Shown here: positions 1 through 35,321 of the stretch, one piece after another
Layout of the letters: the number at the start of each line of letters is the position of its first letter
Position numbering within the stretch: position 1 is the first letter of the stretch
Origin: Longimicrobiales bacterium
GTDB taxonomy: Bacteria > Gemmatimonadota > Gemmatimonadetes > Longimicrobiales > RSA9
Direction: 5' to 3'
DNA length: 35,321 nucleotides
Assembly (NCBI GenBank): GCA_035764935.1
Contig: DASTYK010000148.1
Location: forward strand, 1 to 35,321
Made by a program: the position numbers and the translations under genes
Notes under the pieces: model-generated
What the model was told of the DNA's origin: nothing
Databases searched by the model: none
Seen by the model: only the letters and a program-made list of their open reading frames with translations

Positions 1-1
1 C

Positions 2-568
2 GACGCCCGCACGATGGAGATTCACCACGACAAGCATCATGCGGCGTACACGAACAAGCTGAACGAGGCGCTCGAGAAGCACGCGAACCTGCAGTCGAAG
101 TCAATCGAGGAGATCCTGCGCTCGATCGACTCGGTGCCGGAGGACATCCGTACGACGGTTCGCAACAATGGCGGCGGTTACGCGAACCACGCGCTGTTCT
201 GGGAGATCATGGGCCCGAACGGCGGTGGTGAGCCGTCCGGCGCACTTGGCGACGCGATCAAGAGCAAGTTCGGCAGCTTCGACGAGTTCAAGAAGAAGGT
301 CTCGGCTGCAGGCGCCGGTCAGTTCGGCAGCGGTTGGGCGTGGCTGGTGGTGGACGGCAGCGGCAACCTCGACGTCTACTCCACGCCCAACCAGGACAGC
401 CCCTACATGAAGGGGCACACGCCGATCCTCGGCGTCGACGTCTGGGAGCACGCGTACTACCTGAAGTACCAGAACCGCCGCCCCGATTACCTCGAGGCGT
501 GGTGGGGCACGGTCAACTGGGATGCAGTCGCGAAGCGTTACGACGCCGCGAAGAAGCAGGCTGGGTGA
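2..568 (+). CDS. sodA: Superoxide dismutase, Mn-type (5' end cut off by window)
   Basis: Converts superoxide to oxygen and hydrogen peroxide. The reading frame is open from base 2 (D-A-R-T before the first ATG at 14), and in the family these residues lie about 15-20 residues into the protein, so the true start is upstream of the window. Family landmarks are intact: the first metal histidine in [10 protein letters not shown], the second in [11 protein letters not shown], and the Asp/His pair in [18 protein letters not shown]. The glycine-containing GGGYANH segment and the glutamine in STPNQDSPY are the positions that usually mark manganese rather than iron enzymes; that metal call is inference. 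No signal peptide can be judged because the N-terminus is missing. It converges on the minus-strand binding-protein gene with 21 bases between the stops. Confidence 0.95.
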
Positions 569-589
569 TCCTTTCCGCGCGCAGCACGC

Positions 590-1510
590 TCAACGCGGCG
601 GCTGCAGCGGACGGGTGTCAGGCGGGCCGGTTCCCGACGGGGTGCCGGCCCGTTCGCGTACCGGCACGAACAGCGTGCTCTCCTCCCCTCCGAAGCTGCC
701 GATCAGCGCTCGTGCCTGCTCGCCGAGCAGCCAGCCGGCCAGCATGCGCGCCGCGCTGCTGTCCGGCGCCGCGGCGACCCGCATGACGGAGTACACGTTG
801 CGCAGCCGGGCGTCGCCGGACACGAGTGGCTCGAGGGAAAGTCCGTCCCCGAGCATGACGAGCGTCGCGCTGTCCGTCAGCAGGTACGCGCCTCGCTCGT
901 CGGCAATGCGCAGCGCATCCGCCATCCCCACACCGGCCCGGATGTAGCGGCCACCCGCCGGCGGCTCGACGCCGGCATCCGCCCACAGCCGGAGCTCCCG
1001 CAGGTTGGTCCCACTGCGATCGTCGCGCGAAACGAACCGCGCGCCCGCGTCCGCGATGCGGTCGAAGGCGGCCGCGGCGTCGGTCATGCCGCGAATCCCC
1101 GCGGGGTCGGCTGTCGGCCCCGCGACGACGAAGGAGTTGTACATCAGCTCCTGCCGGTCCAGGACGATTCCATCCGCGAGTGCCTGCTGCTCCACCTCCG
1201 GTGCGTGCGTAAGCAGCACGTCCGCCAGGCCGCGGCGCGCGTGCTCGAGCGCTTCACCCGTACCGCTCACGGTCACGCGCAGGTGCAGCTCCGGGTGGGC
1301 CGCGCGGAACGCCCGCGCCAGTGAATCGAGAAGGCCACTGTCTTCCAGCGTGTGCGTCGCTGCCAGCACGACCGTGCGCCGTGCATCAGGGTCTGCATCG
1401 GCACAGGCGGTGAGCTGCGCGCACAGCAGGAGCGCCGCGAGTGCACGGCCGGCACGGTACGGGCAGCGCGCGGCATGGCGAGTACCCGGTGGCAGCGAGC
1501 GTGAAAGCAT
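590..1510 (-). CDS. TupA-like (tungstate/molybdate-type) ABC substrate-binding lipoprotein
   Basis: A 306-residue exported binding protein. The N-terminus has a basic and hydrophobic signal ending in a lipobox (L-T-A-C, Cys36), so it should be a membrane lipoprotein. The mature part follows the PstS/TupA pattern: VVLAATHTLEDSGLLDSLARAF, then GLADVLLTHAPEVEQ, a ligand-loop-like FVSRDDRSGTNLREL, and GVGMADALRIADERGAYLLTDSATL. These match the TupA tungstate-binding family best; phosphate or another oxyanion cannot be excluded. I chose the ATG at 1510 because it gives a proper signal peptide; a longer in-frame start (to 1669) would add an implausible Arg/Cys-rich leader that runs into the hemE upstream region. 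No permease or ATPase partner lies next to it here. Confidence 0.8.
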   Translation of the reverse strand: MLSRSLPPGTRHAARCPYRAGRALAALLLCAQLTACADADPDARRTVVLAATHTLEDSGLLDSLARAFRAAHPELHLRVTVSGTGEALEHARRGLADVLLTHAPEVEQQALADGIVLDRQELMYNSFVVAGPTADPAGIRGMTDAAAAFDRIADAGARFVSRDDRSGTNLRELRLWADAGVEPPAGGRYIRAGVGMADALRIADERGAYLLTDSATLVMLGDGLSLEPLVSGDARLRNVYSVMRVAAAPDSSAARMLAGWLLGEQARALIGSFGGEESTLFVPVRERAGTPSGTGPPDTRPLQPPR

Positions 1511-1616
1511 GTTCGTCAGGGTCCCGGGCTCATGGAGCGGCCGCCGTCCCAGCGCGGCGCATCCGCGGCTGCAAACCGGGGCAGGCCTGCGCCGTCGTTG
1601 AATCGGCGTACACCTG

Positions 1617-1650
1617 CACCCCACTGCAAGTCCGCAGCGTTGCAGGGGTG
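1617..1650. promoter_or_regulatory. Inverted repeat in the divergent tupA-like/hemE intergenic region
   Basis: CACCCC-AC-TGCAA pairs with TTGCAGGGGTG across a 10-nt spacer (2-nt bulge in the left arm). It lies between the divergent starts at 1510 and 1705, so it could be an operator or a leader hairpin for either gene. I see no convincing -35/-10 pair around it. Confidence 0.35.
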
Positions 1651-1704
1651 TCGTAGGGGAATACCCCATTCCGTGATCCGGATTTCGGGCCTAGGTTCCC
1701 GGCC

Positions 1705-2727
1705 ATGAATGATCGCATCCTGCGCGCCCTGCGGCGCGAACCGGTAGACCGAACGCCCGTGTGGTTCATGCGGCAGGCGGGCCGTGCGCTGCCGCGGTAC
1801 CGTGAGGCCCGCGCCGACTACGGCATGTTCGAGATCCTGCGTGACCCGCCCCGCGCGGCGGAAATCACGATGATGCCGCTCGACTATTTCCCGGTCGACG
1901 CGGCGGTACTCTACAATGACCTCTCGACCCCGTACTTCGCGGCCGGCTTCGACCTGGAAATGAAGCCCGGTGTGGGCCCGGTCGTGCACAACCCGATCGC
2001 GGACGCAGCCGACGTCGCGCGCATGACGGCGTTCGACCCGCGCGCCGCACTGGACTTCAACCTGGAGCAGATCCGGATCCTGACGGAGCGCATCGACGTG
2101 CCGGTGCTCGGCTTCGTCGGCGCGCCCTTCACGCTGTCGTCGTACCTGATCAAGGGGCAGCGCTCCAAGGATTTCGCGGAGGTGAAGTCGTTCATCTGGC
2201 GCGATCCCGAGGCGTGGCATGCGCTGGCCGACTTCTGGGCGCGGCACAACGCGGAGTTCGGCATCGCGCAGTGGGAGGCGGGCGCTGGCGCGGTCCAGGT
2301 GTTCGACTCGTGGGCGGGCGCCCTCGCGCTCGACGACTACGAGACGTACGTGCTGCCGCACATGAAGACGCTGATCGGCACGATGGAAGATGCGGGTGTG
2401 CCCGTGATCAACTTCTACAACGGGAATCCCGCGCTGCTGCCGCTCGTCGCGTCGGGAGGCGGGACAGCGCTCAGCGTCGACTGGCGGCTGCCGCTGGACG
2501 AGGCGTGGGGCATCATCGGCCATGATCGTTCGATCCAGGGCAACATGGACCCGGCGGTGCTCCTTGCGGGCGAGGGCCCGTCCCTGGCAAAGGCGCGGGC
2601 GGTGCTCGACCGAGCCGGAAACCGGCCGGGCCACATCTTCAATCTCGGCCACGGCATCATGCCCGGCACGGATCACAACGTGCTGCGCGCCGTGGTCGAC
2701 TTCGTTCATGAGTATTCCGCGAGATGA
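1705..2727 (+). CDS. hemE: Uroporphyrinogen III decarboxylase
   Basis: Removes the four acetate carboxyl groups of uroporphyrinogen III to give coproporphyrinogen III, a cytosolic step of haem synthesis. The 340-residue length is normal for the family. The N-terminal signature VWFMRQAGRALPRYRE, the substrate-pocket FVGAPFTLSSYL, and VQVFDSWAGAL with the C-terminal FNLGHGIMPGTDHN are all present and intact. The ATG at 1705 starts exactly where the family does (N-D-R-I-L-R-A-L). No strong Shine-Dalgarno sequence precedes it. hemH follows after 4 bases, so the two are probably co-transcribed and translationally coupled. Confidence 0.97.
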   Translation: MNDRILRALRREPVDRTPVWFMRQAGRALPRYREARADYGMFEILRDPPRAAEITMMPLDYFPVDAAVLYNDLSTPYFAAGFDLEMKPGVGPVVHNPIADAADVARMTAFDPRAALDFNLEQIRILTERIDVPVLGFVGAPFTLSSYLIKGQRSKDFAEVKSFIWRDPEAWHALADFWARHNAEFGIAQWEAGAGAVQVFDSWAGALALDDYETYVLPHMKTLIGTMEDAGVPVINFYNGNPALLPLVASGGGTALSVDWRLPLDEAWGIIGHDRSIQGNMDPAVLLAGEGPSLAKARAVLDRAGNRPGHIFNLGHGIMPGTDHNVLRAVVDFVHEYSAR

Positions 2728-2731
2728 TCGG

Positions 2732-3772
2732 ATGAAGATCGCTGTCATGCTGCTCAACTTCGGCGAGCCGGAGCATCCGGACGAAGCGGAGGTGGTGCCG
2801 TTCCTGGAGAGGATCTTCCTCATGAACGGCGAGCTCGAAGGCCGGCTCGGTCACGAGAAAGCGGTCGCGCGCGCGCACGAGCTGGCAGTGGCGCGCGCGC
2901 CCGGGCTGATCGAGGAGTACACGGAGATCGGCGGATCGCCTTTGCATCAACAGGCCGAGGAGCAGGGTGTCGCGCTGGAAGTGGAGCTGAAGCGGCGCGG
3001 GCTGGACGCGCGCTGCTACGTCGGCATGCAGTTCACCGAGCCGTTCATCGGCGCAGCGGTCGAGCGTGCCCGCGCGGACGGCTGCGACACGGTGGTCGGA
3101 CTGCCCGTGTACCCGCTGTGCGGGACCTCCACGACGGTCATGTCACTCGGCATGCTGGCGGATGCGATGCAGCGCATCGGCTGGGACGCGCAGCGTCTCG
3201 AGATCAGCGGCTGGCACCGCCATCCGGTCTACACGGAGCTGCGCGCCGCCGGCATCCGCGAGGTGCTGCAGCAGAGCGGCGAGTCGTTCGGCAACGGCTG
3301 CCGCCTGGTCTTCTCCGCGCACGGAATCCCGCTCAAGTACCTGCAGGAGGGGAACCGCTACGACGCGTACGTCGACGAATCGTGCAGTGCGATCGCGGCC
3401 GCTGTCGGCGTGGATGACTACGTGATCGGCTTCCAGAACCACACGAACCGGCCGATCGAGTGGACCAGTCCGGACATCGACGAGGTGATCGCGAGCATCG
3501 ACGCGGAGTCGGTCGTCGTGTTCCCGGTCAGCTTCATGCACGAGCAGTCGGAAACACTGGCGGAGCTGGACCACGAGCTGCGCGAGGTCGCCGAGGAGCG
3601 CGGCCTGCGCTTCCACCGTGTGCCGGTACCGCACGACGACGCGCGCTTCATCGGCGTGCTCGCCGACCTGGTGCAGAGCCGGCTCGGCATCGAGCAGAAG
3701 ATCGCGCTCGGCCAGTGCCGGTGCCGGCCGGACGAGGCAACGCGCTGCACCAATCACGTGAGCCGGAACTGA
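2732..3772 (+). CDS. hemH: Ferrochelatase with C-terminal cysteine cluster
   Basis: Inserts ferrous iron into the porphyrin (protoporphyrin or, in the coproporphyrin-dependent route, coproporphyrin). 346 residues. The opening KIAVMLLNFGEP, the YTEIGGSPLH segment, the active-site SAHGIP (His197) and the metal-path glutamate in SFMHEQSETLAELD (Glu274) fit the family. The C-terminus carries Cys329, Cys331 and Cys339 (C-x-C-x7-C), which is absent from cluster-free ferrochelatases and resembles the tail of [2Fe-2S]-containing ones; Cys130 in VYPLCGTSTT could be a fourth ligand. That cluster is inference. The ATG at 2732 is 4 bases after the hemE stop. No hemG/hemY homologue follows; the next gene is on the other strand. 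Confidence 0.95.
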   Translation: MKIAVMLLNFGEPEHPDEAEVVPFLERIFLMNGELEGRLGHEKAVARAHELAVARAPGLIEEYTEIGGSPLHQQAEEQGVALEVELKRRGLDARCYVGMQFTEPFIGAAVERARADGCDTVVGLPVYPLCGTSTTVMSLGMLADAMQRIGWDAQRLEISGWHRHPVYTELRAAGIREVLQQSGESFGNGCRLVFSAHGIPLKYLQEGNRYDAYVDESCSAIAAAVGVDDYVIGFQNHTNRPIEWTSPDIDEVIASIDAESVVVFPVSFMHEQSETLAELDHELREVAEERGLRFHRVPVPHDDARFIGVLADLVQSRLGIEQKIALGQCRCRPDEATRCTNHVSRN

Positions 3773-3785
3773 CGGCAGCGTGCAG

Positions 3786-3822
3786 AAAAAACGCAGGGGC
3801 CGGGCTGAGCCCGACCCCTGCG
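3786..3822 (-). terminator. Intrinsic terminator of the SusC-SusD operon
   Basis: A 15-bp stem with one C/A mismatch (CGCAGGGG..GGGCT against AGCCCG..CCCCTGCG) lies at 3792-3822. Read on the minus strand it is followed at once by six U residues (A-tract 3786-3791), a classical rho-independent signal 54 bases after the SusD stop. On the plus strand the same hairpin sits just after hemH but lacks a U-tract there. Confidence 0.85.
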
Positions 3823-3875
3823 ACAGAACGGACGGGGCACGATGACCGCAACGGCGTCGTGCCCCTTGTTCGTGA

Positions 3876-5204
3876 TCAGTACCCCGGGTTCTGCTCCAGG
3901 GCGTCGTTCACGTCGATCTCGGCCTGCGGGATCGGGAAGAGCAGGCGCTCCGCCGAGATGCCCAGCAGGTCGGTTGCGACACCGAAGCGGCGCAGGTCGA
4001 AGAACCGGTGTCCCTCCATCGCGAACTCGAAGCGACGCTCCTGGAGGATCGCATCCAGCAGCTCCTGCTGCGTGTCGACGGTAGCGGGCAGGTCAGGCAG
4101 CCCCGCGCGGTTGCGTACGATGTCGATGTCGGCGCGAACCGTGGCCGCATCCGCACCGAGGCGCGCGTTCGCCTCCGCCCGGATCAGGTACATCTCGGCC
4201 AGCCGGAGCACGACGACATTGTCGTCGCTGTTGGCGATGCGGAAATACTTCTTGCCGTACAGCTCGCCGCCCTCGATCCCGATCGCGAAGTCACGGCGCT
4301 CGTCGCCGGCCTCGTACGCGTCGTAGAACGCCTGCGTCGGCGCAAAGCCGCGCCGGCCGCCGAGTGCGTCCGGGAAGTACCAGAACGCCAGGCTGTTCGT
4401 GGTGTTGATGCTGTACGGCAGCTCGAAGATCGCCTCCTCGCTGAACTTCTGCGTCCAGTTCGACGCGTAGTCGTCGTTCAGCTCGTACACCCCGGACTCG
4501 ATCACGGCCGTGGCCTTGTCGCGGGCCTGTGCGTAATCGCCCGTCTCGAGGTACACGCGTGCGAGCAGCGCGTCGGCAGCGCCACCCGTCGCGCGGCTCG
4601 GGTTGAACTCGTACGCGAGCGAGCCGGACGCCGTCTCGAGATCCGCGATGACGCGGTCCCACACGGCGTCGGCCGGGTCACGCGGAACCTGGGAGCTCTC
4701 ATCGACACCGCGCGACGGCTCGGTGATGATCGGCACCCCACCGTGGTACGAGACGAGGATGGAGTAGTACAGCGAGCGCAGGAACAGCGACTCGGCGGTC
4801 GCCTGCTCCGCCTCCTCGGCCGACAGCCCGCTCACCCCCGGAATCGCGTCCAGCAGGTTGTTCGTGCGGTTGATGCCGTCGTACAGCGCGAACCACGTAT
4901 CGCGGATCTGCACGTTGCTCGTGGTGATGTTGCGCAGGGCAACCTCGCGGTCCGTCTGGAACGTCCCCGTGAACTCGAGGTTGTCCGCGTACAGGTCCGG
5001 GTAGACCATGTGCACGTTGCCGTACAGGTCGCCGTTCTGGAGACCGCGGTAGGCGCCATTCAGCGCCAGCTCGATCCCGCGCGGTGTGTTCAGCGCCTCA
5101 TCGGAATCGATGGCATCGGTCGGGTTCGTATCGAGTGGCGAGTCGCACGCCGTCGCGAGGAGCGCGACGGCGGCGATGGGCCACAGGTATCTATTTCTCA
5201 TCAT
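3876..5204 (-). CDS. SusD/RagB-family outer-membrane nutrient-binding lipoprotein
   Basis: Surface lid/binding lipoprotein that works with the SusC-type channel encoded just upstream. 442 residues with a lipobox at LLATAC (Cys20). The TPR-like SusD fold shows in the N-terminal helices (RGIELALNGAYRGLQNGDLYG), AESLFLRSLYYSILVSYHGGVPII, the repeat-like ADALLARVYLETGDYAQARDKATAVIESG, and the C-terminal signature VLRLAEMYLIRAEANARLG plus ILQERRFEFAMEGHRFFDLRRF. Two ATG codons are adjacent (5204 and 5201); either could be used. Only 11 bases separate it from the SusC stop, so it is second in a two-gene operon. No glycoside hydrolase or peptidase is in the operon, so the ligand (glycan or peptide) cannot be inferred. 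Confidence 0.95.
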   Translation of the reverse strand: MMRNRYLWPIAAVALLATACDSPLDTNPTDAIDSDEALNTPRGIELALNGAYRGLQNGDLYGNVHMVYPDLYADNLEFTGTFQTDREVALRNITTSNVQIRDTWFALYDGINRTNNLLDAIPGVSGLSAEEAEQATAESLFLRSLYYSILVSYHGGVPIITEPSRGVDESSQVPRDPADAVWDRVIADLETASGSLAYEFNPSRATGGAADALLARVYLETGDYAQARDKATAVIESGVYELNDDYASNWTQKFSEEAIFELPYSINTTNSLAFWYFPDALGGRRGFAPTQAFYDAYEAGDERRDFAIGIEGGELYGKKYFRIANSDDNVVVLRLAEMYLIRAEANARLGADAATVRADIDIVRNRAGLPDLPATVDTQQELLDAILQERRFEFAMEGHRFFDLRRFGVATDLLGISAERLLFPIPQAEIDVNDALEQNPGY

Positions 5205-5215
5205 CCTGGTTGTCC

Positions 5216-8200
5216 TCAGAAGCCGAGGTTGAAGCCAATCGTGACCGTGCGCGTCTGGGGCAGCGTGTAGAAGTCCGTGCCGCGCGTGATCGACGTCTGT
5301 CCGGCGTAGTTCACCTCGGGGTCGAAGCCGCTGTAGTCGGTGCCCGTCAGCAGGTTCTGTCCCTGGAAGTAGATGCGTGCCGTCCGCGCACCCAGCCGGC
5401 CCGCGAGCGAGGTCGGCAGCGTGTAGCCGACGACCAGGTTCTTCAGACGGACGTACGAGCCGTCCTCGACGAACCGGTCGGAGTCACGCGTGTTGTTGTT
5501 CGGGTCGCCCCACACCGCGCGCGGCTCGTTGGTGTCCGTGTTCTCGGGCGTCCAGCGGTCCAGTGCGCGCGTCGTGTGGTTGTCCTCGAAGCTGCCGTAC
5601 TGGTCCGTGTAGATGCGCATCGCGTTGTAGACCTCGTTGCCGAGCGAGAACTGGACGAACGCGCTCACGTCGAAGCCCAGGAACGAGATGTTGTTCGTGA
5701 TGCCGCCCTCGATGTCCGGCCACGGGCTGCCGATGTCGGTGCGGTCGTCGTCGTTGATGACGCCGTCACCATTCACGTCCTCGAAGCGAATGTCACCCGG
5801 CGCCGTACCGGAGGTCTGGTAGGCCAGGCCTGCCGCGGCACAGCGTGCATTGCGGGCTTCAATCGACTCGCCGGCCAGCGTGCGGCAGATCTCGGCCTCC
5901 GACTGGAAGAGGCCCGCCATCTTGTGGCCATAGAAGAAGCCGAGCGGCTTGCCGACCTCGACCCGGCTCGCGAAGCCGCTGTTGATCGGCTGATCGTTGT
6001 ACAGCGCCGTGACCTCGTTCCGGTTGTGCGACAGGTTGAGCGTCGTCGACCAGTTGAAGCCCTGCGGATCGCTCGCCTGCACCAGCAGCAGGTTCGCGGC
6101 GAGCTCGACGCCCTCGTTCTCCATGCTGCCGACGTTGGACCAGATGTCCTCGAAGCCGGTCGTGAGCGGCACCGGCCGCGCGATCAGCAGGTCGTCGGTC
6201 TTCTTCTGGTAGTAGTCGAACGTGATTCCGAGCCGGCGGTTCAGCAGGGAGAAGTCCGTGCCCAGGTTGAGCTGCGACGTCTTCTCCCACTTCAGCTCGG
6301 GGTTCGCGAGCTGCTCGGGCGAGATGCCGGGCAGGTCGTTGTAGTTGACGCCGCCGCCGAACAGGCCGCGCGCGGCGAAGTTGCCGAGCTGCTGCTGGTT
6401 GCCCGTGACGCCGTAGCTCGCGCGCAGCGCGAGATCACTGATCACGTCCTGGTCCAGCATGAAGTCCTCCTCGCCGATGCGGTACACGACCGACGCCGAG
6501 GGGAACGTGCCGAAGCGGTTCTCCGAGCCGAAGCGCGAAGAGCCGTCGTGGCGGATGTTGAAGGACGTCGTGATCTTGTCGGCGTACGTGTACGACAGCC
6601 GGCCGAAGAACGACAGCAGCGCGTTGTCGTCACGCGTGGACGAGCCGTCCGCGATCGTGGCCGCCGAGGTGATGTACTTGAAGTACTCGGTCGGGAACTG
6701 CGTGCCCTGCACCCAGCTCCACTCCTCGGAGTTGTCCTCGTAGCTGGAGCCGACCACGCCCGAGACGTCGTGCGCATCACCGAAGCCCCGGTCGAAGCTG
6801 AGCGTGCCCTCGTAGGTGACCTTGTTGGCATACGTGTGGCCCGCCTGCGCCTGGCCGCCGTTCGCGGCCCAGGGCCCGAACGCGGGCGAGTCGTAGCCGC
6901 GCGAGCGCATGCTCAGGTTGTCCACGCCCAGGCTGCCGCGCACGCTCAGCCAGTCCAGGATCTGATACTGCGCGAAGGCGTTTCCGATGATGCGCGTGCC
7001 GCGCTCCTCGGCCTCGGCCTCGCGCGCCATCCCGACCGGGTTCAGGTACGTCGTCCCGGTGAAGTACGTGCCGTCCTCGTTGAACACGGGGTAGATCGGC
7101 CCGTTGGCGATCGCGTTGGCCCAGGGGCTGTAGATGTTGTTGTCCGAGCGCGCGCGATCCGTGACACTGCGGGCGAGCGAGATGTTGGTGCCCAGCAGCA
7201 GGCGATCGAACGGGTTGTAGTCGAGGTTGAGACGCCCGTTGAGGCGCTCATAGCCCATCGGCTCGACGATGCCGTCCTGCCGCAGCAGGCTGCCCGAGAC
7301 GAAGTAGCGGACAGCCTCCGTGCCGCCGCGCACCGACGCCTCCATGTTGGACATGGGGGCGGTGCGTGTCACCTCGTCGAGCCAGTCCGTATCGACACCG
7401 CGCGGGACCTCGATATCGAAGACACCATCGCCCTCGAAGCCGTACCACTCGTCGAGACCGTAGTCGGACGCCGGGCCGAACCGGTTGGTCAGCCCCTCGT
7501 TGTAGACGTCCATGTACTGCTCGGTGTTCAGGAAGTCGACCATCCGCCACGGGCTCTGCCAGCCGTAGTAGCCGCCGAAGGTGATCTCCGAGCGATCCGT
7601 GATGCCGCGCTTGGTCGTGATCAGCACCACGCCGTTGGACGCGCGCGAGCCGTAGATCGCCGCCGCCGACGCATCCTTGAGGATGTCGATGCGCTCGATC
7701 TCCGCGGGGTTGAGGTCGGAGACCGCATCGATGCCCTGGCCGCCGAAGCTGGTCGTGAGGCCGGAGAAGTCGCCCTGGTTCATCGGCACGCCGTCGATCA
7801 CGTAGAGCGGCTCATTGCCGCCCGAGATCGACGAGGCGCCACGCACGCGCACGGTCATGGCCGCGCCGGGCGTGCCCGAGTTCTGCACGACCTGCACACC
7901 GGTGAGCCGGCCCTGCAGCGCCTGGTTGACGGACGTGATCGGCAGCTCGTCCACCTGGGTCTGCTCGATCGAGGCCGTCGCACCCGCGACGTTGCGACGA
8001 CGCTCCTGGCCGTAGCCGATGACGACCAGCTCGTCCAGGCGCAGCGCGTCCACCTGCAGCGTCACCGTCAGCGGCGCCATCTGCGCACCGACCGTGACCG
8101 TCTGGACTGCCTGGCTGTAGCCGATGTAGCTGAACTGAACCTCGTGCTCGCCGAACGGCACGTTGTTCAGCAGGAAGCGACCACGCTCGTCCGTGGTCGT

Positions 8201-8365
8201 GCCGATACCCAGATCCGGAATCGAAACATCGACACCCTGCAGCGGCTGCTGCGTGTCACCGGCCACGACCTGGCCCGTCACGCTGCCGCGCTCCTGCGCC
8301 GCGGCGAGACCAGGTAGCGCAAGGAGGGTGAACAGCATCACCCCCAACCATCTGAACCTGCTCAT
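5216..8365 (-). CDS. SusC/RagA-family TonB-dependent outer-membrane transporter
   Basis: TonB-energised import channel partnering the adjacent SusD. 1049 residues: signal peptide 1-23, carboxypeptidase-regulatory-like domain ~27-105 (GSVTGQVVAGDTQQPLQGVDV.. GRFLLNNVPFGEHEVQFSYIGY), the SusC signature LDELVVIGYGQERRRNVAGA at ~110, plug domain with VRVRGASSISGGNEPLYVIDGVPM and IERIDILKDASAAAIYGSRASNGVVLITTK, then a ~800-residue beta-barrel that ends in the outer-membrane sorting phenylalanine (TIGFNLGF). The ATG at 8365 is preceded by an ideal AAGGAG five bases upstream and gives the signal peptide; a longer in-frame start at 8611 would only add non-coding-looking sequence. SusD follows after 11 bases. 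Confidence 0.97.
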   Translation of the reverse strand: MSRFRWLGVMLFTLLALPGLAAAQERGSVTGQVVAGDTQQPLQGVDVSIPDLGIGTTTDERGRFLLNNVPFGEHEVQFSYIGYSQAVQTVTVGAQMAPLTVTLQVDALRLDELVVIGYGQERRRNVAGATASIEQTQVDELPITSVNQALQGRLTGVQVVQNSGTPGAAMTVRVRGASSISGGNEPLYVIDGVPMNQGDFSGLTTSFGGQGIDAVSDLNPAEIERIDILKDASAAAIYGSRASNGVVLITTKRGITDRSEITFGGYYGWQSPWRMVDFLNTEQYMDVYNEGLTNRFGPASDYGLDEWYGFEGDGVFDIEVPRGVDTDWLDEVTRTAPMSNMEASVRGGTEAVRYFVSGSLLRQDGIVEPMGYERLNGRLNLDYNPFDRLLLGTNISLARSVTDRARSDNNIYSPWANAIANGPIYPVFNEDGTYFTGTTYLNPVGMAREAEAEERGTRIIGNAFAQYQILDWLSVRGSLGVDNLSMRSRGYDSPAFGPWAANGGQAQAGHTYANKVTYEGTLSFDRGFGDAHDVSGVVGSSYEDNSEEWSWVQGTQFPTEYFKYITSAATIADGSSTRDDNALLSFFGRLSYTYADKITTSFNIRHDGSSRFGSENRFGTFPSASVVYRIGEEDFMLDQDVISDLALRASYGVTGNQQQLGNFAARGLFGGGVNYNDLPGISPEQLANPELKWEKTSQLNLGTDFSLLNRRLGITFDYYQKKTDDLLIARPVPLTTGFEDIWSNVGSMENEGVELAANLLLVQASDPQGFNWSTTLNLSHNRNEVTALYNDQPINSGFASRVEVGKPLGFFYGHKMAGLFQSEAEICRTLAGESIEARNARCAAAGLAYQTSGTAPGDIRFEDVNGDGVINDDDRTDIGSPWPDIEGGITNNISFLGFDVSAFVQFSLGNEVYNAMRIYTDQYGSFEDNHTTRALDRWTPENTDTNEPRAVWGDPNNNTRDSDRFVEDGSYVRLKNLVVGYTLPTSLAGRLGARTARIYFQGQNLLTGTDYSGFDPEVNYAGQTSITRGTDFYTLPQTRTVTIGFNLGF

Positions 8366-8697
8366 AGCATCTCCTTCGAAACTTCCCGGGAATGAAGAAC
8401 GGGACGACACCGCAGCGGCGCTCACGCGTTGTCTGGCAACCTGGGCGTCGGCGGACGCCGACATCGCTGGGGGAAGCGAGGTGTTTGCGTGCCGCGCTGC
8501 GTCGCACTTGTAACGAGTGCGCGTGACCCACTGTGACAGCGCTGTGACCAACGACAGGCAGACAGCCACAGGTGTGGTCTGCGCCGCAGCGAACGTGCGG
8601 GTATCCGTCACCCGCGGGAGGAAAACTACGGGACCGGCCGATCCTGGAACAGCGGGCGGCGCGGAGCCGATCCGGCCCGCGCCGCGCCGGTCGTCCG
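8366..8697 (-). promoter_or_regulatory. Repeat-rich leader/promoter region of the SusC-SusD operon
   Basis: A 332-base gap with no gene. It holds the SusC ribosome-binding site (8371-8376), a leader hairpin at 8444-8462 (GTCGGCG/CGCCGAC with overlapping alternative GGCGTC/GACGCC), an inverted repeat CGCACT..AGTGCG at 8503-8521, and three GTGAC motifs at 8523, 8533 and 8543, exactly 10 bp apart, overlapping a perfect palindrome ACAGCGCTGT. No unambiguous -35/-10 pair was found. The motifs look like regulator sites; the regulator is unknown. Confidence 0.4.
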
Positions 8698-10020
8698 TCA
8701 GCCGGGGGTGAGATTTCGCTCGGCGCGCGCGAGCGCGACGTGCACCGCGTCCCGGTCGCCCTGCAGCTGGAGTGGGTGCATGAGCACCGGCTCCAGCTCA
8801 GTGAGCAGTCGCCGCAGCGCCGCACGGCGCGACGAGGGCAGCATGCCACCGACGCTCCCGATCACGTTGACCATCCGCTCGGAGACCGTCACCTGTCCGG
8901 CCGCATAGCGCGCGATCTGCTCGAACGCGAGGCGTGTGAAATCGTCGAAGCCGGGAAGATTGGTGTGGATCGTCGCACCGTCCTCCGCGGACCGCATGCG
9001 CGGACGCCGGCGCTTCCCCAGCTCGAGCAGCAGCTCGCCCATCCGGTCAATCGAGTTCATCGCGGTGGTCGGATCATTGACACCGGGCGAAAGCGCCTTG
9101 GCCGCGATGTCGACCAGCTCGACGACAGCCAGCCGCACGTCCTGGTGCGGGGTACGGGACGCGCCGGTCGCGAACGCCCCGCGCGCCTTGTCGACCAGCG
9201 CCTCGTCCGCGTCCGAGGCCAGCGTGGCCAGCAGCGTGCCGGGATACACGTAGTCGCCGACCTGCACGTCCATCCGCACCGCGCACCCCGCATTGCGGCT
9301 CACGTCGAGCAACCGGCCCTCGTCCACCGCGGTGAGAAAGCCGGCGCCGGTCGCAAACACGCGTGTCCTGGGCCCGTCCGGAAAGGCCACGTCCTCCTCA
9401 TCGTCGCGTCCGGTCCCGTCGGGCGTGTCCCCGAGCAGGTCCGGGTATTCTTCGCGAATCGTGTCCAGTGCCTCGCGCGTGACGGCGGACATGATCGTGT
9501 CGACCTGCAGGGAACGGGCGGCATGATCGATGTAGTAGATCAGGAAACCGATGCTGATGACAGCGAGCAGGCCGGCAAACGTGGTCGCCACCGCCGGCAC
9601 GAACTCCTGCGACGGATCGTCGCTCGAGCGGATCGTACGCATCACGAGCAGCGAGTACACGTACGTGCCGATCATCACTGCGAGCACGAGCTGGTTGGCG
9701 CGGTCGGCCATGAAGGAGCGCAGCACGCGGGGTGTGAACTGGCTGCTCGCCAGCTGGAGCGCCACGACCGTGACCGAGAACACGACGCCGGTTACGGTGA
9801 TGAGTGAGCCGGCGATCGCGTCCAGCACACCGCGCGCGCCTTCCGGCCCGCCCGTGAAGAGCCAGGCCAGGGCGCGGATGTCGGTGCCGCCGGGCAGCAG
9901 GTCGTCCGCCCGGACGAGCAGCTCGGCGGCGATGATTGCACCGAGCGTGAACAGTGCCGGCAGGAACCAGAGGCTGTCGTAGATGTTGCGCCACAGAGCG
10001 CGCAGCTTGGCGATCGGCAC
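8698..10020 (-). CDS. DUF2254 family membrane protein
   Basis: 440 residues, predicted inner-membrane protein of unknown function. Four hydrophobic segments lie in the first 170 residues (about 17-36, 65-90, 112-130, 145-165), with the family's ITVTGVVFSVTVVALQLASSQFTPRVLRSF following the second. The cytoplasmic remainder contains VQVGDYVYPGTLLATL, which resembles a barwin/biotinyl-like beta fold, and the most typical DUF2254 motif, DIAAKALSPGVNDPTTAMNSIDRM. The N-terminus (W-R-N-I-Y-D-S-L-W-F-L-P-A) fits the family start at the ATG at 10020. It is on the same strand as the acyl-CoA synthetase gene, 109 bases downstream of it; no functional link is evident. Family assignment is firm, the role is not known. 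Confidence 0.92.
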   Translation of the reverse strand: MPIAKLRALWRNIYDSLWFLPALFTLGAIIAAELLVRADDLLPGGTDIRALAWLFTGGPEGARGVLDAIAGSLITVTGVVFSVTVVALQLASSQFTPRVLRSFMADRANQLVLAVMIGTYVYSLLVMRTIRSSDDPSQEFVPAVATTFAGLLAVISIGFLIYYIDHAARSLQVDTIMSAVTREALDTIREEYPDLLGDTPDGTGRDDEEDVAFPDGPRTRVFATGAGFLTAVDEGRLLDVSRNAGCAVRMDVQVGDYVYPGTLLATLASDADEALVDKARGAFATGASRTPHQDVRLAVVELVDIAAKALSPGVNDPTTAMNSIDRMGELLLELGKRRRPRMRSAEDGATIHTNLPGFDDFTRLAFEQIARYAAGQVTVSERMVNVIGSVGGMLPSSRRAALRRLLTELEPVLMHPLQLQGDRDAVHVALARAERNLTPG

Positions 10021-10129
10021 GATGCGTCCCCCCGTCGTAGTGGCCGGCCGGGTCGCAGGGAACGTGCCCTACACGACTCGCGCCGCCGGAGACGGGGCAA
10101 CACCCGCCAGGGACGGTGGGACCGGAGGC

Positions 10130-12268
10130 CTATTCGCCGGTGATGCGGATCCTGGCGTCGACCGCGGTGCCGCCGCTCTCGAACACGACGAAGGGGTTGA
10201 TGTCGAGCTCCACGATCTCCGGGTGTTTGCCGACCAGTCGGGACACGCGCTGGATGGTTTCCGCGAGCATTTCGCGGTCTGCGGGCGGCTCGCCGCGGAT
10301 GCCGTCGAGCAGTCTGACGCCGCGGATCTGGTGCGTCATCTCGCGCGCATCGAGGTCCGTGAGCGGATGCACGCGGAAGACGACGTCGCGCAGCGCCTCC
10401 ACGTGGATGCCGCCGAGCCCGAACATGAGGACGGGACCGAACCCGGGATCCAGGCTCATGCCGATGATCGTTTCCCGTCCCCCCCGCACGTACTGCTCGA
10501 CCAGCACGCCTTCGATCGCGGCATCGGGCGCACTCGAGCGAACGCGCTGCATGATGCGGTCGAACGCGGCGCGCACGTCGTCGGTGGTCCGCAGGTCCAG
10601 CTCGACACCGCCCACATCCGTTTTGTGAACGATGTCGGGTGAAACGACCTTGAGCACCACCGGCAGGCCCAGCGTCGTGGCCGCTGCGACCGCTTCCTCG
10701 GCCGTCGTTGCGAGTCGCGATTCGACGACCGGGATTCCGGCCGCACGCAGCACGGTGCGCGCGTCGTCCGTGGACAGGTAACCGCCGCCGGCGGCGCGCT
10801 GCGCGGCGATGATGCGCGCAATGACGTCGTCGTGCATCTCGTACTCGACCACCGTGCCGACCGGTCGCCGCACCCAGCGGCTGTAGCGGACCATGGCGGC
10901 CAGCGCACGGGCCGCGCTTTCCGGGAAGATGTAGGCGGGCACGCCGACCTCCTTGAGCTCGGCACGCCCCTGCGGCAGCCCCTCGCGTCCCATGAGCACG
11001 GCGAGGATCGGCTTGCCGGGGAATGCGCGGCGCGCCTCCACGATCGCGGCGGCGACGTCGCGCTGGCTCACGCCGAGCGGCGGCACGAACGCGGCGATGG
11101 CACCGTCGACGGCGTCGTCCTGCAGCACCTCGATCAGCGCGCGGCGGTAATGGTCGGCGGTGGCGCTCGCGATCATGTCCACCGGGTTGCGGACGCTCGC
11201 CTCCTCGGGCAGGTACGCGCGCAGTGCCTGCTGGGTCCCGGCCGACAGCTCGGTGACACGCAGCCCGGCCGCTTCGCACGCATCGGCGATGATGATGCCC
11301 GGTCCGCCGGCGTTGGTGATGATCGCAACGCGATCCCCCTCGGGCAGTGGCAGCAGGCTGAACGCCATGGCGAGGTCGAACAGCTCCTCGACCGTGTCGA
11401 CGCGGATCACGCCGTACTGCGCGAGCAGCGCGTCGATCGCGCTGTCGAGGCCGGCAAGTGCGCCGGTGTGCGACGACGCCGCGCGCGCGCCGGACGCGGT
11501 GCGCCCGCTCTTCACGGCGATGATCGGCTTGTGACGCGTGACCTCGCGGGCAATGCGCGCGAACTTCTTCGGATTGCCGAAGTTCTCGAGGTACATCAGG
11601 ATCACGCGCGTGGCGGGATCGGCCGCCCAGTACTCGATCAGGTCATTGCCGCTGATATCCGCCTTGTTGCCGACCGAGATGAACTGGTTGATGCCGATGC
11701 CGTACTCGGCGGCGTAGTCGAGGATGGTCACGCCCATCGCGCCCGACTGGCTCATGAAGCTGACCGGCCCGGGCGGCGGCATGACGGGCGCGAACGTCGC
11801 ATTCATGGAGACGGCCGGGTCAGTGTTCAGCACACCCAGGCAGTTGGGGCCGACCAGGCGCATGCCGTAGCGGCGTGCGACGTCCCGCAGCGCACGCTCG
11901 CGCTCCGCGCCCGCCGGGCCGATCTCCTTGAACCCGGCCGTGATCACGACTAGCGCGCGCACCCCCTTCGCCCCGCACTCCTCCGCAACGCCCAGCACCA
12001 GCTCCTTGGGCACCGTGATGACGGCGAGGTCAACCGGGCCCTCGACATCCAGCACGGACGCTCTGGTCGGGATGGAGTGGACCGCACGCACGTTCGGGTT
12101 GATCAGGTGCAGTGCGCCGGTATAGCCGTGGTCGAGCAGGTTGTCGACGATCTGGTAGCCGATCGTGCCCCGCTTGCGGCTGCAGCCGATGATGGCGATC
12201 GACCCCGGCCGGACCACCGGATCGAGTGAGTGCTCCGCCGTGACGACGGGCTCGGTCGTGGTGCTCAC
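10130..12268 (-). CDS. ADP-forming acyl-CoA synthetase, alpha-beta fusion
   Basis: Reversibly converts acyl-CoA, ADP and phosphate to the free acid, ATP and CoA through phosphohistidine intermediates; in this branch it may conserve energy from acyl-CoA or act as acetyl-/propionyl-CoA synthetase. 712 residues: CoA-binding Rossmann domain ~16-140 (IAIIGCSRKRGTIGYQIVDNLL, VGPNCLGVLN), succinyl-CoA-ligase-like flavodoxin domains ~165-470 with the phosphorylated histidine in ASSHTGALAG (His267), and a C-terminal ATP-grasp domain ~490-710 with the second histidine in SPDIVHKTDVGGVEL (His548). Start is GTG at 12268, supported by a strong AAGGAGG about 8 bases upstream. Both catalytic histidines and the ATP-grasp end (ELDINPFVVF) are intact. 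Substrate specificity cannot be told from sequence. No acetyltransferase (Pat) domain is fused. Confidence 0.94.
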   Translation of the reverse strand: MSTTTEPVVTAEHSLDPVVRPGSIAIIGCSRKRGTIGYQIVDNLLDHGYTGALHLINPNVRAVHSIPTRASVLDVEGPVDLAVITVPKELVLGVAEECGAKGVRALVVITAGFKEIGPAGAERERALRDVARRYGMRLVGPNCLGVLNTDPAVSMNATFAPVMPPPGPVSFMSQSGAMGVTILDYAAEYGIGINQFISVGNKADISGNDLIEYWAADPATRVILMYLENFGNPKKFARIAREVTRHKPIIAVKSGRTASGARAASSHTGALAGLDSAIDALLAQYGVIRVDTVEELFDLAMAFSLLPLPEGDRVAIITNAGGPGIIIADACEAAGLRVTELSAGTQQALRAYLPEEASVRNPVDMIASATADHYRRALIEVLQDDAVDGAIAAFVPPLGVSQRDVAAAIVEARRAFPGKPILAVLMGREGLPQGRAELKEVGVPAYIFPESAARALAAMVRYSRWVRRPVGTVVEYEMHDDVIARIIAAQRAAGGGYLSTDDARTVLRAAGIPVVESRLATTAEEAVAAATTLGLPVVLKVVSPDIVHKTDVGGVELDLRTTDDVRAAFDRIMQRVRSSAPDAAIEGVLVEQYVRGGRETIIGMSLDPGFGPVLMFGLGGIHVEALRDVVFRVHPLTDLDAREMTHQIRGVRLLDGIRGEPPADREMLAETIQRVSRLVGKHPEIVELDINPFVVFESGGTAVDARIRITGE

Positions 12269-12362
12269 GCGCGCTGACCTCCTTGTTGGCTGATCAAGCT
12301 ACACGTGCCTGCAGGGATGGTACAGCGGGGAATCTCCGGACACGATGTCAGTCACGGCGGGC

Positions 12363-14165
12363 TCAGTCGCGTGCCAGGACCCGCTCGTACACGGCCATGA
12401 TATCGGCGTGGCGCACGACGCCCAGCAGCCGCTCGCTCTCCTCGTCGATGACCGGCACCGACGACGTGCCGCGCAGCCCCATCTGGCGCACCGCCTCCAG
12501 CATCGTGTCGTCGAGGCGAACGGGCTCGGCGGGGGACGCGACGTCGGCCGCGATGAGCAGCGACGCCAGCTCGGCGCGGCTCTGCGCGACGCGTGCGAGG
12601 TCCGCGATCGTGATCATGCCGCGCAGCCGCAGCGACGAATCGACAACCGGAAACTCCGTCTGCGTGCCCGCGCCGAGGTGGCCGAGCAGCTCGGCGACGA
12701 CGGCCGAGTCGCCGATCACCTGCGGGTTCGCGTGCAGCACGTCCCGCACGCGCATGCTGGCCAGCACGTGCTCGTCGCGTCCCTGCTCGATCCGCTCCCC
12801 GCGCCGGCGCAGCCACCCGCTGTAGAGCGAGTCCCGCTCGAAGTGCTTCGCGACGACGTAGGCGATCACCGTGCTCAGCATGAGCGGCATCATGATCGCG
12901 TAGTCGTTGGTGATCTCGAACACGAGCAGGATGCCGGTGAGCGGCGCGTGCGTGGCTGCGGCTACGAGAGCGCCCATGCCGACGAGCGCGTACGCCTGGG
13001 GATAGAGGCCCAGCGCCGGAAAGATCCCGCTGAGTGCGACGCCCACGGCGCCGCCCGTCGCCGCACCGACGAACAGTGCCGGCGTGAACACGCCGCCGGA
13101 GCCGCCGGAGTTCAGCGTCACGGACGTCGCCAGGATCTTGCCGAAGACGAGCAGGATCAGCAGGTACCACTCCATGCGTGCGAACTGCTCGAGCGAGAAC
13201 GCGAGGTGACCGCTGCCGGCCAGCACACCGCCGGACAGGAACACGATCGTGCCGACCAGCAGCCCGCCCAGCACGGGCTTCATCCAGGGCGGAACGCGCA
13301 GGCGCTCCACGACCGGCGCGGCACCGAAGTACGTCCGGACGAAGAGCACGCCGATCAGCCCCGCGACCACACCGAGCAGAGGGTAGAACGCGAAGATCTC
13401 GATGGCGCTCTCGAAGCCGTACTCCGTCGGCAGCGCAATCGCCGGGCTGTTGCCGTAGAACGCCTGCGAAACCACGGCGGCCATGACACTCGCAACGACC
13501 ACGGGCGGGAAGGCGCCGATCGCGAGCGAGCCGAGGATCTCCTCGAGCGCGAAGAACGCCCCGGCGAGCGGCGCGTTGAACGCCGCGGAGATGCCGGCCG
13601 CTGCACCCGCGGCGACCATGATGCGCACACGGTCCGCACTGAAGCGGAAGAGCTGGCCGACGAAGGAGCCGACCGTGGCGCCGAGCACGGCGACCGGCCC
13701 TTCGCTGCCCGCCGAGCCACCTCCACCCAGCGTGACGGCACTCGCCGCCGTGCGCGCCAGTGCCGGTCGCGTCTCGATCGCACCGCCGCGCCGCGCGACG
13801 GCCAGCTGCACGTCAGGAACGTTCTGCCCCTCCCTGCCGTGCCCGATGCGGTGCATGATCCACCACGCGGACAGCAGACCCAGCGCGGTGATGACGGGAC
13901 GCCAGGCGAGGAGGTCGATGCCGCGGAGAAAGCGGCCGGGCAGGACGAACAGTACGTGGTACGCGAGGTCGATCAGCCAGTAGAACGCGACAACGCCGAG
14001 CGCCGCAGCACAGCCGATCGCGACCGCGAAGACGAGCAGGATCGCATTCTCGCTCAGATCCAGCCGTTCGAACCGGTCGAGCAGCGCACCCCACCCGCGT
14101 CGTGTCCGCGCACGTAATCGCCTGGGCCAGCGGGCCGCTCGCGGCCGTTCGTCGGAATCTGGCAT
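12363..14165 (-). CDS. CLC-family chloride/anion transporter with CBS pair
   Basis: 600 residues: CLC membrane domain ~40-440 and two CBS domains ~455-595 (MRVRDVLHANPQVIGDSAVVAEL.., LDDTMLEAVRQMGLRGTSSVPVIDE) that probably sense nucleotides. The gating-glutamate motif is GSEGP (Glu155), the selectivity/ion-pathway motif GGSGGVFTP is intact, and the internal proton glutamate is kept (NAPLAGAFFALEEI, Glu209), so the sequence favours a H+-coupled antiporter over a channel. The canonical GSGIP anion motif is replaced by GQNVP (113-117), so the anion preferred may not be chloride. The basic N-terminus and ATG at 14165 are plausible, but the ribosome-binding site is weak. It lies 94 bases upstream of the acyl-CoA synthetase gene on the same strand. 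Confidence 0.93.
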   Translation of the reverse strand: MPDSDERPRAARWPRRLRARTRRGWGALLDRFERLDLSENAILLVFAVAIGCAAALGVVAFYWLIDLAYHVLFVLPGRFLRGIDLLAWRPVITALGLLSAWWIMHRIGHGREGQNVPDVQLAVARRGGAIETRPALARTAASAVTLGGGGSAGSEGPVAVLGATVGSFVGQLFRFSADRVRIMVAAGAAAGISAAFNAPLAGAFFALEEILGSLAIGAFPPVVVASVMAAVVSQAFYGNSPAIALPTEYGFESAIEIFAFYPLLGVVAGLIGVLFVRTYFGAAPVVERLRVPPWMKPVLGGLLVGTIVFLSGGVLAGSGHLAFSLEQFARMEWYLLILLVFGKILATSVTLNSGGSGGVFTPALFVGAATGGAVGVALSGIFPALGLYPQAYALVGMGALVAAATHAPLTGILLVFEITNDYAIMMPLMLSTVIAYVVAKHFERDSLYSGWLRRRGERIEQGRDEHVLASMRVRDVLHANPQVIGDSAVVAELLGHLGAGTQTEFPVVDSSLRLRGMITIADLARVAQSRAELASLLIAADVASPAEPVRLDDTMLEAVRQMGLRGTSSVPVIDEESERLLGVVRHADIMAVYERVLARD

Positions 14166-14226
14166 GGGGGCTCAAGATGGTCGGCCATGGCTGTCGGTCA
14201 AGTGTTTCTGCTCTGCTGATCATGTG

Positions 14227-14433
14227 TTCACCGCAGAGTCGCGGAGGACGCGGAGGGTGCGTGGCGGCGGCTGATTCGACAGCATCGTCAGGTGAGTGCC
14301 TGACGGTGCCATGGCCCGGAATTCGGCCAGTCCAGGCCCACTGCAAAATCGAATCGCCGCGGAGCCAGCCCCGCGGCGATCCAGTCCCTGAAAGACTGTT
14401 GCAGCTCGGCGCCCTCAGCGCCTCAGCGGTGAA
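14227..14433. repeat. Inverted pair of 30-bp GAGG-periodic repeats
   Basis: The 30 bases at 14227-14256 begin TTCACCGCAGAG and are made of 8-9-bp units of the type CGCxGAGG. The 30 bases at 14404-14433 are their inverted copy (24 of 30 positions match). They bracket 147 bases of non-coding DNA and the terminator of the downstream gene. The unit resembles the CTCTGCG/CGCAGAG repeats that are dispersed in several bacterial phyla; that comparison is from memory. Confidence 0.6.
14346..14380 (-). terminator. Intrinsic terminator of the plug-protein gene
   Basis: A perfect 10-bp stem ATCGCCGCGG / CCGCGGCGAT (14353-14380) with an 8-nt loop. On the minus strand it is followed by TCGATTTTGC, a short U-tract, 64 bases past the stop of the plug-domain gene. 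A separate small hairpin GTCAGG/CCTGAC lies at 14287-14304. Confidence 0.7.
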
Positions 14434-14443
14434 ACAGCAGTAC

Positions 14444-15256
14444 TTACTGCGAAAGCAGCAGAAGCCCGAGAAACGCACCCACGCCGATGAACAGCCGCGT
14501 CCACGTGAACGGATTGCCGCGTGGATCCTTGCGCAGCCAGAACAGGATCGCGCCGCAGTTGGAGTTGCGCTGGTACTCGATCGGCGTCAGCGCCGGCGTG
14601 GTGTAGACCTCGACGCCGTCGATGTCTTCGGGGAGGAGCATGTTGATGTCCTCGGCCGTCATCCCGAGCATGCCGTCGATGAACACGTTGGGTGCGCAGT
14701 AGCCGCCGCCGTAGGTGCGCATGGCAACCATCTGCCGACTCCCGAACTGGGGGTCCGCCGAGATGAGCTGTACCCTGGGCATCACGTGGAACAGGTCGGT
14801 CGTGCGGATCGGGTTGCGGCGCTCGATGTCCGCGCGGGTGATGAAGCGGCCGGTGCCCATGCGGCTGCGGCGGTAGAAGCCGCTGTACTCGAGGGGCACC
14901 CGACGCCGGGCGGTCACGATGAGCGGCTCCAGCGCGATCGCGTTGGTCGCCATGGTCAGCACGACCGTCAGCTCGTAGCCGCGCTCGAGGTCGATCGGCC
15001 GGGCCATCGACCGGTACGCGAGGTGGCTCACGTTGATCAGGTAGCGACCCTCTTCCTCCGGCGACAGCACGAAGCCGCCCAGGGAGTCGGTCAGGGTCGA
15101 GTCGCTCGTGACTCCCTGCTCGTCCACGAGGCGGACGAGGGCGGACGCGATCGCGAGGGAGTCGCCCTCCGAGCGCACCGCGCCCCGGACGAGCTGGGCG
15201 TGACCAGCGGCCGGGACCATCACCACGAGCAGCAGCAGGCCGGCGAGCAGACGCAT
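14444..15256 (-). CDS. Secreted carboxypeptidase-regulatory-like / TonB plug domain protein without barrel
   Basis: 270 residues. Signal peptide 1-20 (MRLLAGLLLLVVMVPAAGHA), a carboxypeptidase-regulatory-like beta-sandwich ~22-105 (VRGAVRSEGDSLAIASALVRLVDEQG, GGFVLSPEEEGRYLINVSHLAYR), then a TonB plug-like domain ~108-242: LEPLIVTARR, ADIERRNPIRTTDLFHVMPRVQL, APNVFIDGM and IDGVEVYTTPALTPIEYQ. The barrel expected of a TonB-dependent receptor is absent; the protein ends in a hydrophobic helix (255-269). Cys187 and Cys234 may form a disulfide. The ATG at 15256 has GGAGG six bases upstream and gives the signal peptide. Such short plug proteins are common in Gemmatimonadota (recollection), but their role is unknown. 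It is divergent from the Lrp-like gene. Confidence 0.85.
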   Translation of the reverse strand: MRLLAGLLLLVVMVPAAGHAQLVRGAVRSEGDSLAIASALVRLVDEQGVTSDSTLTDSLGGFVLSPEEEGRYLINVSHLAYRSMARPIDLERGYELTVVLTMATNAIALEPLIVTARRRVPLEYSGFYRRSRMGTGRFITRADIERRNPIRTTDLFHVMPRVQLISADPQFGSRQMVAMRTYGGGYCAPNVFIDGMLGMTAEDINMLLPEDIDGVEVYTTPALTPIEYQRNSNCGAILFWLRKDPRGNPFTWTRLFIGVGAFLGLLLLSQ

Positions 15257-15538
15257 GGAGGCCTCCGGGGTGGGACGGGCTCGCTCGGAGCCCCTCACGC
15301 CAGTATAAGCAGGAGCCGGAAGCGCCGGAAGCGGGATTCACGCCGCCCCGGGACGGATCGACAGCGGTTGGGCCGAAACGATGACGAATCGACGCGGACG
15401 CAAGCGCCACCGACGGTTTCGCCCACGAAACGCCGGGCGGCTGGTTCCGGCGCAGAGAGCAACGATTCCGGAGCAGTTCTGCTGCCGCCCCTTCCGTGGG
15501 CGGTGGCGCGTTACTTGGCACGCGCCCGGGCCGGCCCC

Positions 15539-16060
15539 ATGTTTCATGGCATGTACGACAATCTGGATCTGCAGATCCTGCAGCTGCTCCAGGAGAACGC
15601 CCGCATGCCGAACGCCGAGATCGCGCGGCGCGTCGGCCTCGCCCCGTCCGCCGTGTTCCAGCGGATCCGCAAGCTCGAACAGAACGGCGTGCTCCGCGGC
15701 TACCACGCCGAGATCTGCCCCGTCGCACTCGACCAGGGACTCCTCGCCTTCGTCCTCATCCGTACCTCCGAGGGCGCCCGCGCCCGGGAAACCGCCGAGC
15801 TGCTCGCGGGCATTCCCGAGGTGCTCGAGGTCCATCGCGTGGTCGGTGACGACTGCTTCTTCCTCAAGGTGCGCGTCCGCGACACCGACGCGCTCGGCGA
15901 GCTGCTCGACGACAAGATCCAGCCGCTCCCGCCCGTCGCCGCCACCCGCACGACCATCGTGCTGAGCACCGCCAAGGACGCCCGGCCCTCCGTCACCCCG
16001 ACCCTCGCCCGCCTCGCGCAGGAGGACGAAGACCAGACCGCGGCCGACCAGGCGAGCTGA
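15539..16060 (+). CDS. Lrp/AsnC-family transcriptional regulator
   Basis: 173 residues (or 169 from the second in-frame ATG at 15551). An N-terminal winged helix-turn-helix (LDLQILQLLQENARMPNAEIARRVGLAPSAVFQRIRKLEQNGVLRGY, about 9-55) is followed by an RAM/effector domain ~65-145 (LLAFVLIRTSEG.., IPEVLEVHRVVGDDCFFLKVRV). This architecture is that of DNA-binding dimers or octamers responding to amino acids. The acidic, disordered tail after residue ~150 is longer than usual. Neither start has a good ribosome-binding site, so the start is uncertain by a few codons. It faces the plug gene across 282 bases and is followed by the cupredoxin operon, which it might regulate; that is inference from position only. 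Confidence 0.9.
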   Translation: MFHGMYDNLDLQILQLLQENARMPNAEIARRVGLAPSAVFQRIRKLEQNGVLRGYHAEICPVALDQGLLAFVLIRTSEGARARETAELLAGIPEVLEVHRVVGDDCFFLKVRVRDTDALGELLDDKIQPLPPVAATRTTIVLSTAKDARPSVTPTLARLAQEDEDQTAADQAS

Positions 16061-16299
16061 ACCCCGCGCGGTCCATCCGTCGCGATCTCCCGCACACTGG
16101 CCGGCTCTACCCCCACAGCCGCGCCGCCCCTCAGCTGAAAACCGCCTGCTTCGCCCCCGATTCCCGTCATGCCCGCCCACAATATGCCAAGTCGATGTCA
16201 TAGAAATTCGCTGGAAGACGTTTTCACCACATGATCCACGCGCAACGGCCGGTAGTGACGAACAAACGTCGCCATGTGGCCCCGTACCTGGAGGAACCT
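16061..16299 (+). promoter_or_regulatory. Leader region of the cupredoxin operon
   Basis: A 239-base gap with no gene. The stretch 16181-16230 is clearly richer in A+T than its surroundings and is the likely promoter area, though no consensus boxes are convincing. An inverted pair CCACATG (16227-16233) / CATGTGG (16273-16279) flanks the leader. A strong GGAGG at 16290-16294 serves the first operon gene. Confidence 0.35.
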
Positions 16300-16935
16300 A
16301 TGCAGCGAAGGTATGCCTGGATGCTGGCCGGAGTAGCACTGTTGGCGGGGGTAGCGAGTTGCAGTGACGGAGGTGGTGGTGGCACGACGGAGCCGCAGAC
16401 GGGGACGGTCAGCGGGTCGGTGGAGGCTGCGGGGACGGGGGTCCCGGGCGCTACGCTGACGCTGGTACGGGCGCAGAGCACGCGGACGGCGACGTCGTCG
16501 GGGACGGGTGCCTTTTCGTTTGCGAGTGTGGCGACGGGTTCGTGGACGCTGGGCATCGACCCGCCGGAAGGGTTCGTGCTGGCGCCCAACCAGGACGAGA
16601 CGGTTGCGGTGACCGTGAATGCGAACCAGACGACGACGGTCGAGTTTGCGCTGGAGGAGGAGGAACCGGGCGACGAGCCGGTCCTGATCACGCTGCAGGG
16701 CACGAGCTTCTCGCCGAGCGACGTGACGATCAGCGTGGGTGAGACGGTGCGCTGGGAGAACCGTGACGGGGCTACGCACACGGTCACGCCGGACGGACAC
16801 AGCGCATGGGCGGAGGCAGTGCTCGACGCGAACGGTGAGGCATTCGAGCACACGTTCAACACGGCGGGCACATACAACTACTACTGCAACCCGCACCGCA
16901 CGCAGGGCATGACGGGCGTGATCCGGGTGCAGTGA
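16300..16935 (+). CDS. Cupredoxin (plastocyanin-like) lipoprotein, first gene of blue-copper operon
   Basis: 211-residue lipoprotein: signal with lipobox GVASC (Cys21), a Gly-rich linker, a carboxypeptidase-regulatory/SdrD-like beta-sandwich ~35-118 (GTVSGSVEAAGTGVPGATLTLV), an acidic linker EEEEPGDE, and a C-terminal cupredoxin domain ~125-211. All four type-1 copper ligands are present: His160 (GATHTV), Cys196, His199 and Met204 (YYCNPHRTQGM). It should be an electron carrier or copper-binding protein on the periplasmic or outer face of the envelope. The ATG at 16300 has GGAGG five bases upstream; the alternative ORF start at 16231 would destroy the signal peptide. The next gene overlaps it by one base (TGATG), so translation is coupled. 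Confidence 0.92.
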   Translation: MQRRYAWMLAGVALLAGVASCSDGGGGGTTEPQTGTVSGSVEAAGTGVPGATLTLVRAQSTRTATSSGTGAFSFASVATGSWTLGIDPPEGFVLAPNQDETVAVTVNANQTTTVEFALEEEEPGDEPVLITLQGTSFSPSDVTISVGETVRWENRDGATHTVTPDGHSAWAEAVLDANGEAFEHTFNTAGTYNYYCNPHRTQGMTGVIRVQ

Positions 16936-18047
16936 TGCGCGCGTCGCTGGTGGTGACGGCGACCATGCTCGCGACGCTGCTTGCGGCGTCCGCGGTGTCG
17001 GCGCGTGCGCAGTCGCTGCTGGAGCGCTCGCCGAACCTGGGCGGCACGTGGTCGGGCGAGTCGGGCACGCTGCATTTCCATTTCATGCACCGCTTCGAGG
17101 CGACGGATCCGCCTGCGCGGAAGGTGCTCAACTCGCCGACGTTCCTGCTGGCGGCGACGCTGCCGCACAACCTGCTGGCTGGCGCGCGCTACGCTACCAA
17201 CTCGCTGGTGCGCACGGGCTATCCGAACGAATGGGAGTTCTTCGGCCGCTGGCACATGCTGACACAGGAGAGCGGCGTACCGCTGGATGCATCGATTCAC
17301 GGTGGCTGGAACCAGGCCGCGTCCAGCGCCGACGCGGAGCTGACGCTTGCGCGTCGGCTCGGTCGGCTGCGTGTCCTTGGTGCCGGCCGCGTGCTGTCGG
17401 ACGCGTATCACTCGGGAGAGACGCGGTTTGCCGCGGGTGGTGGAGCCACGCTCAAGGTACTCGACTGGCTCGCGCTGGCGGGCGACGCGATGACGCTGCT
17501 CGACCGTGCGGACGAGGAGGACGTCGCCTGGAGTGCAGGGGTACAGCTGCAGATTCCGATGTCGCCGCACACGCTGTCGCTGCATGCGTCGAATGCGAAC
17601 ACGACGACGCTGCAGGGCACGTCGCGTGGGGTCGGCGAGGTGATGTACGGGTTCGAGTTCACGATCCCGCTGACGCTGAGCCGCTATTTCGGCCGGCGCA
17701 CGCAGTCGGCCGAGTCGGCCGCACCGGCTCCGCCCGCAGCAGTGGAAGTGGACATGACCAACCGGCTGCTGTTCTCGCCGGACACGGTGCGGATCCGGAG
17801 TGGCGAGACGGTGCTGTGGCGGAACTCGTCGATGCTGCCGCACACGGTGACCGCGGACCGCTCCAGGGCGGCGTCAGCAGACAACGTCGTGTTGCCGGCA
17901 GGCGCGGAGCCCTTCGATTCGGGCAACATCGATCCGGGCCGCTCGTGGTCGTACACGTTCACCGTGCCCGGCACGTACCAGTACGTGTGCCTGCCGCATG
18001 AGCTGGCCGGCATGATCGGCGTCGTGGTCGTGGAGGGCGGCTCATGA
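16935..18047 (+). CDS. Outer-membrane beta-barrel (DUF5777-like) fused to a cupredoxin domain
   Basis: 370 residues. Signal peptide 1-26 ending in ARAQS, then ~40-255 built of alternating beta-strands (GTLHFHFMHRF, LLAATLPHNLLAGARYATNS, ADAELTLARRLGRLRVLGAGRVL, HTLSLHASNANTTTLQ, VMYGFEFTIPLTLSRYF) in the pattern of DUF5777-type outer-membrane barrels, a Pro/Ala linker ~258-270, and a C-terminal cupredoxin domain 271-368. Copper ligands are His303 (LPHTV), Cys352, His355 and Met360 (VCLPHELAGM). The barrel family call is from the strand pattern and the opening motif, so it is tentative; the cupredoxin is firm. ATG at 16935 overlaps the previous stop by one base; a GTG three bases earlier is also possible. 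The fusion could place a copper redox site at the outer membrane. Confidence 0.85.
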   Translation: MRASLVVTATMLATLLAASAVSARAQSLLERSPNLGGTWSGESGTLHFHFMHRFEATDPPARKVLNSPTFLLAATLPHNLLAGARYATNSLVRTGYPNEWEFFGRWHMLTQESGVPLDASIHGGWNQAASSADAELTLARRLGRLRVLGAGRVLSDAYHSGETRFAAGGGATLKVLDWLALAGDAMTLLDRADEEDVAWSAGVQLQIPMSPHTLSLHASNANTTTLQGTSRGVGEVMYGFEFTIPLTLSRYFGRRTQSAESAAPAPPAAVEVDMTNRLLFSPDTVRIRSGETVLWRNSSMLPHTVTADRSRAASADNVVLPAGAEPFDSGNIDPGRSWSYTFTVPGTYQYVCLPHELAGMIGVVVVEGGS

Positions 18048-18514
18048 GCATGCATGCCAGGGCCGGTTCGTTCTTCGCCTTGCGTGTGCCTGCATCCTCA
18101 CTGCACGCGCGCGCCGCGAAGCGGCACTGCAGCATTGTGCTGGTCCTGTCGGTGCTGCTGGCTGCTGCGTGCTTCAGCAGTGACCCGGCGGGCAACGACG
18201 ATGGGGATGCCGACGTCACGATCGACATGACGGCAGACCTCTTGTACTCGCCCGCTGCCGCAACGGCGCGGGTCGGGGAGACCGTTCGGTGGGTGAACCG
18301 GAGCAACATCCCGCACACGGTCACTGCGGACCCCGATCTCGCTGCCAACCCGCAAAGCGTGATGCTGCCTGCGGGTGCCGCGCCGTTCGACAGCGGGCTG
18401 ATCGACGCAGGAGGATCGTACACGCGCACGTTCACGGTGCCGGGCACGTACCGCTACTTCTGTCGCCCGCACGAGGGTGCGGCCATGATCGGGACGATCG
18501 TGGTGAGCGAGTGA
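18044..18514 (+). CDS. Cupredoxin lipoprotein, third gene of blue-copper operon
   Basis: 156 residues. A basic N-terminus and hydrophobic stretch end in a lipobox AAAC (Cys43), followed by a short Asp-rich linker and a single cupredoxin domain ~57-156. Type-1 copper ligands His91 (IPHTV), Cys140, His143 and Met148 (FCRPHEGAAM) are all present. The domain is strikingly like the C-terminal domain of the preceding protein: both share DMT..LL(F/Y)SP, GETV.W.N, PHTVTAD, LPAGA.PFDSG, FTVPGTY and PHE..(A/G)MIG. That points to duplication. ATG overlaps the preceding stop (ATGA), so the three genes are translationally coupled. The signal region is longer than normal (42 residues), so a downstream start is conceivable. 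Confidence 0.9.
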   Translation: MSMHARAGSFFALRVPASSLHARAAKRHCSIVLVLSVLLAAACFSSDPAGNDDGDADVTIDMTADLLYSPAAATARVGETVRWVNRSNIPHTVTADPDLAANPQSVMLPAGAAPFDSGLIDAGGSYTRTFTVPGTYRYFCRPHEGAAMIGTIVVSE

Positions 18515-18572
18515 ACGGAAGACGGCCGTGTGCCGCCGAGGCAGTTGCCAGGAGGTAAGACGCGGAGCCGTA

Positions 18573-18640
18573 CCTGAAGCGCCGAAGCGGCACCTGCGAT
18601 CTGCCGTCCGCACAGTGCGGGCGGCAGATCGTGCTTCAGG
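18573..18640. terminator. Long hairpin between convergent cupredoxin operon and DinB gene
   Basis: The inner stem GATCTGCCGTCCGC / GCGGGCGGCAGATC (18598-18630) pairs 13 of 14 positions with a 5-nt loop, and outer arms CCTGAAGC / GCTTCAGG (18573-18580, 18633-18640) extend it. It lies between two convergent gene ends and overlaps the last codons of the DinB gene. No U-tract follows on either strand, so termination is inferred from position and stability. Confidence 0.6.
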
Positions 18641-19154
18641 GGGTGAGCTCTGCGGCGTGCTCGCGGTACCAGCGTGTCATGTCGGTGGCGACCGTGGGCG
18701 CACCGAGCTGGCGCAGCATCGTCGTGACCTGGCCGCGGTGGTAGGTCGAGTGGTTGACGACGTGCAGCAGCAATTCCCAGAGCGCACTGCGGTGCTCACT
18801 GCCATCGAGCCGTCTGTACTCCACGGTGCGCTGCATGGCGGCATCGTCGAGCGGTGCCAGGAACGCCTGGCGCTCGCGCATGACGTCCTCCCAGCGCTGC
18901 CGGACATCGGCGTGCGTCTCCACTCGCCAGTCGGGCGGGCCCGCCGGCGACTCGACGGTCCAGCGGCGAAGCCAGATCCAGTCGGACTCGGCGATGTGAA
19001 CCAGGGTGTCGCGAACGGAGGGGAAGCTGCTGTGCAGGTCGCGCGTGAGCTGTTCGTGCTGCAGGGCGGCGGTGGCGTCCAGGATGGCGCCGTTCGCCCA
19101 GTCGGTGTAGGTGAACAGCCGTTTCAGTCCGGCTGCGCCGATGATGCCGCCCAT
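18636..19154 (-). CDS. DinB-family (four-helix, metal-binding) protein
   Basis: 172 residues, cytosolic. The DinB/YfiT-like fold shows in FTYTDWANGAILDATAALQHEQL and the metal triad: His53 in LVHIAESDWIW, and His135/His139 in HVVNHSTYHRGQVTTMLRQLG. Such proteins are thiol-dependent metalloenzymes (for example bacillithiol or mycothiol transferases), but this one cannot be assigned a reaction. ATG at 19154 with a GAGGA five bases upstream; longer readings into the next gene are shadows. It is the last gene of a five-gene minus-strand run (20994 down to 18636), 10 bases after the gene before it. Confidence 0.88.
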   Translation of the reverse strand: MGGIIGAAGLKRLFTYTDWANGAILDATAALQHEQLTRDLHSSFPSVRDTLVHIAESDWIWLRRWTVESPAGPPDWRVETHADVRQRWEDVMRERQAFLAPLDDAAMQRTVEYRRLDGSEHRSALWELLLHVVNHSTYHRGQVTTMLRQLGAPTVATDMTRWYREHAAELTP

Positions 19155-19164
19155 GCGTCCTCGC

Positions 19165-19548
19165 TCACTTGCGTGCCGCGTAGATGCGACCTCCCCCGTC
19201 GAGGAACCGGCTGAGCGCCTGCACCTCGGCGGGCGAGAGCGGCGCGCCGTGCACGTGATCGGCGCGCCAGACCCAGATCTGATCGTATCCGTTGAGGTCG
19301 GCGTGGTCAAAGCGGAAGTTGCCGATGTCGGCATGGTCGGACATGCGGTGTGCCGTGGTCACGTCGAACTGGAGATAGGACCAGCGGTCGCCGCTGATGC
19401 CGAGCGCGCGGCCGAGCGGGGCATCGGCGAGGTCGCAGAAGCTGGTGTGACCGTCGGTGACCACGAGCACGCGCAGTCGGGCCGCGAACACGCGGCTGAC
19501 GGCGAAATGAATTCTCGGGTCGATCCGTACTGATGTCCCGTAGATCAT
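19165..19548 (-). CDS. Unknown protein, possible N-terminal piece of a GATase1/ThuA-like domain
   Basis: 127 residues from ATG 19548 (AGGA eight bases upstream); an upstream in-frame ATG at 19581 would add 11 residues. I cannot assign a function. The chain opens with an exposed hydrophobic strand RLRVLVVTDGHTSF, a His/Asp-rich middle (TTAHRMSDHADIGNFRFDHADL), a second strand YDQIWVWRADH, then a helix and strand LSPAEVQALSRFLDGGGRIYAARK. The strand-helix-strand order and the FLDGGG turn resemble the first half of class-I amidotransferase/ThuA-like folds, where the chain would normally continue after the GGG strand. Here it stops, so the gene may be truncated or a small relative. It sits between the DUF2277 and DinB genes in the same run. 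Confidence 0.6.
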   Translation of the reverse strand: MIYGTSVRIDPRIHFAVSRVFAARLRVLVVTDGHTSFCDLADAPLGRALGISGDRWSYLQFDVTTAHRMSDHADIGNFRFDHADLNGYDQIWVWRADHVHGAPLSPAEVQALSRFLDGGGRIYAARK

Positions 19549-19664
19549 CGCTACGTCCTGAAGTCGAGTCGGTGCCTCCATACCGGGGAATGATCGCCGA
19601 ACCTGCAGCGGCCGGCATGGGCAGAATCGACCCATTTTTCGCGGGGCTGGCGCCCTCGCTCAGC

Positions 19665-19937
19665 TCATGCCGCGCCGTACCGCTTTGCCGCGCGCTCCCG
19701 TGCACGCATTGCTTCCACCTCGCGGTCCTTCGGCGGCGCGTTCGTGACGAGCGAGTCGAGCAGGCGGCGCGTGGCCGCCGCGACCTCGTCGACGGCCCGG
19801 TCGAACGCGTCCTGGTTAGCCTGTGACGGCTTCGTGTAGCCGCTGATCTTGCGCACGTACTGCAGTGCGGATGCGCGGACCTCGCTGTCGGTCGCTTCGG
19901 GCTCAAAGTTGAAAAGCGGTCGAATGTTTCTGCACAT
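19665..19937 (-). CDS. DUF2277 family protein
   Basis: 90 residues, a small cytosolic protein of unknown function. The whole chain matches the DUF2277 family: MCRNIRPLFNFEPEATDSEVRASALQYVRKISGYTKPSQANQDAFDRAVDEVAAATRRLLDSL..NAPPKDREVEA. The family appears in many high-GC bacteria. A CRNIRxLFNFEP start and the charged tail MRARERAAKRYG are the most recognisable parts. The start at 19937 is set by this N-terminus; AGGAA lies about 10 bases upstream inside the end of the preceding lipoprotein gene, whose stop is only 2 bases away. Tight spacing implies co-transcription. Confidence 0.92.
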   Translation of the reverse strand: MCRNIRPLFNFEPEATDSEVRASALQYVRKISGYTKPSQANQDAFDRAVDEVAAATRRLLDSLVTNAPPKDREVEAMRARERAAKRYGAA

Positions 19938-19939
19938 GC

Positions 19940-20323
19940 TCAGTGTTCCTGCACAGTCGGTTGGTGCGGTGGAGTGGACGGCGGCGGAACGTGTGGCTGG
20001 TCCGGGCTCCGGGGGATGCCGACGTCCTCGCCGGGATACGGGCTGCCCTTCGGCCGTGTTGCCACGGCCCCGCCGCTCCAGGCGCAGAAGAAGCCCTTGC
20101 CCTCCTCTGCCTTGGCGAAACGCGCGGGCGAGACCGTGCACTGGCTGCGATCCACCGCGATCAGGTACGCGGGCTCCACTTTCCGCATCACGGTCTTCCA
20201 GCCGACCGTGCTGCCGCTTTCGCCATTGCCGTGCGCCCAGCCGCACCCGGCGGCGACGAGGGCGAGAAGCAGGACGGGAGCAGCGCGTATGCAGCGCGTC
20301 TTGAGTCTCGGCGTGGATTGCAT
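19940..20323 (-). CDS. Small lipoprotein with Pro-rich C-terminus
   Basis: 127 residues, no recognised family. Basic start and a hydrophobic segment end in a lipobox LVAAGC (Cys27), so it should be exported and lipidated. The body TVGWKTVMRKVEPAYLIAVDRSQCTVSPARFAKAEEGKGFFCAW holds Cys62 and Cys80, which might form a disulfide, and the last 35 residues are dominated by Pro, His and Gln. Start ATG at 20323 has GGAG in range and sets the signal peptide. It ends 2 bases before the DUF2277 start. Function unknown; a possible envelope or stress role is only guesswork. Confidence 0.75.
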   Translation of the reverse strand: MQSTPRLKTRCIRAAPVLLLALVAAGCGWAHGNGESGSTVGWKTVMRKVEPAYLIAVDRSQCTVSPARFAKAEEGKGFFCAWSGGAVATRPKGSPYPGEDVGIPRSPDQPHVPPPSTPPHQPTVQEH

Positions 20324-20397
20324 GGCTGGTCTCCGGCCGGTCGGGCGGAAGGGACGTCGCATTCCAATCAGGCGCAACCGGCCGTGCAACGCAAGCC

Positions 20398-20994
20398 TCA
20401 GCGGGACGGCGGCATGGCGAGGCGGCGCTCCAGCATGGCCTTCACATCGGGCCACTCGCGGGCGAGGATGCTGAAGTAGATGGTGTCACGCACGCGGCCG
20501 GTCGCGGTGATCACGTGGTCGCGCAGCACACCTTCCTCACGCGCGCCGATCCGCTGCAGCGCGTTGCGCGACGCCTGGTTGAGCACGTCGGTCTTGAACT
20601 CGACGCGGATGCATCCCTCCACCTCGAAGGCGTGGCGCAGCATCAGGTACTTTGCCTCGGTGTTCACTGCGGTGCGCTGCCACGGCCGGGCCACCCACGT
20701 CCAGCCGATCTCGACGCGCCGGAAAGGGCGTGCGATCGCGGCGAAGCGGGTCGAGCCGACAACGCGGCCGCTGGCCAGCTCGATGGTAGCGAAGGGGATG
20801 GCGCTGCCGGACTCCTGCGCGCGCAGGGCGACCTGGACGTAGCGCTCCATTTCCCCGGCGTCGTCGACCAGCGACGTGGTCCAGCGCCAGAGCTCCGGGT
20901 CCAGTCCGACGGCGCACAGCCCCGGCACGTGCTCGAGCGTGAGCGGCTCCAGGCGGACGGTGGATCCCGTCAGTGTCGGGGCGGCATCGAACAT
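20398..20994 (-). CDS. GNAT-family N-acetyltransferase (RimJ/RimL-like)
   Basis: 198 residues. The order of elements is that of the RimJ/RimL group: LTGSTVRLEPLTLEHV, PFATIELASGRVVGSTRFAAIARPFRRVEIGWTWVARPWQRTAVNTEAKYLMLRHAFE, then CIRVEFKTDVLNQASRNALQRIGAREEGVLRDHVITATGRVRDTIYFSIL. The acetyl-CoA-loop region (W-Q-R-T-A-V-N-T-E) and the NQASRNALQRIGA motif are intact. It transfers an acetyl group to an amine, substrate unknown. ATG at 20994 gives the typical start (M-F-D-A-A-P-T-L); a longer start at 21045 is possible. No good ribosome-binding site. It is the first gene of the five-gene minus-strand run, divergent from the propeller-like gene. Confidence 0.92.
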   Translation of the reverse strand: MFDAAPTLTGSTVRLEPLTLEHVPGLCAVGLDPELWRWTTSLVDDAGEMERYVQVALRAQESGSAIPFATIELASGRVVGSTRFAAIARPFRRVEIGWTWVARPWQRTAVNTEAKYLMLRHAFEVEGCIRVEFKTDVLNQASRNALQRIGAREEGVLRDHVITATGRVRDTIYFSILAREWPDVKAMLERRLAMPPSR

Positions 20995-21131
20995 GGTGCA
21001 GCTCGAGTTGATCGGTTCGTCGAATCGAGCGCTCGCGGCCTGCAACTGACCCTGCTGCGAGCCCGCGATCGACGCAACGCATGGAACTTGCGCCTGCGGT
21101 CCGGTCCAACAATAACGCGGGCAGGTGGCGC

Positions 21132-22076
21132 ATGCGCAGTGGTACAGGCTGGATCGTAATGGGGGCAGCGGGCGTGGTGCTGGCGGCGACGGGCGCCGTC
21201 ATGCTGGATGGAGCGGACAAGAGGGTTGATCTCGCGGCGGCCGGAGCGGATCGCATGGCGGCGGAAGCGCAGGCGCCCACCGGATTCGACCAGGACGTCT
21301 GCCGGGTCGTGGAGACGGCTGTGCTCCCCGGCGACGTCGCCGAGACCAGCGGACTGGCGCGCGGCATCCGGCGCCCCGACGTCTTCTGGACACACAACGA
21401 TTCCGGCAACGAGGCGGAGATCTTCGGCGTCGACGCGTCGGGCGCGCTGGTCGCCCGCGTGCGCATCGAGGGGGCCTCGATCGTCGACTGGGAGGACATC
21501 GAGGCGGCGCCGTGCGACCAGGGAAGCTGCCTGTACATCGCCGACACGGGCGACAACGACGCGGATCGCGAGTCGGTGCTCGTCTACGTGGTGCCGGAGC
21601 CCGACGCTGGCGCGACTTCGGTCGCGGCAAACGCGTGGCAGGCGCGGTACCCCGATCGGCCCGCGGACGCCGAGTCGCTGTTCATCGTGAACGGCGAGCT
21701 GTACCTCGTAACCAAGGGACGACACGGCCCGGTCCGGCTGTACCGCCTGCCCCGCGACGGCGGGCAGCCCGCAACGCTGCAGCTCGTCGCGGAGCTCGGG
21801 CCACAGCCATCCGCCGGTGAGCGCATCGGCGCCGCGACCGCCTCGCCTGATGGCCGCTGGATCGTGATGCGGACGCCGTCGCTGCTGCGGTTCTATCCGG
21901 CGGAGCGGCTGCTCGCGGGCGACACAGGCGGCGCGATCACCTGGGATGCGAGCTCGCTCGGCCACCCGCAGGGCGAGGCGGTAGCAATCGACGACGCGGG
22001 CAATGTCTGGCTGACGAGCGAGGCGGAGCAGAATGGCAGGCCGGCGTTCGCGCACCTGTCATGCTCGCTGCCGTAG
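21132..22076 (+). CDS. Exported beta-propeller-like protein, signal-anchored
   Basis: 314 residues from ATG 21132 (an upstream ATG at 21081 adds 17). A basic residue and a hydrophobic stretch (GWIVMGAAGVVLAATGAVML) give a signal peptide or membrane anchor. The rest looks like a blade-repeat protein: VFWTHNDSGNEAEIFGVDASG, IVDWEDIEAAPCDQGSCLYIADTGDNDADRESVLVYVV, LFIVNGELYLVTKGRHGPVRLYRL, ATASPDGRWIVMRTP, QGEAVAIDDAGNVWLTSEA. WEDIEAAPC and IADTGDN are motifs of exported propellers of unknown function. Three extracytoplasmic Cys (in VCRVV, APCDQ, GSCLY) and a final Cys could form disulfides. No enzyme signature. Confidence 0.8.
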   Translation: MRSGTGWIVMGAAGVVLAATGAVMLDGADKRVDLAAAGADRMAAEAQAPTGFDQDVCRVVETAVLPGDVAETSGLARGIRRPDVFWTHNDSGNEAEIFGVDASGALVARVRIEGASIVDWEDIEAAPCDQGSCLYIADTGDNDADRESVLVYVVPEPDAGATSVAANAWQARYPDRPADAESLFIVNGELYLVTKGRHGPVRLYRLPRDGGQPATLQLVAELGPQPSAGERIGAATASPDGRWIVMRTPSLLRFYPAERLLAGDTGGAITWDASSLGHPQGEAVAIDDAGNVWLTSEAEQNGRPAFAHLSCSLP

Positions 22077-22111
22077 CGCCCCTGAGCGACGCTCGCTGGT
22101 TCGGGCGCAAC

Positions 22112-22143
22112 GTGACCGGCGCGACGCGCAGCGTGCCGGTTAC
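22112..22143. terminator. Hairpin between convergent genes
   Basis: GTGACCGGC pairs with GCCGGTTAC (about 8 of 9) across a 14-nt loop, overlapping the stop codon of the minus-strand O-antigen-ligase-like gene. A smaller hairpin AGCGA/TCGCT lies at 22085-22097. No U-tract follows, so this is only a probable terminator. Confidence 0.35.
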
Positions 22144-23786
22144 TCGCAGTTGCGGCTGAGGCGGCGGGCCTCGGCGGCGTTCGGGTAGAGCGCGTGCGCT
22201 GCGTGTGCGTGGCCGCAGCGCGCCTCGCGTCCCAGGCCGCTGCCGCCGCGCGCGAGCTGGACACGGATGCGGAAGTTGCCGGGATCGACGAGCGCCGCTG
22301 CGCGCAGCGCGGTGGCGTCGTTGGTCTCCTGGTGGATGCCCATGGCGACCAGCTGCGCCGCACTCCGCAGCGAAGCGACCAGCACGAGCAGGGCGAGCAC
22401 GCCGAATGCGACGCTGCGCGCGCGTGCACCGGGGTGCACTCTCGAGTCGGGCGGCTCGTAGAGTGCGCCGGCAGCGGTGAACACCAGGAGCGCGGGCAGC
22501 GCGAGCAGCAGCACGGCGTCGAACATACCCGCGACCGCGGTCGCCAGCAGCAGTGCGAGCAGTGCCGCGGCGCGCAGCGCATCGGCCGGCTCGCTCGTGT
22601 TGAACAGCTGCTGCATGCCGCGCACGGCCATCGCAATGAACGCGAGGGCGAGCAGCAGCGTGGCGGCAACGCCGCGCTCGGCGAGGAATGCGACCCAGTC
22701 GCTGCTCGGCCACGGGTTGGCGGTCATGCCGGGCGTCCGTCCGGACATCGACGGGTCGCCGCCCGCCGCGTAGTCGGCGTAGTGCACGGCCCAGTTGCCC
22801 GGTCCGACGCCGAGCAGTGCGTTGTCGGCGGCCATGTCGAGCGAGCGCCGGTACTGCACGAGCCGCCCTGCGCCGCTGCCCTCCTCGTAGTTGGTCACGT
22901 CGCGCATCGAGTCGAGGTACGGATTCGCGCTCGCCCACTCCAGGGTGTTCGGTACGAGCAGTGCCGCGACGACCGCTGCGGCGCCGATCGCGACGATGCC
23001 GAGCGTGCGTCGCCACACGCGTCCGTCGCGCCGGAGCGCGGGTGCAAGGACGAGTGCGAGCAGCAGCACGAGCAGCGCGCCGGCGGCGGCCAGCCATGCG
23101 GCGCGGGAGCGGGTGAGGAACAGTGTCCCGATGACGACCGCGCTGCCGAGCGCGCCAGCCAGCCAGCCGCCGGCGTTGCGCGCCGACACCGTGACGAGCA
23201 GCACGACCGGCAGCCCGAACGCGGCCATGTGCGCAACGAAGTTGCGGTTGCCGAACGTACCGCCGGGAGCACGATTGATCGAGAAGAAATCGGTTTCGAC
23301 GCCGTAGGTCTGCATCAGCGACGTGATGCAGCCGATCACGACCGCGACGGCAATGGCAGCGAGCAGGCGCGGCCGCAGTCCCGCCGCGCTCACCGCACGT
23401 GCGACGAGGAACACCGCAATCGCCGATGCGGTAATCGCCACCCCGCGCAGCGCGTTCCAGTGGTTGACCGCCAGCACGCTACCGGCGACGCCGATTGCCA
23501 GGTGCAGCGCGAGGAGCACGTCGACCCAGCCGAACCGCGGCGTCCGCAGAGTCCTGCGAACCTGGATCAGGCCAGCCAGCGCGGTCAGGTGAAGGACCAG
23601 CTCCTTGGGGATGAAGAAACGGTCCAGCTCGTACGTCTTCCATGTGACGGCGGCCAGGACCACGAAGATGGCGCCGACCTGGAGAATACGGAGCGCGCGG
23701 CGCTCGGCAGAGGTTGCACCGGCAACCTCCACCTCGAGCGGTGGTGTCGCGGCGGGCGCCGCACCGGCTGACTCAGGCAGCGGCAC
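22140..23786 (-). CDS. O-antigen ligase / Wzy-like polytopic membrane protein
   Basis: A multi-pass inner-membrane protein (about 10-12 hydrophobic segments) of the Wzy_C/WaaL group that joins sugar chains to a lipid or protein acceptor in the periplasm. Signature pieces are SINRAPGGTFGNRNFVAHMAAFGLPVVL, TLFLTRSRAAWLA, and the large periplasmic loop with DNALLGVGPGNWAVHYADYAAG. The C-terminus after the last helices (LRAAALVDPGNFRIRVQLARGG..) looks like a short TPR-type tail, as in protein-glycosylating relatives. Start is uncertain: the frame is open to a GTG at 24050, but that extension runs through a 42-bp tandem repeat and codes low-complexity sequence. I give the GTG at 23786; a GTG at 23732 is also possible. 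Acceptor unknown. It diverges from the histidine kinase gene. Confidence 0.75.
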   Translation of the reverse strand: MPLPESAGAAPAATPPLEVEVAGATSAERRALRILQVGAIFVVLAAVTWKTYELDRFFIPKELVLHLTALAGLIQVRRTLRTPRFGWVDVLLALHLAIGVAGSVLAVNHWNALRGVAITASAIAVFLVARAVSAAGLRPRLLAAIAVAVVIGCITSLMQTYGVETDFFSINRAPGGTFGNRNFVAHMAAFGLPVVLLVTVSARNAGGWLAGALGSAVVIGTLFLTRSRAAWLAAAGALLVLLLALVLAPALRRDGRVWRRTLGIVAIGAAAVVAALLVPNTLEWASANPYLDSMRDVTNYEEGSGAGRLVQYRRSLDMAADNALLGVGPGNWAVHYADYAAGGDPSMSGRTPGMTANPWPSSDWVAFLAERGVAATLLLALAFIAMAVRGMQQLFNTSEPADALRAAALLALLLATAVAGMFDAVLLLALPALLVFTAAGALYEPPDSRVHPGARARSVAFGVLALLVLVASLRSAAQLVAMGIHQETNDATALRAAALVDPGNFRIRVQLARGGSGLGREARCGHAHAAHALYPNAAEARRLSRNCE

Positions 23787-23906
23787 GGCTGCGTCGAAGC
23801 TGCGGGCTGGTTCGTTCAACGGTTTCCGGTTACGGGCAACATGTGTTCTCGACCGAAGGGCCCGACTGCACGAGCGGTGCCGCGGAGCGGACGCGCCGCG
23901 CGGGGG

Positions 23907-24032
23907 CGCGCCGAACTCCGAATCATCACTCCTGCGGCCGGGAGCCGGCGCGCTGGACTCCGTACTGTCACCCCTGCCGCCGGGAGCGGGCGCGCCGCAC
24001 TCCGAATCATCACTCTTGCCGCTGGCGAGGCG
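23907..24032. repeat. Three tandem 42-bp repeat units
   Basis: Units at 23907-23948, 23949-23990 and 23991-24032 share the layout CGCGCCGxACTCC..T.ATCAC, then CTGCCGCCGGGAGC with minor changes. They lie upstream of the histidine kinase gene and would be in frame with the N-terminus of the upstream membrane-protein ORF on the minus strand (14-residue periods such as SDDSECGAPAPG). The length is a multiple of three, so open frames run through on both strands. Confidence 0.8.
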
Positions 24033-24085
24033 CCACGCAAACGTGGACACGCCCGTCCCTTTCCTGCTTGCAGTATGGTGACCCC

Positions 24086-26785
24086 ATGATCGCCTCCACC
24101 ACCTCCTCCATCCCGTCCGCGGATCCCCACGCCCGCCACGCCGACGAGATCCTCAGCGCTGTCGTGTTCGGTGCGCAGGACTTCCTGAACCACGATGACT
24201 GGGAGCCGGTGCTGGATCCCTGGCTCGAGCGCCTCGGCCGCGCGACCGGGTCGCACCGCGTGCGCGTGTTCCGGAACCTGGAGCCGGAGCCGGACAGTGG
24301 CCTGCGTACCGGCATCCTCGCGGAGTGGCGCGCGCCCGAGGTCGTCGGACTGGTCGATGCGCCGCTCGAAGAGCTGACGTACAGCCAGTGCGGCTGCGAC
24401 CGCTGGCCGGCCGTGCTCGCGGGGGGCGAGCAGATCGTCGGCAGCACGGGTGACTTCGCGGATTGCGAGCGGGCGTTCCTGCGTGCACAGGGGATCGAGT
24501 CGGTCGCGATCGTGCCCGTGTTCGTGCGAGCGGAGTGGTGGGGCTTCATGGCGTTCGGCGACTGCGTCTCGCCACGCGAGTGGAGCGAGCCCGTGCTGCA
24601 GGCGCTGTCCGCGGCCGCCGGCATCCTGGGCGCAACGCTCGCGCGGCGTGACATGGAGCACCGGATCAGCGCGTCACTCGCGCGCGAACAGCTCGCCGCC
24701 GAGATCGGTGCACTGCTGACCGACGAGCCCCGCACGCTCGACGAGAGCCTGCACCGCTGCGCACGCACACTGGTCAAGCATCTCCACGCCGACGCCGTGC
24801 GTATCTGGCACATCGACGATGGCGGCCAGCTGCTGCGCTCGAGTCCCGCCGCGGGCCGGGTGCAGCGCATCCTGCCCGTGCAGGCACTGCAGGTGGGGGA
24901 TTATGCGATCGGCAGGATCGCGGCGACCGCAGAGCCCGAGGTGTGGACCGACGGCATCCCGGAGCTGTGGCCGGGCAGCCTGGCGGCCGCGGAGGAGGAC
25001 GGGCTGCGCGGCGGCGCGGGCCATCCGCTGAAGAAGGACGGCAAGGTCGTCGGCGTCGTGACCATGCTGCTGCGCGAGCCGCCGACGGAAGCACAGCTCG
25101 ACTCGCTCGCCTCGATCACCGACGAGCTGGCGCTCGCGATCGAGCACAGCCGCGCGCAGAGCGCACACCGCCGCAGCGAGGAACGCTACCGCCAGCTGGT
25201 CGAGGCGACGGTCGAGGGCATCGTGATGCACGACAGGTCGGGCATCATCGACGTGAACCCCAGCACCACGACGCTGACCGGCTACACGGCGGAAGAGCTG
25301 ATCGGCACACCGGCGGTCGACTACATCTCGCCCGCGTACCGCGACCTCGTGAGCCACTACGTCGCGACCAACTACCAGGAGCCCTACGAAGCGGAGATCG
25401 TGCACCGCAGCGGCCGCATCTTCCCCGTTGAGATCAAGGGCAGCGAGTTCGTGCGTGACGGTCGCCGCGTGCGCGTCGCTGCGATCCGCGACATCACCGA
25501 GCGCAGAAAGGCGGAGCGGACTGCGGCGCTGCTGCTCGAGGAGCGGACCGCGCGGGAAACGGAGGAGCGCACGCGCCGCCAGGCGGAGTTCCTGCTGGAA
25601 GCGACGCAGATCCTCTCGTCCTCCTTCGACACTTCCACCACGCTGCGCCAGCTCGCGCACCTGGCCGTGCGCTCGCTCGCGGACTTCTGCGTGGTCACAC
25701 TGCGCGACGGCGACGAGTCGGAGCCGGCGGTCGTGGTGCACGGCGATCCGGCGAAGCAGGTGCTGCTCGAGCTGGCCGTGCAGCAGTGGCGCGAGCACTG
25801 GCAGGACCGCCACGCCTTCGAGCGGGTGCAGGCAGCGGGCGAGGCGTTCCTGATGCCGACCATCACGAGCACCGACCTCGACAACATGGCGCGTGATGCA
25901 GAGCACCGGCGCGTGCTCGGTGAGCTGGGCACACGCTCGCTGATGTCCGCGCCCATCAGCATCGGCGGCGAGCTGATCGGATCGATCATGCTCGCATCGA
26001 GCCAGCCCGACCGTGTGTATGCGACGGAAGACCTCGCGCTCGCGCAGGAGCTCAGCCGGCGCGCGGCCCTCGCCATCCAGGCCGCGCGCTCCTACAACCA
26101 GGCACTCGCCGCGACCCGCGCACGCGACGAGCTGCTCGGCATCGTCGCGCACGACCTGCGCAACCCACTGAACACGATCAGCATGGCGGCCAGCTTCGCC
26201 GTCGAGATGATCGAGGGCGAAGACGCGCGGCCGCTGCGACGCCAGCTCGACATCATCGACCGCACCGTCGAGCACATGAACCGACTGATCCAGGACCTGC
26301 TCGATGCGAGCAGGGTGCAGACCGGCCAGCTCGCGCTCGAGCGGATGCCGACCAGGCCGGAGTCGGTGATCCACGAGGCCATGGACATGCTCCAGCCGCT
26401 TGCAACGCACGCGGGTGTGCGCATGGAGGCGGATTGCGGCCCGGAGCTGCCCGCCGTGCTGCTCGACCGGCAGCGCATGGTGCAGGTACTCTCCAACCTG
26501 GTCGGGAACGCGCTGAAGTTCACGCCCGAAGGCGGGCGCATCGGCATCGGTGCGATCGTGCACGAGAGCACCGTGCGCTTCACCGTGAGCGACACCGGCA
26601 ACGGCATCCCCGCCGACCAGCTCCCGCTCATCTTCGGCCGCTTCTACCAGGCGCGCTCCGACAAGCGCGGGCTCGGGCTAGGCCTGTCGATCGCCAAGGG
26701 CATCGTGGAGGCCCATGGCGGCGAGATCTGGGCGGAGTCGGTGGTCGGCCAGGGAAGCACGTTCGGGGTGGATCTGCCGGTCTAG
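24086..26785 (+). CDS. Soluble sensor histidine kinase (GAF-GAF-PAS-GAF-HisKA-HATPase)
   Basis: 899 residues, no membrane segment, so a cytosolic sensor. GAF-type domain ~19-188 with a Cys-x-Cys at 102-104 (QCGCD), second GAF ~200-356, PAS ~364-475 (YRQLVEATVEGIVMHDRSGIIDVNPSTTTLTGY), third GAF ~503-670, HisKA ~680-747 with the phosphoacceptor His689 (LGIVAHDLRNPLNTI), and HATPase_c ~789-898 with N box NLVGNALKFTPEGG, G1 DTGNGIP, F box FGRFYQA and G2 GLGLGLSIAKGIVEAHGG. All kinase boxes are intact. No receiver domain and no response regulator gene is adjacent, so it is an orphan. Start at ATG 24086 (M-I-A-S-T-T) is chosen because everything upstream in frame is repeat or shadow; the ribosome-binding site is weak. 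A long inverted repeat begins right after its stop. Confidence 0.95.
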   Translation: MIASTTSSIPSADPHARHADEILSAVVFGAQDFLNHDDWEPVLDPWLERLGRATGSHRVRVFRNLEPEPDSGLRTGILAEWRAPEVVGLVDAPLEELTYSQCGCDRWPAVLAGGEQIVGSTGDFADCERAFLRAQGIESVAIVPVFVRAEWWGFMAFGDCVSPREWSEPVLQALSAAAGILGATLARRDMEHRISASLAREQLAAEIGALLTDEPRTLDESLHRCARTLVKHLHADAVRIWHIDDGGQLLRSSPAAGRVQRILPVQALQVGDYAIGRIAATAEPEVWTDGIPELWPGSLAAAEEDGLRGGAGHPLKKDGKVVGVVTMLLREPPTEAQLDSLASITDELALAIEHSRAQSAHRRSEERYRQLVEATVEGIVMHDRSGIIDVNPSTTTLTGYTAEELIGTPAVDYISPAYRDLVSHYVATNYQEPYEAEIVHRSGRIFPVEIKGSEFVRDGRRVRVAAIRDITERRKAERTAALLLEERTARETEERTRRQAEFLLEATQILSSSFDTSTTLRQLAHLAVRSLADFCVVTLRDGDESEPAVVVHGDPAKQVLLELAVQQWREHWQDRHAFERVQAAGEAFLMPTITSTDLDNMARDAEHRRVLGELGTRSLMSAPISIGGELIGSIMLASSQPDRVYATEDLALAQELSRRAALAIQAARSYNQALAATRARDELLGIVAHDLRNPLNTISMAASFAVEMIEGEDARPLRRQLDIIDRTVEHMNRLIQDLLDASRVQTGQLALERMPTRPESVIHEAMDMLQPLATHAGVRMEADCGPELPAVLLDRQRMVQVLSNLVGNALKFTPEGGRIGIGAIVHESTVRFTVSDTGNGIPADQLPLIFGRFYQARSDKRGLGLGLSIAKGIVEAHGGEIWAESVVGQGSTFGVDLPV

Positions 26786-26965
26786 GGTGAGGCGGGCCGG
26801 GGCCCGGGGCCCGGGGCCGGGGCCGGGGGCTGCCCGCTGGGAACGCGGCGCGCGGCGGGTTCGTTGCGTGCGCCGGCGTTCGGGACCCGGGAGCGCGGTC
26901 ACCCGTTTCCACCCGCTGCCACCCCGGGCCCAGGCCCAGGGCCCCGGGCCCTGGCCCGCCTCACC
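26786..26965. repeat. 44-bp inverted repeat with G-quadruplex potential
   Basis: Arms at 26786-26829 and 26922-26965 pair at 40 of 44 positions (both arms start with GGTGAGGCGGGCC, on opposite strands) around 92 bases. The left arm begins at the base after the kinase stop codon. Its plus strand has five runs of four or more G at 26799-26829, separated by only 2-3 C, which fits a G-quadruplex; the same arm can also fold on its C runs. No gene lies inside the element. In position it may act as a terminator of the kinase gene. Confidence 0.75.
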
Positions 26966-27029
26966 ATGTGTCGAGTTCCACGCACCTGACTCGTCTCTTC
27001 TCATCGGAAAGCAACGGAGGAGACACGAG

Positions 27030-28406
27030 ATGAGCGACCTGGAAATCGGAGATGCAACGCGCGCGTTGCGCGACAGCGTGCTCGGGCAGGTGATTGCGCC
27101 GGGGGAGGATGGATACGACGTCGCACGTGCGGGCTACTTCGCGTCGATCGACCGGCGACCGGCGGCGATCGTGCGGCCGGCGGATGCGGGGGACGTGGCG
27201 CGCGTGGTGCTGCTCGCGCGCGAGATGGGGCTCGAGCTGGCGGTGCGCAGCGGCGGCCACAGCATGGCGGGGCACAGCAGCACGGGGGGCGGGATCCTGC
27301 TCGACCTGTCGCCACTGAACGCGATCGACATCGATGCGGCCGCGCGTACGGCGTGGGTCGGCGGAGGAGCCACAGCGGGTGCGATCACGACGGCTGCGGG
27401 TGCGCACGGGCTCGCGCTCGGACTCGGCGACACGGGCAGTGTCGGCGTTGGCGGAATCACGCTCGGTGGTGGCGTCGGCTTCCTGCACCGCAAGCTCGGC
27501 CTCACGCTCGACCAGCTCCTGGGCGCGGAGGTCGTGACCGCGGACGGCTCGCGCATCTACACGGACGCGTCCACCAGTCCCGACCTGTTCTGGGCGATCC
27601 GCGGCGGGGGCGGCAACTTCGGCGTCGTGACGCGGTTCCAGTTCCGGCTGGGCGAAGTCAGCGACGCGGTCGGCGGGCCGCTGATCCTGCCGGCGACACC
27701 CGCGACCATTGCCGGCTCGGTCCGCGCGGCGATCGATGCGCCGGAGGAGATGTCCGGCATGATCCTCGTCATGCGGGCACCGCCGATGCCGATGCTGCCC
27801 GCAGAGGTGCACGGCCGGCTCGTCGTGATGCTGATGCTCGTGTACGCCGGGGATGCGGACTCGGGACGTCGCGCATTCGAGCCGTTCCGCGCGCTGGCCA
27901 CACCGCTCGCCGACATGACGCAGCCGATGAAGTACCCTGCGATCTACGAGGGCGGACACGGGCCGCACCCGGTCGCAACCGCGGTGCGCAACTTCTTCAC
28001 CGACGACGTCGACCTGTCGGCCGCGGAGTTCATCCTGGAGCGGCTGCAGCAGTCCACGGCGCCAATGAGCGTCGTGCAGTTCCGCGTGCTGGGCGGCGCC
28101 GTCGCGCGCGTGCCCGCGGACGCGACGGCGTTCGCACACCGGGGACGTCGCATGATGGCCAATGCCGCCGCGGCGTTCGAGCGGCTGGAGGAACGTGCAC
28201 AGCACCAGGCATGGGCGGAGGAGACCGCGGCACGGCTGCGCGGCGATCACCGCGGCGCCTACGTCGGCTTCATGGGTGCGGAGGGCGACGCGCGCGTGCG
28301 TGAGGCGTATCCCGGCGACACGTGGACTCGCCTGTCGCGCATCAAGAAGCGCTACGATCCGGACAACGTGTTCCGGATGAACCAGAACATCACGCCGGCG
28401 CAATGA
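27030..28406 (+). CDS. FAD-dependent oxidase, BBE-like family
   Basis: 458 residues, a PCMH-type FAD protein related to berberine bridge and carbohydrate oxidases. FAD-binding features: RPADAGDVARVVLLAREMGLELAVRSGGHSMAGHSS (His77 is the residue that usually binds FAD covalently), GLGDTGSVGVGGITLGGGVGFLHRKLGLTLDQL, and LFWAIRGGGGNFGVVTRFQF. The C-terminal BBE motif is KKRYDPDNVFRMNQNI. The second covalent site, a Cys in bicovalent members, is Thr135 here, so the cofactor is at most singly linked. No signal peptide; likely cytosolic. ATG at 27030 with GGAGG at 27016-27020. Substrate unknown. It is transcribed alone and ends in a strong terminator. Confidence 0.92.
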   Translation: MSDLEIGDATRALRDSVLGQVIAPGEDGYDVARAGYFASIDRRPAAIVRPADAGDVARVVLLAREMGLELAVRSGGHSMAGHSSTGGGILLDLSPLNAIDIDAAARTAWVGGGATAGAITTAAGAHGLALGLGDTGSVGVGGITLGGGVGFLHRKLGLTLDQLLGAEVVTADGSRIYTDASTSPDLFWAIRGGGGNFGVVTRFQFRLGEVSDAVGGPLILPATPATIAGSVRAAIDAPEEMSGMILVMRAPPMPMLPAEVHGRLVVMLMLVYAGDADSGRRAFEPFRALATPLADMTQPMKYPAIYEGGHGPHPVATAVRNFFTDDVDLSAAEFILERLQQSTAPMSVVQFRVLGGAVARVPADATAFAHRGRRMMANAAAAFERLEERAQHQAWAEETAARLRGDHRGAYVGFMGAEGDARVREAYPGDTWTRLSRIKKRYDPDNVFRMNQNITPAQ

Positions 28407-28410
28407 CAGA

Positions 28411-28440
28411 GGGCCCGGGCTGATCCGCCCGGGCCCTTTT
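28411..28440 (+). terminator. Rho-independent terminator of the FAD oxidase gene
   Basis: Perfect 10-bp stem GGGCCCGGGC / GCCCGGGCCC (28411-28420, 28427-28436) with the loop TGATCC and four T residues after it, five bases past the stop. It sits between this gene and the converging cytochrome gene (stop at 28482). Confidence 0.92.
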
Positions 28441-28481
28441 GTCTGGTCATCGTGAAATCGAGTGCGCGGGCCGCTCGCGAC

Positions 28482-29366
28482 TCACTCGACTGGCGTCCAC
28501 TCGACCGGCTCGAGCGACGTCAGGTATGCCCAGATCGCGCGCATCTCCGTGTCCGTCGCGTGCGAGAACGCGGTCCACGGCATGTACATCGGGTTCAGGT
28601 GCCTGCCCTCCGGTGTGACACCGGTCTTCAGCGTGTGTGCAAACTGCTCGTACGTCCAGTTCTTCAGGTTGCCGGCCGGCGTCAGGTTCGCTCCGGGTGG
28701 CGCACCAGGCGCCTCGGCAGGCGCGCCGGCGAGCTGCGCGCCGTGGCAGCCGATGCAGAGACGCGTCAGGTAATAGCCGTACTCCGCAGTCGGCTCCTTT
28801 GCAGGCGCCTCGAGATGGCGCGCGTCCGGCAGCATGCGATCCCGGGATGGATGGAGCTTGCCGAGTGCCACGAGACCCCGACCGACCGGGCCGAACTCGC
28901 GCTCCGGCAGTGAATCGGGGATCGCCGGCAGCGTCTGCAGGTACGCGACCAGGTCAGCGATCTCCCGGTCACTCAGGTACACGTACTCCTGCGACGGCAT
29001 GATGAACAGCGCGCGGCCGTCCGCACCGATACCGTGCCGGATCGCGCGCTCCCACTGCTCCACTGTCAGTGCACCGCCCTCACGACCCGGCGTCAGGTTG
29101 GGTGCGGGCAGACGCGCCATCGGCATCTCGTCGATCAGCATCACGCCGGCCAGGTTGCCGCCGTGGCAGTCACGGCAGCCGAACGCGCCGGCAAGACGCT
29201 CACCTTCGGCTACGTCCGCCGCGGCAAGATCGAGCGCGTGCGCCTCGACCTCCGGCCGTGCGTTCAGGTGCATGCTGCTGACGGCGTAGCCGGTCCCTGC
29301 TGCCAGTCCGATCAGCAGCACCAGACCGCCGAGGGTAATGCCCGCTCGTCGCTTCCAGGTAGTCAT
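28482..29366 (-). CDS. Membrane-anchored dihaem cytochrome c
   Basis: 294 residues. An N-terminal hydrophobic helix (about 8-30, RRAGITLGGLVLLIGLAAGTGYAV) works as anchor or signal. Two class-I cytochrome c domains follow: haem 1 CRDCH (64-68) with a Met in FIMPSQEY (Met123), and haem 2 CIGCH (204-208) with a Met in MYMPW (Met262). It should be an electron carrier on the periplasmic side, like the cytochrome subunits of dehydrogenases. ATG at 29366 with AGGAGAT upstream. A 5'-leader hairpin lies about 30 bases before the start. It is a paralogue of the gene at 30026-30904, with most of the sequence shared. No dehydrogenase subunit is adjacent. Confidence 0.93.
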   Translation of the reverse strand: MTTWKRRAGITLGGLVLLIGLAAGTGYAVSSMHLNARPEVEAHALDLAAADVAEGERLAGAFGCRDCHGGNLAGVMLIDEMPMARLPAPNLTPGREGGALTVEQWERAIRHGIGADGRALFIMPSQEYVYLSDREIADLVAYLQTLPAIPDSLPEREFGPVGRGLVALGKLHPSRDRMLPDARHLEAPAKEPTAEYGYYLTRLCIGCHGAQLAGAPAEAPGAPPGANLTPAGNLKNWTYEQFAHTLKTGVTPEGRHLNPMYMPWTAFSHATDTEMRAIWAYLTSLEPVEWTPVE

Positions 29367-30025
29367 CGGGGGATCTCCTGAATATCCACGGGAAACGCGC
29401 GGCCTGAACGGCCGCGCATCGGGGTTCACTTGCGATGTTGCATCTGGACGATGCGGACCCCCGGCTGCGTCGACGCGCCGTGGGTGCAATCAGAACGGGA
29501 TTCCGGTGCGGCGGGTTGCACCGGCGGTCGAACGGTACAGGCGGAGGCGGAGGCGGCGGAAGGTTTTTGTGGCGGGGATTCGATTCGGATGGCACCGAAT
29601 TGCGTCAGGGTGCGCGACTGCGTGGCTTCCGGGTTGACTGGCGGCGCGCTCGGGGCGTCGGGCTGGCCACGGCGTTCGGGATCGTACCTGACAGCGGCAC
29701 TGGGGGCGCCCCCTCCCTGTCCGCACGCCCCTGCGCACCCGGCCCCGCGCCGGCCGGAAACGTCACAATTGAGGCGACCGCATCTGGCGCATGTAACGAA
29801 CCCGGCGATATACGCCGGAAACGTCACAGAACGCCTGTCCTGCGACCCCGTTATGAAACGTTTCCGGCCTCAGGCGCCGGAAAGGTTACAGTCGCCTGGA
29901 CGCACGGCAGCAAATGTGACGAAACCGGCGCCCGATGACGCCCTCCCGCCGCGAGTCGCCTCGGCGGCGTGAGTCAACCATCCGCCGGTCGCTCGTGTGC
30001 AGGTGCCCTGCGGGTCTCCCTGCCC
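29367..30025. other. 660-bp non-coding gap between cytochrome genes
   Basis: No convincing gene: the open frames are opposite-strand shadows, Ser/Arg/Pro/Cys-rich with no family match. It contains a perfect 8-bp hairpin GCGCGGCC/GGCCGCGC (29397-29417) in the leader of the downstream cytochrome gene, a stretch of unexplained sequence at 29430-29750, and three palindromic units at 29754-29940 described separately. Confidence 0.6.
29754..29940. repeat. Three ~62-bp palindromic units
   Basis: Six copies of a 13-bp motif alternate in direction. Forward CCGGAAACGTCAC at 29754, the same at 29815, CCGGAAAGGTTAC at 29877; reverse GTAACGAACCCGG at 29793, GAAACGTTTCCGG at 29855, GTGACGAAACCGG at 29916. 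Each forward copy is followed by its reverse partner 39, 40 and 39 bases downstream, so the units start 61-62 bp apart. The regular layout is hard to reach by chance. Function unknown: operator array, RNA hairpins or a dispersed repeat are all possible. Confidence 0.7.
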
Positions 30026-30904
30026 TCACTCCTCCGTCGCCACCGGTTCCAGCGTCTTCAGGTATGCCCACATCGCCCGGAGCGCGGTGTCGTCCGACTG
30101 GCCGATGGATGGCCATGGCATGAACATCGGATCGAGGGACTTCCCCTCCGGCGTCACCCCGGTCCGCAGCGTCCGCTCGAAATCCTCGTACGTCCAGCGC
30201 GCGAGATTCCCGGCCGGGGTCAGGTTCGCGGCGAGCGGTGAGCCGGGCATGGGCATGGGCCCACCGGCGAGGTTGCGGCCGTGGCAGCCCGCGCAGAGGC
30301 GCGTCAGGTAGAAGCCGTACTCGGGTGTTGCCGCCCTGGCCGGTGCATCGAGGTGACGCGCGTCGGGTGGCATGAGGTCCGGTGCGAAGTCGATCATGCC
30401 GAGCCCCACCAGCGTGCGGCCGAGCGGGCCGAACCCGCGTGGCGGCAGTGTGTCGGGTACGGCGGGCACCGTTCGCAGGTAGGCGATCAGGTCAGCGACG
30501 TCGCGGTCGCTGAGCCAGACGTAATCGTTGGAGGGCAGGATGAAGAGCGCGCGCCCGTCCGCTCCGACGCCGTGCCGGATCGCGCGCTCCCACTGCTCGT
30601 CGGTGAGCGGGCCGCCCGCGCGTCCGGGCGTGAGGTTGGGCGCTGCGACGCGGCCCATCGGCGTCGCATCGACGAGCATCCGTCCTTCCAGCTTCCCGCC
30701 ATGGCAGTCGATGCACCCGAACACCCGCACCAGCTCGGCGCCTGACGTTGCATCGCCGGTGGACGCGTCGAATGCGTGGGTGTCGACCTCCGGTACATCA
30801 TCGATGCGTGCGGTCCCGATCGCGAACGCCGCACTGCCGGCGGCGAGGACGAGTGCGAGCAGAACGAGCACGCCAACGCCGATACGGCGCAGCCATTCCC
30901 GCAT
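30026..30904 (-). CDS. Membrane-anchored dihaem cytochrome c, paralogue
   Basis: 292 residues. Hydrophobic anchor/signal ~8-30, then two cytochrome c domains with CIDCH (64-68) and CAGCH near 203-207. Much of the chain matches the 28482-29366 protein (for example NLTPGR.GG.LT.EQWERAIRHG.GADGRALFI and the GNL..WTYE.F..TL.TGVTPEG segment), so a tandem duplication is clear. The haem-2 Met in MFMPW is kept, but at the haem-1 ligand position the paralogue's FIMPS is FILPS here, so Met is replaced by Leu. ATG at 30904 with AGGAGGAAC upstream, a strong ribosome-binding site. It is downstream of the amidase gene on the same strand, with 79 bases between. Confidence 0.93.
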   Translation of the reverse strand: MREWLRRIGVGVLVLLALVLAAGSAAFAIGTARIDDVPEVDTHAFDASTGDATSGAELVRVFGCIDCHGGKLEGRMLVDATPMGRVAAPNLTPGRAGGPLTDEQWERAIRHGVGADGRALFILPSNDYVWLSDRDVADLIAYLRTVPAVPDTLPPRGFGPLGRTLVGLGMIDFAPDLMPPDARHLDAPARAATPEYGFYLTRLCAGCHGRNLAGGPMPMPGSPLAANLTPAGNLARWTYEDFERTLRTGVTPEGKSLDPMFMPWPSIGQSDDTALRAMWAYLKTLEPVATEE

Positions 30905-30983
30905 TGAGTTCCTCCTCTCGAGCCGGACCTGAATTGGATCCGGTACCTGCTGAGACGATCCGGAGAAACGCGGTGGAACAGCG

Positions 30984-32546
30984 TCAGTCGTGCATCAATG
31001 GCGGTGTTGTGACGGGTGGCCGGCGATGTCGTGTGGCCTGCTCGAATGCGTACGCGAGTGCAATCAGCCGCGGCTCGCTCCACCGGTCGCCCAGGAGCTG
31101 AAGGCCGACGGGCAGCATGCCGTCGCGCACCCATCCCATCGGCACGCTGACGGCCGGCACCCCTGCCGCGGGCACCGGCGTCTGGCTGTTGTCGCCGGCG
31201 GGAGTGGAAAGGTCGCCGACAAGGCGCGGCGGGTTGCTCCACGTCGGGTACGCGATCGCATCGAGCTGGTGCTGCTCGAGCACCTGCTTCAATGCGACGT
31301 ACCACGCCTCGTGCGTCTCGCGTGCCCGCCGGCAGCGCTCCGGGTCGCCTGCAGTCGTGTCGCTCAGCGAATTGCGCATGCGCTGCTCGATCGACGGATG
31401 GTACTTCCCGGACTCGAGGATCTGCTCGAGCGTGCGGTACGGCGCAGCGTCGCCACGCGTGGCGAGGTAGTTCTCGAGGTCGCGCCGAAAGCCGGAGCAG
31501 AGCACCGGTCGGATGGAGTCCATGAAGGCCAGCTCGACGGGATCCACGATCACGGCACCCGCGGCGCGCATGGCGTCCAGTGCCTCGTCGAAGCGCTGCA
31601 GCACTTCCGGATCCGCGCCGCGGCGGTTTGCGATGCGTCGCGCGACGCCGATACGTGCGCCGCGCAGCGCATCCGGATCGAGAAACGAAGTGTAGGTTTC
31701 CGGGATGTGAGCCGCCGCTTCCGCGGTGGCGGGATCGCGCGGTTCGCTGCCGGCGAGCACGTCGAGCAGCAGTGCGGCATCCGCGACGCTGCGCGCCATC
31801 GGTCCGCCGACGTCGCGCTCGAGGAAGAGCGGCACGATGCCGGCGCGGCTCGTCAGCCCGATCGTCGGACGGATCCCGAACAGTGCGGTATGCGACGACG
31901 GCCCGCGGATCGAGTTGCCGGTGTCGGTCCCGAGGCCTGCCGCGCCGAAGCTCGCGGCGACGGCGGCCGCAGTGCCGCCGCTGGAGCCGGCGGGCACGCG
32001 GTTCAGTGCATACGGATTGAACGTGTATCCCGGCAACGCCGAGCCGATCGTCTCCAGCGGACTGAACGCGAACTCCGCCATGTTCGACTTGGCGAGCACG
32101 ATCGCACCGGCAGCGCGCAGTTTCGCGACCATGGTCGCGTCCTGCGGCGGGATCGAATCCGCGAGCGAGGCAGAGCCGGCCGTCGTCGGCAGATCGTACG
32201 TGTCGTAGTTGTCCTTGACGATGATAGGGATGCCGTGCAGCGGCCCGACGAACTCGCCCGTGCGTGCGAAGGTCGCGTCGAGCGAGTCGGCGACCTCGCG
32301 TGCGCGCGGATGGATCACGATGATCGAGTTGAGCGAAGGGCCGCGCTGGTCGTACGCGTCGATCCTGGCCAGGTAGGCATCGACGATCTGGCGCGCGGTG
32401 ACGTCGCCTGCGCGCATGGCGTCATGCAGCTGGGCGATGCTCTTCTCGTGCACCTCGAAATGCTGTGCGTGCACGGCGGCTCCCTGGAACGTGGCGGCAG
32501 TTACTGTGAGTGCGGCGATGATCGCGCGTCGTGGCAGTGTGCGCAT
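30984..32546 (-). CDS. Exported amidase-signature family hydrolase
   Basis: 520 residues. Signal peptide 1-28 (basic MRTLPRR, hydrophobic core, A-V-H-A-Q). Amidase signature triad: Lys111 (GIPIIVKDNYDT), the cis-Ser in PAGSSGGT (Ser188) and the nucleophile in GTDTGNSIRGP (Ser212), 24 residues after it as in characterised members. It hydrolyses an amide or ester bond in the periplasm; substrate unknown. Sequence to the C-terminus (VPMGWVRDGMLPVGLQLLGDRWSEPRLIALAYAFEQAT) is typical and complete. ATG at 32546, only one base after the stop of the zinc-ribbon gene, so the two are probably co-translated. Confidence 0.93.
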   Translation of the reverse strand: MRTLPRRAIIAALTVTAATFQGAAVHAQHFEVHEKSIAQLHDAMRAGDVTARQIVDAYLARIDAYDQRGPSLNSIIVIHPRAREVADSLDATFARTGEFVGPLHGIPIIVKDNYDTYDLPTTAGSASLADSIPPQDATMVAKLRAAGAIVLAKSNMAEFAFSPLETIGSALPGYTFNPYALNRVPAGSSGGTAAAVAASFGAAGLGTDTGNSIRGPSSHTALFGIRPTIGLTSRAGIVPLFLERDVGGPMARSVADAALLLDVLAGSEPRDPATAEAAAHIPETYTSFLDPDALRGARIGVARRIANRRGADPEVLQRFDEALDAMRAAGAVIVDPVELAFMDSIRPVLCSGFRRDLENYLATRGDAAPYRTLEQILESGKYHPSIEQRMRNSLSDTTAGDPERCRRARETHEAWYVALKQVLEQHQLDAIAYPTWSNPPRLVGDLSTPAGDNSQTPVPAAGVPAVSVPMGWVRDGMLPVGLQLLGDRWSEPRLIALAYAFEQATRHRRPPVTTPPLMHD

Positions 32547-32547
32547 G

Positions 32548-32778
32548 TCAGAGCCGCTCCCACTTCGAAGACGTCGGCAGCTTGTCGAGCGCCTCGGGTC
32601 GCGCGTACAGCTGCGTCAGGCCGCAGTGGCCGCAGATGATGACATGGAACTTCTCCGACATCGCCCATCCTCCGAGTCCGGGAAGGTAGTTCGGCGCGTG
32701 GCCACCGCCGGCGCTGACCGGCTTGACGCTCCGGAACATCTCGTTGCTGCCACAGTTCATGCATGCGACGCCGGCCAT
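32548..32778 (-). CDS. Small zinc-ribbon-like protein
   Basis: 76 residues, with two Cys-x2-Cys pairs: Cys6/Cys9 (CMNCGS) and Cys49/Cys52 (CGHCGL), the layout of a zinc ribbon. The middle KPVSAGGGHAPNYLPGLGG is loop-like and the strand FHVIICGHCGLTQLYARPEAL leads into the tail. No signal peptide, so cytosolic. ATG at 32778 with GAGGA upstream. It lies directly before the amidase gene. The family is not one I can name; metal binding is inferred from the cysteines. Confidence 0.82.
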   Translation of the reverse strand: MAGVACMNCGSNEMFRSVKPVSAGGGHAPNYLPGLGGWAMSEKFHVIICGHCGLTQLYARPEALDKLPTSSKWERL

Positions 32779-32846
32779 GGTCCTGTCCTCGTGGTGTCGG
32801 GTTGTCGAACGTCCGGTTCAATCCTGGTCGTTGCATCGCACCCGCT

Positions 32847-35291
32847 TCAGCTGACCGGCTGAGACGACTCCACGACGCGCACGATGAACAGCCCCTCACG
32901 CACGCTGGTGAAGATGACCACGCCGCTCTCGAAGAACGGGTAGTTGCTCCAGGCGCCGCTCTGTGCGGCGCTGTGACCGGGGCCGTTGTCGTTGTACGGC
33001 GCGCTGTCGAAGAAGCCGATCTCGCGCGGATTCGTGCGGTCACTGATGTCGAGCACGCGCAGCCCGCTGCCATAGTTCGACTCGTAGACGCGGTCGCCCT
33101 TGACGAACAGGTTGTGATCGGATGAGCGCACCGGCCCGATGTACTCGTGCGCCACGATGGGATCGTCGAGCCGGGACAGGTCCCAGACGATGGTGCGCGT
33201 GCCGGCGACGGTGCCGGCCAGCTCGTCGAGCTCGTCGTTCATGTAGAAGTAGCGCTGCTCGTCGTCGAACCACCCCTGGTGCGCGTACGCGACGTTGGGG
33301 TAGCTGTTGCGGCCGACCGTGACCGGCTTCTCCTTCTCGGTGACGTCGGCGATGTTGATCTCCGCCTCGTTCGAGCCGATGCAGATCTCACGGCCATGGT
33401 AGCGGGTGTCGGGGCCGCGGTACGTGACGCACTGCGCGTCGTGCGTGTAGCCGCGGCTGTTCGCGCCCGCGCGGTCGTTGTAGCAACCGGCGAACACGGG
33501 ATTCTTCGGGTTGCGGGCGTCGACCATGTGCAGGCCGCCGCCGCACGTCTGCCCGCCGCTGTTCGCACCGACCACGTAAAGGAAGCCGGACGCGGTATCG
33601 GCCACGACGTTGTGCGCGCTGTACACCTCGTGGTACGTGGTGTCCGGCGTGAACATCGCGGGCTCGCCGGTCACGCCGCGCAGGCGTGCCAGGTCGAACA
33701 CCTGCATGCCGTGCGCGCCGGCACCGTCGGCAACGATGTACGCGTGGTTCTTCGAGACCTTGATGTCGCGCCAGACGGATGGTGGCGAGCCCTGCGTGCG
33801 CGGCAGGTCGCCGACCAGCCGCGGATTCGACGGATCCGTGACATCGACGAAGGACGTGCCGTCGCGGCGTGCGACGAGCGCGTAGTCCCGTCTCGTCTCC
33901 GGGTCGGTCCAGCCCCAGACGTCGTTGACCCACGCGCCGCGCGCGCCGCCCAACTCGTTGATCGGCATGTGCGCAACGAGCTGGATGTTGGTGCACGGGA
34001 ACTCCTCCAGCGCGCCGTCCTCGCAGCGGGCGCCCGCCTCCAGCGTGCTGCCGATCCGGAAGATCTGGCCTTCCAGTACCTCGCCCGGATGCCAGTCGCC
34101 CCCCGACCGCCGAAGCGCCAGTGCGCGGCCCTCGCCGAAATCGCGCAGCGGCATGCCGACGACGGCACGATCGCCCGCGGACGCCAGTGCCAGGCCGAAC
34201 GCGAACGGCCACGCGGTGCCGTCCGCCGAGTCGGCGTCGAGCCGCACAGCAGGCGCCCAGCCACTCGACGGCCCCGGTGCAAAGCGGTAGACCCGGCCGT
34301 TGTTCGCGTTCACGCCCGGTGCGCCGACCCAGAGCTCCCGCCCGGCCAGTGTCATTGCAGCGCCGAACATGCTGCGCACGGTATCCGGCGACTGCAGTGT
34401 GTGCACGTTGGACCAGCTGCCGCCCGCACCCTGCGCGAGCACGACGACTCTTCCGACGCCGGGCGCGCCGACGTATGCCGTGTCGCCGTGCAGGAGAACC
34501 GACGCGCCGATGCGCGCCCGCGGCGCGACGACACCTGCCGGCAGGCTCAGCGGCATCGGCTCGCTCCAGCTGCCGTCGGGCTGCTGCTCGATAAGGAACA
34601 CGTGTCCGGCACCCGTACGCGCACCGGGCGCGCCCACCAGCAGGCGGTTGCCGTCCATGCTCAGCGTGGCGCCGAAGCCGGCGACGTCGCTCGCGATCGA
34701 CGGACGCAGCGTCGCATGCAGCGTCCAGCTGCCGTCAGTGCCGCGCGTGAAGTGATGCACCGCGCCGCTGCCATTCGCGGCCGGCGCACCGACGAGCAGG
34801 TCGTCGCCAGTGAGAACGAGCGCACTCCCCCACTCCGCCGCCTCGTCGCCGGTCACGGGCGGCGTGAGGATGTCGACCTCGCGCCACCTGCCCTCCGCGC
34901 CGTCGCGCCGGAACACGTAGGCGACGCCGGCGCCGTCGTGCTTGCGCGGTGCACCGACGACCAGGGTGTTGCCCTCGATCGCGAGCGCTCGCCCGAAATC
35001 GTCCATGCGGGAGGAGTCCGACGCGGTGAGGCGCGCGCGCTCGACCCATTCGCCTGCCGGGCCGAGGCGGTACGCATACACGACGCCCGGGCCGTACCAG
35101 TTCACCGGCTGACCGATGAACAGCTCACTGTCCGTGAGCGCGATCGCCCGACCGAAATTCGGCTCCTGCGCATCGACAGGCATCGCGCCGGCCAGTGTCG
35201 CGGCGAGGAGCATGGTTGCGGGGGTGAGCCGGCGACGAATGCTCCGGAGCGGGCGCTCCGACGCGCGGAACGCCTCGATCGGTTGCTGCAT
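32847..35291 (-). CDS. Secreted FG-GAP propeller / choice-of-anchor B protein
   Basis: 814 residues. Signal peptide ~1-41 (a long basic start, then LLAATLAGAMPVDA). Seven FG-GAP-type blades ~45-420 (FGRALAIEGNTLVVGAP, WGSALVLTGDDLLVGAP, FGATLSMDGNRLLVGAP, IGASVLLHGDTAYVGAP, FGAAMTLAGRELWVGAP and others) should form an integrin-like propeller. The rest is the choice-of-anchor B domain: PCTNIQLVAHMPINELGG, NDVWGWTDPETRRDYALVARRDGTSFVDVTDPSNPRLVG, WRDIKVSKNHAYIVADG..HGMQVFDLARL, and a His-rich HQGWFDDEQRYFYMNDELDE. It is extracellular or surface, ligand unknown. The ATG at 35291 has GGGAGG upstream. Its C-terminus has no sorting domain that I can recognise. Confidence 0.92.
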   Translation of the reverse strand: MQQPIEAFRASERPLRSIRRRLTPATMLLAATLAGAMPVDAQEPNFGRAIALTDSELFIGQPVNWYGPGVVYAYRLGPAGEWVERARLTASDSSRMDDFGRALAIEGNTLVVGAPRKHDGAGVAYVFRRDGAEGRWREVDILTPPVTGDEAAEWGSALVLTGDDLLVGAPAANGSGAVHHFTRGTDGSWTLHATLRPSIASDVAGFGATLSMDGNRLLVGAPGARTGAGHVFLIEQQPDGSWSEPMPLSLPAGVVAPRARIGASVLLHGDTAYVGAPGVGRVVVLAQGAGGSWSNVHTLQSPDTVRSMFGAAMTLAGRELWVGAPGVNANNGRVYRFAPGPSSGWAPAVRLDADSADGTAWPFAFGLALASAGDRAVVGMPLRDFGEGRALALRRSGGDWHPGEVLEGQIFRIGSTLEAGARCEDGALEEFPCTNIQLVAHMPINELGGARGAWVNDVWGWTDPETRRDYALVARRDGTSFVDVTDPSNPRLVGDLPRTQGSPPSVWRDIKVSKNHAYIVADGAGAHGMQVFDLARLRGVTGEPAMFTPDTTYHEVYSAHNVVADTASGFLYVVGANSGGQTCGGGLHMVDARNPKNPVFAGCYNDRAGANSRGYTHDAQCVTYRGPDTRYHGREICIGSNEAEINIADVTEKEKPVTVGRNSYPNVAYAHQGWFDDEQRYFYMNDELDELAGTVAGTRTIVWDLSRLDDPIVAHEYIGPVRSSDHNLFVKGDRVYESNYGSGLRVLDISDRTNPREIGFFDSAPYNDNGPGHSAAQSGAWSNYPFFESGVVIFTSVREGLFIVRVVESSQPVS

Positions 35292-35321
35292 CCTGCCTCC
35301 CGATGTCGTGTGTGATGCTGA

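Follow-up and report, generated by a model that had tools for sequence, protein, structure and literature searches.

To our knowledge, the known electron routes at the outer membrane rest on heme proteins, such as Cyc2 and MtrAB/MtoAB. Cyc2, an outer-membrane Fe(II) oxidase, is a fused monoheme cytochrome-porin (PMC12016527, PMC10654088). In this work we describe a locus from a Longimicrobiales bacterium (Gemmatimonadota) where the middle one of three consecutive genes, gene 2, follows a comparable plan, in that a barrel and a one-electron carrier are combined in a single polypeptide. This likeness is an analogy and not a demonstrated homology. Unlike that of Cyc2, the carrier of gene 2 is blue copper instead of heme and is C-terminal instead of N-terminal, and the barrel is predicted to have 12 strands, where about 17 have been reported for the barrel of Cyc2 (PMC10654088). 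The N-terminal CxxCH that is expected of a Cyc2 protein is missing, as there is no CxxCH anywhere in the gene 2 sequence. Lacking the heme motif and having a different barrel, gene 2 is therefore no member of the Cyc2 family.

The copper-resistance protein PcoB offers another point of comparison, being an outer-membrane barrel that is linked with copper and a weak fold match to gene 2. That said, we know of no type-1 copper domain in PcoB, and a Pfam scan of gene 2 gave no CopB match, which places gene 2 outside the CopB/PcoB family. Cbp2D from Cellvibrio japonicus combines a YceI-like domain with a c-type cytochrome and is a redox partner of an LPMO (PMC12542752). Here YceI-like and cytochrome domains are found together in extracellular redox work, as they are beside DUF5777 (PF19089), the family to which the gene 2 barrel appears to be distantly related; unlike the trio, Cbp2D is a multi-domain secreted protein with neither a barrel nor a cupredoxin. 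In Sideroxydans, a cluster with three cupredoxin-domain proteins shows higher expression on magnetite (PMC12016527), and this cluster is not known to involve the barrel described here. In the open-licence PMC literature we found no paper on DUF5777, and searches for Gemmatimonadota with plastocyanin, cupredoxin or blue copper returned nothing on this system. The trio and its barrel kin suggest that bacteria have an electron-handling system at the outer membrane that has not been described before.

The trio and its copper sites

The window, by which we mean the whole stretch of 35,321 nucleotides that was analysed, hosts the trio and an upstream gene as follows.

15551..16060, + strand: Lrp/AsnC-family regulator gene (PF01037, 74.8 bits; PF13404, 63.7 bits)
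16300..16935, + strand: gene 1, predicted lipoprotein with a carboxypeptidase-regulatory/prealbumin-like domain, then a C-terminal type-1 cupredoxin domain
16935..18047, + strand: gene 2, predicted outer-membrane beta-barrel with a C-terminal cupredoxin fused
16935..17730, + strand: signal peptide and predicted 12-stranded barrel portion of gene 2, by profile comparison a distant DUF5777 homologue
17742..18035, + strand: cupredoxin domain of gene 2 with the plastocyanin-type loop CLPHELAGM (located at 17745-18035 by a search of the genome)
18044..18514, + strand: gene 3, predicted lipoprotein cupredoxin (PF00127)

An earlier note on this DNA had described three consecutive genes that each carry a complete type-1 copper site, and this description holds. 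All three match PF00127 above its curated cut-off of 21.2 bits (gene 1, 56 bits; gene 2, 57.5 bits; gene 3, 61.1 bits), and the genome (3.83 Mb) has no PF00127 match besides these. The ligand set His, Cys, His, Met is complete in each of them, with the spacing C-x2-H-x4-M (GATHTV and CNPHRTQGM in gene 1, MLPHTV and CLPHELAGM in gene 2, NIPHTV and CRPHEGAAM in gene 3). The two overlaps reported between the genes can be read directly. The TGA stop of gene 1 (16933-16935) shares one nucleotide with the ATG of gene 2 at 16935 (TGATG, 16933-16937), with a GTG at 16932 as an alternative start for gene 2, and the start of gene 3 lies inside the stop of gene 2 (ATGA, 18044-18047). As proposed, the outer two genes are predicted to encode lipoproteins, with the lipoboxes VASC in gene 1 and LAAAC, then FSSD, in gene 3; the signal peptide of gene 2 is of the ordinary kind. 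The extra domain ahead of the cupredoxin in gene 1 matches PF13620 (32 bits) and PF17802 (25.4 bits).

Structure prediction agrees with the claim that the middle gene is a beta-barrel fusion. The AlphaFold2 model of gene 2 (mean pLDDT 92) places 12 strands in residues 45-247, and the PF00127 cupredoxin occupies residues 270-367, joined to the barrel by a short linker of ~17 residues. When the barrel is modelled alone the pLDDT is 91.8 and the pTM 0.85. A signal peptide followed by a closed, antiparallel, even-stranded barrel, as in this 12-strand model, is what characterizes an outer-membrane beta-barrel. The best PDB fold matches are likewise outer-membrane or designed transmembrane barrels, e.g. 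FapF, KdgM/VhGalP, OmpG and COG4313, at 6-12% identity and a TM of about 0.5. An alignment of 48 fused proteins has invariant copper ligands (H303, C352, H355 and M360) and a set of invariant residues in the barrel (W39, R53, P68, G170, D184, W199, G239 and P245). The copper ligand C352 is the only cysteine in gene 2, and no cofactor motif was found in the barrel.

The cupredoxins have the same fold and the same complete His-Cys-His-Met site as plastocyanin and amicyanin (PF00127). Unlike those soluble proteins, the window proteins are predicted to be lipid- or barrel-anchored and they fall below the equivalog cut-offs of NCBIfam: the trio reaches <=68.6 bits for plastocyanin (TIGR02656, cut-off 87.85), <=37.9 bits for amicyanin (TIGR02657, cut-off 110.2) and <=59.2 bits for halocyanin (TIGR03102, cut-off 93.8). 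The best single-sequence PDB match for the gene 2 cupredoxin is the Synechocystis plastocyanin 1pcs (E 1.1e-14), which gene 3 matches with an E of 5.2e-18. A profile of the fused domains finds the cupredoxin domain of the copper nitrite reductase 9cck as its best PDB match (E 3.3e-31), followed by amicyanins and plastocyanins. The loop of the fused domain is of the amicyanin type, CxxHxxM, in 50 of 58 homologues; only six, including that of the window, have the plastocyanin-type CxxHxxxxM.

Conservation across Gemmatimonadota

The barrel is present in 74 of 298 Gemmatimonadota genomes, which represent 43 of 119 genera. Our locus set consists of 60 fetched neighbourhoods and the loci from a further search, mostly on contigs from metagenome assemblies, and a six-frame census was taken of 65 barrels. 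The earlier note had suggested that the genes form a module whose members should be found together elsewhere, and this idea survived the census. In 59 of the 65 loci the barrel continues into a C-terminal cupredoxin; an additional cupredoxin gene lies within 2.5 kb on the same strand in 46 of the 65 (and on the opposite strand in one locus), against a background frequency of four cupredoxin domains in 480 kb. Of the six other barrels, three are cut off by contig edges (L045, L061, L062), two are without a cupredoxin (L082, L090) and in L044 a separate cupredoxin gene follows 172 bp downstream of the barrel.

For the three-gene arrangement, the extent of conservation needs to be narrowed. The barrel-cupredoxin core recurs, but the exact trio of cupredoxin, barrel-cupredoxin and cupredoxin (C-BC-C) is found in only 7 of 65 loci (the window, L042, L046, L048, L049, L066 and L071). 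Free copies occur upstream in 21 loci and downstream in 31, and most of them have lipoboxes. What is conserved is thus the barrel-cupredoxin, usually with one free cupredoxin, and a minority of loci have the full trio.

A tree of 125 cupredoxin domains separates into distinct lineages according to whether a domain lies upstream of the barrel, is fused to it or lies downstream; the position labels change 11 times on this tree, compared with a mean of 55.7 when shuffled. A 4-nt ATGA/GTGA overlap joins the fused gene to the gene of the downstream lipoprotein in roughly half of the loci that have such a copy, and a characteristic ACFS[ED] lipobox recurs among the downstream lipoproteins of homologous loci. 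Because the neighbouring copies, the position lineages and the 4-nt overlap all recur, the gene arrangement is inherited and not a product of chance, and it is probably translationally coupled. In the window's clade the downstream copy branches close to the fused domains, a position suggestive of an older duplication.

The loci also vary in their make-up. For example, proteins in which Ig-like linkers separate two or three cupredoxin domains precede the fused gene in L045, L046 and L049. In L066, a single genome carries two barrel-cupredoxin fusion genes within 4 kb (1608-2321 and 5384-6094, both on the + strand), and this pair belongs to different lineages of the fused domain. A CHRD-domain protein repeatedly closes the module in one clade (L047, L050, L056, L058, L064 and L065; 6 of 48 scanned neighbours), and a near-closed genome (L078, a 5,311,527 bp contig) carries the fused gene. 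There is also a group of related loci in which the fused gene stands alone among housekeeping genes. A larger operon around the fused gene was considered and discarded, as SelD, UspA, isocitrate dehydrogenase, RNase H and a deaminase reflect the housekeeping synteny of one clade. Matches in Ignavibacteria and Chloroflexi were rejected as relatives of the module; these are to the cupredoxin domain only, and neither genome has a DUF5777 match.

The Lrp/AsnC gene that had been pointed out upstream, about 240 bp from the trio and on the same strand, is genuine. Only four of the 65 loci (the window, L042, L081 and L085) have it in such a position, and it is therefore no defining part of the module. 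The same count led us to drop it as a general regulator of the module, and it is possible that it is a local regulator in the window. In the scanned neighbourhoods of the module loci, no gene for an oxidase, reductase or dehydrogenase turns up repeatedly, so these do not pin down a substrate or partner. Genome-wide, we found four full-length heme-copper oxidase matches and about a dozen cytochrome c domains, and these could be the inner partners of the module. On the strand opposite to the trio and ~10 kb downstream of it, the window itself hosts two c-type cytochrome genes, at 28482-29489 (- strand, with two cytochrome c domains) and 30026-30904 (- strand); nothing indicates that they are part of the module. 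On the other side, 14444-15298 (- strand) encodes a 284-aa protein with carboxypeptidase-regulatory and TonB-receptor plug domains and no room for a receptor barrel.

Kinship with DUF5777 of Bacteroidota

Taken singly, gene 2 scores 18.2 bits against DUF5777 and does not reach the gathering cut-off of 23.1. Among its homologues, 7 of 48 have a Pfam match to DUF5777 at E<=0.01, the best at 1.3e-5. An hhalign comparison of the Gemmatimonadota barrel with the DUF5777 of Bacteroidota gives 97.5% with an E of 8.8e-12 over 200 columns, and the Gemmatimonadota barrel profile matches Bacteroidota DUF5777 proteins down to E 3e-8. On the strength of these profile comparisons, the barrel is a distant homologue of DUF5777 by common descent. 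Besides the homologous barrel, the two have in common an H-R-F motif in the first strand and adjoining genes for small redox carriers. Unlike the window protein, the DUF5777 of Bacteroidota is unfused and is usually paired with cytochrome c and YceI.

DUF5777 was found in 98 of 248 sampled Bacteroidota genomes, in open frames of about 290 residues that are unfused in nearly all cases. A one-electron carrier lies within three same-strand genes of DUF5777 in 28 of 37 loci. These carriers are cytochromes c in 26 loci, mostly called by CxxCH-type motifs with only a subset confirmed by Pfam, Rieske proteins in three and cupredoxins in two. YceI is found in 26 of 37 loci, and either a carrier or YceI in 30 of 37, while among more distant ORFs a carrier motif was seen in 3 of 102. 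Examples of YceI, c-type cytochrome and Rieske proteins beside DUF5777 are confirmed by Pfam.

Some of these partners carry a type IX secretion tail, e.g. the cupredoxin beside DUF5777 in L108 (PF00127 and PF18962) and a weak DOMON match in L120 (PF18962). Such tails on cupredoxin and DOMON-like partners make it probable that some carriers reach the cell surface by export, and redox domains are therefore probably present on the cell-surface side too. In L108 and L117 the gene order is OB, cupredoxin, DUF5777, cytochrome c and YceI. L128 has PF03640 secreted repeats next to or near DUF5777, which, as in L120, may be another redox partner.

Proposed electron transfer and its alternatives

We read the trio as an outer-membrane one-electron redox module, and give this reading a probability of roughly 60%; copper loading, location in the outer membrane and electron transfer among the three proteins are steps that we infer. 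Gene 2 would be inserted in the outer membrane as a 12-stranded barrel. Since both termini of outer-membrane barrels are normally periplasmic, its C-terminal blue-copper domain would hang at the mouth that faces the periplasm. The products of genes 1 and 3 would be lipid-anchored blue-copper proteins that exchange electrons with gene 2 and carry these across the periplasm, either towards the respiratory chain or away from it. A barrel that lacks cofactors cannot carry electrons across a membrane alone, and for this reason we propose a small redox substrate or mediator. The barrel would probably admit it, whether by passage or by docking, to the tethered copper, where the cupredoxin would oxidise or reduce it.

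The earlier note had offered either electron transfer or copper handling as the role of these genes. If the role were copper handling, the barrel would import or export copper, and within the envelope the cupredoxins would take it up, buffer it or pass it on, in the manner of PcoB/PcoA or OprC. This would suit the fact that every domain comes from a copper-binding family, and PcoB is indeed among the fold matches of the barrel, albeit weakly (TM 0.44/0.53, E 1.2e-3). We consider it unlikely all the same. Type-1 sites with an axial Met are made to pass electrons and not to hand over the metal transiently, the Pfam scan of gene 2 is without CopB, and neither a copper ATPase nor a multicopper oxidase recurs beside the module. 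Furthermore, the carriers that adjoin the DUF5777 kin are heme and Fe-S proteins rather than copper proteins, with a cupredoxin in just 2 of 37 loci. Because these Bacteroidota relatives adjoin cytochromes c and Rieske proteins, electron transfer is the favoured part of the original proposal, and copper handling is left without specific support. That the cupredoxin is swapped for a cytochrome c or a Rieske protein in relatives also argues that the conserved feature is one-electron transfer, and not copper. Type-1 domains could also serve in copper storage or sensing, and this weighs against the redox-module reading, as do the low share of loci with the full trio, the related loci whose fused gene stands alone and the lack of a recurrent enzyme neighbour.

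The barrel could instead be a mere outer-membrane anchor, one that transports nothing and holds the blue-copper carriers near the membrane, with the cupredoxins acting as ordinary periplasmic shuttles. The shortness of the linker between barrel and cupredoxin is in keeping with this, as is the lipid anchoring predicted for most of the free copies. A lipid anchor would, however, be simpler than a barrel, the barrel sequence is conserved beyond the needs of an anchor (eight invariant residues from W39 to P245), and the DUF5777 barrel has redox neighbours even when it is unfused; we thus find this explanation improbable. More specifically, the cupredoxins could be dedicated to supplying electrons to an enzyme of denitrification, for example NirK or NosZ. 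Such enzymes are known to take electrons from blue copper proteins, the PDB sequence closest by profile (9cck) is a cupredoxin domain of a copper nitrite reductase, and the window's genome has a nosZ-type match. Nonetheless, the genome counts make this a very remote prospect: nosZ is found in 27 of 74 genomes with the barrel and 75 of 224 without it (p 0.67), and nirK in 14 of 74 and 28 of 224 (p 0.18), i.e. there is no association with either gene, and no nirK exceeds the cut-off in the window's genome. A partnership with NosZ or NirK was accordingly rejected as unsupported by co-occurrence across the 298 genomes.

Returning to the one-electron redox module, a wider hypothesis can be put forward tentatively, with rather less conviction than the reading of the trio itself. 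DUF5777-type barrels may define an unrecognised class of outer-membrane electron-transfer systems that Gemmatimonadota and Bacteroidota share, in which the carriers (blue copper, cytochrome c or Rieske) are interchangeable and work with a common barrel at either or both faces of the membrane. With its carrier fused, the Gemmatimonadota form would be the copper counterpart of Cyc2.

If true, a barrel with a built-in blue-copper centre would be a heme-free electron route at the outer membrane, and one that is conserved throughout a phylum of poorly known physiology. The link to DUF5777 is also a functional lead for a barrel family that is found in ~40% of the sampled Bacteroidota genomes, and makes its role testable in organisms with genetics.

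Follow-up and report, generated by a model that had tools for sequence, protein, structure and literature searches.

The palindromic array between two cytochrome c-like genes of a Longimicrobiales bacterium is best explained, with a probability of roughly 60%, as one of nine dispersed, lineage-specific and usually three-unit binding arrays of a protein in which an AbiEi part is fused to a nuclease. This protein is proposed to bind the arrays, and might also autoregulate its own gene, cut array DNA and help the arrays to spread. The evidence comes from the geometry of the array, its counterparts in related genera, and the position and predicted fold of the partner gene.

A regular array and its dispersed copies

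The window, i.e., the whole stretch of DNA analysed, comprises 35,321 nucleotides of contig C148. Its array consists of three units, each with a 15-bp arm, a loop of 24–25 bp and an inverted 15-bp arm (Table 1), giving partner offsets of 39, 40 and 39 bp and unit spacings of 61 and 62 bp. The sequence-only reading had already described six motif copies between cytochrome genes at these offsets, repeating every 61–62 bp, and all of them were found. Its span (29754–29940) needed adjustment, and the repeating unit is more exactly one of 54–55 bp plus a linker of exactly 7 bp; likewise, its pairing of a motif "and its reverse" holds for the orientation, with the partner being the reverse complement. 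Against GCCGGAAACGTNACA, two of the six arms are exact, two have one mismatch and two have three. At up to three mismatches, GCCGGAAACGTNACA matches the window 10 times (3.2 expected), a count that none of 100 shuffles reached. In a scan for three-unit arrays that was blind to sequence, the array scored 181, the runner-up site in the window 120, and the maximum over 1.29 Mb sampled from relatives without any array seen was 131. Clearly, the window array is real and non-random.

Table 1. Positions of the array, its parts and the adjoining genes in the window.
Feature	Positions	Strand	Basis or remark
Complete three-unit array, 177 bp, 54-7-55-7-54	29753–29929	.	De novo score 181
Unit 1, loop 24; arms 29753–29767 (GCCGGAAACGTCACA, + strand) and 29792–29806 (inverted, reverse complement)	29753–29806	.	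Match to model R1
Linker 1, 7 bp	29807–29813	.	7 bp in 25/25 junctions of own genome
Unit 2, loop 25; arms 29814–29828 (+ strand) and 29854–29868 (inverted, reverse complement)	29814–29868	.	Match to model R1
Linker 2, 7 bp	29869–29875	.	7 bp in 25/25 junctions of own genome
Unit 3, loop 24; arms 29876–29890 (GCCGGAAAGGTTACA, + strand) and 29915–29929 (inverted, reverse complement)	29876–29929	.	Match to model R1
Dihaem cytochrome c-like gene (context only); start 387 bp from array	28482–29366	-	Pfam PF00034, PF13442
Cytochrome c-like paralogue gene (context only); stop 97 bp from array	30026–30904	-	Pfam PF00034, PF13442

The two cytochrome c genes are tandem paralogues, with an amidase gene upstream at 30984–32546 and a gene for a berberine-bridge-type FAD oxidase (26715–28406) on the other side of the pair. 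When the entire genome (3.83 Mb in 195 contigs) was searched by pattern, clustered arm copies turned up on nine contigs, and a covariance model search returned exactly those nine arrays, with 34 good units and no solo units of this first arm family. The suggestion of a small dispersed element was thus well founded. Three units each occur on C148, C172, C184 and C21, two on C72, four on C76 and six on C87; C122 carries five plus one degenerate unit and C13 five good plus three degenerate units, the degenerate ones being excluded from the total of 34. Arms are kept across these arrays and loops mostly are not, the exception being a short ATTG-like extension on the inner side. A second arm family, ACCGNTNNGCCGCCA, is also dispersed in this genome, with nine pattern matches on C99, C73, C142 and C184 and zero in the control. 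Solo sites of this family lie at G000 C142:18283 and 20778, C184:24382, C73:24909 and C99:53660, and C184 bears both families.

The genes beside the nine arrays encode cytochrome c, multicopper oxidase and cox1, FMN reductase and FtsH, ArsR and HlyD, SDR, glutamate dehydrogenase, M14 peptidase, an IS481-type transposase and a SusD-like protein. These neighbours are unrelated, and therefore no shared regulon is evident. The transposase gene (L046:3223-4425, on C184) ends 59 bp from the C184 array. An operator serving the flanking cytochrome genes would suit the short distances given in Table 1, and cytochrome or oxidase genes are close to the arrays on C172 and C76 as well; however, the remaining arrays occupy unrelated intergenic sites, and the many arrays of a related genus (see below) have no shared function or orientation, making a cytochrome operator extremely improbable. 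The earlier idea of an operator array survives only as a likely binding array of an AbiEi-nuclease encoded elsewhere. Known repeat classes were considered as well. A CRISPR array is out, as was said from the start on the grounds of repeat divergence, since the arms of one array differ from each other and, in some arrays, the loops are nearly identical. The attC sites of integrons carry a consensus GTTRRRY box; by eye, no such box is present, and the spacing is far too short.

Conserved geometry and changing arms in related genera

The first-family arm sequence was confined to this genome among 12 genomes of the family and 146 of the order. A DNA search of 40 relatives produced no convincing match, and viral contigs gave none; a single isolated unit in Litoribacter (genome_contigs search) was taken as chance. 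When only geometry was scanned for, arrays appeared in G010, which belongs to another genus of the family, with the arm GCGGCAAACTTCCA and a period of 61–62 bp. Here, 21 loci were parsed into 26 chains, 21 of exactly three units and five with odd end arms. One five-arm chain was dropped and longer chains were trimmed to six arms, giving a set of 25 arrays, the trimming having cut off a fourth unit in L162. The linker measures 7 bp in all 50 junctions of the trimmed arrays and in 53 of 57 in the untrimmed chains. This length was imposed in a later fixed-geometry scan and not in the first scan or the chain parser, where 2 to 12 bp were allowed. Across both genomes, loops range from 23 to 27 bp in length, and there is almost no conservation of their sequence.

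Further arrays, in G011 (two in 352 kb) and G004, came from the fixed-geometry scan. A model built from the units of these two genomes then gave 103 rows in G011 (both strands), 36 in G004, 22 in G003, 17 in G002 and six in G005, with three-unit spacing visible among the matches in G011 and G002; clusters in G011 were counted among the matches listed for this model. Five genera clearly carry arrays (the genus of the window, G010, G011/G003, G004 and G002), and a sixth, G005, probably does. Sampled DNA of G007 (400 kb), G006 (93 kb), G012 (400 kb), G013 (200 kb) and G032 (200 kb) showed no arrays. At L120:17709 of G012, from another family of the order, a different inverted motif (GACAGATTC...GAATCTGTC, 84-bp spacing) may represent a further family of palindromic repeats. 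Positions 7–8 of the arm consensus read AA in the genome of the window, G010, G011 and G004, and the second family of the window's genome lacks AA there.

The search of related genomes that was originally proposed therefore had a divided outcome: the letters of the arm are absent from the relatives searched, and the geometry is present there with other arms. A motif of random frequency, absent from relatives, had been said to indicate chance or neutral expansion; this is half true of the letters and fails in substance because the geometry recurs with other arms. Neutral tandem duplication would explain the near-identical adjacent units within the arrays on C87, C122 and C13, where local duplication is evident. 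Nevertheless, the loops have diverged but the arms and the 7-bp linker have not, the same geometry returns with new arms in other genera, and scans with other linker or loop sizes yielded mainly shifted frames of known arrays and low-complexity matches. As an account of the array as a whole, chance or neutral duplication is thus most improbable.

The 25 arrays of G010 are intergenic and lie between tandem genes in nine cases, divergent genes in eight and convergent genes in seven, with one undetermined. Position 9 holds one base on one strand through these arrays (115 versus 94.3, sd 3.5; 0/2000), and a strand composition bias was not supported as the source of the signal, there being no matching skew in loops or linkers (mean -0.04). 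The arrays are, in other words, oriented, which would be explicable by common descent of tandem units or by a strand-specific function. At L076:2465-2590 of G010, direct tandem repeats of 43 bp, which contain an arm-like half-site, continue into an array at its first arm. A check for target-site duplication at the borders of 32 arrays (the 25 of G010 and seven of the nine from the window's genome, with C13 and C122 omitted) showed no clear duplications, the longest flank match averaging 3.75 versus 3.19 (sd 0.25).

Structured RNA, in the form of regulatory or terminator hairpins in transcripts, had been among the first suggestions, and the window array does fold well (z -6.9 on each strand). 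Of course, folding on both strands is expected of any inverted repeat. Arms within a unit match each other below the level of shuffled arms in the window's genome (418/510 versus 427.8, sd 3.6) and not significantly better than shuffled arms in the 25 G010 arrays, and this lack of covariation tells against the suggestion. Array orientation is, moreover, unlinked to gene strand, and the window holds no Rfam match at the gathering score and no terminator-like site. An RNA role is accordingly judged very unlikely. Hairpins formed across the 7-bp linker or by the whole array were also tried and rejected, the matching being no better than for other arm combinations.

An AbiEi-nuclease gene beside the arrays

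In G010, two arrays on C7 flank a gene (L080:640-1578) whose product has AbiEi and DUF559/MTES_1575 domains, and in the window's genome the C172 array lies 353 bp from a homologue, on one side only. These two loci prompted the idea of a partner gene; four others tested it, two of them with a positive result. On C72 of G011, two three-unit arrays lie upstream of the AbiEi-nuclease gene (the nearer at ~200 bp) and one lies 43 bp downstream. On C99 of the window's genome, a second copy of the gene sits between two three-unit arrays (904 and 2505 in L178) in inverted orientation, which are built of the second arm family. No arrays were present by the gene copies on G010 C5 and G011 C56. In all, arrays occur within 0.4 kb of the gene in four of the six readable loci (among 21 family copies), and on both sides in three. 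By coordinates, a unit in G003 (C40) also lies 206 bp from a copy.

Under random placement, the chance of flanking on both sides is 1e-5 or less per gene, a figure that is only a guide because arrays cluster and because PALP and PagL-like genes are also flanked in G010. The PALP gene (threonine-dehydratase-like, L162:4621-5574) and the PagL-like gene (L172:13943-14572) each have an array on each side, and paired arrays ~1.7 kb apart may carry cargo. Within a comparison spanning two gene places, the AbiEi-nuclease gene is the only immediate neighbour common to the nine arrays of the window's genome and those of G010, the matches for FtsH, amidase and the lipoyl-synthase region involving second neighbours. 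Most arrays, including that of the window, are far from any copy. Contig C148 has no PF18741 match, and in the best explanation the window array would be a solo site far from the gene. In a tree of six AbiEi-nuclease proteins, the array-linked copies did not form a well supported clade. Relatives of the G011 nuclease were found in neither plasmids nor viral contigs, and a search for the gene over 2.4 Mb of DNA recovered only two, both already known.

All four array-linked proteins match PADLOC AbiEi models (E 1e-25 to 1e-32) and Pfam DUF559/MTES_1575. The structure of the G011 protein, predicted from six sequences with a mean pLDDT of 82, resembles AbiEi 6y8q over residues 3–195 (Foldseek E 2e-5, Z 11.8) and Rv2827c 1zel over residues 1–195 (Z 8.4). 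Its remaining part resembles the homing endonuclease I-Bth0305I (3r3p; residues 204–302, E 1e-4, Z 13.5) and Vsr (1cw0; residues 202–302, Z 11.4). Winged-helix chains from VIA-align, which were many and of middling Z over residues 1–60, were not used, and a sequence-only profile matched AbiEi chains in the PDB weakly (E 0.6). Residues E207, D247, H252, D261 and D265 are invariant in all six sequences and presumably include the catalytic ones. Judged from the predicted fold, the gene encodes an AbiEi-type winged-helix DNA-binding region fused to a Vsr/EDxHD nuclease, and the array likely has a cognate nuclease.

Comparison with known systems and possible mechanisms

One of the closest parallels is provided by published operators of the AbiEi family, in which 23-bp inverted repeats come in pairs; that of Rv2827c in M. 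tuberculosis has four such repeats in tandem, with gaps of 13 bp inside a pair and 4 bp from one pair to the next (PMC7319586); by arithmetic, these published gaps give a period of 63 bp. An AbiEi-fold protein and tandem inverted-repeat pairs are shared with the present system, in which the period is 61–62 bp. Unlike that operator, there are here three pairs and not one or two, arrays also far from the gene, and a nuclease fusion; unlike AbiE, no AbiEii (DUF1814) domain was detected in the subset of array neighbours run through Pfam. The gene-linked arrays correspond to AbiEi-type operators in predicted protein fold and in geometry, as putative binding sites, and adjacency to the AbiEi gene distinguishes the four gene-linked loci from the window array.

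A second comparison is with the REP/RAYT systems (REPtron; GTAG and CGTC families), and the arrays might conceivably be mobile REP- or REPIN-like palindromes, with single-stranded hairpins serving as substrate for an HUH (Y1/RAYT) transposase. They are likewise intergenic, dispersed and oriented, with inverted arms and lineage-specific sequence, and some flank a cognate-looking gene; Y1 matches (PF01797, in 3/12 family genomes) were strong in G008 and weak in G011 and G003. On the other hand, there are no PF01797 (Y1_Tnp) matches in the window's genome or in G010, though G010 has ~26 arrays, and the arms do not co-vary. REP stems of 5–13 bp with loops of 2–20 bp and variable grouping are described in the available text of PMC3733652, whereas the arrays here have loops of 24–25 bp and a strict three-unit form, with no solo units of the first arm family in the window's genome. 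Units of 54–55 bp also exceed the 20–40 bp hairpins with terminal GTAG or CGTC given there (PMC3733652); CGTC is internal in the arms of the window's genome, and the arms of other genera lack it. Mobilization of this kind is accordingly quite unlikely.

A third comparison concerns the nuclease. According to PMC3943268, I-Bth0305I binds as a dimer to a target almost 60 bp long, close to the length of one unit, and in the predicted structure the catalytic fold is shared with both I-Bth0305I and Vsr. Unlike EDxHD homing endonucleases and Vsr, the protein has an AbiEi-type DNA-binding part, with no intron or intein seen, and its putative target arrays are found at many sites besides those adjoining the gene.

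In the preferred explanation, the 15-bp arm would be a half-site, two inverted half-sites ~39 bp apart would form a unit, and units would follow one another at 7 bp. The AbiEi part would bind the arms, allowing the fusion protein to autoregulate its own gene via the flanking arrays. With a dimer on each unit, two nuclease domains could meet over the loop, which is free in sequence and almost constant in length, and nicking or cutting followed by repair may have helped the arrays to spread. A bolder version, tentative and at less than even odds, is a selfish repeat system assembled from toxin–antitoxin and homing parts. Here, the fusion nuclease would recognise three-unit arrays and cut or nick their loops, and repair would copy arrays, sometimes with the gene, to new intergenic sites. 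Nuclease and arm sequence would co-evolve in each lineage, and therefore arms would turn over with the geometry fixed.

It is also conceivable that the arrays are operators for a nucleoid protein or a common global regulator, and not for the AbiEi-nuclease, with the linkage to the gene reflecting sites that tolerate insertion. Arms conserved singly with unconserved loops, and intergenic arrays showing no preference for gene orientation (25 G010 arrays), would agree with such a regulator. However, the AbiEi-nuclease gene is flanked on both sides by arrays at three loci from three genera, in one case with an arm family of its own; turnover of arms across dispersed sites would be hard for a regulon, and the arrays of the window's genome reveal no shared one. 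An unrelated regulator is thus unlikely.

Literature searched for DUF559 together with AbiEi, as judged by titles and the starts of abstracts, held nothing on such a system, and the dispersed element is apparently undescribed there. What began as an odd repeat becomes a testable system, in which spacing is kept to the base pair, letters vary between genera, and the arrays are associated with an AbiEi-DUF559 nuclease that is as yet uncharacterised. Should this protein prove to bind and cut them, the arrays would be a substrate for AbiEi-DUF559 fusions. The system would then also represent a non-HUH route to dispersed palindromic repeats in bacteria, and would offer natural pairs of a DNA-binding domain and a 15-bp site in which the evolution of specificity could be studied.
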